Source: Mollicutes bacterium (lineage in GTDB: Bacteria; Bacillota_I; Bacilli_A; Izemoplasmatales; Izemoplasmataceae). From it: a DNA stretch of 46,260 nt. The stretch spans positions 1-46,260 of the forward strand of contig PWMS01000076.1 of assembly GCA_003558105.1 (NCBI GenBank), given 5' to 3'. Below the pieces are notes generated by a model. That model did not search any database, had not been told where the DNA came from, and saw nothing but the letters and a program-made list of their open reading frames with translations. Both the position numbers and the translations under genes were made by a program. This document shows, piece by piece, positions 1 through 46,260 of the stretch (within the stretch, counting starts at the first letter, position 1; every line of letters starts with the position of its first letter).

Positions 1-918
1 GGTTAAGACAAAAGCGCGGTTGCCGTCCATATCCTTGGTTATGCCGCAAATGCGACCTGGCATTTTCCGCATATGTTTTTTAAGGGTGGCCATATAGCCG
101 ATATAAGGACCGCCGTAGCTTAACGGTACACCTAAAGACTGCGCTTCGCCTACCGCGATGTCGGCCCCGTATTCAGCGGGGGTTTTTAGATGCGATAAGG
201 TCGCAGGGTCTTGGTTGATGATGAAAAGGCTCTTCGTCTCTTTAAGCGCCTCAGAAAAACCGGCATAATCTTCGATGATGCCGTAAACGTTGGGCGTTTG
301 AGCGATAAAGCCTGCGGTGTCTTTGTCGAGTTTTTCTTTTAAGTCTTTAACGTCGACGACGCCGTCTTTTTCTTGGACCATCACCAGTTCAATCGCTTGG
401 GGATGGGCGTAGGTTTTAAGCACATTGATAATATTGGGGTTCAGCGTTTCACTGACCAATACTTTTTTCTTGCGGCGAATCGCTTTGGCCATTAACATCG
501 CCTCAGCGGTGGCGGTCGCGCCATCGTACATCGAGGCATTGGATACCTCAAGACCGGTAAGCTGACAGATCATGCTTTGGTATTCAAAAATATATTGCAA
601 GGTCCCTTGTGAGACCTCGGGTTGGTAAGGTGTATAGGCGGTTAAAAATTCTTGCCGGTTGATCAGATGGTTGATGATTGAGGGTGTATAGTGATCATAA
701 GCCCCCGCGCCCATAAAGGGAATCAAGGGTTCGTTCATCTTTTCAATCGCTTTGAAATGTTTGACGAGTTCAAGTTCGCTTAAAGCTTCGGGTAACTCGA
801 GTTCGAAATCTTTAAGTTCCTCGGGTATCTCTTGAAAAAGCGCATCGATATCATCGACCCCGATCGTTTTGAGCATCGCCTCTATATCCGCATGGGTATG
901 CGGTAGATACTTGAACAT
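1..918 (-). CDS. gcvPA: Glycine dehydrogenase (decarboxylating) subunit 1, C-terminus truncated by the window edge
   Basis: Open minus frame starting MFKYLPHTHADIEAMLKTIGVDDIDALFQEIP and continuing ...PFMGAGAYDHYTPSIINHLINRQEFLTAYTPYQPEVSQGTLQYIFEYQSMICQLTGLEVSNASMYDGATA; typical GcvPA, directly downstream of gcvH. Not in the ORF track because there is no stop inside the window. Confidence 0.95.
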   Translation of the reverse strand, partial: MFKYLPHTHADIEAMLKTIGVDDIDALFQEIPEELKDFELELPEALSELELVKHFKAIEKMNEPLIPFMGAGAYDHYTPSIINHLINRQEFLTAYTPYQPEVSQGTLQYIFEYQSMICQLTGLEVSNASMYDGATATAEAMLMAKAIRRKKKVLVSETLNPNIINVLKTYAHPQAIELVMVQEKDGVVDVKDLKEKLDKDTAGFIAQTPNVYGIIEDYAGFSEALKETKSLFIINQDPATLSHLKTPAEYGADIAVGEAQSLGVPLSYGGPYIGYMATLKKHMRKMPGRICGITKDMDGNRAFVLT

Positions 919-928
919 AAAAGGCCCC

Positions 929-1309
929 CTATTCTTCTTCGGTTAGTTTTTTGTACGCGTCGCTATCGAGCAAACTTTCTAGTTCGCTTTCCTTTTCAAT
1001 CTCAACTTTGACAATCCAGTTATCATAAGGATTTTCATTGAGTAATTCGGGCGAATCTTCTAAGTCTTCGTTGATCTCAACGACAAGCCCAGAGATGGGC
1101 GCGTTTAAATCAGAGGCCGCTTTCACCGATTCAATCGTCGCAAATTCTTCATTTTGAGCCAGTTCATCATCGACTTCGGGTAGTTCAACAAAGACGATTT
1201 CACCTAAAGAATGCTGTGCAAAATCGGTGATGCCAATGTAGGCAACACCCTTGTCAACTTTAACCCATTCGTGGGTTTCTGTGTAACGCAATTCTTTTGG
1301 AAATTTCAT
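929..1309 (-). CDS. gcvH: Glycine cleavage system H protein
   Basis: ORF MKFPKELRYTETHEWVKVDKGVAYIGITDFAQHSLGEIVFVELPEV...FATIESVKAASDLNAPISG with the lipoyl-lysine context ESVKAAS. Confidence 0.97.
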   Translation of the reverse strand: MKFPKELRYTETHEWVKVDKGVAYIGITDFAQHSLGEIVFVELPEVDDELAQNEEFATIESVKAASDLNAPISGLVVEINEDLEDSPELLNENPYDNWIVKVEIEKESELESLLDSDAYKKLTEEE

Positions 1310-1319
1310 ATCATCACTC

Positions 1320-2396
1320 CTATGATTTGTTATAAAGCTTTTTTTTCACTATATTTGCGTCCAAGAAACGTTTCCGTACTTTTACTTGAACGTTGTTGCC
1401 TCTTTTATCGTGCGGTTTGTCAATCAAAGCCAATGCGACGGCTTTGTTTAACGACGGTGACATATAACCAGTGGTGACATAACCGATTTTTTCATCGTCT
1501 TTATAAACCTCAGCGCCTTCTCTGACGATCCCTTTAGATAAAATCTCAAGACCGACCAAGCGGCGTTTTAGACCCGCTTCTTTTTGTTTAACCAAGGCTT
1601 CTTTACCGATAAAATCGGGTTTATCCATATCGACGGCAAATTTATAGCCCGCTTCTAAGGGCGTTATATCTTGATCAATTTCATGACCATAAAGCGGCAA
1701 GGCCACTTCAAAACGCAGGGTGTCACGGGCCCCAAGGCCACAGGGTTTTAAGTCTTCATGATCGATCAAAAGATGCTGGAACAAGGTTTTAATATCGTGG
1801 TGTTCACCATAAATTTCAAAACCATCTTCGCCGGTATAACCGGTACGGCTTACCAAAAAGGTCATCTCATCAAGCGTCACTTCATCAAAGGTAAAGAAAG
1901 TGAGCTTACTTAAATCATACGCGGTATGGGTTTGTAGCATCGCCTCTGCTTTTGGGCCTTGTAAGGCAATCTCAGCATAACCACTGGATTGATTAAGGAC
2001 ATCGACATCGAAGTGGTTTTGTTTTTTTAACCACGCGAAGTCTTTGTCGGTATTGCTGGCATTCACAACAAGTAAATAGTATTCATCATTGACTTTATAG
2101 ACGAGCAAATCATCGACAACACCCCCGTGATCGTATAACAAAAAGCCATACATTACTTGATTGGCGGTCATCGCTCTTACTTGATTGGTAAAGACTTTGT
2201 CCATAAAATCGGTCGCTTCTTTGCCGATCACATGGATCTCGCCCATATGCGATACATCAAAAACACCAGCAGCTTCTCGAACCGCAAAGTGTTCTTCTTT
2301 AATAGAGGTATATTGAATGGGCATTTCAAAGCCGGCATATTCGACCATTTTAGCGCCCAATTTAAGGTGATTGGAATGCAGTACTGTCTTTTTCAT
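1320..2396 (-). CDS. gcvT: Aminomethyltransferase (glycine cleavage T protein)
   Basis: [32 protein letters not shown]...[11 protein letters not shown]...[21 protein letters not shown]; operon order T-H-PA. Confidence 0.97.
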
Positions 2397-2442
2397 TGTC
2401 GCCTTCCTTTCTAAAGGATTGTGTAAGCCCTAACAATTACTA

Positions 2443-2471
2443 ATTATAGCTTATTATAACTATCATAGCAA
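2443..2471 (-). promoter_or_regulatory. Candidate sigma-A promoter of the gcv operon
   Basis: Minus strand TTGCTA-17 bp-TATAAT, about 47 bp upstream of the gcvT start. Confidence 0.5.
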
Positions 2472-2585
2472 GCCATCTTTGGACAATTTTATAGCTTATA
2501 ATTTGTGTTTTTATTTTTTAAATAAGCGTTCAATCATATCTAATCGTTGCGCTTTTAACAACATGTGCTAAAATGGACATAGGAT

Positions 2586-4256
2586 GTGATGACCATGCCA
2601 AAGAAAAAAAATGATGCCATCTTTATTGCAGGAATCTATACGGTATTTGGGATCCTTTGGATTTTATTTACCGATTGGTTCATTTTACAATTCGATCCTG
2701 GTTTAGGATCATTCGCCTATTTTTCAACCATTAAAGGGTTGATTTTTGTAGTGATTAGTGGGGTTTTCATCTGGTTGGCCATCACGTTACAACAATACCA
2801 CAGAGAAAGAGTCTCCGAACATTTACACGAACAAATTCAAAGCGGGAAAAAGATTGAAAAGACCTTGCGGAAACAAAAAGATTTGCTAATTGCTTCTATC
2901 GAACAATCCCCAATGCCGATAATGTTGCATAGTGAAAACAAACAAATTCTTGCCATCAGCCATAGTTTTACAGAAAAAACCGGCTACCGCTTGCAAGATA
3001 TTCCCACCATCCGTGCTTGGGTCGAAAATGCCTATCCCTACAACCACGATGAACACTACGAACACCTCACACAACTTTACAACATTAAAGGCAAAATCTA
3101 TGAAGGCGAATACCAAATTCAAACCAAGGATGGCGATTTCATCCATTGGTCTTTCCATTCTGCCTTTTTAGGGCGTGACGATAAGGGTCTAAAGAATATT
3201 ATTACCACTGGCATCGATATCACCGATCAAAAGACCAAAGAAAAAGAATTGACCCACAAAAGCTTTCATGATGATTTAACCGGCCTTTACAATCGCCGCT
3301 ACTATAACGAAATGCTTGAACGTTTTGAAAAAATGCGGGATATCGGCATCATCTTAGCCGATATCAATGGCTTAAAACTCGTTAACGATGTCTTTGGCCA
3401 CACCCGTGGCGATGAGTTATTAATTAGTTTTTCACAATACTTAAAAAAACATATGCCAAAAGACAGTATCATTGCCCGCCTAGGCGGCGATGAATTCATC
3501 ATTCTCTTGCCGGATTTCAAACAGTACGATTTAAAGGAGATTGGCGAGCGTATCAAAGCCGATATCGCCAAGCATGCGGGAGAAATCATTCCTTCAGCGG
3601 CGATTGGCTATAGTGAAAGAAAACCTAAAGAAGAACTTACCCTTACCTTTAAACGGGCCGAAAACATGCTTTATAACGATAAAATTCAGGAATACAATAA
3701 ACAGACCGATGCGATTATTGAATCCCTGGTACAAACCCTGTTTACTAAAACCGATGAAACCAAAAACCATATCGACAACTTAAAACGTTTGGCAAAACCC
3801 TTTTATCAAGCCTTGGATCTTTCTAAAGAAAGACAACGTGAACTCGAGTTATTAATTGAACTGCACGATATTGGAAAAGTGAGTATTGAAGCGGATCTCT
3901 TTCATACCAAAGATACCCTCGTCGATGAGCAAATCAAAGAAATTCAAAGGCACAGTGAAATTGGCTATAGGATTGCTAACGCCTTGCCACGGCTTAAAAG
4001 TGTAGCCTATGCCATATTAACCCATCATGAAAATGTCGACGGCAGTGGTTATCCCTTTGGCATCAAAGGCGATGAGATTCCTTTAAGCGCCCGAATATTT
4101 AGAATCATTGAAAGCTATGAGGTCATGACCAAAGATCAAATCTATAAAAAAGCCAAACCCAAAGCCGAAGCACTTGAAGAACTCAAAACTTTAGCGGGTA
4201 AGGCTTATGATCAAGACTTGGTCGATATCTTTGTAGACGCGCAAAAAAAAGCATAA
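2586..4256 (+). CDS. Membrane-anchored PAS-GGDEF-HD-GYP-like signalling protein
   Basis: Two N-terminal hydrophobic segments; PAS region (SIEQSPMPIMLHSENKQILAISHSFTEKTGY); intact GGDEF (RLGGDEFIILL); HD-GYP-like C-terminus (LHDIGKV ... HHENVDGSGYPFGIKGDEI). The start may be one of the ATGs at 2589 or 2595. Confidence 0.88.
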   Translation: MMTMPKKKNDAIFIAGIYTVFGILWILFTDWFILQFDPGLGSFAYFSTIKGLIFVVISGVFIWLAITLQQYHRERVSEHLHEQIQSGKKIEKTLRKQKDLLIASIEQSPMPIMLHSENKQILAISHSFTEKTGYRLQDIPTIRAWVENAYPYNHDEHYEHLTQLYNIKGKIYEGEYQIQTKDGDFIHWSFHSAFLGRDDKGLKNIITTGIDITDQKTKEKELTHKSFHDDLTGLYNRRYYNEMLERFEKMRDIGIILADINGLKLVNDVFGHTRGDELLISFSQYLKKHMPKDSIIARLGGDEFIILLPDFKQYDLKEIGERIKADIAKHAGEIIPSAAIGYSERKPKEELTLTFKRAENMLYNDKIQEYNKQTDAIIESLVQTLFTKTDETKNHIDNLKRLAKPFYQALDLSKERQRELELLIELHDIGKVSIEADLFHTKDTLVDEQIKEIQRHSEIGYRIANALPRLKSVAYAILTHHENVDGSGYPFGIKGDEIPLSARIFRIIESYEVMTKDQIYKKAKPKAEALEELKTLAGKAYDQDLVDIFVDAQKKA

Positions 4257-4261
4257 AAAAA

Positions 4262-4346
4262 TACCAGCAGTCGGAGTCGAACCGACACGGTCTAAAAGAC
4301 CACCAGATTTTGAGTCTAGCGCGTCTACCAATTCCGCCATGCTGGC
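4262..4346 (-). tRNA. tRNA-Leu(CAA)
   Basis: Minus strand GCCAGCATGGCGGAATTGGTAGACGCGCTAGACTCAAAATCTGGTGGTCTTTTAGACCGTGTCGGTTCGACTCCGACTGCTGGTA; long variable arm, anticodon loop CTCAAAA, T-loop TTCGACT; CCA not encoded. Confidence 0.93.
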
Positions 4347-4375
4347 ATCAAATAGTATTATAACAAAAAAATGTA

Positions 4376-4404
4376 AAAAAGAAACCAAATGGTTTCTTTT
4401 TTTT
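4376..4404. terminator. Bidirectional intrinsic terminator
   Basis: AAAAAGAAACCAAATGGTTTCTTTTTTTT: inverted repeat with A/T tracts downstream of the GntR gene. Confidence 0.75.
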
Positions 4405-4419
4405 AAAAAAATATTGGGT

Positions 4420-5136
4420 TTATCTTTCGGCTTTTTTAGCTTCTTCATAAGCCTCATTGTATTCACAAACAAACGTGTCGATGATTCTTTCTAAGTGCCG
4501 AACGGTATAAATACGGGCTAAATCCTGATCTTTATGAACGATCGCATCGTAAATACGGCGGTGTTCATCGATGCGGTCGTGGTGCTGATCAAAGGTTGTT
4601 ACGGCGTTGTATTTGGTCCGCAAGGTCTTTTGTAAAACATCCCATATGATAAGATGGATATTGTGCAAGAAACGGTTTTTAGAATATTTTGAAATCAGTA
4701 AATGAAATTTTTTATCGAAATCAAAAAAATCAACCTCGTTTTCAATCGTTGCCATATCATCGATGATATGACCGAGCTTTTTAACCCCGGCATCGGTGAT
4801 GTTTTTCGCACATAATTGCACGCTGAGTGAATCGAGGGCCCGTCTTATTTCCATCATCTCTAAGTAATCGGTGTTATGCAAGAGTGTGGGGGTAAATACA
4901 GAAAGATAGTTATCGTTTTTGGGTTTGTTGACGTAGGTGCCGCCACCTTTTTTCTTATTGACAAGGCCGATGGCGGATAGTTTTTCAATCCCAGCGCGCA
5001 CACTGACGCGCGAAACATGCAAGATATCGCCAAGCTTTGCCTCAGAAGGCAATCTTTCACCCGGTTTTATCTCTCCGCTAATGACCAATTCTTCAATGTA
5101 ATCATAAACTTTTTGGCTCTTCGATTTTTTTGGCAT
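4420..5136 (-). CDS. GntR family transcriptional regulator, FadR/FCD subfamily
   Basis: N-terminal wHTH (SGEIKPGERLPSEAKLGDILHVSRVSVRAGIEKLSAIGLVNKKKGGGTYV) followed by an alpha-helical FCD-like region. Confidence 0.88.
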   Translation of the reverse strand: MPKKSKSQKVYDYIEELVISGEIKPGERLPSEAKLGDILHVSRVSVRAGIEKLSAIGLVNKKKGGGTYVNKPKNDNYLSVFTPTLLHNTDYLEMMEIRRALDSLSVQLCAKNITDAGVKKLGHIIDDMATIENEVDFFDFDKKFHLLISKYSKNRFLHNIHLIIWDVLQKTLRTKYNAVTTFDQHHDRIDEHRRIYDAIVHKDQDLARIYTVRHLERIIDTFVCEYNEAYEEAKKAER

Positions 5137-5210
5137 CCTTTCACCTCACATCTGTATGACATATTACAATATAACCTATAATACAACTAAATACCTTGAA
5201 TTTCAAGAGA

Positions 5211-5236
5211 AAACCCTTCAAATGGAAGGGTTTTTA
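5211..5236. terminator. Intrinsic terminator hairpin
   Basis: AAAACCCTTCAAATGGAAGGGTTTTT. Confidence 0.75.
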
Positions 5237-5461
5237 TTCTTCTTCATCGATACCACATGTGTTGATTCCAAACACACGGTATAAGCCACACCATGATACC
5301 GCTGCGGTAAAGCCTAAAATCACCGCAGGCACGAGTAACCACAAAAAGTGCCTAGATTCAAATTGCGCGTTTCCAATCACCGCAATTACAACCAAAACAA
5401 TCGCTAAGACATAACGGATGGTTTGATCGGTGGGTCCAACATTTTTTCGCATCTTTTTCAT
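5234..5461 (-). CDS. DUF2892 (YgaP-like transmembrane domain) small membrane protein
   Basis: MKKMRKNVGPTDQTIRYVLAIVLVVIAVIGNAQFESRHFLWLLVPAVILGFTAAVSWCGLYRVFGINTC; likely start at the internal Met, overlapping the upstream stop by 4 bp (ATGA). The ORF-track start at 5512 would overlap the upstream gene. Confidence 0.8.
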   Translation of the reverse strand: MKKMRKNVGPTDQTIRYVLAIVLVVIAVIGNAQFESRHFLWLLVPAVILGFTAAVSWCGLYRVFGINTCGIDEEE

Positions 5462-6807
5462 CCTTTCTTTGGGCATTTTATTTGATTGGTAGCCACTTGC
5501 ATAGGGTCCCATACTGGCGCAAAAGGCGGCGCATAAGCCAAATCAAGTTGAGAAAATTCTTGTGCGGTTAGCTTTTGGCTTAAGGCTACAGCCATTGTGT
5601 TGATGCGAAGCGCCACGCCTTTTTCACCGACCATTTGAGCCCCTAAAAGCTGACAGGTATCTTGATCATAGGTAATTTTGATGACCATGGTTTTAGCGCC
5701 AGGATAATACCCAGCTTGGTTTTTCGCTTGAATCGTTTGACTGGCCGCTTGGTAACCAGCATCTTTAGCTTCTTGAAGGCTAAGACCGCTCATCGCGACT
5801 TCTAAATCCAACACTTTTAGTTGATTAGAACCCAAAATACCAGCGAAGGTATCGTTAAACCCCGCCAGACGATGCGCAATGATGCGCCCCGCTTTATTGG
5901 CATGCGTGCCAAGTGGCACAAAGGCTGGTTCAAAGTTCTTTAAACGGTGCGGATAAGCCACACAATCGCCGGCGGCATAAACGTCTTCAACCGAGGTTTT
6001 TAACGTCTCATCGACGATTAAAGCCCCGTTTTTCAACTTCTTAAACGCCGCACCACAAAAACCGGTATTGGGCAAGACCCCTATCGCTTCAATAACGAGA
6101 TCAACGTCGTAGCTACCCTTATTTGTTTGAATGGACAACTGCGTCTTGTTTGCTTGATAACTTTCTAAGGTTTCACCTAAGTGAAGGTTGATTCCATGGG
6201 CTTTTAAGTGGGTTTCAATTTCATCGGTAATCGCTTGATCGTATTTTGGCATCACGCGCGTTTCACGCTCGATGAGATGGACGGTTTTTCCGAGTTCTTT
6301 GAGCGCCTCAACGACTTCAAGACCGATAAAACTGGCCCCGATGACGCCAACTGATTGTACCGATTTTTCCTTTAATTTACGTTTTAATTCACGCGCCGCA
6401 TCAAGCGTGGTTAAGGTATGGATATGCGCATGCTGATGACCTTCAACCTTTAAGCGAATCGCCCGCGCACCTGAGGCGATAATCAATTTATCATAGCTGG
6501 TTTCAAAGGTTTTGTCCTGTTTGATATCTTTGATGCGAAGCGTCTTCTTTTCTTCGTTGATTTCTAAGACTTCATGGAAAACCTGCACATGAATGCCCGC
6601 TTTTTCAAAGGCGGCTTTATCTCTAGCAATCAAGCTAGCTTCATCTTTGATTACATCGCTGATGAAATAGGGCATCCCACATGCGCCGTAAGATAGATCG
6701 TCACCTTTTTCATAGACGGTAATTTCGACTTCATCTTTTAAAAGCCGTTTTAATTTGGCGGCCGCCGACATGCCGGCAGCGACCCCACCGATAATTTTTA
6801 CATCCAT
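5458..6807 (-). CDS. CoA-disulfide reductase-like FAD/NAD(P)-dependent pyridine nucleotide-disulfide oxidoreductase
   Basis: True start probably MDVKIIGGVAAGMSAAAKLKRL (FAD-binding GxxAxG); single Cys motif SYGACGMPYFISD; second Rossmann VIGASFIGLEVVEAL; DVYAAGDCV. The ORF-track N-terminal extension is non-conserved looking and overlaps a terminator. Confidence 0.88.
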   Translation of the reverse strand: MDVKIIGGVAAGMSAAAKLKRLLKDEVEITVYEKGDDLSYGACGMPYFISDVIKDEASLIARDKAAFEKAGIHVQVFHEVLEINEEKKTLRIKDIKQDKTFETSYDKLIIASGARAIRLKVEGHQHAHIHTLTTLDAARELKRKLKEKSVQSVGVIGASFIGLEVVEALKELGKTVHLIERETRVMPKYDQAITDEIETHLKAHGINLHLGETLESYQANKTQLSIQTNKGSYDVDLVIEAIGVLPNTGFCGAAFKKLKNGALIVDETLKTSVEDVYAAGDCVAYPHRLKNFEPAFVPLGTHANKAGRIIAHRLAGFNDTFAGILGSNQLKVLDLEVAMSGLSLQEAKDAGYQAASQTIQAKNQAGYYPGAKTMVIKITYDQDTCQLLGAQMVGEKGVALRINTMAVALSQKLTAQEFSQLDLAYAPPFAPVWDPMQVATNQIKCPKKG

Positions 6808-6854
6808 CGGATCACCTCTTAGCTTCATTCTATCATATTTAAGGGCTTTCAAAA

Positions 6855-6884
6855 GAAAAAAGCATCCTTGAGGATGCTTTTTAG
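6855..6884. terminator. Intrinsic terminator at the end of the ABC exporter pair
   Basis: AAAAAAGCATCCTTGAGGATGCTTTTTAG hairpin with flanking A/T tracts. Confidence 0.8.
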
Positions 6885-8698
6885 TTGAGCGACGTTTGTT
6901 TGAATTGATTGGTGTAGAGTTTATAGTAGTGCCGCTTTTCTTTAAGTAAGGTTTCGTGGGTGCCTTGTTCGAGGATTTGCCCGTTTTGTAAAACCAAGAT
7001 CGTATCGCTTGAGACAATCGTTGAAAGACGATGGGCAATGATAAAGGTGGTGCGCCCTTTCATAATCGTTTCGATCGCTTTTTGGATTTTAAATTCGGTG
7101 GTGGTATCGACCGATGAGGTAGCCTCATCTAAGATCAAGATTTTCGGATCGGCGATCAAGGCTCTGGCGAAGCTGATTAATTGTTTTTCACCGACACTTA
7201 AGCGTGCGCCGCCTTCGGCGACTTCGGTATCGTAGCCAGCTTCAAAGGTTTTGATGAAATCATGGGCCCCTACCAAGGTGGCCGCTTCGATAATGTCTTC
7301 ATCGGTCGCATCGAGTTTTCCATAGCGAATGTTGTCGCGGATGGTCCCACTGAATAAGTGCGGACTTTGTAAAACATAGCCAAGATGGGCATGTAGCCAA
7401 TGCATGGAGCGGTTTTTGTAATCGACACCATCGATTAAAATACGCCCATCACTCGGTTCATAAAAGCGACAGATCAAGTTGACGATGGTGCTTTTACCGG
7501 CACCGGTATGGCCAACTAAGGCTACTGAGGTCCCCGCTTTGATATCTAGGTTAAAATGGGTTAAAACCTGTTCCCCACTTTTGTATTTAAAGGTGACATC
7601 ATCGAATTTAACATCGCCTTTGATGGCCTCCCAGTTTTCGGTTTTTGGGTTTTCAATCGTGCCATATTTAGCGATAACCTCAGGTGTATCGGTGATATCG
7701 GGGTTCGCATCGATTAAAGAGACGACCCGCTCAGCACTCGCTTGGGCTTGTTGGATTCTAGCCAAAGTATTGGCCAACTCCATAATCGGATCAAAAAACT
7801 GTCCAACATAAGAGACAAAAACATAAAGCAAGCCTATCGATATCACTTCTTGATAGACGTTGATCCCGCCGTAATAAAAGACCAAGGCTGTGGCGATTGA
7901 GGCGATGAATAAAATAGTGGGAAAATATAGGGACGCAAACATCGCCGCTTTGATAGAATGCTTGCGCATTCTACCCGTCAAATGGTCAAAATCGTTAAAG
8001 TTGCTTTCTTCTAAAACCAAGGTCTTGGTGGTCTTTGCCCCGCCGATGCCTTCGTTAAAGGCGCCGGTGATTCTAGAGTTTTGTTTGCGGATATCGCGAA
8101 AGGCTTTTAAAATCTTTTTTCTAAAGAAATAGCTAACGACCATTAAAGCCGGGACGACAGTCAGGGTGATTAAGGTGAGCTGGACGTTTAAGATAAACAT
8201 CACCACAATCAGTAAAATCATCGTCATGCCACCCCAGGTAATATCGACAAGACCCCAAGAGAGGATATCGGATAATTGGCGGGAATCGGAGGTCATACGG
8301 GCCATAATCCAGCCCGCTGGGGTGCGGTCATAGTAAGCAAAGGGAAGTTCTTGGAGTCGCCTAAAGGCATTTTTGCGGATGATATACGATAAATAGTGTT
8401 GAATTTTTTCCGCAAAATAAATAAAGCAAAAGACCAAGCCAAACATAAAGAACATATAGATAACATAGACGCCGATAAACCAAGGCAATAAGGATAAATC
8501 GCCGGTGGCAATGATCTGGTCGATGCCGTAACGGTTGATCAAAGGGTAGGTGACATCGGCGATGGCCAGTAAAACCGAAAAGAAAACGGTTAACATGACA
8601 TACTTGCGCAAGGGACGCATAAAACTAAAAATGCGTTTCCACGTGCTTAGGTTCAGTGACATATCTTGAAACGTTTCTTCTTCTAAACGATGTTGCAT
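6881..8698 (-). CDS. Heterodimeric ABC multidrug exporter subunit (canonical NBD)
   Basis: Six-TM exporter fold plus NBD: Walker A GHTGAGKST, signature LSVGEKQ, Walker B ILILDEATSSVD, H-loop IIAHRLST. Confidence 0.93.
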   Translation of the reverse strand: MQHRLEEETFQDMSLNLSTWKRIFSFMRPLRKYVMLTVFFSVLLAIADVTYPLINRYGIDQIIATGDLSLLPWFIGVYVIYMFFMFGLVFCFIYFAEKIQHYLSYIIRKNAFRRLQELPFAYYDRTPAGWIMARMTSDSRQLSDILSWGLVDITWGGMTMILLIVVMFILNVQLTLITLTVVPALMVVSYFFRKKILKAFRDIRKQNSRITGAFNEGIGGAKTTKTLVLEESNFNDFDHLTGRMRKHSIKAAMFASLYFPTILFIASIATALVFYYGGINVYQEVISIGLLYVFVSYVGQFFDPIMELANTLARIQQAQASAERVVSLIDANPDITDTPEVIAKYGTIENPKTENWEAIKGDVKFDDVTFKYKSGEQVLTHFNLDIKAGTSVALVGHTGAGKSTIVNLICRFYEPSDGRILIDGVDYKNRSMHWLHAHLGYVLQSPHLFSGTIRDNIRYGKLDATDEDIIEAATLVGAHDFIKTFEAGYDTEVAEGGARLSVGEKQLISFARALIADPKILILDEATSSVDTTTEFKIQKAIETIMKGRTTFIIAHRLSTIVSSDTILVLQNGQILEQGTHETLLKEKRHYYKLYTNQFKQTSLN

Positions 8699-8699
8699 C

Positions 8700-10481
8700 C
8701 TATCCCTCCTCTTTGAATAGTTGTGTTTGTTGTTTGTAGAGTTCGGCGTACAAGCCTTGTTCTTTCAACAAGCTTTCATGGGTACCAAACGCTTTGATTT
8801 CACCATCTTCTAAGACGATGATCTTATCGGCTTCCATCGCGGTGGTGATACGGTGGGTGATGATAAAGACGGTGGTGTGTTGCCAGTGTTCCATCAAGGC
8901 GCGGCGAATTTGCAAGTCGGTCTCCGTATCGACCGCTGAGAGCGAATCATCGAAGATCAAGACCGGTTTTTGATGCAACAACATCCGCGCGATCGCCAAG
9001 CGTTGTTTTTGGCCACCCGATAAGGTGACCCCTCGCTCGCCGACAATCGTTTCATAGCCTTTGTCGAAGTCCGCGATATCGTCATGAACACGGGCGATGC
9101 CCGCGGCACGTTCGATTGCCTCAGGATCGGCATTGCGTTTCATAATACCGATATTTTCATAGACGGTTTTTGAGTATAAGAAAGGTTCTTGTAAAATGAT
9201 ACCGACGTTTTGACGGATGTGTTTTTTGTTGATGTTTTGAATGTTGGTCCCATCGAATAAAATCTCGCCACCCGTCGGTTCTAAGAGTCGAACCATCAAG
9301 TTCATCAAAGTCGATTTCCCGCTGCCGGTTTTACCGATCACCGCTAAGGTTTCCGATGGTTTAACCTCAAAGCTGATATTTTTCAATAACGGTTTGGTAT
9401 CGTCATCAAATTGGAACGTAACGTTCTTAAATTCAATATGACCTTCAATCTTAGGTTGATAAGCCGGATCGTCATGATGTTCACTGCGATGTTGCATGAT
9501 GTCATCGATGCGCTCTAAGGCGACGGTGGTTTTCCCAAAATCACCGATGATGCGCCCAAGTTGACGCAAAGGCCATACCACCATGCCGAGCAAGGTTAAA
9601 AAGGCAATAAATTGACCTGGACTCATCGCGCCCATCACGGTGTAATAGATCCCGAAGGAAGCGGTCAAGGTATATTGCATAAAGATAATAAAGTCGGTTG
9701 AACTCCAAAATAAGGCCATCAGTTTGGTTAGATGCATGCTTTCATCGCGAAACAATGTCGATGTTTCATCAAATTTGTCCATCTCATATTTTTCGTTTTG
9801 AAAGGCTTTAACCACCCGACTGCCCGTGACGTTTTCCTGGACCGCGGTGGTCATTTTCGCTTCGGCTTTCTCAACACGGTCAAAGACGTGTTTGACCCGT
9901 TTAAAATAGATGGCACCCGTGGTAAAGATAATCGGGGCCATCGCTAAAGAAATCAGCGTCATGATCCCGTTCATCAAAGCCATTTGGAATATCGCAAAGC
10001 CAACCAAGAAAAACAAGCGCGTCACATCGACCAATTGTTCACCGATAAAACGCCGGTAGGTATCGACATCGGTGGTGGTCCGTTGGATCAAATCACCGGT
10101 ATCGGCATGGGAGTGATAGCTAAACGATAAGTTTTGAATATGATTGTAAAGCGTGTTGCGCATTCTGTAGGCGACGGTTTCCATAAACGTCGCAAACGCG
10201 ATGCGGTTCAAAAAGACAAATATCAATCGAATCAGTGTAATAAGCACACTGGCCAAAGCGACGATAAGCAATTTATCTGCGACGCTATCGCCCAGTAAGT
10301 AACGGGTGATAAACGTAGGCAGTGCCGATGCTTCTGAGCCGAAAATATGGTCGATGATATGTTGCACAAAAAGGGGCGTTACTGAACGCAAGTATTGCAC
10401 CATCATCAAAAAGATAAATCCGATAATATAAAGATGAAAGTAACCCTTCATCCATGTGGTAAAACGTTGTAATTTCGACAT
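8700..10481 (-). CDS. Heterodimeric ABC multidrug exporter subunit (degenerate NBD, Walker B Asp)
   Basis: Likely start MSKLQRFTTWMKGYFHLY preceded by GAGGTGAACATC; Walker A GKTGSGKST, signature LSGGQKQ, Walker B VLIFDDSLSAVD. Confidence 0.93.
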   Translation of the reverse strand: MSKLQRFTTWMKGYFHLYIIGFIFLMMVQYLRSVTPLFVQHIIDHIFGSEASALPTFITRYLLGDSVADKLLIVALASVLITLIRLIFVFLNRIAFATFMETVAYRMRNTLYNHIQNLSFSYHSHADTGDLIQRTTTDVDTYRRFIGEQLVDVTRLFFLVGFAIFQMALMNGIMTLISLAMAPIIFTTGAIYFKRVKHVFDRVEKAEAKMTTAVQENVTGSRVVKAFQNEKYEMDKFDETSTLFRDESMHLTKLMALFWSSTDFIIFMQYTLTASFGIYYTVMGAMSPGQFIAFLTLLGMVVWPLRQLGRIIGDFGKTTVALERIDDIMQHRSEHHDDPAYQPKIEGHIEFKNVTFQFDDDTKPLLKNISFEVKPSETLAVIGKTGSGKSTLMNLMVRLLEPTGGEILFDGTNIQNINKKHIRQNVGIILQEPFLYSKTVYENIGIMKRNADPEAIERAAGIARVHDDIADFDKGYETIVGERGVTLSGGQKQRLAIARMLLHQKPVLIFDDSLSAVDTETDLQIRRALMEHWQHTTVFIITHRITTAMEADKIIVLEDGEIKAFGTHESLLKEQGLYAELYKQQTQLFKEEG

Positions 10482-10504
10482 GATGTTCACCTCAATTCTG
10501 TCGT

Positions 10505-10541
10505 ATAAAAAAGACCTTAACCCCAAAAGAGGTTAAGGTCT
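10505..10541 (-). terminator. Strong intrinsic terminator/attenuator in the 5' leader of the ABC pair
   Basis: Minus strand AGACCTTAACC-TCTTTTGG-GGTTAAGGTCT-TTTTTA: perfect 11-bp stem, 8-nt loop, U tract; 24 bp upstream of the exporter ATG. Confidence 0.85.
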
Positions 10542-10570
10542 ATATATAACGGCCTTATTTTTACGCATGC

Positions 10571-10645
10571 TTAAAAATGACACATGCCCTCTTCTAATGT
10601 GTGAGTTATGATGACGCATTTTACATCTAGATATTTATTTAACAT
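10571..10645 (-). CDS. Putative leader peptide (24 aa), MLNKYLDVKCVIITHTLEEGMCHF
   Basis: Read directly on the minus strand: AGAGGAAGTGAAACGC-ATG TTA AAT AAA TAT CTA GAT GTA AAA TGC GTC ATC ATA ACT CAC ACA TTA GAA GAG GGC ATG TGT CAT TTT TAA. SD-like AGAGGAAG; followed by the terminator and then the ABC exporter genes. Too short for the ORF track. Confidence 0.6.
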   Translation of the reverse strand: MLNKYLDVKCVIITHTLEEGMCHF

Positions 10646-10760
10646 GCGTTTCACTTCCTCTGTCAAGGTTTTTTCCTTTACACATTAAAAGGCTATCACA
10701 AGGGTTTTATAAAGTAAAGAGATTTTTACAAAAAAGTTAAAAAAGTACGATTATTTAGCT

Positions 10761-12620
10761 TTATTGTTCAAATTGGGCTTTGTAAAGACCGTAATAAAAG
10801 CCTTTTTCTTCCAATAAAGTCTCATGATTCCCCGACTCAATTAACGCGCCGTTGTGGATTACTAGAATTTTATCGGCAGCTTTGATCGTTTGGAGGCGAT
10901 GGGCAATTACGATCGATGTTCGGCCTTGCATCAGGGTTTTCATGCTGTCTTGTATCTTAGCTTCAGTGCGGGTATCGACGTTTGAGGTAGCTTCATCCAA
11001 GATCAATAAATCAGGATTGTTGAGCAAGGTTCTAGCAATACTGATCAATTGTCGTTCGCCTTGGGAGAAGTTTTGACCGCCCTCATAAATCTCGGTTTGA
11101 TAACCCTTCGGCAGTTTTGAAATAAAATCATGGGCGTTGGCCATTTTAGCGGCTTCGATGGCTTGCGCATCGTGCGCTTTTAGATCGCCGTAGCGGATGT
11201 TTTCCAAGACGGTCCCTTTAAATAGATGGGTATCTTGTAAGACGACGCCGATTCTTTTTCTTAAGGCATCAATTTTATAGTCTTTAATCGGCGTCTCATC
11301 AATGAGAATCTCGCCGCTTTGCACATCGTAAAAGCGATTGATGAGTTTGATGGTGGTGGTCTTACCCCCACCAGTAGGCCCGACGATGGCGATGACTTGG
11401 CCGCTTTTGGCGGAAAAGGTGATGTCTTTTAGAATTAGTTCGTGGCTATCGTAAGAAAAATCGACATGCCTAAACTCAATTGATCCACTAAATTTATCGA
11501 TCGCTTTGGTGCCATCTAAGGCATATTCGTTGTCCGCATCGATCAGTTCAAAGACCCGTTCTGCCCCGGCGATACCTTGCATTAAGGTATTGAAGAGTTG
11601 CGCTAAGTTGGCGATGGGCATCATAAACTGACGGGAATATTGTCCCACCCCTGCGATTTGACCAATCGTCACAAGCGCATCATAGCGCAAGTATAAAGCG
11701 GCGCCTACCGCCACGACGGTTAAAAACATCAAGTTGTTCATGAAGTGGATAAAGGGCCAGACAAGCCCACTGTAAAATTGAGCGCTAAAGCCCGCTTCTT
11801 TCAATTTATCGTTTTCCAATGAAAATTCTTCGATAAAGGGGGTTTCTTGGTTATAGAGTTTAACGGTTTTAAGACCACTGATGTTTTCTTCAATGATGCC
11901 GTTTAGTTTGGCCAAGTGGGTTTGTTGGGCTTTAAAGCCTTTGCGGGTCTTCTTCGAGATTTTCACGGTAAAAAGTACCATGATAGGCATAAATACGATG
12001 ACAATCAACCCTAAGGCCCAGTTGAGGTAAAACATCAAGACCAAAGAACCGACGATCACAATCGAAGAGTTAATGACTTCTAATATTACTTGTCCTAAAG
12101 AGTTGCTGATCAATTCTAAGTCGTTAGAAAGCCTAGAGACGATATCCCCAGCATCCATTTTATCGTAGTGTTTCATCGGGGCTTTCATCAATTGACCAAA
12201 GGCATCCGAACGGATTTTTTTAACGACACGTTGCGAGATTCTCACCATGATAAAACGCGATACGAAGCGCACCAAACTATTGAATAAAGCCAGGAAAATA
12301 ATGATGACGGCAATCCGGTAGACGGGGGTAAAATCAAGAAAATAGATATATTCATCGATCGCACGGGCAAATAAAATCGGCACAAGCAACGCCAAACTAG
12401 TGGCGATAAACAACATGATAAATATCAAAAAGACGGCGTATTTATAAACGCCCATATAACCAAGCAAACGCTTTAAGGTTTCTTTAATTTGCTTGGGCTG
12501 GGCCAAACCAGGCGTATTATGCCCACCGCCGGTTGGTCGGTTTCTAGAATCGTTTAAGTCAATTTCTTTTCTCAGCTTTTCATTGAGGGCTTGCTTGTTG
12601 AGGATTTTAGTTTTGGACAT
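10761..12620 (-). CDS. Heterodimeric ABC multidrug exporter subunit (canonical NBD)
   Basis: Exporter TMD plus NBD: GPTGGGKTT, FSQGERQ, LLILDEATSNVD, IVIAHRLQT. Confidence 0.92.
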   Translation of the reverse strand: MSKTKILNKQALNEKLRKEIDLNDSRNRPTGGGHNTPGLAQPKQIKETLKRLLGYMGVYKYAVFLIFIMLFIATSLALLVPILFARAIDEYIYFLDFTPVYRIAVIIIFLALFNSLVRFVSRFIMVRISQRVVKKIRSDAFGQLMKAPMKHYDKMDAGDIVSRLSNDLELISNSLGQVILEVINSSIVIVGSLVLMFYLNWALGLIVIVFMPIMVLFTVKISKKTRKGFKAQQTHLAKLNGIIEENISGLKTVKLYNQETPFIEEFSLENDKLKEAGFSAQFYSGLVWPFIHFMNNLMFLTVVAVGAALYLRYDALVTIGQIAGVGQYSRQFMMPIANLAQLFNTLMQGIAGAERVFELIDADNEYALDGTKAIDKFSGSIEFRHVDFSYDSHELILKDITFSAKSGQVIAIVGPTGGGKTTTIKLINRFYDVQSGEILIDETPIKDYKIDALRKRIGVVLQDTHLFKGTVLENIRYGDLKAHDAQAIEAAKMANAHDFISKLPKGYQTEIYEGGQNFSQGERQLISIARTLLNNPDLLILDEATSNVDTRTEAKIQDSMKTLMQGRTSIVIAHRLQTIKAADKILVIHNGALIESGNHETLLEEKGFYYGLYKAQFEQ

Positions 12621-14373
12621 CGTAAGCACCCCCTAAGCCGAGTTGGCTGTTGGCGATCTCACGATAAACTTGTGAGGTTTTTAATAAATCATCGTGGGTC
12701 CCAAACCCATCGACTTTACCATCGTTGGCAAAGACCAAGATTTTATCGAGTTTTTTAACCGTGGCGACTTTTTGAGAGATCAAAAGCAACGTCGGTTGAT
12801 AATCCAAGGCATCGATGTGTTGTAAGATTTTTTGTTCACTGGCCGCATCCACGGCACTGGTCGCATCATCAAAAATCAAGATCTTGGGTTTTTTAATCAT
12901 CGCACGGGCGATGGAAAGACGTTGTTTTTGGCCCCCGGAGAGATTGGTGCCTTTCGGCCGTATCAGGTAGTTATAACCATCCGCTTTTTCCTGAATAAAA
13001 TCGTACAATAAAGCGCTTTTTGAGGCTTTATCCAGCGCGTTAATATCCGCATCTTTCAAACCTTGCATCATATTGGTGGCCATAGAACCGCTAAAGATAT
13101 TGGCGTTTTGTGTCACAAACCCTACTTGCTCGCGCAAGGATGGAATATCAAAATCTTTAACGTTGATCTCATCGATGAGAATCCGGCCGCGCTTGACATC
13201 GTATAGACGCGGTATGAGATAAACAAAGGTACTCTTACCACTGCCTGTAGAACCAATCACACCGATTTTTTCACCAGGATTAATCGTCAGCTTGACATCT
13301 TTTAAAACCCAGTTCCCGTTTTCACCATAACCAAAGCTAACATCATCAAACATAATCCTACCTGCAATGGTGGGTTGTTGCCCTTTCACAGGATTGGTTA
13401 AATCAATCGTGGTATTAAAGATCTCATTGATACGGGCCGCAGACACATTGGCACGAGATAAAAAGATCATCACCATCGCAAACATCATCAAGCCGATGAG
13501 AATTTGCATGCTATAGGAATTAAAGGCCATGATTAAACCGACTTGCGGCACACCGTTTTGCATTAGTTGTCCTTGGGTTAAATAGTATGTACCGACGATT
13601 AAAATTCCCGCCAGACCCAAATTGAAGATAAAGTTTATCACGGGATCGGCAAACGCCATCACCGTCTCTGCGGCGGTGTTGACTTTTCGGTAATTTTCGT
13701 TGGTATTTTCATAGCGATTGGTCTCATAATCCTGTGAGACAAAGGATTTTATAACCTGGGGTGCGTTGGCGTTTTCAAGCGCGACGTTGTTAAGCTCATC
13801 AAGCGCTTTTTGTACCTTTTTAAAGCGTGGGTAGGCAAAATACATGATAATGAGAATCGAGATGATTAAAAGCGGTAAGGTGACATAAAACACTTGTGAT
13901 AGTAAAATTGAGGTTCTTAGCGCTAAAAACACGCCCACCATCATCATCAGGGGCGCTCTTAATACAATTCTAAGCATCATCGTAAAAAACATCTCAACGC
14001 GCATGACATCGTTGGTCGCGTTGGTAATCAAGCGGCTTTGTTTTAAATCATCGACATTTTTAAACGACAAGGTTTGGATGCGTTTAAAGACATCTAAGCG
14101 CAGATTCGCCGTGGCGTATTGAGAAACCTTTTGTGAAGTATAGGTGTTGATAATACCACTTACAATGCCAAAAAACGCTAGTGCTAACATGATTCCCCCG
14201 GTATGTAACACCGAATTGAAATCACCCGCGGGCAGTGCCACATCGATGATATCGATGATTAAAAATGGAATATAAAAGCTGACAAACACTTGTACAAACA
14301 TCGTCAGCGCCGCAATGAGGACATAAAATTTAAACGGTTTGATATAACCGATGACACCAAATATATCACGCAT
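12607..14373 (-). CDS. Heterodimeric ABC multidrug exporter subunit (degenerate NBD, Walker B Asp and switch-loop Gln)
   Basis: Likely start MRDIFGVIGYIKPFKFYV; GSTGSGKST, LSGGQKQ, ILIFDDATSAVD; H-loop position reads LLLISQKVATV. Confidence 0.92.
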   Translation of the reverse strand: MRDIFGVIGYIKPFKFYVLIAALTMFVQVFVSFYIPFLIIDIIDVALPAGDFNSVLHTGGIMLALAFFGIVSGIINTYTSQKVSQYATANLRLDVFKRIQTLSFKNVDDLKQSRLITNATNDVMRVEMFFTMMLRIVLRAPLMMMVGVFLALRTSILLSQVFYVTLPLLIISILIIMYFAYPRFKKVQKALDELNNVALENANAPQVIKSFVSQDYETNRYENTNENYRKVNTAAETVMAFADPVINFIFNLGLAGILIVGTYYLTQGQLMQNGVPQVGLIMAFNSYSMQILIGLMMFAMVMIFLSRANVSAARINEIFNTTIDLTNPVKGQQPTIAGRIMFDDVSFGYGENGNWVLKDVKLTINPGEKIGVIGSTGSGKSTFVYLIPRLYDVKRGRILIDEINVKDFDIPSLREQVGFVTQNANIFSGSMATNMMQGLKDADINALDKASKSALLYDFIQEKADGYNYLIRPKGTNLSGGQKQRLSIARAMIKKPKILIFDDATSAVDAASEQKILQHIDALDYQPTLLLISQKVATVKKLDKILVFANDGKVDGFGTHDDLLKTSQVYREIANSQLGLGGAYDVQN

Positions 14374-14983
14374 ACAGTTCCCTCGCTCCCTTGTATAAAA
14401 CATCAACAAAGAAACGATAGTCTTGATAAGCTTGCTTGTAGGTTTCACTTTCATTGATGATCTTATGTATTTTTTGGAATTTAATGTGTTGAATCCAGTG
14501 CATCAGCTTTAGAATTTTATCGGCTTCAAGGGACGATAAGACCTTCAAATCTAAAATATTCAAAAGCTTTTGGAAAAATTGTTCTTGGCGCTCTTTCATA
14601 AATTCAAGTGAGATATTTATCATTTTACGTTCTTTAAAAAACTTTCCCAGTAAAATAATATGATCAGAGGTACTTAAAAAGGCATAATCACTGGCAAAAC
14701 TTTCCAAAGCCCAAGCATGCAAAGTATGCTTCTTTGTCGTCTTTAGCACCTTTTCAAGATGCTTGGTTTCATAAGCTTCTAAAGTTATCACAAATAAATG
14801 TTGGTAAAGGTCCTCTAGCGATGTGAAATATTGATAAAAGCTGCCTCTGGGAATATCGGCAGCTTTGATGATCATCGCGATATTAACATTGGTATAGGGG
14901 ACGTTTAAAAAAACCTGTTTGGCCTTTTGTTCAATGTGTGATTGTTTGCTTGTAGACAAGCGATAAAAAGTATCCTTAGGCAT
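14366..14983 (-). CDS. TetR family transcriptional regulator of the downstream ABC exporter pair
   Basis: N-terminal TetR HTH (AKQVFLNVPYTNVNIAMIIKAADIPRGSFYQYFTSLEDLYQHL); overlaps the start of the ABC gene. Confidence 0.88.
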   Translation of the reverse strand: MPKDTFYRLSTSKQSHIEQKAKQVFLNVPYTNVNIAMIIKAADIPRGSFYQYFTSLEDLYQHLFVITLEAYETKHLEKVLKTTKKHTLHAWALESFASDYAFLSTSDHIILLGKFFKERKMINISLEFMKERQEQFFQKLLNILDLKVLSSLEADKILKLMHWIQHIKFQKIHKIINESETYKQAYQDYRFFVDVLYKGARELYA

Positions 14984-14996
14984 AAAGGCCTCCTTT

Positions 14997-15011
14997 ATGA
15001 CAATGTGTCAT
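14997..15011. promoter_or_regulatory. Candidate TetR operator
   Basis: ATGACA-ATG-TGTCAT perfect inverted repeat 14 bp upstream of the TetR start codon. Confidence 0.5.
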
Positions 15012-15020
15012 TAATAGGGT

Positions 15021-15049
15021 AAAAATAAAACCTACATAGCGTAGGTTTT
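15021..15049 (-). terminator. Intrinsic terminator overlapping the stop of the DUF2188 gene
   Basis: Minus strand AAAACCTAC-GCTAT-GTAGGTTTT-ATTTTT. Confidence 0.7.
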
Positions 15050-15488
15050 AAATGTCTCTTGGCGTACCATCGGATTTATACACGATGTGTTCAAGATCTT
15101 CTTCCTTCGCAAAGTCGATGGCTTCTTTTTGATACTTAAAGACACGGTAAGCTTTATCGGCGCCTGCTTTCATAACTTGCCAGCCATCTTTGTGTTTTTT
15201 AATATGATAGACGGGTTTGTCGCTAGCTGTTTCTTTCTTAGGTACCGCTTTTGGCTTAGCTTCCGACTGTGGTTTTTTCGTCTCTACTTCTTCGGTATCG
15301 GTTTTACTTGGTACCTCTTGTTTTTCGATGTCTTTGTCATCTTCAATCGTTTTTAAATTTTTGAGTTCTTCGTTAACATCCTGTAAAGATACATCCTTAC
15401 TTTCAGCTTCTGGTTGTGCTTGCCCTTGGGGTTTTTCTACTTTCTCTTCTTTCTTTTTTTTACCAAAAAGCTTTTTAAGAATTCCCAT
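15048..15488 (-). CDS. DUF2188-like domain protein with charged Lys/Glu-rich N-terminal linker
   Basis: C-terminal VYHIKKHKDGWQVMKAGADKAYRVFKYQKEAIDFAKE...GTPRDI resembles DUF2188; N-terminal MGILKKLFGKKKKEEK and a low-complexity linker. Confidence 0.7.
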   Translation of the reverse strand: MGILKKLFGKKKKEEKVEKPQGQAQPEAESKDVSLQDVNEELKNLKTIEDDKDIEKQEVPSKTDTEEVETKKPQSEAKPKAVPKKETASDKPVYHIKKHKDGWQVMKAGADKAYRVFKYQKEAIDFAKEEDLEHIVYKSDGTPRDI

Positions 15489-15649
15489 GAAAACACCCTC
15501 ATTTCCATTTTATTATTTTTTTTATTAAAGCTTCTCTTTCAAGTATTATCCTATCATAGGCAAGGGTAAAAGGCAATTGATAATGCTCATTGTTTAGACG
15601 TCTTTTATCGGTTCTAAATCGCTGTATTTCTGTTTTTATACAAACTAGA

Positions 15650-17041
15650 TTACTTTGTCATGATCTTACATATAGCCTCAATTTTCATAGGACGATAAAA
15701 GTAATACCCTTGAATATATTTGATATTTAAATCACGCATAAATTCAAAAGCGTCTTTACTTTCAACCCCTTCGACAATAACATCAAGTTCAAAGGCTAAG
15801 GCTAAATTGACCATCGCTTTAACCAACGCTTGATTCGAGGCGCTGTTTAATATATCGTTTACGAACATTTTATCGATTTTAATACGATCCAAGGTGTTTC
15901 TTGAAAGTCTCAACATCGAGGAATAGCCTGAACCAAAATCGTCAATCGCAACTTTGAATCCAAGGTTTCTTAACGATTCGATGAACTTAGATTCATCAGC
16001 CAAGCCTTCAGGGTCTAGGGTTTCAGTAAATTCAATAACGATGTTTGATGCCTCGATGTTATACCGTGCAAGCAATGATTTAAGATAATCGACAAACGTT
16101 AAACTGCGGACTTCACGCGCCGAGATGTTCATCGACAAAAATTCAAAATCGACCTTGTTTTCTTTTAAAAGACGGTAAGCTTCAAACGTTTTTCTAGCGA
16201 CCAAGCGATCGATGTCTTCAATCATGTTGAAACGTTCGGCGTAATAGATCAAATCTGAGGCAAAAAGTAAGCGGTGTTTATCTTCAATCCTGATCAGCGA
16301 TTCAAAACCGACAATTTTTTCATCCTTCGCTGTGACAATCGGTTGAAACTCGAGATAAAAGCTATCGTTTTTAATCGCATCCTTTAAAAGATGAAACATA
16401 TCAAAAGCGTTGTGGTGTTCATCTTTTAAAGCGGAGGCATAAACGACCATTTGGTCTTTACCGATCCCTTTAGCTTCATCCAAAGCGAGTTCGCTTCTTA
16501 AAATCGCATCGTAAAATTTAGGGTTGGTATCTTTAATATCATAACGTCCGATGCTGACGGTTAAAACAATATCTTGGTCTTCCATTAGATATGGTTCTTT
16601 CAGCTTTTTAAGCAATTTTTTGGAAAACGTTCGATCGTGGTCTTCTTCTAGTGCGTTTAGGACGATAAAGCGATCGGAATGTACTCTGAAAACGCGATCG
16701 TGATCAACGACGGATTTTAGTCTTTTGCCGAATTCGGCTAAAATATTATTGGCGATATGAAATCCGAATAGATCGTTGTAGTTTTTAAAGTTATCGATAT
16801 TGATATAATACATAGCGACATCCCGGTCGAAATCGACCAGGATGTCGGTGAAATGTTGTTCTAGGTAAGTGCTTTTTTTCACACTACTCAAAGCGTCGTT
16901 ATAAAGCATATCACGGTAGGTTTTTAAATGGCGTGTGCGGATAAAGTTATACGCCAAAAGGGCGATAATGATGCCTACCGCGCCGAAAAGAAAGATATAG
17001 AAATTTTCGATAAATACATTTGTAAATAAGTTGATTAACAT
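15650..17041 (-). CDS. Membrane protein with degenerate GGDEF and an apparently intact EAL domain (probable c-di-GMP phosphodiesterase)
   Basis: One N-terminal TM; GGDEF position reads HSDRF; EAL domain: GFESLIRIE, MNISAREV, IEFTETL, AIDDFGSGYSS, KIDKMFV, EGVES, QGYYFYRPM. Confidence 0.88.
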   Translation of the reverse strand: MLINLFTNVFIENFYIFLFGAVGIIIALLAYNFIRTRHLKTYRDMLYNDALSSVKKSTYLEQHFTDILVDFDRDVAMYYINIDNFKNYNDLFGFHIANNILAEFGKRLKSVVDHDRVFRVHSDRFIVLNALEEDHDRTFSKKLLKKLKEPYLMEDQDIVLTVSIGRYDIKDTNPKFYDAILRSELALDEAKGIGKDQMVVYASALKDEHHNAFDMFHLLKDAIKNDSFYLEFQPIVTAKDEKIVGFESLIRIEDKHRLLFASDLIYYAERFNMIEDIDRLVARKTFEAYRLLKENKVDFEFLSMNISAREVRSLTFVDYLKSLLARYNIEASNIVIEFTETLDPEGLADESKFIESLRNLGFKVAIDDFGSGYSSMLRLSRNTLDRIKIDKMFVNDILNSASNQALVKAMVNLALAFELDVIVEGVESKDAFEFMRDLNIKYIQGYYFYRPMKIEAICKIMTK

Positions 17042-17068
17042 GGAGTCACCTCAAAGTTTCTGTGTTGT

Positions 17069-17887
17069 TTAGTTAAAGTTGTCGGCCTCAGGGAAGTATT
17101 TACGTGCGCGATTCAATTTAGCGATGGCATCGATATCGGCGTCGTCTAAAGTGAAATCTAAGGTTTGATAATTTTCTTCTATACGCTTTTTGTTGACGCT
17201 TTTTGGCAAGATAATAATACCGCGTTCAAGCTGATATCTAAGCGCGATTTGGGGGACGGACTTATCGTATTTTTTGGCGATTTCTTGCATCGTTTCGTTT
17301 TCGAGCAAGGCTTTGATTTCATGGCTCATAAGGGGCGCGTAAGCTTCTAGGTAGATACCATTTTTACGACAAAATTCATGAAGCTTGTGGTTTTGTAAGT
17401 GAATATGGCATTCCACTTGGTTCACTTGAGGGATAATCTCAGCGGTGTCAAACAAGTGTTCTAGATGATGAAAGTTAAAGTTGGAAACCCCGATGGCACG
17501 GGTGTAGCCATCTAAATAAAGTTCTTCCATCGCTTGGTAAGAATCGGCGGTCAATTGATAGGACATCGGCCAGTGAATCAAGAAAAGATCAACATATTCT
17601 AAGCCAAGACGTTCTAGCGATTTGTGCAAGGCTTTTTTTGTTTTGAGATACCCTTGGTCTGGTTGAAATAATTTTGTGGTTACAAAAATTTCTTCTCTAG
17701 GGACACCGGAATCTTTAATCGCACGACCGACGTCTTCTTCATTTTGGTAAGCGGCGGCGGTATCGATGTGGCGGTAACCAATTTTTAAGGCATGCATGAC
17801 CGCTTCATACGCTTCTTTTTTTTGAGCTCTAAAGGTCCCAAGCCCTAGTTGTGGAATTTCTACGCCGTTATTGAGGCGAATGTTCAT
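17069..17887 (-). CDS. Aldo/keto reductase
   Basis: MNIRLNNGVEIPQLGLGTFRA...GYRHIDTAAAYQNEEDVGRAI...LIHWP...GVSNFN...IILPKSVNKKRIEEN. Confidence 0.93.
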   Translation of the reverse strand: MNIRLNNGVEIPQLGLGTFRAQKKEAYEAVMHALKIGYRHIDTAAAYQNEEDVGRAIKDSGVPREEIFVTTKLFQPDQGYLKTKKALHKSLERLGLEYVDLFLIHWPMSYQLTADSYQAMEELYLDGYTRAIGVSNFNFHHLEHLFDTAEIIPQVNQVECHIHLQNHKLHEFCRKNGIYLEAYAPLMSHEIKALLENETMQEIAKKYDKSVPQIALRYQLERGIIILPKSVNKKRIEENYQTLDFTLDDADIDAIAKLNRARKYFPEADNFN

Positions 17888-17923
17888 AGTATCATCTCCT
17901 TGTTTTTTATTTTAACATACTTC

Positions 17924-18805
17924 TTAGGCATACATCCATTCCATGCCGGTATTTCTTGAGGTTACATCTAAAAGTAAATCTTTGTGTTTATAAAGGCGGA
18001 CCCTGATGACGGCTTCTAAGGACTCTGGGACATCCAAGGTCATCTTTCCACCTTTGTGTGGGCCTTTTAATAGCGTGGTTTTACCGGGTTTTAAATTCAT
18101 CCTTAGGCGGTAGGGCCCTTTTAAAATCACAATATCATAAGGCGGCATGTTTTCAATGTCGATCTTCGCACGATTAAAGGTCCCAAAGCGATAGATTTTC
18201 TCACCGACACGTAAAAAGGCATAAAAACCAAATTTATGCCGTTTACTCAAAGGCAATGGTATATCGCCACCCCCAGTACTAAGACTGATGGGACCATCAA
18301 AGCGGTTGGCTTGAATCCAAAACCAACATTTTGGAAATTGGCGTCCATAGGTTTTTTCCATATAACACTTGGCTTCGATGGGATGGCTTTGATCATTAAC
18401 AATCAACTCACCATTAAGCTTACCATCGAGCATTAATACCTCTTGAAAACATTCTAAGGGTAAAAATCTAAAATACCCCATCGCGCTTTTTTCAGGGCTA
18501 ATAACATCGTCAAACGAGGCGGTCAGTTTTAACGCTTCAGTCGCGATCATCAACTTGTGTTCACTGAGTTTATTGGGCCCTAGATGCAAGGTTTCACCAT
18601 CATCATAAAAGCTTTTGGTCTCGTAGCGGATATAGGTGTTTTTATGGTTGATGCCATCGAATATTTGAAGGAATGCGTGCGGGTCGGAAGGATGTTTAGA
18701 GATGGCAAAGATGAACGCATAAGAAAACGTGTCATTATGAAACCGTACATAATAGCCTTCAAAATAACTGTGCGGATGCTTGTTTTTTAAAGCGAAGTGT
18801 TTCAT
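17924..18805 (-). CDS. Tocopherol cyclase-like family protein
   Basis: YFEGYYVRFHND near the N-terminus and MEKTYGRQFPKCWFWIQANRFDG, matching the remembered tocopherol cyclase family pattern (YFEGWY..., EKNWG..FP..W.W.Q.N.F). Confidence 0.75.
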   Translation of the reverse strand: MKHFALKNKHPHSYFEGYYVRFHNDTFSYAFIFAISKHPSDPHAFLQIFDGINHKNTYIRYETKSFYDDGETLHLGPNKLSEHKLMIATEALKLTASFDDVISPEKSAMGYFRFLPLECFQEVLMLDGKLNGELIVNDQSHPIEAKCYMEKTYGRQFPKCWFWIQANRFDGPISLSTGGGDIPLPLSKRHKFGFYAFLRVGEKIYRFGTFNRAKIDIENMPPYDIVILKGPYRLRMNLKPGKTTLLKGPHKGGKMTLDVPESLEAVIRVRLYKHKDLLLDVTSRNTGMEWMYA

Positions 18806-19851
18806 CCTTCTTCCTCATTTTCTATTGTTGAGGGGATGGCTTCTTTTTTAGCTTTCTTCTCACTTAGTGCATGTTTAATACGTTTATAAGTTCCAACGGC
18901 TAAAACCCCATCAAAAAAGAGCATGTATAAAGGGGTGATGAGGTATTGTAAGAAGTGGTGCTTGGAATAATCTCTTGTGACCATGAACAAACTAAACTGG
19001 ACGATGATATAAAGAATTGGATTGTACCAATTCCAAGTGAAGACTAAAAAGAAATAAAAGAGATGAAACGCCAGTAAAAAAAGCAGCATTCGTTTTAAGC
19101 CTTTGTGAGACGAGCGGACGGTAAAACAATCATACCAGTATTTAATAAATTCTTTGAAGGTCTTTTGATTATCTGTTTTTGTGACCGAATCACCATGTGA
19201 AATATGGATAATCGAGACGTTTCTTTTTTCAACGTCTTTTTCAAATGGGGTTGTGGTCTCATAGACTTTATCTTGAGCCCCAGTTAATTCATAGGTTTCA
19301 CGCTTGATCGCAAAAAAGTTCATATTGATGCCGTCATCGCTAATATTCATATCGCGAAACAAATCGATAAACAGTTTATACCCTTCTTTGTAATTCCGGT
19401 AAGGTAGCGATTCTTTCATCGTATAAACTTGATGTTCTACGATATTGTTGGCCATATGGTCAATCGTTTTGAAATCTTTAAAATCGAGTTCGGCGTTGAT
19501 AAAGCATATGAAGTTTTCGGTGGTCTCTTGATAACCAACGTGATAAGCACGCGATAATATGGGTGTTTTTCTAAGTTGATCTTTAAGGGTGAACTCCCCT
19601 TCGATTTCGATGATTTTGATATCATCATAAGCAGTTGGATCAAGGGCATAATTGACACTGACAAATATGAATTGATGTTTACTTTTGCGGGCATAATCTA
19701 TCATTTTTTCAATGTGCGGATGGTATTGCAAAACCGCCACAATAATAGAAAATTGGTGCGCGTTTTTATAAAATATCAAATCCTGAGGTTTATACTTGAT
19801 GAAGTGATCAATCATCACAAGCATCGCTAAAGCAAATAGTAACAAAGACAT
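18802..19851 (-). CDS. GT2-like (CrtQ-type) membrane glycosyltransferase homologue, possibly catalytically degenerate
   Basis: N-terminal TM, Rossmann-like core (FSIIVAVLQYHPHIEKMIDYA; FICFINAELDFKD at the DxD-like position), and two or three C-terminal TM segments; stop overlaps the next gene start by 4 bp. Confidence 0.5.
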   Translation of the reverse strand: MSLLLFALAMLVMIDHFIKYKPQDLIFYKNAHQFSIIVAVLQYHPHIEKMIDYARKSKHQFIFVSVNYALDPTAYDDIKIIEIEGEFTLKDQLRKTPILSRAYHVGYQETTENFICFINAELDFKDFKTIDHMANNIVEHQVYTMKESLPYRNYKEGYKLFIDLFRDMNISDDGINMNFFAIKRETYELTGAQDKVYETTTPFEKDVEKRNVSIIHISHGDSVTKTDNQKTFKEFIKYWYDCFTVRSSHKGLKRMLLFLLAFHLFYFFLVFTWNWYNPILYIIVQFSLFMVTRDYSKHHFLQYLITPLYMLFFDGVLAVGTYKRIKHALSEKKAKKEAIPSTIENEEEG

Positions 19852-19916
19852 GAAATTCCCCCCTTTAGATGTATTATACCGCTCAATGGCTTGCTATGCA
19901 ATTGAAAATCCATGAA

Positions 19917-19942
19917 AAAAACCCCAAAATTTTGGGGTTTTT
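19917..19942. terminator. Intrinsic terminator
   Basis: AAAAAACCCCAAAATTTTGGGGTTTTT perfect hairpin. Confidence 0.85.
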
Positions 19943-19944
19943 GA

Positions 19945-21717
19945 CTATTGCTCTTCATATTGGAGCTTATATAAGTAATAATAATGCCCTTTTTGTTTCA
20001 ATAATTCTTGGTGAGAACCTTTTTCAATAATTTCACCTTGTTGTAAAACAATAATTTGATCGACGTGCTGAATCGTGCTAAGTCGATGCGCAACGATGAG
20101 CATCGTGCCGATATTCATCATTTTTTTCAGCGACGCTTGAATGAGTTCTTCAGTTTCGGTATCGATATTGGCGGTCGCCTCATCTAAGATCATGATGGAA
20201 GGTTTATGAACCAGCGTGCGGGCAAAACTGATCAGTTGTCGTTGTCCAGCTGAGAAGTTGTTGCCGCGTTCACGGACACGTTCTTGATATTGATTGGGTT
20301 GACGCTCGATGAATTTATGGGCGTTGACATATCTACAAGCTTCTTCGACTTCTTCATCGGTAATCGTTTCATCCCTTAAGGTGATGTTACTTTTAATGGT
20401 ACCGCTAAACATAAAGACATCTTGCAACATCTGACCGATGAACGAACGTAAGCTCGATATTTTGATTTTGGTAATGTCGATGCCATCGAGGAGAATTTGG
20501 CCGTGTTGAATGTCATAGTTTCGCGTTAAAAGCGCTAAGATGGTGGTTTTGCCAGCTCCAGTAGCGCCGACGAAGGCGACGCTTTCTTTGGCGTGGACTT
20601 TAAAGCTGACATCTTTTAATACCCATTCATCGCTTTTGTATTGGAACCAAACGTTTTTAAATTCAATGCTGCCTTGAACGTCTTCTAGTTCCATCGCCGC
20701 TTCATCATCTAAAACCGTAGGATGGTTATCTAAGATCGCAAAGATTCGTTCGGATGAGGCAAAGGCCGATTGCACGATATTGAATTGTTCGGCGAGTTGT
20801 TGGATCGGTTCAAAGAAACGGCGCAAGTAGTTGTAAAATGCGACTAAGGTACCGACGGTAAGGGTCCCCGCGATCACTTGCCGACCACCGAAATAAAAGA
20901 TGATGATGGTCGCAACCATAAAGAGCATATACATCGTCGGTCGGTAGATTGCAAAGACCAAGAGTTCTCTTAACTCACTGCGTCGTAATTCTCTATTTTT
21001 TTGGTCGAATTCTTCATGTTTTTCGTCTTCTTTATTGAAGATTTGCACCACTTTCATGCCCGATAAGTGTTCGGCTAAAAAGCCATTGACCCGTGACATG
21101 TTGGCGCGTACCAAGCGGTATGCTTTTCTTGAAAAGCGTCTAAAGATAAAGGAGAACACGATGATAAACGGCGTAACCGCTAAGATCATAAGCGCCAAGT
21201 CGGCGTTTAGGATAAACATCGCCGATAAAATCCCTACAATCATTAATAAGTTTCTAAAGACATTGACGATGACACTGGTATACATTTCATTTAAGGTATT
21301 GGTATCGTTGGCAACCCTTGTGACCAGTTTTCCGGTTGGAATCTTATTAAAGTATTCGATATCCTGTTGTTCTACGTGGGTAAAGACTTCTTCTCTCATA
21401 TTATAGACGATCGATTGGCCGGTTTTTTGTAAAATCATCGTTTGCATATATTCAAAGGCCGAGGCTAAAACAATCGATATAACAAAGATAACCAATAACA
21501 GGGTAAGGTGTTGCATATCAATAGGGGTGATGGTTAACGTATCGATAGAAGCCCCGATAATATAGGGTTCAACTAAGGAGAACAGTACCGATAATACCAT
21601 CAGGAAAAAGGTTAAGGAAAAAGCTGGGATAAAGGGCTTGGCGTATGAGGCTAAGCGTTTTAGGATAACTTTATCTGAATAAGTATGTAGCCGTTGGTCT
21701 GTATCAATATCATACAT
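19945..21717 (-). CDS. Heterodimeric ABC multidrug exporter subunit (canonical NBD)
   Basis: GATGAGKTT, FSAGQRQ, IMILDEATANID, LIVAHRLST. Confidence 0.93.
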   Translation of the reverse strand: MYDIDTDQRLHTYSDKVILKRLASYAKPFIPAFSLTFFLMVLSVLFSLVEPYIIGASIDTLTITPIDMQHLTLLLVIFVISIVLASAFEYMQTMILQKTGQSIVYNMREEVFTHVEQQDIEYFNKIPTGKLVTRVANDTNTLNEMYTSVIVNVFRNLLMIVGILSAMFILNADLALMILAVTPFIIVFSFIFRRFSRKAYRLVRANMSRVNGFLAEHLSGMKVVQIFNKEDEKHEEFDQKNRELRRSELRELLVFAIYRPTMYMLFMVATIIIFYFGGRQVIAGTLTVGTLVAFYNYLRRFFEPIQQLAEQFNIVQSAFASSERIFAILDNHPTVLDDEAAMELEDVQGSIEFKNVWFQYKSDEWVLKDVSFKVHAKESVAFVGATGAGKTTILALLTRNYDIQHGQILLDGIDITKIKISSLRSFIGQMLQDVFMFSGTIKSNITLRDETITDEEVEEACRYVNAHKFIERQPNQYQERVRERGNNFSAGQRQLISFARTLVHKPSIMILDEATANIDTETEELIQASLKKMMNIGTMLIVAHRLSTIQHVDQIIVLQQGEIIEKGSHQELLKQKGHYYYLYKLQYEEQ

Positions 21718-23508
21718 TTAAGCCACCTCCACTTCGTCTTCTAGTTGTTGGCGTTCTACTAAGTCACGGTAGAATTCGCAACGTTCTTCTAGTTCTTTAT
21801 GGGTCCCAACATCCAGGACTTTGCCTTCGTCGATAACGACGATTTGATCGGCGTTTTTCACGGTACTAATCCGGTGGGCAATCATAATGGTTGTTTTGCC
21901 TTGGCGGATTTTCTTAAGGTTTTTCAATATCTTTTCTTCGGTTGAAGTATCAACCGCACTGACCGAATCATCCATGATTAAAATCGGTGGATTCTTCGCG
22001 AGGGCTCTTGCGATAGAGACGCGTTGTTTTTGACCACCTGATAAGGTGACGCCGCGTTCGCCAATGACGGTGTTGTAGCCTTCTTTAAACTGTACGATAT
22101 TGTCATGGACATCGCTTAACTTCGATACTTCTTGAATTTTATCCATATGGGCGCGATCATCATCGACGCCAAGGGCGATATTGTTTTTGATGGTATCGGA
22201 GAACAAAAAGCCATCTTGTGGGACATAGCCAATGTTTTCACGCACTTGTTTAAATGGTAAGCGCATGATATCAACACCATCGATAAACAGTTGGTTTTTA
22301 TCTAAATTATAAAGCCGCAACAATAAATCGACGATGCTCGTTTTACCTGAACCGGTGCGCCCGAGGATACCAACCGTTTGACCGGCTTTAATGGAGAAGC
22401 TAATGTCTTTTAAGACATCATCGCCCGCATCAGCATCGGGATAAGCAAAATAGAGGTGTTTAAAATCGATATCGCCTTTGATTTCTTCGATATCGACGGT
22501 ATTTTCATCGACGATGTCAATCGGTTCATCAAGAATTTCTTCAATACGTTGTAAGGAAGCTTTCCCGCGGGAACGGACGTTGATAATCATAGAGATTGCC
22601 ATCATGGGCCAAATTAACATGCCGAAATAGGAAAGGAAGGCAACCAAATCACCGATTGTAAAAGGATCAGCGGTACCAGCCGTTTGACTGACGCGTTGGG
22701 TCCCAAAGGCGATCATCAGGACGAATACCAATGAGACAATCCCACGGACAAACACTTGTAAGGTCATTTGCATGCGGACAAATCTAATGTTTTTATCTTT
22801 GGTGTTTTTGTTGGCTTTCAAAAAGTGACGAATTTCAAGTTGTTCTTTAACAAAGGCTTTGATGACGGTAATGCCGCTTAAGGATTCTTGCACCACATCA
22901 CTTAAGTCTTCAAAAGCTTTTTGTGCATCGCGGAAGCGCCGGCGCATTTTATTGCCGATCAATATTCCCGCCATTGCGATGGCGACCAAGGGAAAGACCA
23001 AGACAAGGGTCATTCTAGCATCGATGCTATACATCCGGTAAAAAACCAACAGGCCTAGGAAGATGGCATCGACCATCATTAAGAGCCCTGGGCCAACGGC
23101 GCGTCTAATCGCTTCAATGTCATTGATGAAAAGCGCCATGAGACCGCCGACTTTCTTTTCAGAATAAAAGCGGTTCGATAGCTTTAAACTATGTTCAAAC
23201 ATATCATCGCGTACCTCAAAGGCAATTCTTCTTGAGGCACCCATAATGCCGATACGCCAAGTGAAACGACCAAGGACGATCGCAATGGAAATAAAGACGA
23301 GCGTCATCACGATATCAGAAACCGCATTAAGCGCGTCTACTCTTGTCATCTCTCCAGCACGGAATGCTTCGAGTTCATCGACGAGACGACCGATAATCAA
23401 AGGCACTTCGAGTTGTGCAATATCGACAACTAAAAGGGCGATAACCCCGATAATGAAAAGCGGGGCGAATTTAAGATAGTATTTATTGATGGCTTTAGAA
23501 AACAGCAT
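21718..23508 (-). CDS. Heterodimeric ABC multidrug exporter subunit (degenerate NBD, Walker B Asp)
   Basis: Likely start MLFSKAINKYYLKF just after the MarR stop; GRTGSGKTS, LSGGQKQ, ILIMDDSVSAVD, IMIAHRIST. Confidence 0.93.
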   Translation of the reverse strand: MLFSKAINKYYLKFAPLFIIGVIALLVVDIAQLEVPLIIGRLVDELEAFRAGEMTRVDALNAVSDIVMTLVFISIAIVLGRFTWRIGIMGASRRIAFEVRDDMFEHSLKLSNRFYSEKKVGGLMALFINDIEAIRRAVGPGLLMMVDAIFLGLLVFYRMYSIDARMTLVLVFPLVAIAMAGILIGNKMRRRFRDAQKAFEDLSDVVQESLSGITVIKAFVKEQLEIRHFLKANKNTKDKNIRFVRMQMTLQVFVRGIVSLVFVLMIAFGTQRVSQTAGTADPFTIGDLVAFLSYFGMLIWPMMAISMIINVRSRGKASLQRIEEILDEPIDIVDENTVDIEEIKGDIDFKHLYFAYPDADAGDDVLKDISFSIKAGQTVGILGRTGSGKTSIVDLLLRLYNLDKNQLFIDGVDIMRLPFKQVRENIGYVPQDGFLFSDTIKNNIALGVDDDRAHMDKIQEVSKLSDVHDNIVQFKEGYNTVIGERGVTLSGGQKQRVSIARALAKNPPILIMDDSVSAVDTSTEEKILKNLKKIRQGKTTIMIAHRISTVKNADQIVVIDEGKVLDVGTHKELEERCEFYRDLVERQQLEDEVEVA

Positions 23509-23512
23509 AAGG

Positions 23513-23941
23513 CTACACCTGTCCAATCTTGTCAAATAGTTTTTTTAGTAAATTAAGTTCTGCATCGTCTAGGCGATTATAGATTTTTTCAAGGGCTTTA
23601 TCACTTTCTAAGACGTTGGTTTTGGCCAATAATTTACCACGTTTTGTGAGGGTTATGTTGGTTACACGCCCATCACTACTGCAGCGTTTTTTCATGATTA
23701 GACCACTTTCTTCAAAACGGCGAACAACTTCGGTGATGGTGGGTTTGGAAAGATCAAAGGTATCGGCAAGCTCACTCATTGTCATTGTGGTGTTTTTTTC
23801 AATCGCACGTAAATACTTGAATTGACGGTCGGTCAATTCTTTTAGGTCCAATTCTAGATAAACTTCGCGGCAGGAATTGAAATACATTTTTAAAAAAGCA
23901 TTAAAAGAAGTCCGCATTGTTTCTTTATCCATCGCGGACAC
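23513..23941 (-). CDS. MarR family transcriptional regulator
   Basis: wHTH TMTMSELADTFDLSKPTITEVVRRFEESGLIMKKRCSSDGRVTNITLTKRG; first gene of an operon with the ABC pair. Confidence 0.93.
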   Translation of the reverse strand: MSAMDKETMRTSFNAFLKMYFNSCREVYLELDLKELTDRQFKYLRAIEKNTTMTMSELADTFDLSKPTITEVVRRFEESGLIMKKRCSSDGRVTNITLTKRGKLLAKTNVLESDKALEKIYNRLDDAELNLLKKLFDKIGQV

Positions 23942-23954
23942 CTCCCTCTTTAGT

Positions 23955-23975
23955 TAGTTAGGCTTTACCTAATTA
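23955..23975. promoter_or_regulatory. Candidate MarR operator
   Basis: TAGTTAGGCTTTACCTAATTA: imperfect palindrome immediately downstream of the -10 box. Confidence 0.55.
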
Positions 23976-24002
23976 TTATAGCGCCAAATTTTAAAATGTC
24001 AA
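23975..24002 (-). promoter_or_regulatory. Sigma-A consensus promoter of the MarR-ABC operon
   Basis: Minus strand TTGACA-16 bp-TATAAT (both hexamers perfect). Confidence 0.8.
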
Positions 24003-24012
24003 TACGGTTGCA

Positions 24013-24043
24013 CAAAAAAGACCATGAATTTTTTCATGGTCTT
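24013..24043 (-). terminator. Intrinsic terminator of the Ig-like repeat protein gene
   Basis: Minus strand AAGACCATGAA-AAAA-TTCATGGTCTT-TTTT. Confidence 0.85.
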
Positions 24044-24051
24044 AATCAATC

Positions 24052-25875
24052 TTAAAATTTCCGTTTATAAAGGATGATACTTATAAGAACACCCGCGATG
24101 CCAATCGGCCAAATCGCCCAAGTGTAATCAGATTTGGCTTCGATTTCAGTTACTTCGATCAATACGGTTTCTTGATAGTTATTGCCCAAGGTATCCCGCA
24201 TGTTAATGCCCACTTCATAAATCCCGGCTTCACGTTCATGGCCTTGGTATTCATTGTGGATAATTTCATAGCTGTCGATATCTAAGGTCTCTTCTTCCAT
24301 AATGTTTTTAAAATACGTTAATATTTCGGCTTCGCTAATTTCGGTGTTGCTGCTAACGACGATTGTTTGATCCAAATTAAAACTTGGCGGTACATCGTCA
24401 ATAACCCGGATATTCAAAGTATAAGTCGCTTGATTTCCGCTGCTATCATATACGACGTAAGTCGCGGTATAATCGCCTGGGCTACTCGCTTGATAATTGT
24501 CTTCTAATAATTGGATATCATGATAACTTAAATCACAATGATTATCTGAGACTTCTAAATGTTCGCTGTAACCATCTAAATCAAGCGTATCTTGATAGGA
24601 TATTTCTTCAAGGTATGGCCCACTTAAACTCGGTGGCACATCGTCAATGATTTCTAAGGTAAAGTCCGCAAGGGTTTCATTGCCACTTTCATCGATCGCT
24701 TTTAAGGTCATTTGATATTCACCGATGGCATCGTAGGTTTCTGGGTGGTGATTGCTGGTGATGAAAACATCGATATCTTGTGGATTAGTATAATTATCTG
24801 TGACATTAAACAAACTTACTATGTCGGGTTCTAACCAGCCTTCAGATAAATAGAGTTTTACATGCGTCGGGCCTTCAATCACCGGCGGGGTGTTATCTTC
24901 AATGCGGACTCTAAAGACGATATCACTTTTATTACCAGAACTATCCTCTACTTCTAGATGTACTTCCTTATCGCCTAAAGTATCTTCTGCGCCTGTGTAG
25001 TGATCATAATGAAGCGTGTAATCATCAATAACCCCATCGTGTTCGTCGTAAAATTCAAAGTGGTCCTGAATTAGTGTATCTAGAAGAACTTGATCATCGA
25101 CTTCCGTATAGATGACGTTGTGACCAATAATCTCAGGTGGAACGGTATCTTGAATCACAATGGTCAAATCAAACGCCGCACCATTGCCACTAGAATCATA
25201 AACTTCTAATTTAACTAAGTATTCACCCACGGTACTCTCATGGCCAGTGTAAGCATCACTGACCACGATGATATCATCGGTTAAATCACCGTCAATCTCA
25301 TCATAGGCGGTAATATGGGTCCCGATAATTTCATTTAAAAAAAGCGTATCGTGATAATCTAATACCAAAAGGCCTTGCCCTTCAAAGACAGGGTCACTTT
25401 GGGCTTGAAACGGTTCATATTCAGTGTAGGTAGACCCTTCTTCCAATTGAATGTGTTCTAAATCCTGCATCCCACTTCTAGGGTCGATATCGCCGGTAAT
25501 CTCGATATCGAGTGTGGTTTTATCGACCGTCTCAAAGGTACAAATTAATTTTTCCATCCCATAAGGATCATCAGACGCGCACACTGCATCGTTGGTATTG
25601 ACCGATGCATCAACCAAGACGGTCCCTGATTGAGAGATGGTGATGAGACCAGGTTCCATAGAAGCCCCAATGATGGTCGGTACCGCGAAGGTATAGGTTG
25701 TATGCGGCTCAACATCAAGCGGGGTCGTTGTGTAAATCGTGGTATCATCGGTATAAAAATGGGCTGGGTTCATTAGGTTTTTCCCTGCTGGTTCTGAGTG
25801 CAAAGCTTGAAATAAAGGGCTTTGAGAAAGCCCAACGATAAAAACAAATACAACAAGCAAACAAATTTTTTTCAT
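24052..25875 (-). CDS. Secreted/membrane-anchored protein with tandem Ig-like (DUF5011/HYR-like) repeats
   Basis: Signal peptide MKKICLLVVFVFIVGLSQSPL; successive modules introduced by IQDTVPPEIIG, IEDNTPPVIEG, IIDDVPPSLSG, VIDDVPPSFNL with conserved YDSSGN/DESGN; C-terminal TM WAIWPIGIAGVLISIILYKRKF. Confidence 0.85.
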   Translation of the reverse strand: MKKICLLVVFVFIVGLSQSPLFQALHSEPAGKNLMNPAHFYTDDTTIYTTTPLDVEPHTTYTFAVPTIIGASMEPGLITISQSGTVLVDASVNTNDAVCASDDPYGMEKLICTFETVDKTTLDIEITGDIDPRSGMQDLEHIQLEEGSTYTEYEPFQAQSDPVFEGQGLLVLDYHDTLFLNEIIGTHITAYDEIDGDLTDDIIVVSDAYTGHESTVGEYLVKLEVYDSSGNGAAFDLTIVIQDTVPPEIIGHNVIYTEVDDQVLLDTLIQDHFEFYDEHDGVIDDYTLHYDHYTGAEDTLGDKEVHLEVEDSSGNKSDIVFRVRIEDNTPPVIEGPTHVKLYLSEGWLEPDIVSLFNVTDNYTNPQDIDVFITSNHHPETYDAIGEYQMTLKAIDESGNETLADFTLEIIDDVPPSLSGPYLEEISYQDTLDLDGYSEHLEVSDNHCDLSYHDIQLLEDNYQASSPGDYTATYVVYDSSGNQATYTLNIRVIDDVPPSFNLDQTIVVSSNTEISEAEILTYFKNIMEEETLDIDSYEIIHNEYQGHEREAGIYEVGINMRDTLGNNYQETVLIEVTEIEAKSDYTWAIWPIGIAGVLISIILYKRKF

Positions 25876-25921
25876 CTTCTCACCTCACTAATATCGTTGG
25901 TGAGGCCTGCCTGTTTTACTT

Positions 25922-25959
25922 TTAAAAAAAATACGAATTTCACAAACGTGAAATCCGTA
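25922..25959 (-). terminator. Intrinsic terminator of the 11-gene operon
   Basis: Minus strand TACGGATTTCAC-GTTT-GTGAAATTCGTA-TTTTTTTT. Confidence 0.85.
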
Positions 25960-25968
25960 CTTGGTAAT

Positions 25969-26856
25969 TTAGTTATTACCGATGAATGTTTTAATCAGTT
26001 TACTTAATTGATCGGGATTATCGGTAATTGGTGCGTGCGATCCTTTTTCAAAAATATAGGGCGTCACATCGTTTAAGACCGCTACGGTTTCTTCAAACAT
26101 CGTTTTATTAATCACGCGATCGTTTTGTCCCCATATCGATAAGACCGGCACATTGATATCTTTAATCGAGCCATCGCCAGGGGCGACGCCGTTTGGGGTT
26201 TCAGACATATTGAAGTTCATCAAAGCCCAATCGACATCGATGAGGTTGCGTTGTTTTAACGTCTCTTTTAGGTACCGGCGTAAAGCCTCACCTTCAGGCA
26301 CATGCACGTTATAAATAGCTTGTATCCATATTTTTTTCATAAACTCTAGGTCTTGATTTTCTATCGCCTTTAAAACGGGCAACACTTGCACGGGGTCATG
26401 GGCCATCGCTTCTTTACTGGTGTAAAGTTGCTTGGTTGAGGTATAATTTTCATCTTTCTCATAAATAGGATAACCACGGTACGATGCGCTTTCAATTAGA
26501 ATTAACGCTTCGGTTAGTTGCGGGTATTTGGCCGCAAATTTTAAAGCGATGCCTCCACCGGTTGACCAACCGACAAGATAGACTCTATCGTTTTTCAAAC
26601 GGGCTAAAAAACTGGCACAATCATCGGCAAAATCCTCTAAAGATTCAATCGGACGGTGATAACTTGAATCCCCAAAGCCCCTTAAATCTGGAACCATTAG
26701 TTCAAAATGTTCCTTTAAACGCGTGATTAAGGGTTCATAATGTCGTGATGATGACATATTGCCATGAAGCAAAAGCAAGGTTTTTTTGCCTGGGTTGGGT
26801 TCATGTAAATACGCTAGGGTTTCACCATTGTACAGTTTTATTGTCTTTTTATCCAT
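25969..26856 (-). CDS. Alpha/beta hydrolase
   Basis: LLLLHGNMSSSRHYEPL, nucleophile elbow VGWSTGGG, acid SIWGQNDRV, catalytic His KGSHAPITDNP. Confidence 0.9.
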   Translation of the reverse strand: MDKKTIKLYNGETLAYLHEPNPGKKTLLLLHGNMSSSRHYEPLITRLKEHFELMVPDLRGFGDSSYHRPIESLEDFADDCASFLARLKNDRVYLVGWSTGGGIALKFAAKYPQLTEALILIESASYRGYPIYEKDENYTSTKQLYTSKEAMAHDPVQVLPVLKAIENQDLEFMKKIWIQAIYNVHVPEGEALRRYLKETLKQRNLIDVDWALMNFNMSETPNGVAPGDGSIKDINVPVLSIWGQNDRVINKTMFEETVAVLNDVTPYIFEKGSHAPITDNPDQLSKLIKTFIGNN

Positions 26857-26865
26857 GATAAGCTC

Positions 26866-27687
26866 CTATAATTTAATTGGCCGCACCTCGGTGTTGAAAA
26901 ACCCTTTGATGGTGGTCATAAATAGTTCGGGTTTTTCATACATACTGGCATGCCCCGTATTGTCAAATGTACATTGTTTTGCATTGGGCATCCGTTGAGC
27001 AATATAGGTCTGTTCGTGTTTTGGGGTTAAAAAGTCGAGATCGCTCGATACGATTAATGTCGGTGTATGCATGGTTTTTAGTTGCGCTTTGACGTCGTGG
27101 GATTCTGCGCTTTTGGTGAGCCTAATCATCGCATCTAAAAATTCATGATTGGAAAAAATCTCCAATAACTTTGCTTTCCGTGCGTCCATCCATTTTTGAT
27201 TGTCGATATAAAAGCTCGGTGAATAGATATAAGGAATGGTGATGTTGTAATAAGCTTCAGCAACGCGAGTTTTGGCAACCGCATTCCAACCACGACCGAC
27301 ATCTCTAAGCCATGGGGTTGTCCAAGCGGCCGCATTAAATAAGATCATTTTCGCCAGATACTTAGGATGTTGGGCCGCAAATTGCAAGGCAATCGAGCCG
27401 CCATAAGAAATACCGATTAAATAGATTTCTTTAAGTGCCAAGTGATCTAGTAAAGCTTTTAATAGTTCCACTTGCAAAGTTTGTTGGTAATCTTCTTTCA
27501 ATGTATCGCTTTGACCTTGGTCAATAAAGTCCAATCTTAAAACGCTAAAATCTTCTAACCACGTTGGCATAAAAGGCGTCCAACTTTCAGTAGACATCAT
27601 AATGCCGTTTAATACCACTAACGTCTTAGGCTTATCGCCCTGATAATCATAATAGATGTTTTTATCTTGAAATTTAAAAACGCTCAT
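26866..27687 (-). CDS. Alpha/beta hydrolase
   Basis: VVLNGIMMSTESWTPF, nucleophile elbow IGISYGGS, SSDLDFLTP, NTGHASMYEKPE. Confidence 0.9.
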   Translation of the reverse strand: MSVFKFQDKNIYYDYQGDKPKTLVVLNGIMMSTESWTPFMPTWLEDFSVLRLDFIDQGQSDTLKEDYQQTLQVELLKALLDHLALKEIYLIGISYGGSIALQFAAQHPKYLAKMILFNAAAWTTPWLRDVGRGWNAVAKTRVAEAYYNITIPYIYSPSFYIDNQKWMDARKAKLLEIFSNHEFLDAMIRLTKSAESHDVKAQLKTMHTPTLIVSSDLDFLTPKHEQTYIAQRMPNAKQCTFDNTGHASMYEKPELFMTTIKGFFNTEVRPIKL

Positions 27688-28985
27688 CTAAGATAACCCA
27701 ATTTCTTTGCGGAAGCTTTGAGTTCCTCACGGAAATCGGGATGGGCAATGGAAATCAATTTTTCCACGCGTTCTTTGATGTCGGTTCCTCTAAGGCGCAC
27801 CGCGCCGTACTCAGTCACAACGTAATCGACATCGTTTCGCGACAAACTAACCGCGGCACCTGGTTTGAGCGTCGGCACAATTTTACTGATTCGCTCGCGT
27901 TTTTGCGTCGCTTTGTTCATGACATTGGCCGTGGCGTAAAGCGTGATGAAACTACGGCCATTTTTGGCACGCTGAGCCCCTGTGGCGGTGTCGGTTTGAC
28001 CCCCGGTCCCAGAAAATTGCATCGTCCCAATCGACTCAGAAGCACATTGCCCCGTTAAGTCAATCTCTATTGTGGTATTGATCGACACTTGATTATCGTT
28101 TTGACCGATGACACAAGGGTCGTTGACATAGTTGCCATCTAAAAGCGCAATGCCAGGATTATCATCGATGAAATCGTATAGTTCTTTAGTCCCAAGCGCA
28201 AAGGCAGCCACCATTTTACCAGGATGCAAATTTTTGTGTTTGTTGGTCACAACCCCCGCTTTATATAGTTTCATGAACCCAGTCGTTAACATTTCGGTAT
28301 GAACACCGAGGTCTTTTTTATCCATCAGTGCGGCGGCTACCGCATTGGGAATACCGCCAATGCCTAGTTGGATGGTATCGCCATCATGGATTAAATCCGC
28401 GATATAACCCCCGATTTTTTTATCGTTTTCAGTCGGTTCTAAATCGGGCAGTTCTGGGGCGGGATAATCCACTTCTACAAAATAATCCACATCTGAGGCA
28501 TGGACTTCTAAATCTCCAAGCGTTCTTGGAAGGTTGGGGTTGATTTCCAAAATCACCGTTTTGGCCTGTTTAATCATATGTTTTTCATAAACATTGGAAA
28601 GCGATAAGGAAACAAAGCCGTGTTTATCAGGCATGGTGGCGTTACCAACAAATATATCGGGCGTTAAATGCTCGCTTCTTTTAACCCCGGCGAAATGTAG
28701 TTGATTGGGAATAAAGGCAATGTTTTTATTTTTGAAAGATTTTCTTAAATCTGCTGAAAAAAACCAGCTGTTAATCGTGAATTTGTCTCGATACGTTTCC
28801 TCTAGCATATATGGATAGGCATACAGCGGTAAACAATTATCGACACTGACGTGGTTTATTTTATCGGCGATGGTATGTAAGTTTTTAAAGAATGCTCTAC
28901 CTTCTGAGGCGGCCATGCCGCTGACGATGTGATCCCCGTCTTTAACGAGGTTTAAAGCTGCGTTAATCGTAATTATTTTTGCCAT
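27684..28985 (-). CDS. Acetyl-CoA hydrolase/transferase family (4-hydroxybutyrate CoA-transferase-like)
   Basis: DTIQLGIGGIPNAVAAALMDKKDLGVHTEM...DYVVTEYGAVRLRGTDIKERVEKLISIAHPDFREEL. Confidence 0.9.
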   Translation of the reverse strand: MAKIITINAALNLVKDGDHIVSGMAASEGRAFFKNLHTIADKINHVSVDNCLPLYAYPYMLEETYRDKFTINSWFFSADLRKSFKNKNIAFIPNQLHFAGVKRSEHLTPDIFVGNATMPDKHGFVSLSLSNVYEKHMIKQAKTVILEINPNLPRTLGDLEVHASDVDYFVEVDYPAPELPDLEPTENDKKIGGYIADLIHDGDTIQLGIGGIPNAVAAALMDKKDLGVHTEMLTTGFMKLYKAGVVTNKHKNLHPGKMVAAFALGTKELYDFIDDNPGIALLDGNYVNDPCVIGQNDNQVSINTTIEIDLTGQCASESIGTMQFSGTGGQTDTATGAQRAKNGRSFITLYATANVMNKATQKRERISKIVPTLKPGAAVSLSRNDVDYVVTEYGAVRLRGTDIKERVEKLISIAHPDFREELKASAKKLGYLR

Positions 28986-29011
28986 AATTCGCTCCTCTCA
29001 GCAAAGGAATC

Positions 29012-29030
29012 AGGGGCGCAAAGCGCCCCT
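29012..29030. other. Intercistronic GC-rich hairpin
   Basis: AGGGGCGC-AAA-GCGCCCCT perfect 8-bp inverted repeat between the livK-like and CoA-transferase genes; no U tract in the minus (operon) direction. Confidence 0.6.
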
Positions 29031-29043
29031 TTATTTCCTATGA

Positions 29044-30279
29044 CTAGTTGCCTAAAATTTCATTGATATCTTCGATTGGGAGATAATTGTCCCAAGCATA
29101 GATTCTGTCGTCGCCTTCACCACTAACGGTGGCAACGAGTAAAGCCATCGATTGCGTCCCGACGCGTGAACCACCGGCGTAATCAACGATTCCACCCATG
29201 GGGTTTTCCACTGGAGCTTCTTCCATTGCATCGATATAAGACGCCCATGTCAATGTATCTTCTCCAACGCGGCGTAAACCTTCAACAAAGAAATGAGCTG
29301 CAATCCAACCAGCCATTGCAAAGGCGTTTGCTGCGTATTCTTCTGGGACGGTTTCAGCAAATTTCAAGTAACCTTCGTTGAAATTGCCTTCCTCATCAAA
29401 AATGTTAACCCATGCGCTTGCATAGATGGTAAATTGTTCACTAGCGATTTCATCGGCTAAGTTTTCGATGAAAGATTCTGCGGCATTGACATAACTGGTA
29501 AACGCAGGCGCTGTGTTACCAGCATCGTAAAGCGCGCGAATAATTCTTTCAGCAGGGACTTGGTTGGCCGCAACGATGACAGCATCAACATCGGCATCAA
29601 CGATACTAACCGCTTGTGAGGAAATATCGGTCGCTTCAGGTGAAATTTGTTGTTCAACCAATTCGATCCCTAGCATGCTGGCACGAAGCTGAATCCCATT
29701 AAGCATGCCTTGACCGTCATCGGCATTGGTATAGATAACCCCGATTTTTGTAGCGTTGGTTTCTGCAAAGGCGCGGGCAACCATGACTTCACCCTCAGCA
29801 TCGTAGATAGGCTGTACAGGGAAACTGGCACGCTCGCCACCCTCAGCTTCAGGGTTAAAGAGTTCAGAAATACCGGTTGCATAATACACTCTTGGAATCC
29901 CGACTTCATTTAAGTAATCGTACGTAGAACCAACCGTTGGGGTTCCAAAATGACCAACAAAGGCAAAAATTTCATCATCTTCGAGTAATCTTTCAGCGTA
30001 AGTTAACCCTTGAGCCCCATCAAATTCATCGTCGTAATGAATGAATTCAATTTCACGTCCGGCAATGCCACCCTCAGCATTAACCATGTCGAAATACGCT
30101 TGAATCGCCGCATTGAATGGTTGACCTACAGGGGCGAAACCACCGCTGGTTGCCGCAGAGTTACCCACAATGATTTTGTCATCCGTAACACCTTGAACCT
30201 CAGCGGTGTCAAAAAGACCACAAGCACTTAGTGAGAACAAGCCCACTACAAGTGTTAAAGCAAGTAATACTTTTTTCAT
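29044..30279 (-). CDS. Branched-chain amino acid-type ABC transporter substrate-binding lipoprotein (LivK family)
   Basis: Likely start MKKVLLALTLVVGLFSLSACG (lipobox LSAC); IIVGNSAATSGGFAPVGQPFNAAIQAYFDMVNAEGGIAGREIEFIHYDDEFD. Confidence 0.92.
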   Translation of the reverse strand: MKKVLLALTLVVGLFSLSACGLFDTAEVQGVTDDKIIVGNSAATSGGFAPVGQPFNAAIQAYFDMVNAEGGIAGREIEFIHYDDEFDGAQGLTYAERLLEDDEIFAFVGHFGTPTVGSTYDYLNEVGIPRVYYATGISELFNPEAEGGERASFPVQPIYDAEGEVMVARAFAETNATKIGVIYTNADDGQGMLNGIQLRASMLGIELVEQQISPEATDISSQAVSIVDADVDAVIVAANQVPAERIIRALYDAGNTAPAFTSYVNAAESFIENLADEIASEQFTIYASAWVNIFDEEGNFNEGYLKFAETVPEEYAANAFAMAGWIAAHFFVEGLRRVGEDTLTWASYIDAMEEAPVENPMGGIVDYAGGSRVGTQSMALLVATVSGEGDDRIYAWDNYLPIEDINEILGN

Positions 30280-30337
30280 AAATATCCTCCTATAATTTTT
30301 TTTGTTATCTATTTGATAAACCATAATGGTTATATCC

Positions 30338-31156
30338 TTATTTACCTAGATACGCTTCAATCAATTCTTCATCTTGAATCAAGTCTTTGGCTGAACCTTG
30401 TTTTTGAATTTTACCCACTTGTAAAACATAAGCATAATCCGCGATTTTTAACGTTTGTAAAGCGTTTTGTTCGACGATTAAAACGGTGATACCCGCTTGA
30501 TTTAAACGATTTAAAATCGTAAAGATATCTTTCACAATCAAAGGCGCAAGCCCTAAGGATGGTTCGTCTAACACCAACAATTTCGGGGTCTTCATCAAGG
30601 CTCTACCGATCGCAAGCATTTGTTGTTCGCCTCCTGAGAGGGATTCTGACACTTGGTTTTTCCGTTCTTTTAAAATCGGGAAAAGATCATAAATTCTAGC
30701 AAGATTGCTTTTGATTTGTTCCTCTCGCTTAACGTGGGTTTCAAAATCGTTGCGGTTTTTTTCTTTGACCATCGCTTCGATACGCTTGGGCAGATGATCA
30801 TCGGCCATTAACTTGACATTGATAATTTCGCTTTTTACGGTAAAAGCCCCGATCAGTAGATTTTCATGGACGGTTAGTTCCTTAAAGATTTGCCGGCCTT
30901 CTGGCGATTGGATAATCCCTTTTTGGGTAATTTTCTCCGGCGCCATTTTGGTAATATCCTGACCATCGAAGACAATTTGGCCTTCAACGGCGGGAATAAG
31001 ACCAGAAATCTTTTTAAGCAACGATGTTTTACCAGCCCCATTAGCCCCAAGAATAGCCACAATAGAGCCTTCTTTTACCTCGATATCCACCCCTTTTAAG
31101 GCTTGGATGGGGCCATACGATACCTCAAGGTTTTTGATATCTAACAACGTGGCCAT
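30338..31156 (-). CDS. livF: LivF-family ABC transporter ATP-binding protein
   Basis: LLDIKNLEVSYGPIQALKGVDIEV, GANGAGKTS, LSGGEQQ, LLVLDEPSLGLAP. Confidence 0.92.
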   Translation of the reverse strand: MATLLDIKNLEVSYGPIQALKGVDIEVKEGSIVAILGANGAGKTSLLKKISGLIPAVEGQIVFDGQDITKMAPEKITQKGIIQSPEGRQIFKELTVHENLLIGAFTVKSEIINVKLMADDHLPKRIEAMVKEKNRNDFETHVKREEQIKSNLARIYDLFPILKERKNQVSESLSGGEQQMLAIGRALMKTPKLLVLDEPSLGLAPLIVKDIFTILNRLNQAGITVLIVEQNALQTLKIADYAYVLQVGKIQKQGSAKDLIQDEELIEAYLGK

Positions 31157-31944
31157 TAAGCATCGTCCTTTCCGAGGTAGGCTTCTTGAACTTCCTTGTG
31201 TTTTTGGATTTTTTTCGGTGAATCCATCGCGATGAACTTACCAAAGTTAATCGCACAAACGCGCTCGCATATATTCATCACAAAGCCCATATCGTGTTCA
31301 ATTAATAAGATGGCCGCATTATATTTATCCTTTATCTTATAGATTAAGGCTTCGAGTTCATCGGTTTCACTATCGTTTAAGCCCGCCGCAGGTTCATCTA
31401 AAATAATCAACTTAGGGTTGGACATCAACGTTCTAGCAATTTCAATTTTCTTTTGAATGCCGTAGGGTTGAACCCCTACATAAAGATCCTTTAAATGGGC
31501 GATATCCATAAATTCTAAAACAGCCATGGCTTTTTTTCTTAAGGTTTCTTCTTCTATCTTCGCTTTTTTGGTTCGTAAAATATGACTAAAAATTTGGCTT
31601 TTAAATTGATTATGGGCGCCGATTAAAACGTTGTCTAAGACCGATAAATCTTTTACTAATTCCACGTTTTGGAAGGTACGCACAATCCCTTGGTCGATAA
31701 TTTCTGTGATTTTCTTCTCTTTTAAATCTGTATAACCATCGGTTGATTTAAATAATATCTTACCCTCGTAATCTTTATAAAATTGGGTGATACAATTGAA
31801 AACGGTCGTCTTCCCCGCACCGTTCGGACCGATTAACCCAACAATCTCTTTTTCCTTGATATCAAAAGAAAGTTTATTGACGGCGATTAAACCGCCAAAG
31901 CGCATCGTCACATCTTCGATTTTCAATAATGTTTGATTAGCCAC
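31156..31944 (-). CDS. livG: LivG-family ABC transporter ATP-binding protein
   Basis: LKIEDVTMRFGGLIAVNKLSF, GPNGAGKTT, LIILDEPAAGLNDSE. Confidence 0.92.
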   Translation of the reverse strand: MANQTLLKIEDVTMRFGGLIAVNKLSFDIKEKEIVGLIGPNGAGKTTVFNCITQFYKDYEGKILFKSTDGYTDLKEKKITEIIDQGIVRTFQNVELVKDLSVLDNVLIGAHNQFKSQIFSHILRTKKAKIEEETLRKKAMAVLEFMDIAHLKDLYVGVQPYGIQKKIEIARTLMSNPKLIILDEPAAGLNDSETDELEALIYKIKDKYNAAILLIEHDMGFVMNICERVCAINFGKFIAMDSPKKIQKHKEVQEAYLGKDDA

Positions 31945-32965
31945 GAGGCGTCACCCCCTTGCGTTTGTCAATTTTGCTTTTAATGTATTTAAGAAAGCGT
32001 TTAAAATCGACCCAGATATGGACGGTACCATATGGATAGAATAAAATAACCACAATGATCAAAACACCTGAGAAGATAAACGAAACATCCCCAAGCCAAT
32101 CTTTTAAGAAAAGATCGCTTAAACCGTGTACGATAAAGACGCCTAAAAACATGCCGAAGAACGATTTAATCCCACCGACAACGACCATCGCAATCAAAAA
32201 TAAACTTAGGTTAAGATCCCATTGTCGGGTTGGGGCATCTTGGAAATAAATACCATAAAGAATGCCCCCGATGGTCGCAAAAAGCGTGGCGGTGATAAAC
32301 GCCGTCAAGCGATATTTAAGAATGCTTACGCCCATAGCCTGAGCGGCATTCTCCGAGCGACTCATCGCCATTAAAGCCCGGCCGGTAGAACTTTTAACGA
32401 TATTGTAGGCAACGATCATCATCACAACTAGGACGATGACCAAAATAAGAAAAATCAAAGAACGTTCCGGTCTTAAGCTGCGGTTTAGCTCTATAAGCCC
32501 AAAGAATCGTACCGGACCGATATTGATGCCTTCGCCGCCAAAAATCGCCACTTGAGAATAGATTTGTCTGAGGATTTCACCGACAAACAAAGTCGCAATG
32601 GCAAGATAAATACTATTGACTCTTAAAGAGAAAAGCCCGATAAAAGCCCCAATCATCGCTGAGACTAAAAGCGTTAGCACCACAGCGAGTTCAAAAGGCA
32701 AACCCATATTCATAAATACCCCGATACCAAGGGCACCAGCGCCCATGAATCCAGCGGTACCAAGGGAAATAAGGCCACTAAAGCCAAGCAAAAGGTTTAA
32801 ACCTAAAGCGACGACCGTATAAATAATGATATAAGCATAGATACTCATCGTTGAGGAGCGCACCACACCAAGCAATGGTAAGATCGCCATGCTCGAGAGC
32901 AAAACACCAAAGAGGATAAATTGTAAGCGAGGGCTTTGCTGAATTTTTTTAAGCCAAGAAGTCAT
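31937..32965 (-). CDS. livM: LivM-family ABC transporter permease
   Basis: Polytopic; GLNLLLGFSGLISLGTAGFMGAGAL motif; located in a liv gene cluster. Confidence 0.92.
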   Translation of the reverse strand: MTSWLKKIQQSPRLQFILFGVLLSSMAILPLLGVVRSSTMSIYAYIIIYTVVALGLNLLLGFSGLISLGTAGFMGAGALGIGVFMNMGLPFELAVVLTLLVSAMIGAFIGLFSLRVNSIYLAIATLFVGEILRQIYSQVAIFGGEGINIGPVRFFGLIELNRSLRPERSLIFLILVIVLVVMMIVAYNIVKSSTGRALMAMSRSENAAQAMGVSILKYRLTAFITATLFATIGGILYGIYFQDAPTRQWDLNLSLFLIAMVVVGGIKSFFGMFLGVFIVHGLSDLFLKDWLGDVSFIFSGVLIIVVILFYPYGTVHIWVDFKRFLKYIKSKIDKRKGVTPRG

Positions 32966-32974
32966 CTACCTCAC

Positions 32975-33850
32975 CTACACTTTCTTTGTCGGCTTTTTGC
33001 CGAACAATCCATAAGGTTTAAAATACAGGAAAAACAAAATCGCGAGATATACAAAGACATTGCCCCATGTATCGGAGATGTAAAAAATGGTATAGTTTCT
33101 TGCAAAAGCGATTAAATAAGCCCCAATCACGGCACCATAGAAGGTTTGAAAACCACCTAGCACACCGGCGAAAAAGGCAGAGACTTGCACGTCTAAAAGC
33201 ATGTTGATATTAACCCCAGCTGTGGGTGCGACAATCAAAGCGGCCAAGGTGCCTAAAATAGCGGCGGTAGCCCAAGAAAACATCGTGACGGTTTTGGTAG
33301 GCACCCCCATGAGCTTTGATGTTTGTTCATCGGAAGCTGTAACCCGGATAGCCAGCCCCCATTTGGTATACTGAATAAACCAAAAAATCAGAAGCATCAA
33401 AATCAGTGAGACACTGACAGTCAAGATGGTATTATAGGTTAAAGTTGCCCCAGCGATAGGAATCCCGCCGGTTCTGATAAAGCGTGGGAACGTCATCGGA
33501 TCAATCCCGAAAAGATAAGGTAGCATTCCGACGATAATCAAAATAATACCCAAGGTAATAATTTGTTTGGATATCGGACTAACCCGTGCAGCGGGGCGTA
33601 TGATAAATGTATCAATTACAATCCCCGTGATAAACGCGGTGAGGATGCTTAAAAAGGCAACCAGCCAAATATTGAGACCCCACGAGCTATATAACATGGC
33701 GGCCACATAAGCATTTAAAGTACCGATAGACCCCTGCGCAAAGTTTGTCGTCCTTGAGGTTCTAAAGATAAGCACAATCCCCAAGGCCGCCAGCGCAATC
33801 ACACTACCGGTTTGTAAGCTATTAAAAAATATCCGTATAAAACTAGTCAT
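32975..33850 (-). CDS. livH: LivH-family ABC transporter permease
   Basis: Likely start MTSFIRIFFNSLQTGSVIALAALGIVLIFRTSRTTNFAQGSIGTL; located in a liv gene cluster. Confidence 0.92.
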   Translation of the reverse strand: MTSFIRIFFNSLQTGSVIALAALGIVLIFRTSRTTNFAQGSIGTLNAYVAAMLYSSWGLNIWLVAFLSILTAFITGIVIDTFIIRPAARVSPISKQIITLGIILIIVGMLPYLFGIDPMTFPRFIRTGGIPIAGATLTYNTILTVSVSLILMLLIFWFIQYTKWGLAIRVTASDEQTSKLMGVPTKTVTMFSWATAAILGTLAALIVAPTAGVNINMLLDVQVSAFFAGVLGGFQTFYGAVIGAYLIAFARNYTIFYISDTWGNVFVYLAILFFLYFKPYGLFGKKPTKKV

Positions 33851-34877
33851 CTTGTGACCCCCATTGGATGATTGAAGCGCCCCAGACATATCCGATGCCC
33901 GCGGCGATTAAGCCGATGAGACTGCCTTCTTGAATGTTTTTATTTTGCAACCCTAAATGCAAAGACAAAATCTGATCAATTTGACCCATATGACCATAGT
34001 TTTCTAAATATGTGGTTTGTTTTTCACTTAAATTAAGCGCTTCTAACATCCCTTGATGCCCTGAGCGTTTAATATGCAAAATTGCTAAATAGTCCAAGTC
34101 ATCACGGCTTTTATGAGATTTTTCCAAGGCTTTATCGATACACGAAAACCAATTGTCCATCGATACTTCGTTTAAGCGGTCCTTCATCTTTTTTGGTGCC
34201 ATTAGACGCAGCGACTTGTAAGCTTGTTTTATATTATCTCGGTTGATGGGATTTTTTGTCCCACCGATTTCCACACCGGCGGTACGCGAGAGCGTACCGT
34301 CGGCAATAATGTGGGAACCGAGGAGGAGATTTTTTCCATAATTTTTCTTAAGAATAATCGCCCCAGCGCCAGCCGAAAGATTATACATCATCGACATGTT
34401 GGGGTCGCTAAAATCAACAAAATCGCCATTGCGATAGCCACCGACTATCAACACGGTGTTAATATCATCATCAGAAAGCATCATATCTTTGGCTATCTTA
34501 AACGCGGACAAACACGTCGCACAACGGTTTTGTAGATCGATACCCCAAGCATTCACAGCACCGAGTTCACCTTGTACATAAAGCGCTGAAGTGGTTAAAG
34601 GGTATTCTTTCCATTCCTCGCCGATATCTAGAATTAAATCGATATCTTCAGCGGTTACACCGGTATTTTTAAGTGCGTTTAAAGCGGCTTTTAAAGCCAT
34701 CTCTTGTGTCCCATCATCTTTGCTAGGGATATATATTTGTTTGATACCGAGTTTATGGATGATGTTTTCTTCGGTCCAATTGCCTTTGGTTTGATCGGCA
34801 ATGGCTTTGGCGCTCATCGTTTTTTTAGGTAGATAGATTCCGGTACCGACGATGCCAACATGGTTGTCTTTTGACAT
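33843..34877 (-). CDS. 3-oxoacyl-ACP synthase III-like (KAS III/FabH fold) condensing-enzyme homologue
   Basis: Likely start MSKDNHVGIVGTGIYLPKKTMSAKAIADQ; nucleophile region LQNRCATCLSAFK; C-terminal ENYGHMGQ...GIGYVWGASIIQW. Confidence 0.85.
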   Translation of the reverse strand: MSKDNHVGIVGTGIYLPKKTMSAKAIADQTKGNWTEENIIHKLGIKQIYIPSKDDGTQEMALKAALNALKNTGVTAEDIDLILDIGEEWKEYPLTTSALYVQGELGAVNAWGIDLQNRCATCLSAFKIAKDMMLSDDDINTVLIVGGYRNGDFVDFSDPNMSMMYNLSAGAGAIILKKNYGKNLLLGSHIIADGTLSRTAGVEIGGTKNPINRDNIKQAYKSLRLMAPKKMKDRLNEVSMDNWFSCIDKALEKSHKSRDDLDYLAILHIKRSGHQGMLEALNLSEKQTTYLENYGHMGQIDQILSLHLGLQNKNIQEGSLIGLIAAGIGYVWGASIIQWGSQDD

Positions 34878-34893
34878 GGTATCACTCCGTTTT

Positions 34894-35613
34894 TTAAAGT
34901 CGCATACCACCGTTGACACTCAAGGTGTGTCCCGTGATATAGCTCGCTTCATCAGAAGCTAAGAACAGCGCGGTATTGGCTATTTCTTTTGGTTCGCCTA
35001 AACGTTTTAACATCGTCATACTGGCGAACTTATCGAGTAGGTCTTGGGGAACGGTTTTTAAAATATCGGTCATGATGTAACCAGGTGCGATGGTATTAAC
35101 ACGGACCGGGACGCCTTTGCGGGCAAATTCTTTCGCCCATGTTTTAGATAGGCCGATGATGCCAGCTTTAGAGGCCGCATAATTCGCTTGGCCAATATTG
35201 CCGTATTCACCAACCACACTAGAAATATTGATGATTGAGCCCCCACCGATGGTCTCCATATGAGGTCCGATATAACGCGTTAAGTTAAAGACCCCTTTTA
35301 AGTTAACATTAAGAACCATGTCCCAAGCTTCATCGGTCATTTTTTTTGTCATCGCATCGCGTGTGATGCCGGCGTTGTTGACTAATATATCGATTTGGCC
35401 GTAACTTTCAATCAAAGCCTCAACCGTGGTTTGACATTGATCGGTATCGGTCACATCTAAAATTTTACCTTCAATATTTTTTTCTTCATAATCGAGTTCT
35501 TTCATATCAACAGCAATGACACGGGCGCCCTCTTCAGCAAAACGTAAAGCCATCGCTTTACCCAAACCTGCGGCACCACCGGTAATTAAAGCTACTTTAT
35601 TTTTTAAACGCAT
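34894..35613 (-). CDS. SDR family oxidoreductase (FabG/PhaB-like)
   Basis: Likely start MRLKNKVALITGGAAGLGKAMA; NNAGITRDAM; NISSVVGEYGNIGQANYAASKAG; Asp after beta-2 (VIAVDMK). Confidence 0.92.
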   Translation of the reverse strand: MRLKNKVALITGGAAGLGKAMALRFAEEGARVIAVDMKELDYEEKNIEGKILDVTDTDQCQTTVEALIESYGQIDILVNNAGITRDAMTKKMTDEAWDMVLNVNLKGVFNLTRYIGPHMETIGGGSIINISSVVGEYGNIGQANYAASKAGIIGLSKTWAKEFARKGVPVRVNTIAPGYIMTDILKTVPQDLLDKFASMTMLKRLGEPKEIANTALFLASDEASYITGHTLSVNGGMRL

Positions 35614-35615
35614 TT

Positions 35616-36827
35616 TTATGCCTCCACTCTTTTTAAGATAACAGCCGTGCCCATACCGCCACCAATGCATAGCGAGGCCAGACCAAAATTCACTTGCCGT
35701 TTTAACATCTCATGTAATAAGGTAACGATAATGCGGTTACCACTAGCCCCAACAGGATGACCTAAAGCAATCGCACCACCATTCACGTTGGTTTTTTTCA
35801 TCAAAGCTTCCATCTTGATACCATACGCTTCTTCTAAGCCTTTAAATACACCTAAACTTTGGGCTGCGAACGCTTCATTCAATTCAAAAAGATCGATATC
35901 ATCAAGTTTTAAACCGCTAAAACTCAAAGCTTTTTTAATCGCAGGAATTGGACCTAAGCCCATAAAATCAGGATCAACACCGCCTTGGCCAACGCCAACA
36001 ACCTCAGCAAGCGGAGTCAAATGGTATTGTTTTACCGCCGCTTCACTGGCCAGTAAAAGAAAGCTTGCGCCATCATTGATACCGCTGGAGTTACCGGCAG
36101 TGACGGTGCCATCTTTCTTAAAGGCAGGACGCAATTTAGCAAGCGTCTCTTCATTGCTTTTACGGTTGAGATGTTCATCGGCTTCAAACACAAATTCACG
36201 TTTCCGTTCTTTAACCGTTATCGGAACAATTTCATCTTTAAAACGACCATCATCTTGTGCTTTGGCCGCGCGTCGTTGTGATTCAGCAGCAAAGGCATCT
36301 TGTGCTTCGCGTGTCAAACCATATTTCTGTGCAATATTTTCAGCGGTAATACCCATGTGTTGTGGTTTAAACGCATCCATCAAAGCATCATCAATCATGT
36401 GGTCTTTAACATTAAAGCCACCCATCTTAATGCCTTGACGGGTCTTATCTGGTAAAAGGTAGGGCGCTTTTGACATCGATTCAAGGCCACCCGCGGCGAT
36501 AATATCAGCCAAACCATGTTGAAGTTGCACAAACGCATTCATCGTTGTTTTCATCCCAGAACCACAAACCATGTTAAGCGCATACGCTGGGGTTTCTTGT
36601 GGTAAACCCGCTTTTAAAGAGACTTGTCTAGCAATCCCTTGACCTAAGCCAGCGGGTAAGATATGACCGACAATCACTTCATTAACCACGTCTTTTTCGA
36701 CCTTAGCTTCTTCTAACAGCGTTTTTAAAACCTCCGATGCATAATCGGCAGGATGCCGTGAAGAAAGCGATCCCATGAATCGCCCAATCGCCGTTCGCTT
36801 AGCACTTACAACATAAACTTTTTGCAT
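35616..36827 (-). CDS. Acetyl-CoA acetyltransferase (thiolase)
   Basis: ALNMVCGSGMKT, NVNGGAIALGHPVGASGNRI, LASLCIGGGMGTAVIL: all three thiolase motifs intact. Confidence 0.96.
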   Translation of the reverse strand: MQKVYVVSAKRTAIGRFMGSLSSRHPADYASEVLKTLLEEAKVEKDVVNEVIVGHILPAGLGQGIARQVSLKAGLPQETPAYALNMVCGSGMKTTMNAFVQLQHGLADIIAAGGLESMSKAPYLLPDKTRQGIKMGGFNVKDHMIDDALMDAFKPQHMGITAENIAQKYGLTREAQDAFAAESQRRAAKAQDDGRFKDEIVPITVKERKREFVFEADEHLNRKSNEETLAKLRPAFKKDGTVTAGNSSGINDGASFLLLASEAAVKQYHLTPLAEVVGVGQGGVDPDFMGLGPIPAIKKALSFSGLKLDDIDLFELNEAFAAQSLGVFKGLEEAYGIKMEALMKKTNVNGGAIALGHPVGASGNRIIVTLLHEMLKRQVNFGLASLCIGGGMGTAVILKRVEA

Positions 36828-36891
36828 AATTTCCTCCTAAAATAACATTATCTATTGCCAAAGATGGCATAATCATTTATACTTTGGTATG

Positions 36892-36948
36892 TGAATGAAT
36901 ATTCACAAACTGAATATTTGTTCATAAACTGAATGGATATTCATAATA
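36892..36948. repeat. Three tandem 19-bp operator-like repeats between the thiolase operon and tetR
   Basis: TGAATGAATATTCACAAAC / TGAATATTTGTTCATAAAC / TGAATGGATATTCATAATA: each copy has TGAAT-N5-TTCA arms, exact 19-bp period. Confidence 0.8.
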
Positions 36949-37011
36949 TAGCATAAAACGCTTACACTGTCAATTAAATATCTGTAGCTTTGCATACAAA
37001 GGAGTTTTAGT

Positions 37012-37620
37012 ATGTTAGATTTAAATATCAAAGAACCAAAAAGACGCAATGCAAAACATACCTTCAAAATGATTGAAAGCGCCGCAATTACGCTTTTTTA
37101 TGAACGTGGTTACCATAAAACTACGATTGGGGATATTACGAAAAAAGCCGGCGTAGCCGCCGGAACATTTTATCTTTATTTCCCCTCTAAAATCGCCCTT
37201 TACAAACATATTTTGAGTCTTTTTTCCCATAATATTAGAAAACATATTGCTGAGGAAGTCGCTGAGGTTAAAGACCGGTATGCTAAAGAACGCGCGGGCA
37301 TTAAAGCCTTTATTACTTACGCGAAGAAAAATCCAGAAATGTATAACATCATCTGGGAATCGCTTTATATTGACCGCGCGCTATTTAAAGATTATTATGA
37401 ATCGTTCTCTATCCGTTACGTCAATGGCTTAGAGGCCGCTAAGAAAAAAGGTGAAATTAAGCCCGTTGATACGGAAGTTATGAGTTTTATTCTCATGGGT
37501 ATCACGAACTTTGTGGGACTTAAAGTTATCATGGATTTAGGCACCGACAATAGCGATATCGATCACATGGTCGATGAAATTATGAACTTGTTGAGTGTAG
37601 GTCTTTTTATAGAAAAATAA
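37012..37620 (+). CDS. TetR family transcriptional regulator (FadR/YsiA-like candidate)
   Basis: HTH FKMIESAAITLFYERGYHKTTIGDITKKAGVAAGTFYLYFPSKIALYKHIL; divergent from the thiolase operon. Confidence 0.9.
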   Translation: MLDLNIKEPKRRNAKHTFKMIESAAITLFYERGYHKTTIGDITKKAGVAAGTFYLYFPSKIALYKHILSLFSHNIRKHIAEEVAEVKDRYAKERAGIKAFITYAKKNPEMYNIIWESLYIDRALFKDYYESFSIRYVNGLEAAKKKGEIKPVDTEVMSFILMGITNFVGLKVIMDLGTDNSDIDHMVDEIMNLLSVGLFIEK

Positions 37621-37648
37621 AACTTTCTGAAAATTTTCAGAAAGTTTT
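37619..37648. terminator. Bidirectional intrinsic terminator
   Basis: AAAACTTTCTGAAAATTTTCAGAAAGTTTT between convergent genes. Confidence 0.85.
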
Positions 37649-37650
37649 TT

Positions 37651-39090
37651 TTAGGTGTGTAAAGCTTTGAGTTTGGCTTTTTCCACTTTATCAACTTTAA
37701 TTTTCGGTTTAAAGTCAATGCGTAAATAGAGGATAAACCCTAAGAAGGCAATGAGCAGATTGCTGATGAGCATCGCTTCCCAAATGACTTGTGAACCGCG
37801 GTTGGGCCAAAAATAACCCATAAAGATAACCAATGGCAAGCGGATAACCCAAAGCCTAGTCACCGATAAGATAAAGGTATAATGGGTGTTGCCAGTACCG
37901 TTATACGTTCCTATAAATGTTTGGAAGACGGCCATTAAAGGTAGGCCTAAAAGAATGAAAAACATATAGTCAATCGTCAGTTTTAAAGCGACGGGATCAT
38001 CGCCTAAAAACAAACCGGCCAGTGGGGCTCTAAAAAAGATAATCACCATCGAACCAAAACTCATAATACCGACCGATAAAATCATATTTTTACGGAAGGT
38101 TTCTTTGGCACGGGCGGGGTTTTGCGCACCGATGTTTTGGCCGATAAAGGCCGCTAAAATAGCCCCTGTGGCCATCACTGGATGTAAGATCATCGATAAT
38201 AAACGGTTGCCAAGGCCAAAAGCTGCCACGGTCTCAGGACCATAACTATAGATCACGCCATTCATAACCCCAAAGCCAATCGCGGTAATCGCTTGACCCA
38301 CTGAAGCTGGAACAGCGGTTTTGACAATCAAGATGATATTGGTAACTTTCTTTTTTAAAAGCTTGGGATTAATCACTTCTAAGAAATCGATTTGAACGCC
38401 GTCTTTGGCGTTAAACAAACGATAAAAACCAAATGGCATAATCAGATAATTAGCCAAAAGTGTCGCGAAAGCCGCCCCTGGTACCCCGAAATTAAACACT
38501 AAAATAAAAATAGGCGATAAAATGATGTTTAATAGAATCGCGCTTCCGCTGATTAAAACGGGACTCACGGTATCCCCTGAGGCTTGTCTTGTGCCCATGT
38601 AAGCAAAAAAGCCAAACAAAACAGGAAATTCAAAAACGCGGATACGCAAGTAGGCCACACTGTTTTCTAAAATATAGCCGGTTGCCCCCATCCACCGCAT
38701 CACATAAGGCGCAAAGATGAAGCCGACTATGGCAAACACAAGCCCACTTAAAATCGCCAACATAAAAATATCGGCGCCAATACGTTTCGCCTGAGGTTTA
38801 TCGTTGGCCCCTAAGGCTTGCGAGATCAAAGCCGTCGCCGCAATCATGATCCCGATTCCCAGTGAGATAAAGGTAAACATAACCGGGAAGGTCAGTTGGA
38901 TTGATGCTACCGCATCGGAGCTTCTTACGCCATCGATCCGGCTTACAAAAAACATATCGACGATATCGTGCAACGTTTTAATTAAATTATTAATCATTAA
39001 AGGAAAGGCCAAAATAATCAGGCCTTTATAAATATTGGGATCTTTTAAAATGAGTTGTCTTTTTGTCTCTTCTTTTGTCACGTTAATCAC
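37651..39090 (-). CDS. MATE family efflux transporter
   Basis: LAFPLMINNLIKTLHDIVDMFFVSRIDG...; 12-TM-like; GSQVIWEAMLISNLL. Confidence 0.92.
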   Translation of the reverse strand: MINVTKEETKRQLILKDPNIYKGLIILAFPLMINNLIKTLHDIVDMFFVSRIDGVRSSDAVASIQLTFPVMFTFISLGIGIMIAATALISQALGANDKPQAKRIGADIFMLAILSGLVFAIVGFIFAPYVMRWMGATGYILENSVAYLRIRVFEFPVLFGFFAYMGTRQASGDTVSPVLISGSAILLNIILSPIFILVFNFGVPGAAFATLLANYLIMPFGFYRLFNAKDGVQIDFLEVINPKLLKKKVTNIILIVKTAVPASVGQAITAIGFGVMNGVIYSYGPETVAAFGLGNRLLSMILHPVMATGAILAAFIGQNIGAQNPARAKETFRKNMILSVGIMSFGSMVIIFFRAPLAGLFLGDDPVALKLTIDYMFFILLGLPLMAVFQTFIGTYNGTGNTHYTFILSVTRLWVIRLPLVIFMGYFWPNRGSQVIWEAMLISNLLIAFLGFILYLRIDFKPKIKVDKVEKAKLKALHT

Positions 39091-39156
39091 CGCGAAATAT
39101 TATATCATAAAAGTGGCCTAAAAGAATGTAGAAATGCCTTTTTTGTAAAAACTTTA

Positions 39157-40284
39157 TTAAACCGGGGGTTTAGGACCAAAATATTGGTAAAGTCGGCTTT
39201 TGATACGCCCGTTAAAAAGCACCCGGGTTTTATCGGCATAGTTTCCGATGGTTTTTTCAAAGCCCATAAACGACGTGAAAATATAATAGCTATTATCGGG
39301 ATGCTTTTTGATAACTTTACCCAAATCTTCATACAGTGGTTTTAGGTTTTTCTCTTCTTCTAAGCGCTGGCCATAAGGCGGATTGGTAATCACAATCGCA
39401 TAAGGTAGTGTATAGTCCATATATTTAAAATCACTAACTTTAAAGTGGATGGCATCATCAACGCCGGCGTTGAAGGCATTGTCTTTGGCCATTTCTACCA
39501 TTTTAGGGTCGATATCAGACGCGATGATTTTCACCGGTTCGTCTTGTTTTATGGCCTTTAAATATTGTCGTTTAAGATTCTTAAATAGCTTGTGATCAAA
39601 ACGTTTAAACGCTTCAAACGCAAACGATCGATTGATATTTGGGGCGATGTTTTTGGCCATGAGCGCCGCTTCGATGGCGATGGTGCCCGAACCACAAAAA
39701 GGATCGATAAGAATGCGGTCAGCACGATAGAAACTTTGCATAATCAAGGCCGCTGCCAAGGTTTCTTTAAGCGGTGCTTTACCTTGATTTTCACGATAAC
39801 CTCGCTTGTGTAAAGCGTCCCCAGATGTATCTAGTAATACGCTACATTGGTCATTGTCGATCACGATCAAAAGATTATATTGCGGGCCTTTTTCTAAAAA
39901 GGTTGTTTCATCAAACGTATGTTTTAGGTTTTCAATCCAAGCTTTTTTTGTAATCTTTTGAATATCACGCAAACTAAAGAGGGTTGATTTATGGCTTTTC
40001 GCATTGACGATAAACTGACCCTCAGGACGTATGAAAGCTCTAAAATCAACCGCTTTAATCAAGTCGAAAAGCGCATCAAACGTGGTGATTTTTTCTTCTT
40101 TTAAGACAAGATAGACATGTTCTGCGGTTCGCAAGGAAAGATTGGCTTGCATCATAGTTTCAAAATCGCCATCAAAAAATACCTTGCCATTCTCACCGCC
40201 AGTCAGTTCAAACCCTAATGTTTGACATTCGTTTTTTACCATGGCCTCAAAACCAAACGCACACGTTGCACAAAATCGCATCAA
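39157..40284 (-). CDS. THUMP domain class I SAM-dependent RNA methyltransferase (RlmL/YpsC-like)
   Basis: FCATCAFGFEAMVKNE..., DTSGDALHKRGYRENQGKAPLKETLAAALI, DPFCGSGTIAIEAAL, VITNPPYGQRL. Confidence 0.93.
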   Translation of the reverse strand: MMRFCATCAFGFEAMVKNECQTLGFELTGGENGKVFFDGDFETMMQANLSLRTAEHVYLVLKEEKITTFDALFDLIKAVDFRAFIRPEGQFIVNAKSHKSTLFSLRDIQKITKKAWIENLKHTFDETTFLEKGPQYNLLIVIDNDQCSVLLDTSGDALHKRGYRENQGKAPLKETLAAALIMQSFYRADRILIDPFCGSGTIAIEAALMAKNIAPNINRSFAFEAFKRFDHKLFKNLKRQYLKAIKQDEPVKIIASDIDPKMVEMAKDNAFNAGVDDAIHFKVSDFKYMDYTLPYAIVITNPPYGQRLEEEKNLKPLYEDLGKVIKKHPDNSYYIFTSFMGFEKTIGNYADKTRVLFNGRIKSRLYQYFGPKPPV

Positions 40285-40315
40285 ACCACCTCTTTTGTTT
40301 ATAATACCATATAAT

Positions 40316-40345
40316 TTGTACTTTTTTCTTTAGTTCTAGTATAAT
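40316..40345 (+). promoter_or_regulatory. Candidate sigma-A promoter of the ECF sigma operon
   Basis: TTGTAC-18 bp-TATAAT. Confidence 0.5.
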
Positions 40346-40410
40346 AAGAATGAATTTACCAATAAATCTTACCATTGGTTTGTTATATTATTGAAAACGG
40401 GGGAAAACGT

Positions 40411-40929
40411 ATGGCCGACAAAAAATTAGACACCTATGTCAGACGATTTCAAAAAGGCGATGAAAAAGCGTTTGACAAATTATACGATGCGACTAAAGTC
40501 GCGGTTTACCATACCATCTTAAGTATCTTAAAAGATCCCTCATTAAGTGAAGATATCATGCAAGATACTTACATAAAAATGATTAAGGAACTCGACAATT
40601 ATCAAGCCAAAGGTCAATTCCTTGCTTGGATTAAAACGATCGCCTGGCGTCTTGCGATCAATGAATACAACCGCGAGAAACGTCATATGAGCGTAGACGC
40701 GGTCGAAAGCGAATACCTTTTCGCTGGGGTTTATGAACAAAGTGAAGATACCTATTACTTACAAGAACTTCTAAAGATTCTAGCGGAAGATGAAAAAGAA
40801 ATTGTCGTTCGACATGTGATTTTGGAAGAAAAACACAAGGATATCGCCCAAGCGATGGAATTACCCCTGGGCACGGTTCTTTGGAAATATCAAAAAGCAT
40901 TAAAAGCTTTAAAGAAAGCAGGTGAATGA
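40411..40929 (+). CDS. ECF-type RNA polymerase sigma factor
   Basis: Likely start MADKKLDTYVRRFQKGDEKAFDKLYD; region 2 LSEDIMQDTYIKMIKELDNYQAKGQFLAWIKTIAWRLAINEYNR; region 4 VVRHVILEEKHKDIAQAMELPLGTVLWKYQKALKALK. Confidence 0.93.
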   Translation: MADKKLDTYVRRFQKGDEKAFDKLYDATKVAVYHTILSILKDPSLSEDIMQDTYIKMIKELDNYQAKGQFLAWIKTIAWRLAINEYNREKRHMSVDAVESEYLFAGVYEQSEDTYYLQELLKILAEDEKEIVVRHVILEEKHKDIAQAMELPLGTVLWKYQKALKALKKAGE

Positions 40930-40932
40930 GTC

Positions 40933-41754
40933 ATGCGTAAAAAAATATACAAAGCGGCACATGACGATGCCCCCGATCTTAAAGATCAAATTAAATCAAG
41001 CGACATCTATTTACAATATATGGATAGTACGCAAAAACAACCACAAAAAAGACCCTTGGTCTCGCCAATTAGAATGGCTTATGGCGGTGCTTTTGCGCTT
41101 TTACTACTGGCTTTATTCATCGTTGGTCCCTTTGACACCGAGGCCACCTACAGTCAATTTTATATTGAAATCAACCCAAGCATTGAAGCCCAAATCAATG
41201 AGGATGACGACGTGATTGGGGTGGAAGCATTAAACGAAGATGGCACGGATTTAATCGCAGCCTTAGGTAATATCCATGGTATGGATGTTGATGAATTTGT
41301 CGATTTACTGGTCGCTGAGGCCATTAACTTAAAATTCATCGATGATGATGAGGAACATTTAATTATATTCGATGTTATCTCTGATAATGTAGAACTTCAA
41401 GAACGTCATGCAAAGCGCGTTAACGAAGCCCTTGATCGGGCACAAGAGATGCGTGCGAATGTCCATCATCTAAGAGGCCTTGGTGGTGCGCCTACCGAGC
41501 TTGAAAGAGAATTATCAGAAACTTATAATTTAAGCCCGATGCATCTGCGCTTAATTGGTATTATACTCGCTGAAGATGAAAGTTTAGATTTTGAAGATTT
41601 GGCCGACCTATCCGTTGGCGAACTGAGACACTTACTCGATGAAACAAAAGATTATGGTGGTCCTAATTATAGAGGCCCAAGGCATCCCTTTGACGATGAT
41701 GACAATGGTATGCCTGGTGGACGTCCTGATTTTGTACCTGATATGAGACAATAA
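40933..41754 (+). CDS. RsgI-like transmembrane anti-sigma factor
   Basis: Single TM (MAYGGAFALLLLALFIVGPF) followed by YSQFYIEINPSIEAQINEDDDVIGVEALNEDGTDLIAAL, resembling the RsgI middle domain; 3 bp after the sigma stop. Confidence 0.75.
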   Translation: MRKKIYKAAHDDAPDLKDQIKSSDIYLQYMDSTQKQPQKRPLVSPIRMAYGGAFALLLLALFIVGPFDTEATYSQFYIEINPSIEAQINEDDDVIGVEALNEDGTDLIAALGNIHGMDVDEFVDLLVAEAINLKFIDDDEEHLIIFDVISDNVELQERHAKRVNEALDRAQEMRANVHHLRGLGGAPTELERELSETYNLSPMHLRLIGIILAEDESLDFEDLADLSVGELRHLLDETKDYGGPNYRGPRHPFDDDDNGMPGGRPDFVPDMRQ

Positions 41755-41779
41755 AAAAGCACAATATTGTGCTTTTTTT
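41754..41779. terminator. Bidirectional intrinsic terminator
   Basis: AAAAAAGCACAATATTGTGCTTTTTT. Confidence 0.8.
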
Positions 41780-42605
41780 ATTGGGTTAGCGTTTTTAGAT
41801 CGTCTTTAGTCTTTTGAAAGAGCGTATCGCGGTTTTTTTGATGATCGATGAGCTTGGCATATTTAATCGCGCGGGCTTGATAATAATAGAGATTTTCTGG
41901 ATGTGTTTTGGCATCGATTAAATAATGATAAGAACTTAACGCTTCGTTTGGATGCATGCCGCGTTTGGTAAATAGTCGCCAGAAAAAAGCATGCATACGG
42001 CTGGCGTGTTTGGTCCCAATTGGGGTTTTTACCAAACCTGGATGAACCGCATAAGCTTTGATATTGGTTTGTTTTAAAGTGGTTTCATTCAACGAGAACA
42101 TCAGCATAATGTTATATAATTTTGTGCGCATATAACTTCTAAGCGGATGATACCTTTTCGTCGCTTCAAGATCGTGAACATCAAACTTGGCACGCTTATG
42201 CGCATTAGACGCGGTTGTGATGATGCGGCCGTTTTTTTTATCAAGCAACGGTAAGACTGAAAGCGATAAATAGGCCACACTCAAATGGTTAACTTGGTAT
42301 TGCATCTCAAATCCCGCGTTGGTTGTCATTTTTGAAGAAGGCACAATCGCGGCGTTGTTCACCAAGACATCAAGACCGGATGGGATGATTTTCTCGAGTT
42401 TTTGTACGAGCGTTTCCAATGAAGAAAAATCACTTAAATCAGCGGTGAGCGTTTCCACGTTATAAGCGTTTAGTTCAGCTTTGATAGCCTTTAATTTTTC
42501 GGGGCTTCTAGCGATGCCGATGACGTGGTTATTTTTTTTGGCCAAATCATAAAACAGGGCCTTGCCAATCCCACTGGTCATCCCTGTAATCACGATGGTT
42601 TTCAT
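41778..42605 (-). CDS. SDR family NAD(P)-dependent oxidoreductase
   Basis: MKTIVITGMTSGIGKALFYDLAKKNNHVIGIARSPEKLKAI...VNNAAIVPSSKM...YMRTKLYNIML. Confidence 0.9.
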   Translation of the reverse strand: MKTIVITGMTSGIGKALFYDLAKKNNHVIGIARSPEKLKAIKAELNAYNVETLTADLSDFSSLETLVQKLEKIIPSGLDVLVNNAAIVPSSKMTTNAGFEMQYQVNHLSVAYLSLSVLPLLDKKNGRIITTASNAHKRAKFDVHDLEATKRYHPLRSYMRTKLYNIMLMFSLNETTLKQTNIKAYAVHPGLVKTPIGTKHASRMHAFFWRLFTKRGMHPNEALSSYHYLIDAKTHPENLYYYQARAIKYAKLIDHQKNRDTLFQKTKDDLKTLTQ

Positions 42606-42698
42606 CTACACACCAAAAACCAAGATGGCCAAGACAATAAATATAACCAGCGCTAAAATTAAGGATACTTTTTTGATGATACCATATTTTTCTAACAT
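42606..42698 (-). CDS. Predicted 30-aa single-pass membrane protein MLEKYGIIKKVSLILALVIFIVLAILVFGV
   Basis: Minus strand AAGGAGGACCGAT-ATG...GTG TAG, with the stop directly abutting the ATG of the SDR gene; strong SD. Below the ORF-track length cutoff. Confidence 0.7.
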   Translation of the reverse strand: MLEKYGIIKKVSLILALVIFIVLAILVFGV

Positions 42699-42754
42699 AT
42701 CGGTCCTCCTTAGGTATAAAAAAGGCCTGTTTGCACAAGCCATTGTTATCTAGA

Positions 42755-42831
42755 TGGTGCCGCTTGCTGGACTCGAACCAGCAACCTTTTCCTTACCATG
42801 GAATTGCTCTACCTGTTGGAGCTAAAGCGGC
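42755..42831 (-). tRNA. tRNA-Thr(GGU)
   Basis: Minus strand GCCGCTTTAGCTCCAACAGGTAGAGCAATTCCATGGTAAGGAAAAGGTTGCTGGTTCGAGTCCAGCAAGCGGCACCA; anticodon loop ATGGTAA; CCA encoded. Confidence 0.92.
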
Positions 42832-42889
42832 ATTTGCACTAAGCCTTAATTATTTTAACATGAATTAGGTTTAATGCAAAGAATATTTC

Positions 42890-43216
42890 CTAGATTTGAA
42901 CAAAAATCTTGTGGTATTCTTCTTTTGTAGCCAGGATTGTAGCCTTTTTTGTAGGCATTTTAATAAAAAACATGTGGGCTTTTTCCGCGATTTCACCGTT
43001 GATGAAATTAATTTTAGCACCATGTTTTGCACAGATGACGTACTCATCTTCTTTTTGCCCTTTGGCTAGGGATGCTTTTAGATGTGGACAGCGATCTTCA
43101 AGCGCATAAACTTTGTCCTTGTGTTTAACGATCAAAACCGGTTCTTTTTCAATCACAATCCGTTTCATTGTCTCATTTTTGATATCGTTTGAATCTAAAG
43201 CATAGTGCCACGACAT
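42890..43216 (-). CDS. Standalone Rieske [2Fe-2S] domain protein
   Basis: CPHLKASLAKGQKEDEYVICAKHGAKINFINGE: C-x-H ... C-x2-H Rieske ligands. Confidence 0.88.
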   Translation of the reverse strand: MSWHYALDSNDIKNETMKRIVIEKEPVLIVKHKDKVYALEDRCPHLKASLAKGQKEDEYVICAKHGAKINFINGEIAEKAHMFFIKMPTKKATILATKEEYHKIFVQI

Positions 43217-43271
43217 ATAACCACCACCTTTACCACATTATACCATTTTGGCTGTCGCGCTAAAAGTTATC

Positions 43272-43299
43272 TTGAAAAAAAACCTCGAAGTGATATAAT
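43272..43299 (+). promoter_or_regulatory. Sigma-A promoter of the nucleoside kinase gene
   Basis: TTGAAA-16 bp-TATAAT, 33 bp upstream of the ATG. Confidence 0.65.
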
Positions 43300-43332
43300 A
43301 TGATGTTACTCAATTGTTGAGGAGTGTTGCGT

Positions 43333-44976
43333 ATGTTTACCTTAAATATTCACGGTGAAAAAAAGACCTTTGATCAAAAAGTCAAGTTGCTTGATTTGAT
43401 TGATGATCCTAAGAAAAAGTACTTTATTGCGCTTGTAAATAACCGCCTGCGAGAACTGCATTATACGGTAGATTACGATGCGGATATCAAGTTTCTCGAT
43501 ACCACCCATCCCGAGGCCATCTTCGCCTATGAGTCTTCTTTACGCTATTTGATTGCGATGGCGTTTAAAAATATCTATCCTAGGTTTAAATTTAAATTCA
43601 ACCACTCTATTTCACGTAGTGTTTTTTGTCATATTTTAAATTATGAAAATCACGACGATATGTCCGAGATTTTAAAAGCGCTTGATAAGGAAATGCAACG
43701 GTTAATTAATGAAGATTTACCCATCAAGCGTTATGAGATGAATAAAGATGAAGCGATAAAGTTTTATGAAGCCCATGGTTATGACGATAAAAAAGCGGTC
43801 ATTAAATACCGGCCCGAGGATACCGTCCACTTTTATAAGTGCGACAGTTATCTTAACTACATGTACGCGTTGATGGTACCATCAACCGGGTATTTAAACC
43901 AATACCGTTTGCGCGCTTACCCGCCCGGCTTTTTGATTCAATACCCAAGAGCTGAGAAAAAGGGTGAAATCCCCACATTCCAAGATGCGCCAATATACGG
44001 TAGAACGCTAAGACAAGCCAACCGCTGGGCACAGCGTATTGAAGCCGAAACGATTGCGCAAATCAATGAATATGCCAGTTCAAGCTTGGCGAGTGATTTT
44101 GTGCAACTCAATGAAGCTAAACACAATCAAATGCTCTCAGAGATTGGCCATGACATTGTCCACAATAAAGAAGATGTCCGTTTAATCGCGATTGCAGGTC
44201 CTTCTTCCAGCGGAAAAACAACGTTTTCTAATCGTCTTAGAGTTGAATTGATGACGCGGGGTTTAAAACCGGTTATGATCTCTTTAGATGATTATTACTT
44301 AGACCGCGATCAAATTGAGCCTGATGAAAATGGTGAAGTTGACTTAGAACACATCAATACACTTGATATCGCGCTTTTCAATCAAAATATGCTCGATTTA
44401 ATTCAAGGCAAAGAAGTGCATATTCCGAAATTTGACTTCTTAACAAAAACGAGAAAATGCTACAGTAAACTTAAAATTACCGAAGATAACCCAATTATCA
44501 TTGAAGGGATTCACGCTTTAAATGAAGATATGACAAACTTGATTCCACAGCATCAAAAATATAAGATCTTCATCTCACCACAACTCCAGATCAACATCGA
44601 TTGGCACAATCCGATTTCCATTACCAACTTGCGCTTATTAAGACGCATCGTCCGCGATAAAAAATTCCGCAACGCCCCAGCCAGTAAAACAATTGGCATG
44701 TGGCCATCGGTGCGTCGCGGGGAATTCAGATGGATCTATCCCCACCAAGAAGGCGCCGATTATATCTTTAATTCCAGTTTGGCCTACGAGCTTTGCGTGC
44801 TAAAAAAACACGCCTTGGATTCCTTGATGGAAATTCCCAGGAATTCAGAACACTTCATCACCGCGAACCGGTTGATTAAGTTTTTGAAATACTTTAAAGA
44901 CATTGATGATAAACGTATTCCTTGTAATTCTTTACTACGAGAGTTTATCGGGGGTTCTTGTATCGACGAAGAATAA
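43333..44976 (+). CDS. Uridine kinase-like nucleoside kinase with N-terminal TGS/threonyl-tRNA synthetase SAD-like region
   Basis: N-terminal MFTLNIHGEKKTFDQKVKLLDLI; P-loop IAIAGPSSSGKTTFSNRL; ISLDDYYLDRDQIEPDENGEVDLEHINTLDI; IIIEGIHALN. Confidence 0.88.
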   Translation: MFTLNIHGEKKTFDQKVKLLDLIDDPKKKYFIALVNNRLRELHYTVDYDADIKFLDTTHPEAIFAYESSLRYLIAMAFKNIYPRFKFKFNHSISRSVFCHILNYENHDDMSEILKALDKEMQRLINEDLPIKRYEMNKDEAIKFYEAHGYDDKKAVIKYRPEDTVHFYKCDSYLNYMYALMVPSTGYLNQYRLRAYPPGFLIQYPRAEKKGEIPTFQDAPIYGRTLRQANRWAQRIEAETIAQINEYASSSLASDFVQLNEAKHNQMLSEIGHDIVHNKEDVRLIAIAGPSSSGKTTFSNRLRVELMTRGLKPVMISLDDYYLDRDQIEPDENGEVDLEHINTLDIALFNQNMLDLIQGKEVHIPKFDFLTKTRKCYSKLKITEDNPIIIEGIHALNEDMTNLIPQHQKYKIFISPQLQINIDWHNPISITNLRLLRRIVRDKKFRNAPASKTIGMWPSVRRGEFRWIYPHQEGADYIFNSSLAYELCVLKKHALDSLMEIPRNSEHFITANRLIKFLKYFKDIDDKRIPCNSLLREFIGGSCIDEE

Positions 44977-44977
44977 A

Positions 44978-45009
44978 ACAAGCCAGCATTTTAGCTGGCT
45001 TGTTTTTGT
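44978..45009. terminator. Bidirectional intrinsic terminator between convergent genes
   Basis: AAACAAGCCAGCATTTTAGCTGGCTTGTTTTT. Confidence 0.85.
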
Positions 45010-46260
45010 TTTAACGCTCTATTTAAAGCGGCTTGGTAGTTTCTTGAGGTATTGTCTTTCATAACATAAAGGGCCCTATCGGCACGTCTAAATACCTTTT
45101 CGAACGACTCGTCGGGGGTTTTTCTAAGGGCAAGACCAATCGAAACGCTGATCGTTTTTAAGATATCCTCATGATCGCATGCAGCAATTAAGCTTTCTTT
45201 TAAACTATTTAACATCTCGCGGGTGGCTTTTGGTATAAAGACTAAGAACTCATCGCCGCCAGAACGGATTAACCTTAAGCTTTCATCTTCTTGTTTGAGG
45301 TCTTTTAATTTTGAGACCAATTCGTTGATACGGTCATCACCGGCGTTATGGCCGAAATTATCATTGATGAGTTTTAAACCGTTTAAATCGACCAACATCA
45401 ACCCAAATTCAGGGTAGCTTTCTTCAAAATTGGCAACGCTGTTTTCAAGATAGTTACGGTTATAAATATCGGTCATGACGTCGGTATTTTTCAAGGATTC
45501 TAAGAGTTCAATCAATTCAACAACTTTCGTTTCATTATAGAAAAGATAAAGATGACCTTTATCTTGAAGTTTAGGAAGGCTAAATTCGCGTTTTTCCATG
45601 TAAAGATAAGGCATGTTTAAGCTTTTATCATCCAGTAAATCCATATCTTCATATAGCTTTGCGTGCTTTCTTAATTCTTTTAAAAGCTCTTGAATACTGC
45701 GGTACTGAGCGATTGGAAACTTATTTTTGAAACGGTCCGATATTTCAATAACACGGCCGTTTTCAGCGGTCAACACATAGTATTCGCGCATGTTTTTTAC
45801 AATCGAACTACGCCCTTCTTCTAAAATTGCAAAAAACAAATCCTTGCGGTAAATCACATGATAGATAACCAACGTGAATAATACGACGCTTATATAAGTA
45901 GGATCGATATAAAGGGTATAGACAAAGATGTGGAAAATATTAAGAATAACCCCTACCAATAAGGTCAAGGAAAATATCATGACCGGCTGTTTCATTCTCT
46001 CTTTATTTTGAGTATTTACATATTTGAACAATACCGCCGAAAAAATAAACAATAAAAGACCATACGAAATAACTAGATGAATAAAATATAAAGGCTCAGG
46101 CGAAGCGTATAAGATATCTTCTAAAACCAAGGTTGGCTGGTAGGATATACCGATGAACAATCCATGAACATCGTTGCTGAAGGCGAAAATGGCAATCAAC
46201 ACTACATAGAAAAACAAGCTATATTCAATACCTTTAGGTAGGCGAATGTTAAAATAGTGA
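44991..46260 (-). CDS. Polytopic membrane GGDEF protein (probable diguanylate cyclase), N-terminus beyond the window edge
   Basis: RSGGDEFLVFIP intact; several N-terminal TM segments; the frame stays open through 46260 (HYFNIRLPKGIEYSLFFYVV...), so the ORF-track start (a TTG at 46217) is probably not the true start. Confidence 0.88.
   Translation of the reverse strand, partial: HYFNIRLPKGIEYSLFFYVVLIAIFAFSNDVHGLFIGISYQPTLVLEDILYASPEPLYFIHLVISYGLLLFIFSAVLFKYVNTQNKERMKQPVMIFSLTLLVGVILNIFHIFVYTLYIDPTYISVVLFTLVIYHVIYRKDLFFAILEEGRSSIVKNMREYYVLTAENGRVIEISDRFKNKFPIAQYRSIQELLKELRKHAKLYEDMDLLDDKSLNMPYLYMEKREFSLPKLQDKGHLYLFYNETKVVELIELLESLKNTDVMTDIYNRNYLENSVANFEESYPEFGLMLVDLNGLKLINDNFGHNAGDDRINELVSKLKDLKQEDESLRLIRSGGDEFLVFIPKATREMLNSLKESLIAACDHEDILKTISVSIGLALRKTPDESFEKVFRRADRALYVMKDNTSRNYQAALNRALKQKQAS

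What the first reader, a model, noticed from the sequence alone, without database searches (positions are those of the whole stretch)
10505..10645. Unlisted 24-aa leader ORF followed by a strong terminator ahead of an ABC multidrug exporter pair (candidate ribosome-mediated attenuator)
Seen: the ORF MLNKYLDVKCVIITHTLEEGMCHF has an SD-like AGAGGAAG. It is followed 29 nt later by a perfect 11-bp terminator stem with U tract, then the exporter genes. The leader contains mutually exclusive inverted repeats: ACGCAT at the start codon can pair with ATGCGT inside the ORF or after its stop, ACACAT pairs with ATGTGT across the ORF end, and TAAGG (10550s) can pair with CCTTA in the terminator 5' arm. 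Established: Bacillus BmrB-BmrC-BmrD and several antibiotic-resistance genes use a translated leader plus terminator that is read through when a drug stalls ribosomes. This is the only one of the three exporter pairs here lacking an adjacent regulator gene.
Basis: partly seen in the sequence, partly recalled or inferred. Interest (0 to 1): 0.7.

Follow-up and report, generated by a model that had tools for sequence, protein, structure and literature searches.

The report
Drug-sensing leader before efflux-pump genes
A short translated leader followed by a transcription stop signal sits in front of a pair of drug-pump genes; relatives carry the same device in front of a ribosome-protection gene plus the same pumps, so it is very probably a switch that turns resistance genes on when ribosomes are blocked.

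Summary
In detail: a 24-codon ORF with a Shine-Dalgarno (SD) sequence (10645-10571, minus strand) is followed after 29 nt by a 13-bp terminator (10541-10512). Only 30 nt separate the terminator from the exporter ATG (10481), so there is no room for a downstream promoter. The same unit (own promoter, SD plus short ORF, terminator) occurs in 40 leaders from 15 genera of this uncultured family, beside different upstream genes. It lies directly before this exporter pair in nine genera. In the other six it lies before an ABC-F 'ribosomal protection-like' gene whose next gene is this exporter, and once before a GNAT acetyltransferase. Partner-swap tests across genera support two helices beyond the terminator: the SD paired with the 3' part of the same ORF (z -5.3), and the last ~25 nt of the ORF paired with the terminator's 5' arm, i.e. 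an antiterminator (z -3.8). Best reading: a ribosome-mediated transcription attenuator, working like vmlR, cplR, msrD and bmrBCD. The window's copy is diverged and supports the helices only weakly on its own (p 0.02-0.03). No inducer or RNA data exist. Interesting as an unannotated leader family; the mechanism itself is a known kind.

The parts
10690..10718 (-). predicted promoter TTTACT-N17-TAGCCT with TGTGA before the second hexamer; predicted transcription start near 10683
   Evidence: same element in 36 of 39 leaders, 0.35 expected from shuffles, pattern derived from these sequences
10654..10661 (-). Shine-Dalgarno of the leader ORF (AGAGGAAG)
10571..10645 (-). leader ORF, 24 codons plus stop
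   Evidence: SD plus ORF in 39/39 related leaders vs 2.6% of shuffles
10641..10649 (-). segment 1, start-codon region ACGCATGTT: pairs with 10572-10563 in the predicted fold (seals the start codon)
   Evidence: SD/start region vs ORF end -15.1 kcal/mol, p 0.03
10563..10572 (-). segment 2, partner of the start-codon region (AAGCATGCGT), at the stop codon
10578..10594 (-). segment 2', end of the ORF: proposed antiterminator strand that pairs with the terminator 5' arm
   Evidence: -11.5 kcal/mol, p 0.023; family-level swap test p 0.0005
10512..10541 (-). intrinsic terminator stem-loop, 13 bp, -20.3 kcal/mol; U tract 10512-10507
8700..10481 (-). ABC exporter half 1 (degenerate Walker B, VLVFDDS), controlled gene
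6881..8698 (-). ABC exporter half 2, controlled gene

Best explanation
The stretch 10718-10506 (minus strand) is the 5' leader of the exporter operon 10481-6881 and acts as a ribosome-mediated transcription attenuator. Shown by sequence comparison: its own promoter, a short ORF with SD, a terminator 30 nt before the exporter, an SD-sealing helix and an antiterminator helix that co-vary in the family. Inferred: when ribosomes translate the leader freely they cover the end of the ORF, so the terminator forms and transcription stops. When a ribosome-blocking drug holds a ribosome at the start or early in the ORF, the end of the ORF stays free, pairs with the terminator's 5' arm as it emerges, and RNA polymerase reads into the exporter genes. 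In sister genera the same leader switches on an ABC-F ribosome-protection protein together with the exporter.
For: Unit conserved in 40 leaders of 15 genera with different upstream genes. In six genera it precedes an ABC-F that passes NCBIfam 'ribosomal protection-like ABC-F' (428.5 bits, cut-off 380), followed by the exporter. The terminator-to-gene gap leaves no room for another promoter (30 nt here, median 31). Genus-level partner swap: SD with ORF end z -5.3, p 0.0002, 14/15 genera; ORF end with terminator 5' arm z -3.8, p 0.0005, 13/15 genera; controls SD with 5' arm p 0.59, ORF end with 3' arm p 0.49, early ORF p 0.95. A position scan puts both peaks at the ORF end. Modelled before the 3' arm is made, the 5' arm pairs with the ORF end with mean probability 0.40 with a ribosome held at the start, 0.28 with none, 0.03 with one at the stop. 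Precedents: bmrBCD (PMC4191407), vmlR (PMC9226507), cplR (PMC10201436), msrD (PMC10314930).
Against: No RNA, ribosome-footprint or drug data. The window's copy is diverged: the family model R1 does not find it, and its SD alone does not pair better with the ORF end than chance (p 0.39). In the fold model the window differs little between no ribosome and a ribosome at the start (0.30 vs 0.31), and keeps 0.17 with one at the stop. A stall about ten codons before the stop is not better than free RNA (mean 0.16 vs 0.28), so the stall site is unknown. Several g5 and g16 leaders show no antiterminator in the model. Antiterminator energies are modest (mean about -6 kcal/mol).
Confidence: 0.74

Rival explanations
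1. The hairpin is simply the terminator of the upstream TetR/exporter operon, and the short ORF is incidental.
For: The upstream exporter gene ends at 10761 on the same strand with no other strong terminator before 10541.
Against: The unit is kept when the upstream gene is different, e.g. a 2-oxoacid dehydrogenase-type gene or a GGDEF-like gene. SD plus ORF in 39/39 leaders vs 2.6% of shuffles. A promoter-like element lies between the upstream gene and the hairpin in 36/39, and only 30 nt separate hairpin and exporter, so the exporter must be read through the hairpin.
Confidence: 0.08
2. A transcription attenuator, but the signal is not a stalled ribosome: a protein, a metabolite or a tRNA decides between terminator and antiterminator.
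For: Well-folded RNA with alternative helices; T-boxes and riboswitches are common in Bacillota (general knowledge).
Against: No Rfam family reaches its cut-off in the window or in six relatives; best sub-threshold hit is PyrR, 25.7 bits against 54. The conserved ORF whose SD takes part in the structure would be unexplained. No run of one amino-acid codon.
Confidence: 0.1
3. The 24-codon ORF makes a functional small protein, or this is a small RNA gene with its own terminator; the exporter is driven by weak read-through.
For: Own promoter and terminator; part of the peptide (F-F-V-M and P-S) recurs in several genera.
Against: Peptide sequence differs widely between genera while the architecture is kept; the CATCAC segment stays, in another reading frame, in L134, L138 and L149, so RNA pairing and not peptide is conserved there.
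Confidence: 0.06

Closest known systems
vmlR leader of Bacillus subtilis (ABC-F; PMC9226507)
   Same: uORF inside a 5' anti-antiterminator hairpin, alternative antiterminator, intrinsic terminator before an ABC-F resistance gene; T-rich pause motif
   Different: vmlR uORF is three codons (MIN) with a single-stranded SD; here 16-36 codons, and the SD itself is paired with the end of the ORF
cplR leader of Clostridioides difficile (PMC10201436)
   Same: 5' hairpin sequesters the uORF; terminator between uORF and ABC-F gene
   Different: three-codon uORF (MRI); also translational attenuation through the gene's SD, not examined here
bmrBCD of B. subtilis (PMC4191407)
   Same: translated leader plus terminator, antiterminator and anti-antiterminator in front of a heterodimeric multidrug ABC exporter
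   Different: terminator lies inside the bmrB ORF, here 29 nt after the leader's stop; the window's exporter halves are no closer to YheI/YheH than to TM287/288, TmrAB or Sav1866; no ABC-F link seen in the passages read
msrDL-msrD of streptococci (PMC10314930)
   Same: drug-stalled leader prevents a Rho-independent terminator before an ABC-F gene; leader ends in a hydrophobic-F-M motif reminiscent of FFVM/IFCM here (a lead only)
   Different: six-residue leader MYLIFM; the stalled ribosome itself blocks the terminator
patAB attenuator of Streptococcus pneumoniae (PMC4319486)
   Same: intrinsic terminator in the leader of an ABC exporter gene pair
   Different: no leader-ORF mechanism is reported in the abstract

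Membership tests
ribosome-mediated transcription attenuators of resistance genes | promoter upstream of leader and terminator, none between terminator and gene | tested here: met
   36/39 promoter matches; 30 nt gap in the window, median 31; pattern derived from the same set
ribosome-mediated transcription attenuators of resistance genes | leader ORF with SD | tested here: met
   39/39 against 2.6% of shuffles
ribosome-mediated transcription attenuators of resistance genes | intrinsic terminator between leader ORF and gene | tested here: met
ribosome-mediated transcription attenuators of resistance genes | antiterminator exclusive with the terminator and overlapped by the translating ribosome | tested here: met
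   family-level partner swap z -3.8, peak at ORF end; for the window alone p 0.023
ribosome-mediated transcription attenuators of resistance genes | anti-antiterminator / uORF-sequestering hairpin | tested here: inconclusive
   SD with ORF-end helix strongly supported in the family (z -5.3); in the window only with the start-codon region, p 0.03; that it favours termination is inferred
ribosome-mediated transcription attenuators of resistance genes | controls a resistance gene | tested here: met
   by homology only: heterodimeric ABC exporter; ABC-F above curated cut-off in six genera (one sequence scanned)
ribosome-mediated transcription attenuators of resistance genes | translation-dependent induction by ribosome-targeting drugs | not testable with these tools
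   no expression data
BmrCD (YheI/YheH) exporters | closest solved relative is BmrCD | tested here: not met
   YheI 274.5 bits, below Sav1866, TmrB and TM288; YheH 346 bits, below TmrA and TM288
T-box and other Rfam leaders | match at or above gathering score | tested here: not met

The most novel reading that the evidence does not exclude
A distinct leader class in which the leader ORF's own Shine-Dalgarno is sealed by the end of the same ORF, so that a drug-held ribosome opens the seal, keeps the leader translated and favours the antiterminator. One such switch jointly controls a ribosome-protection ABC-F and a multidrug exporter, and is retained by the exporter alone in lineages without the ABC-F.
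Probability: 0.35. Interest if true: 0.65.

Novelty: new member of a known kind. Interest (0 to 1): 0.5.

Why it matters
Ribosome-mediated attenuators of resistance genes are known from a few cultured Bacillota. Here the same logic is visible across a whole uncultured family, with enough divergence to test its helices by co-evolution. It links an otherwise unassigned exporter pair to ribosome-targeting drugs through the ABC-F operon in sister genera, and shows that such a leader can serve different resistance-type genes (ABC-F, exporter, acetyltransferase). The leader matches no Rfam family and its ORF falls below usual gene-calling size, so annotation would miss it.

Tried and rejected
SD with terminator 5' arm as antiterminator: often the single best duplex but no own-partner preference (p 0.59), so put down to purine/pyrimidine bias. 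ORF end with terminator 3' arm: no preference (p 0.49). Column-wise covariation on alignment A2: helix well paired (80%) but not above shuffles, because that subset is too conserved. Covariance model R1: strong hits (above 50 bits) only in this family; the weaker hits examined (in G003 and G054, and in two genomes of other families) were ordinary gene starts (L182, L181, L184, L185), and it misses the window's diverged copy. The window genome has no close ABC-F orthologue (best 32% identity), though it is only about 83% complete.

Full report
What is there. On the minus strand the window has a 24-codon ORF (10645-10571) with an SD 8 nt upstream, a 13-bp terminator (10541-10512) starting 29 nt after its stop, and the first exporter gene (ATG 10481) 30 nt further on. 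The predicted leader RNA folds better than all 200 shuffles (z -3.9). The exporter is a heterodimeric ABC exporter of the TM287/288, TmrAB, BmrCD type, not specifically BmrCD. It is the only one of three such pairs here without a neighbouring TetR or MarR gene.

Relatives. Orthologues of exporter half 1 were found in 44 of 49 genomes of the family. Directly upstream of it, nine genera have the same arrangement as the window: a promoter (TTTACA-like, 17 nt, extended second hexamer), a short ORF with SD, a terminator, then the gene. The gene further upstream differs between genera (exporter in the window's genus, a 2-oxoacid dehydrogenase-type gene, or a GGDEF-like gene by eye), so the unit belongs to what follows it. 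In six other genera the exporter is preceded by an ABC-F gene, and the same promoter, leader and terminator sit in front of that ABC-F. The ABC-F passes the NCBIfam cut-off for ribosomal protection-like ABC-F. One genome has a second copy of the leader before a 975-residue protein with an N-terminal GNAT domain. In all, 40 leaders from 15 genera were collected. In another family of the order (f3) the exporter lacks the leader.

Is it more than chance? An SD followed by an ORF of at least 16 codons occurs in 39 of 39 leaders against 2.6% of dinucleotide shuffles. The promoter pattern occurs in 36 of 39 against 0.35 expected; the pattern was read off these sequences, so that number is descriptive.

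Which helices matter. For each leader the pairing of two segments was compared with the pairing obtained when one segment is taken from another genus, averaged by genus and permuted over genera. The terminator is the positive control (z -8.2). The SD region prefers its own ORF end (z -5.3, 14 of 15 genera). The ORF end prefers its own terminator 5' arm (z -3.8, p 0.0005, 13 of 15 genera). The SD with the 5' arm, the ORF end with the 3' arm, and the early ORF with the 5' arm show no preference. The ORF-end segment was chosen after a first look, but a position scan puts the peaks at the same place (SD partner in the window starting 30 nt before the stop, antiterminator in windows starting 25-15 nt before it; a further 5'-arm signal lies just after the stop). 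In at least three leaders the conserved CATCAC of the ORF end lies in another reading frame, so it is kept as RNA. Genera are not independent samples, so the p-values are approximate.

How it probably works. Before the terminator's 3' arm is made, the 5' arm pairs with the ORF end with mean probability 0.40 if a ribosome sits at the start codon, 0.28 with no ribosome, and 0.03 if a ribosome sits at the stop. The last is expected because that ribosome covers the segment. So a drug that holds ribosomes at or near the start should give read-through, and normal translation should give termination. This is the logic reported for vmlR (PMC9226507) and, in part, cplR (PMC10201436) and bmrBCD (PMC4191407). 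A stall at the conserved F-F-V-M codons, which resemble the MsrDL end MYLIFM (PMC10314930), is an alternative that the folding model does not favour. T-rich TTNTTT motifs, which act as NusG pause sites in vmlR and msrD, occur in 21 of 39 leader ORFs against 6.5 expected; the window lacks one.

The window's own copy. It is one of the diverged members. The family covariance model misses it. Its antiterminator (10594-10578 with 10541 onward) gives -11.5 kcal/mol, p 0.023, and its SD/start region pairs with the ORF end at -15.1 kcal/mol, p 0.03. These are weak alone; the case rests on position, architecture and synteny with the rest of the family.

Known or new. The mechanism is a known kind. The leader family, its long ORF with a self-sealed SD, and its shared use by ABC-F and exporter were not found in the papers read or in Rfam; the literature held is open-access only.

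Noticed in passing
L180:1439-1770 and 1742-4666 (genome G041, contig 31): A second full copy of the leader (peptide MIKRMNIQMTYAISNNAFFVMQIPSQLIGL) precedes a 975-residue protein whose N-terminus is a GNAT acetyltransferase domain; a possible new resistance-type gene under the same switch.
   Followed up: partly
L134-L145, L149, L166, L183: ABC-F (ribosomal protection-like, OptrA among the next-best models) lies between a 2-oxoacid dehydrogenase-type gene and the exporter pair in six genera, a conserved ABC-F/exporter operon.
   Followed up: yes
L006, L007, L008, L113, L116-L118 leader ORFs: Inside the leader ORF a short hairpin is followed by a run of T (e.g. GTGTAGCAAGTACAC AAATTTTTT), looking like an RNA polymerase pause hairpin.
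   Followed up: no
L014 (G006): Exporter preceded by a TetR-like gene plus an 11-codon ORF (MVPIWIRHCHA) and a terminator; may be a degenerate or independent leader.
   Followed up: no
between leader stop and terminator in L137-L145, L149: A stem-loop of quite different sequence in each species lies between leader ORF and terminator; the region just after the stop also shows some own-partner preference for the terminator 5' arm (z -3.5 at +10).
   Followed up: partly
window 10761-14983: The neighbouring exporter pair overlaps its TetR gene (14366-14983 with 12607-14454 by the mechanical ORF list), suggesting translational coupling or a later true start.
   Followed up: no
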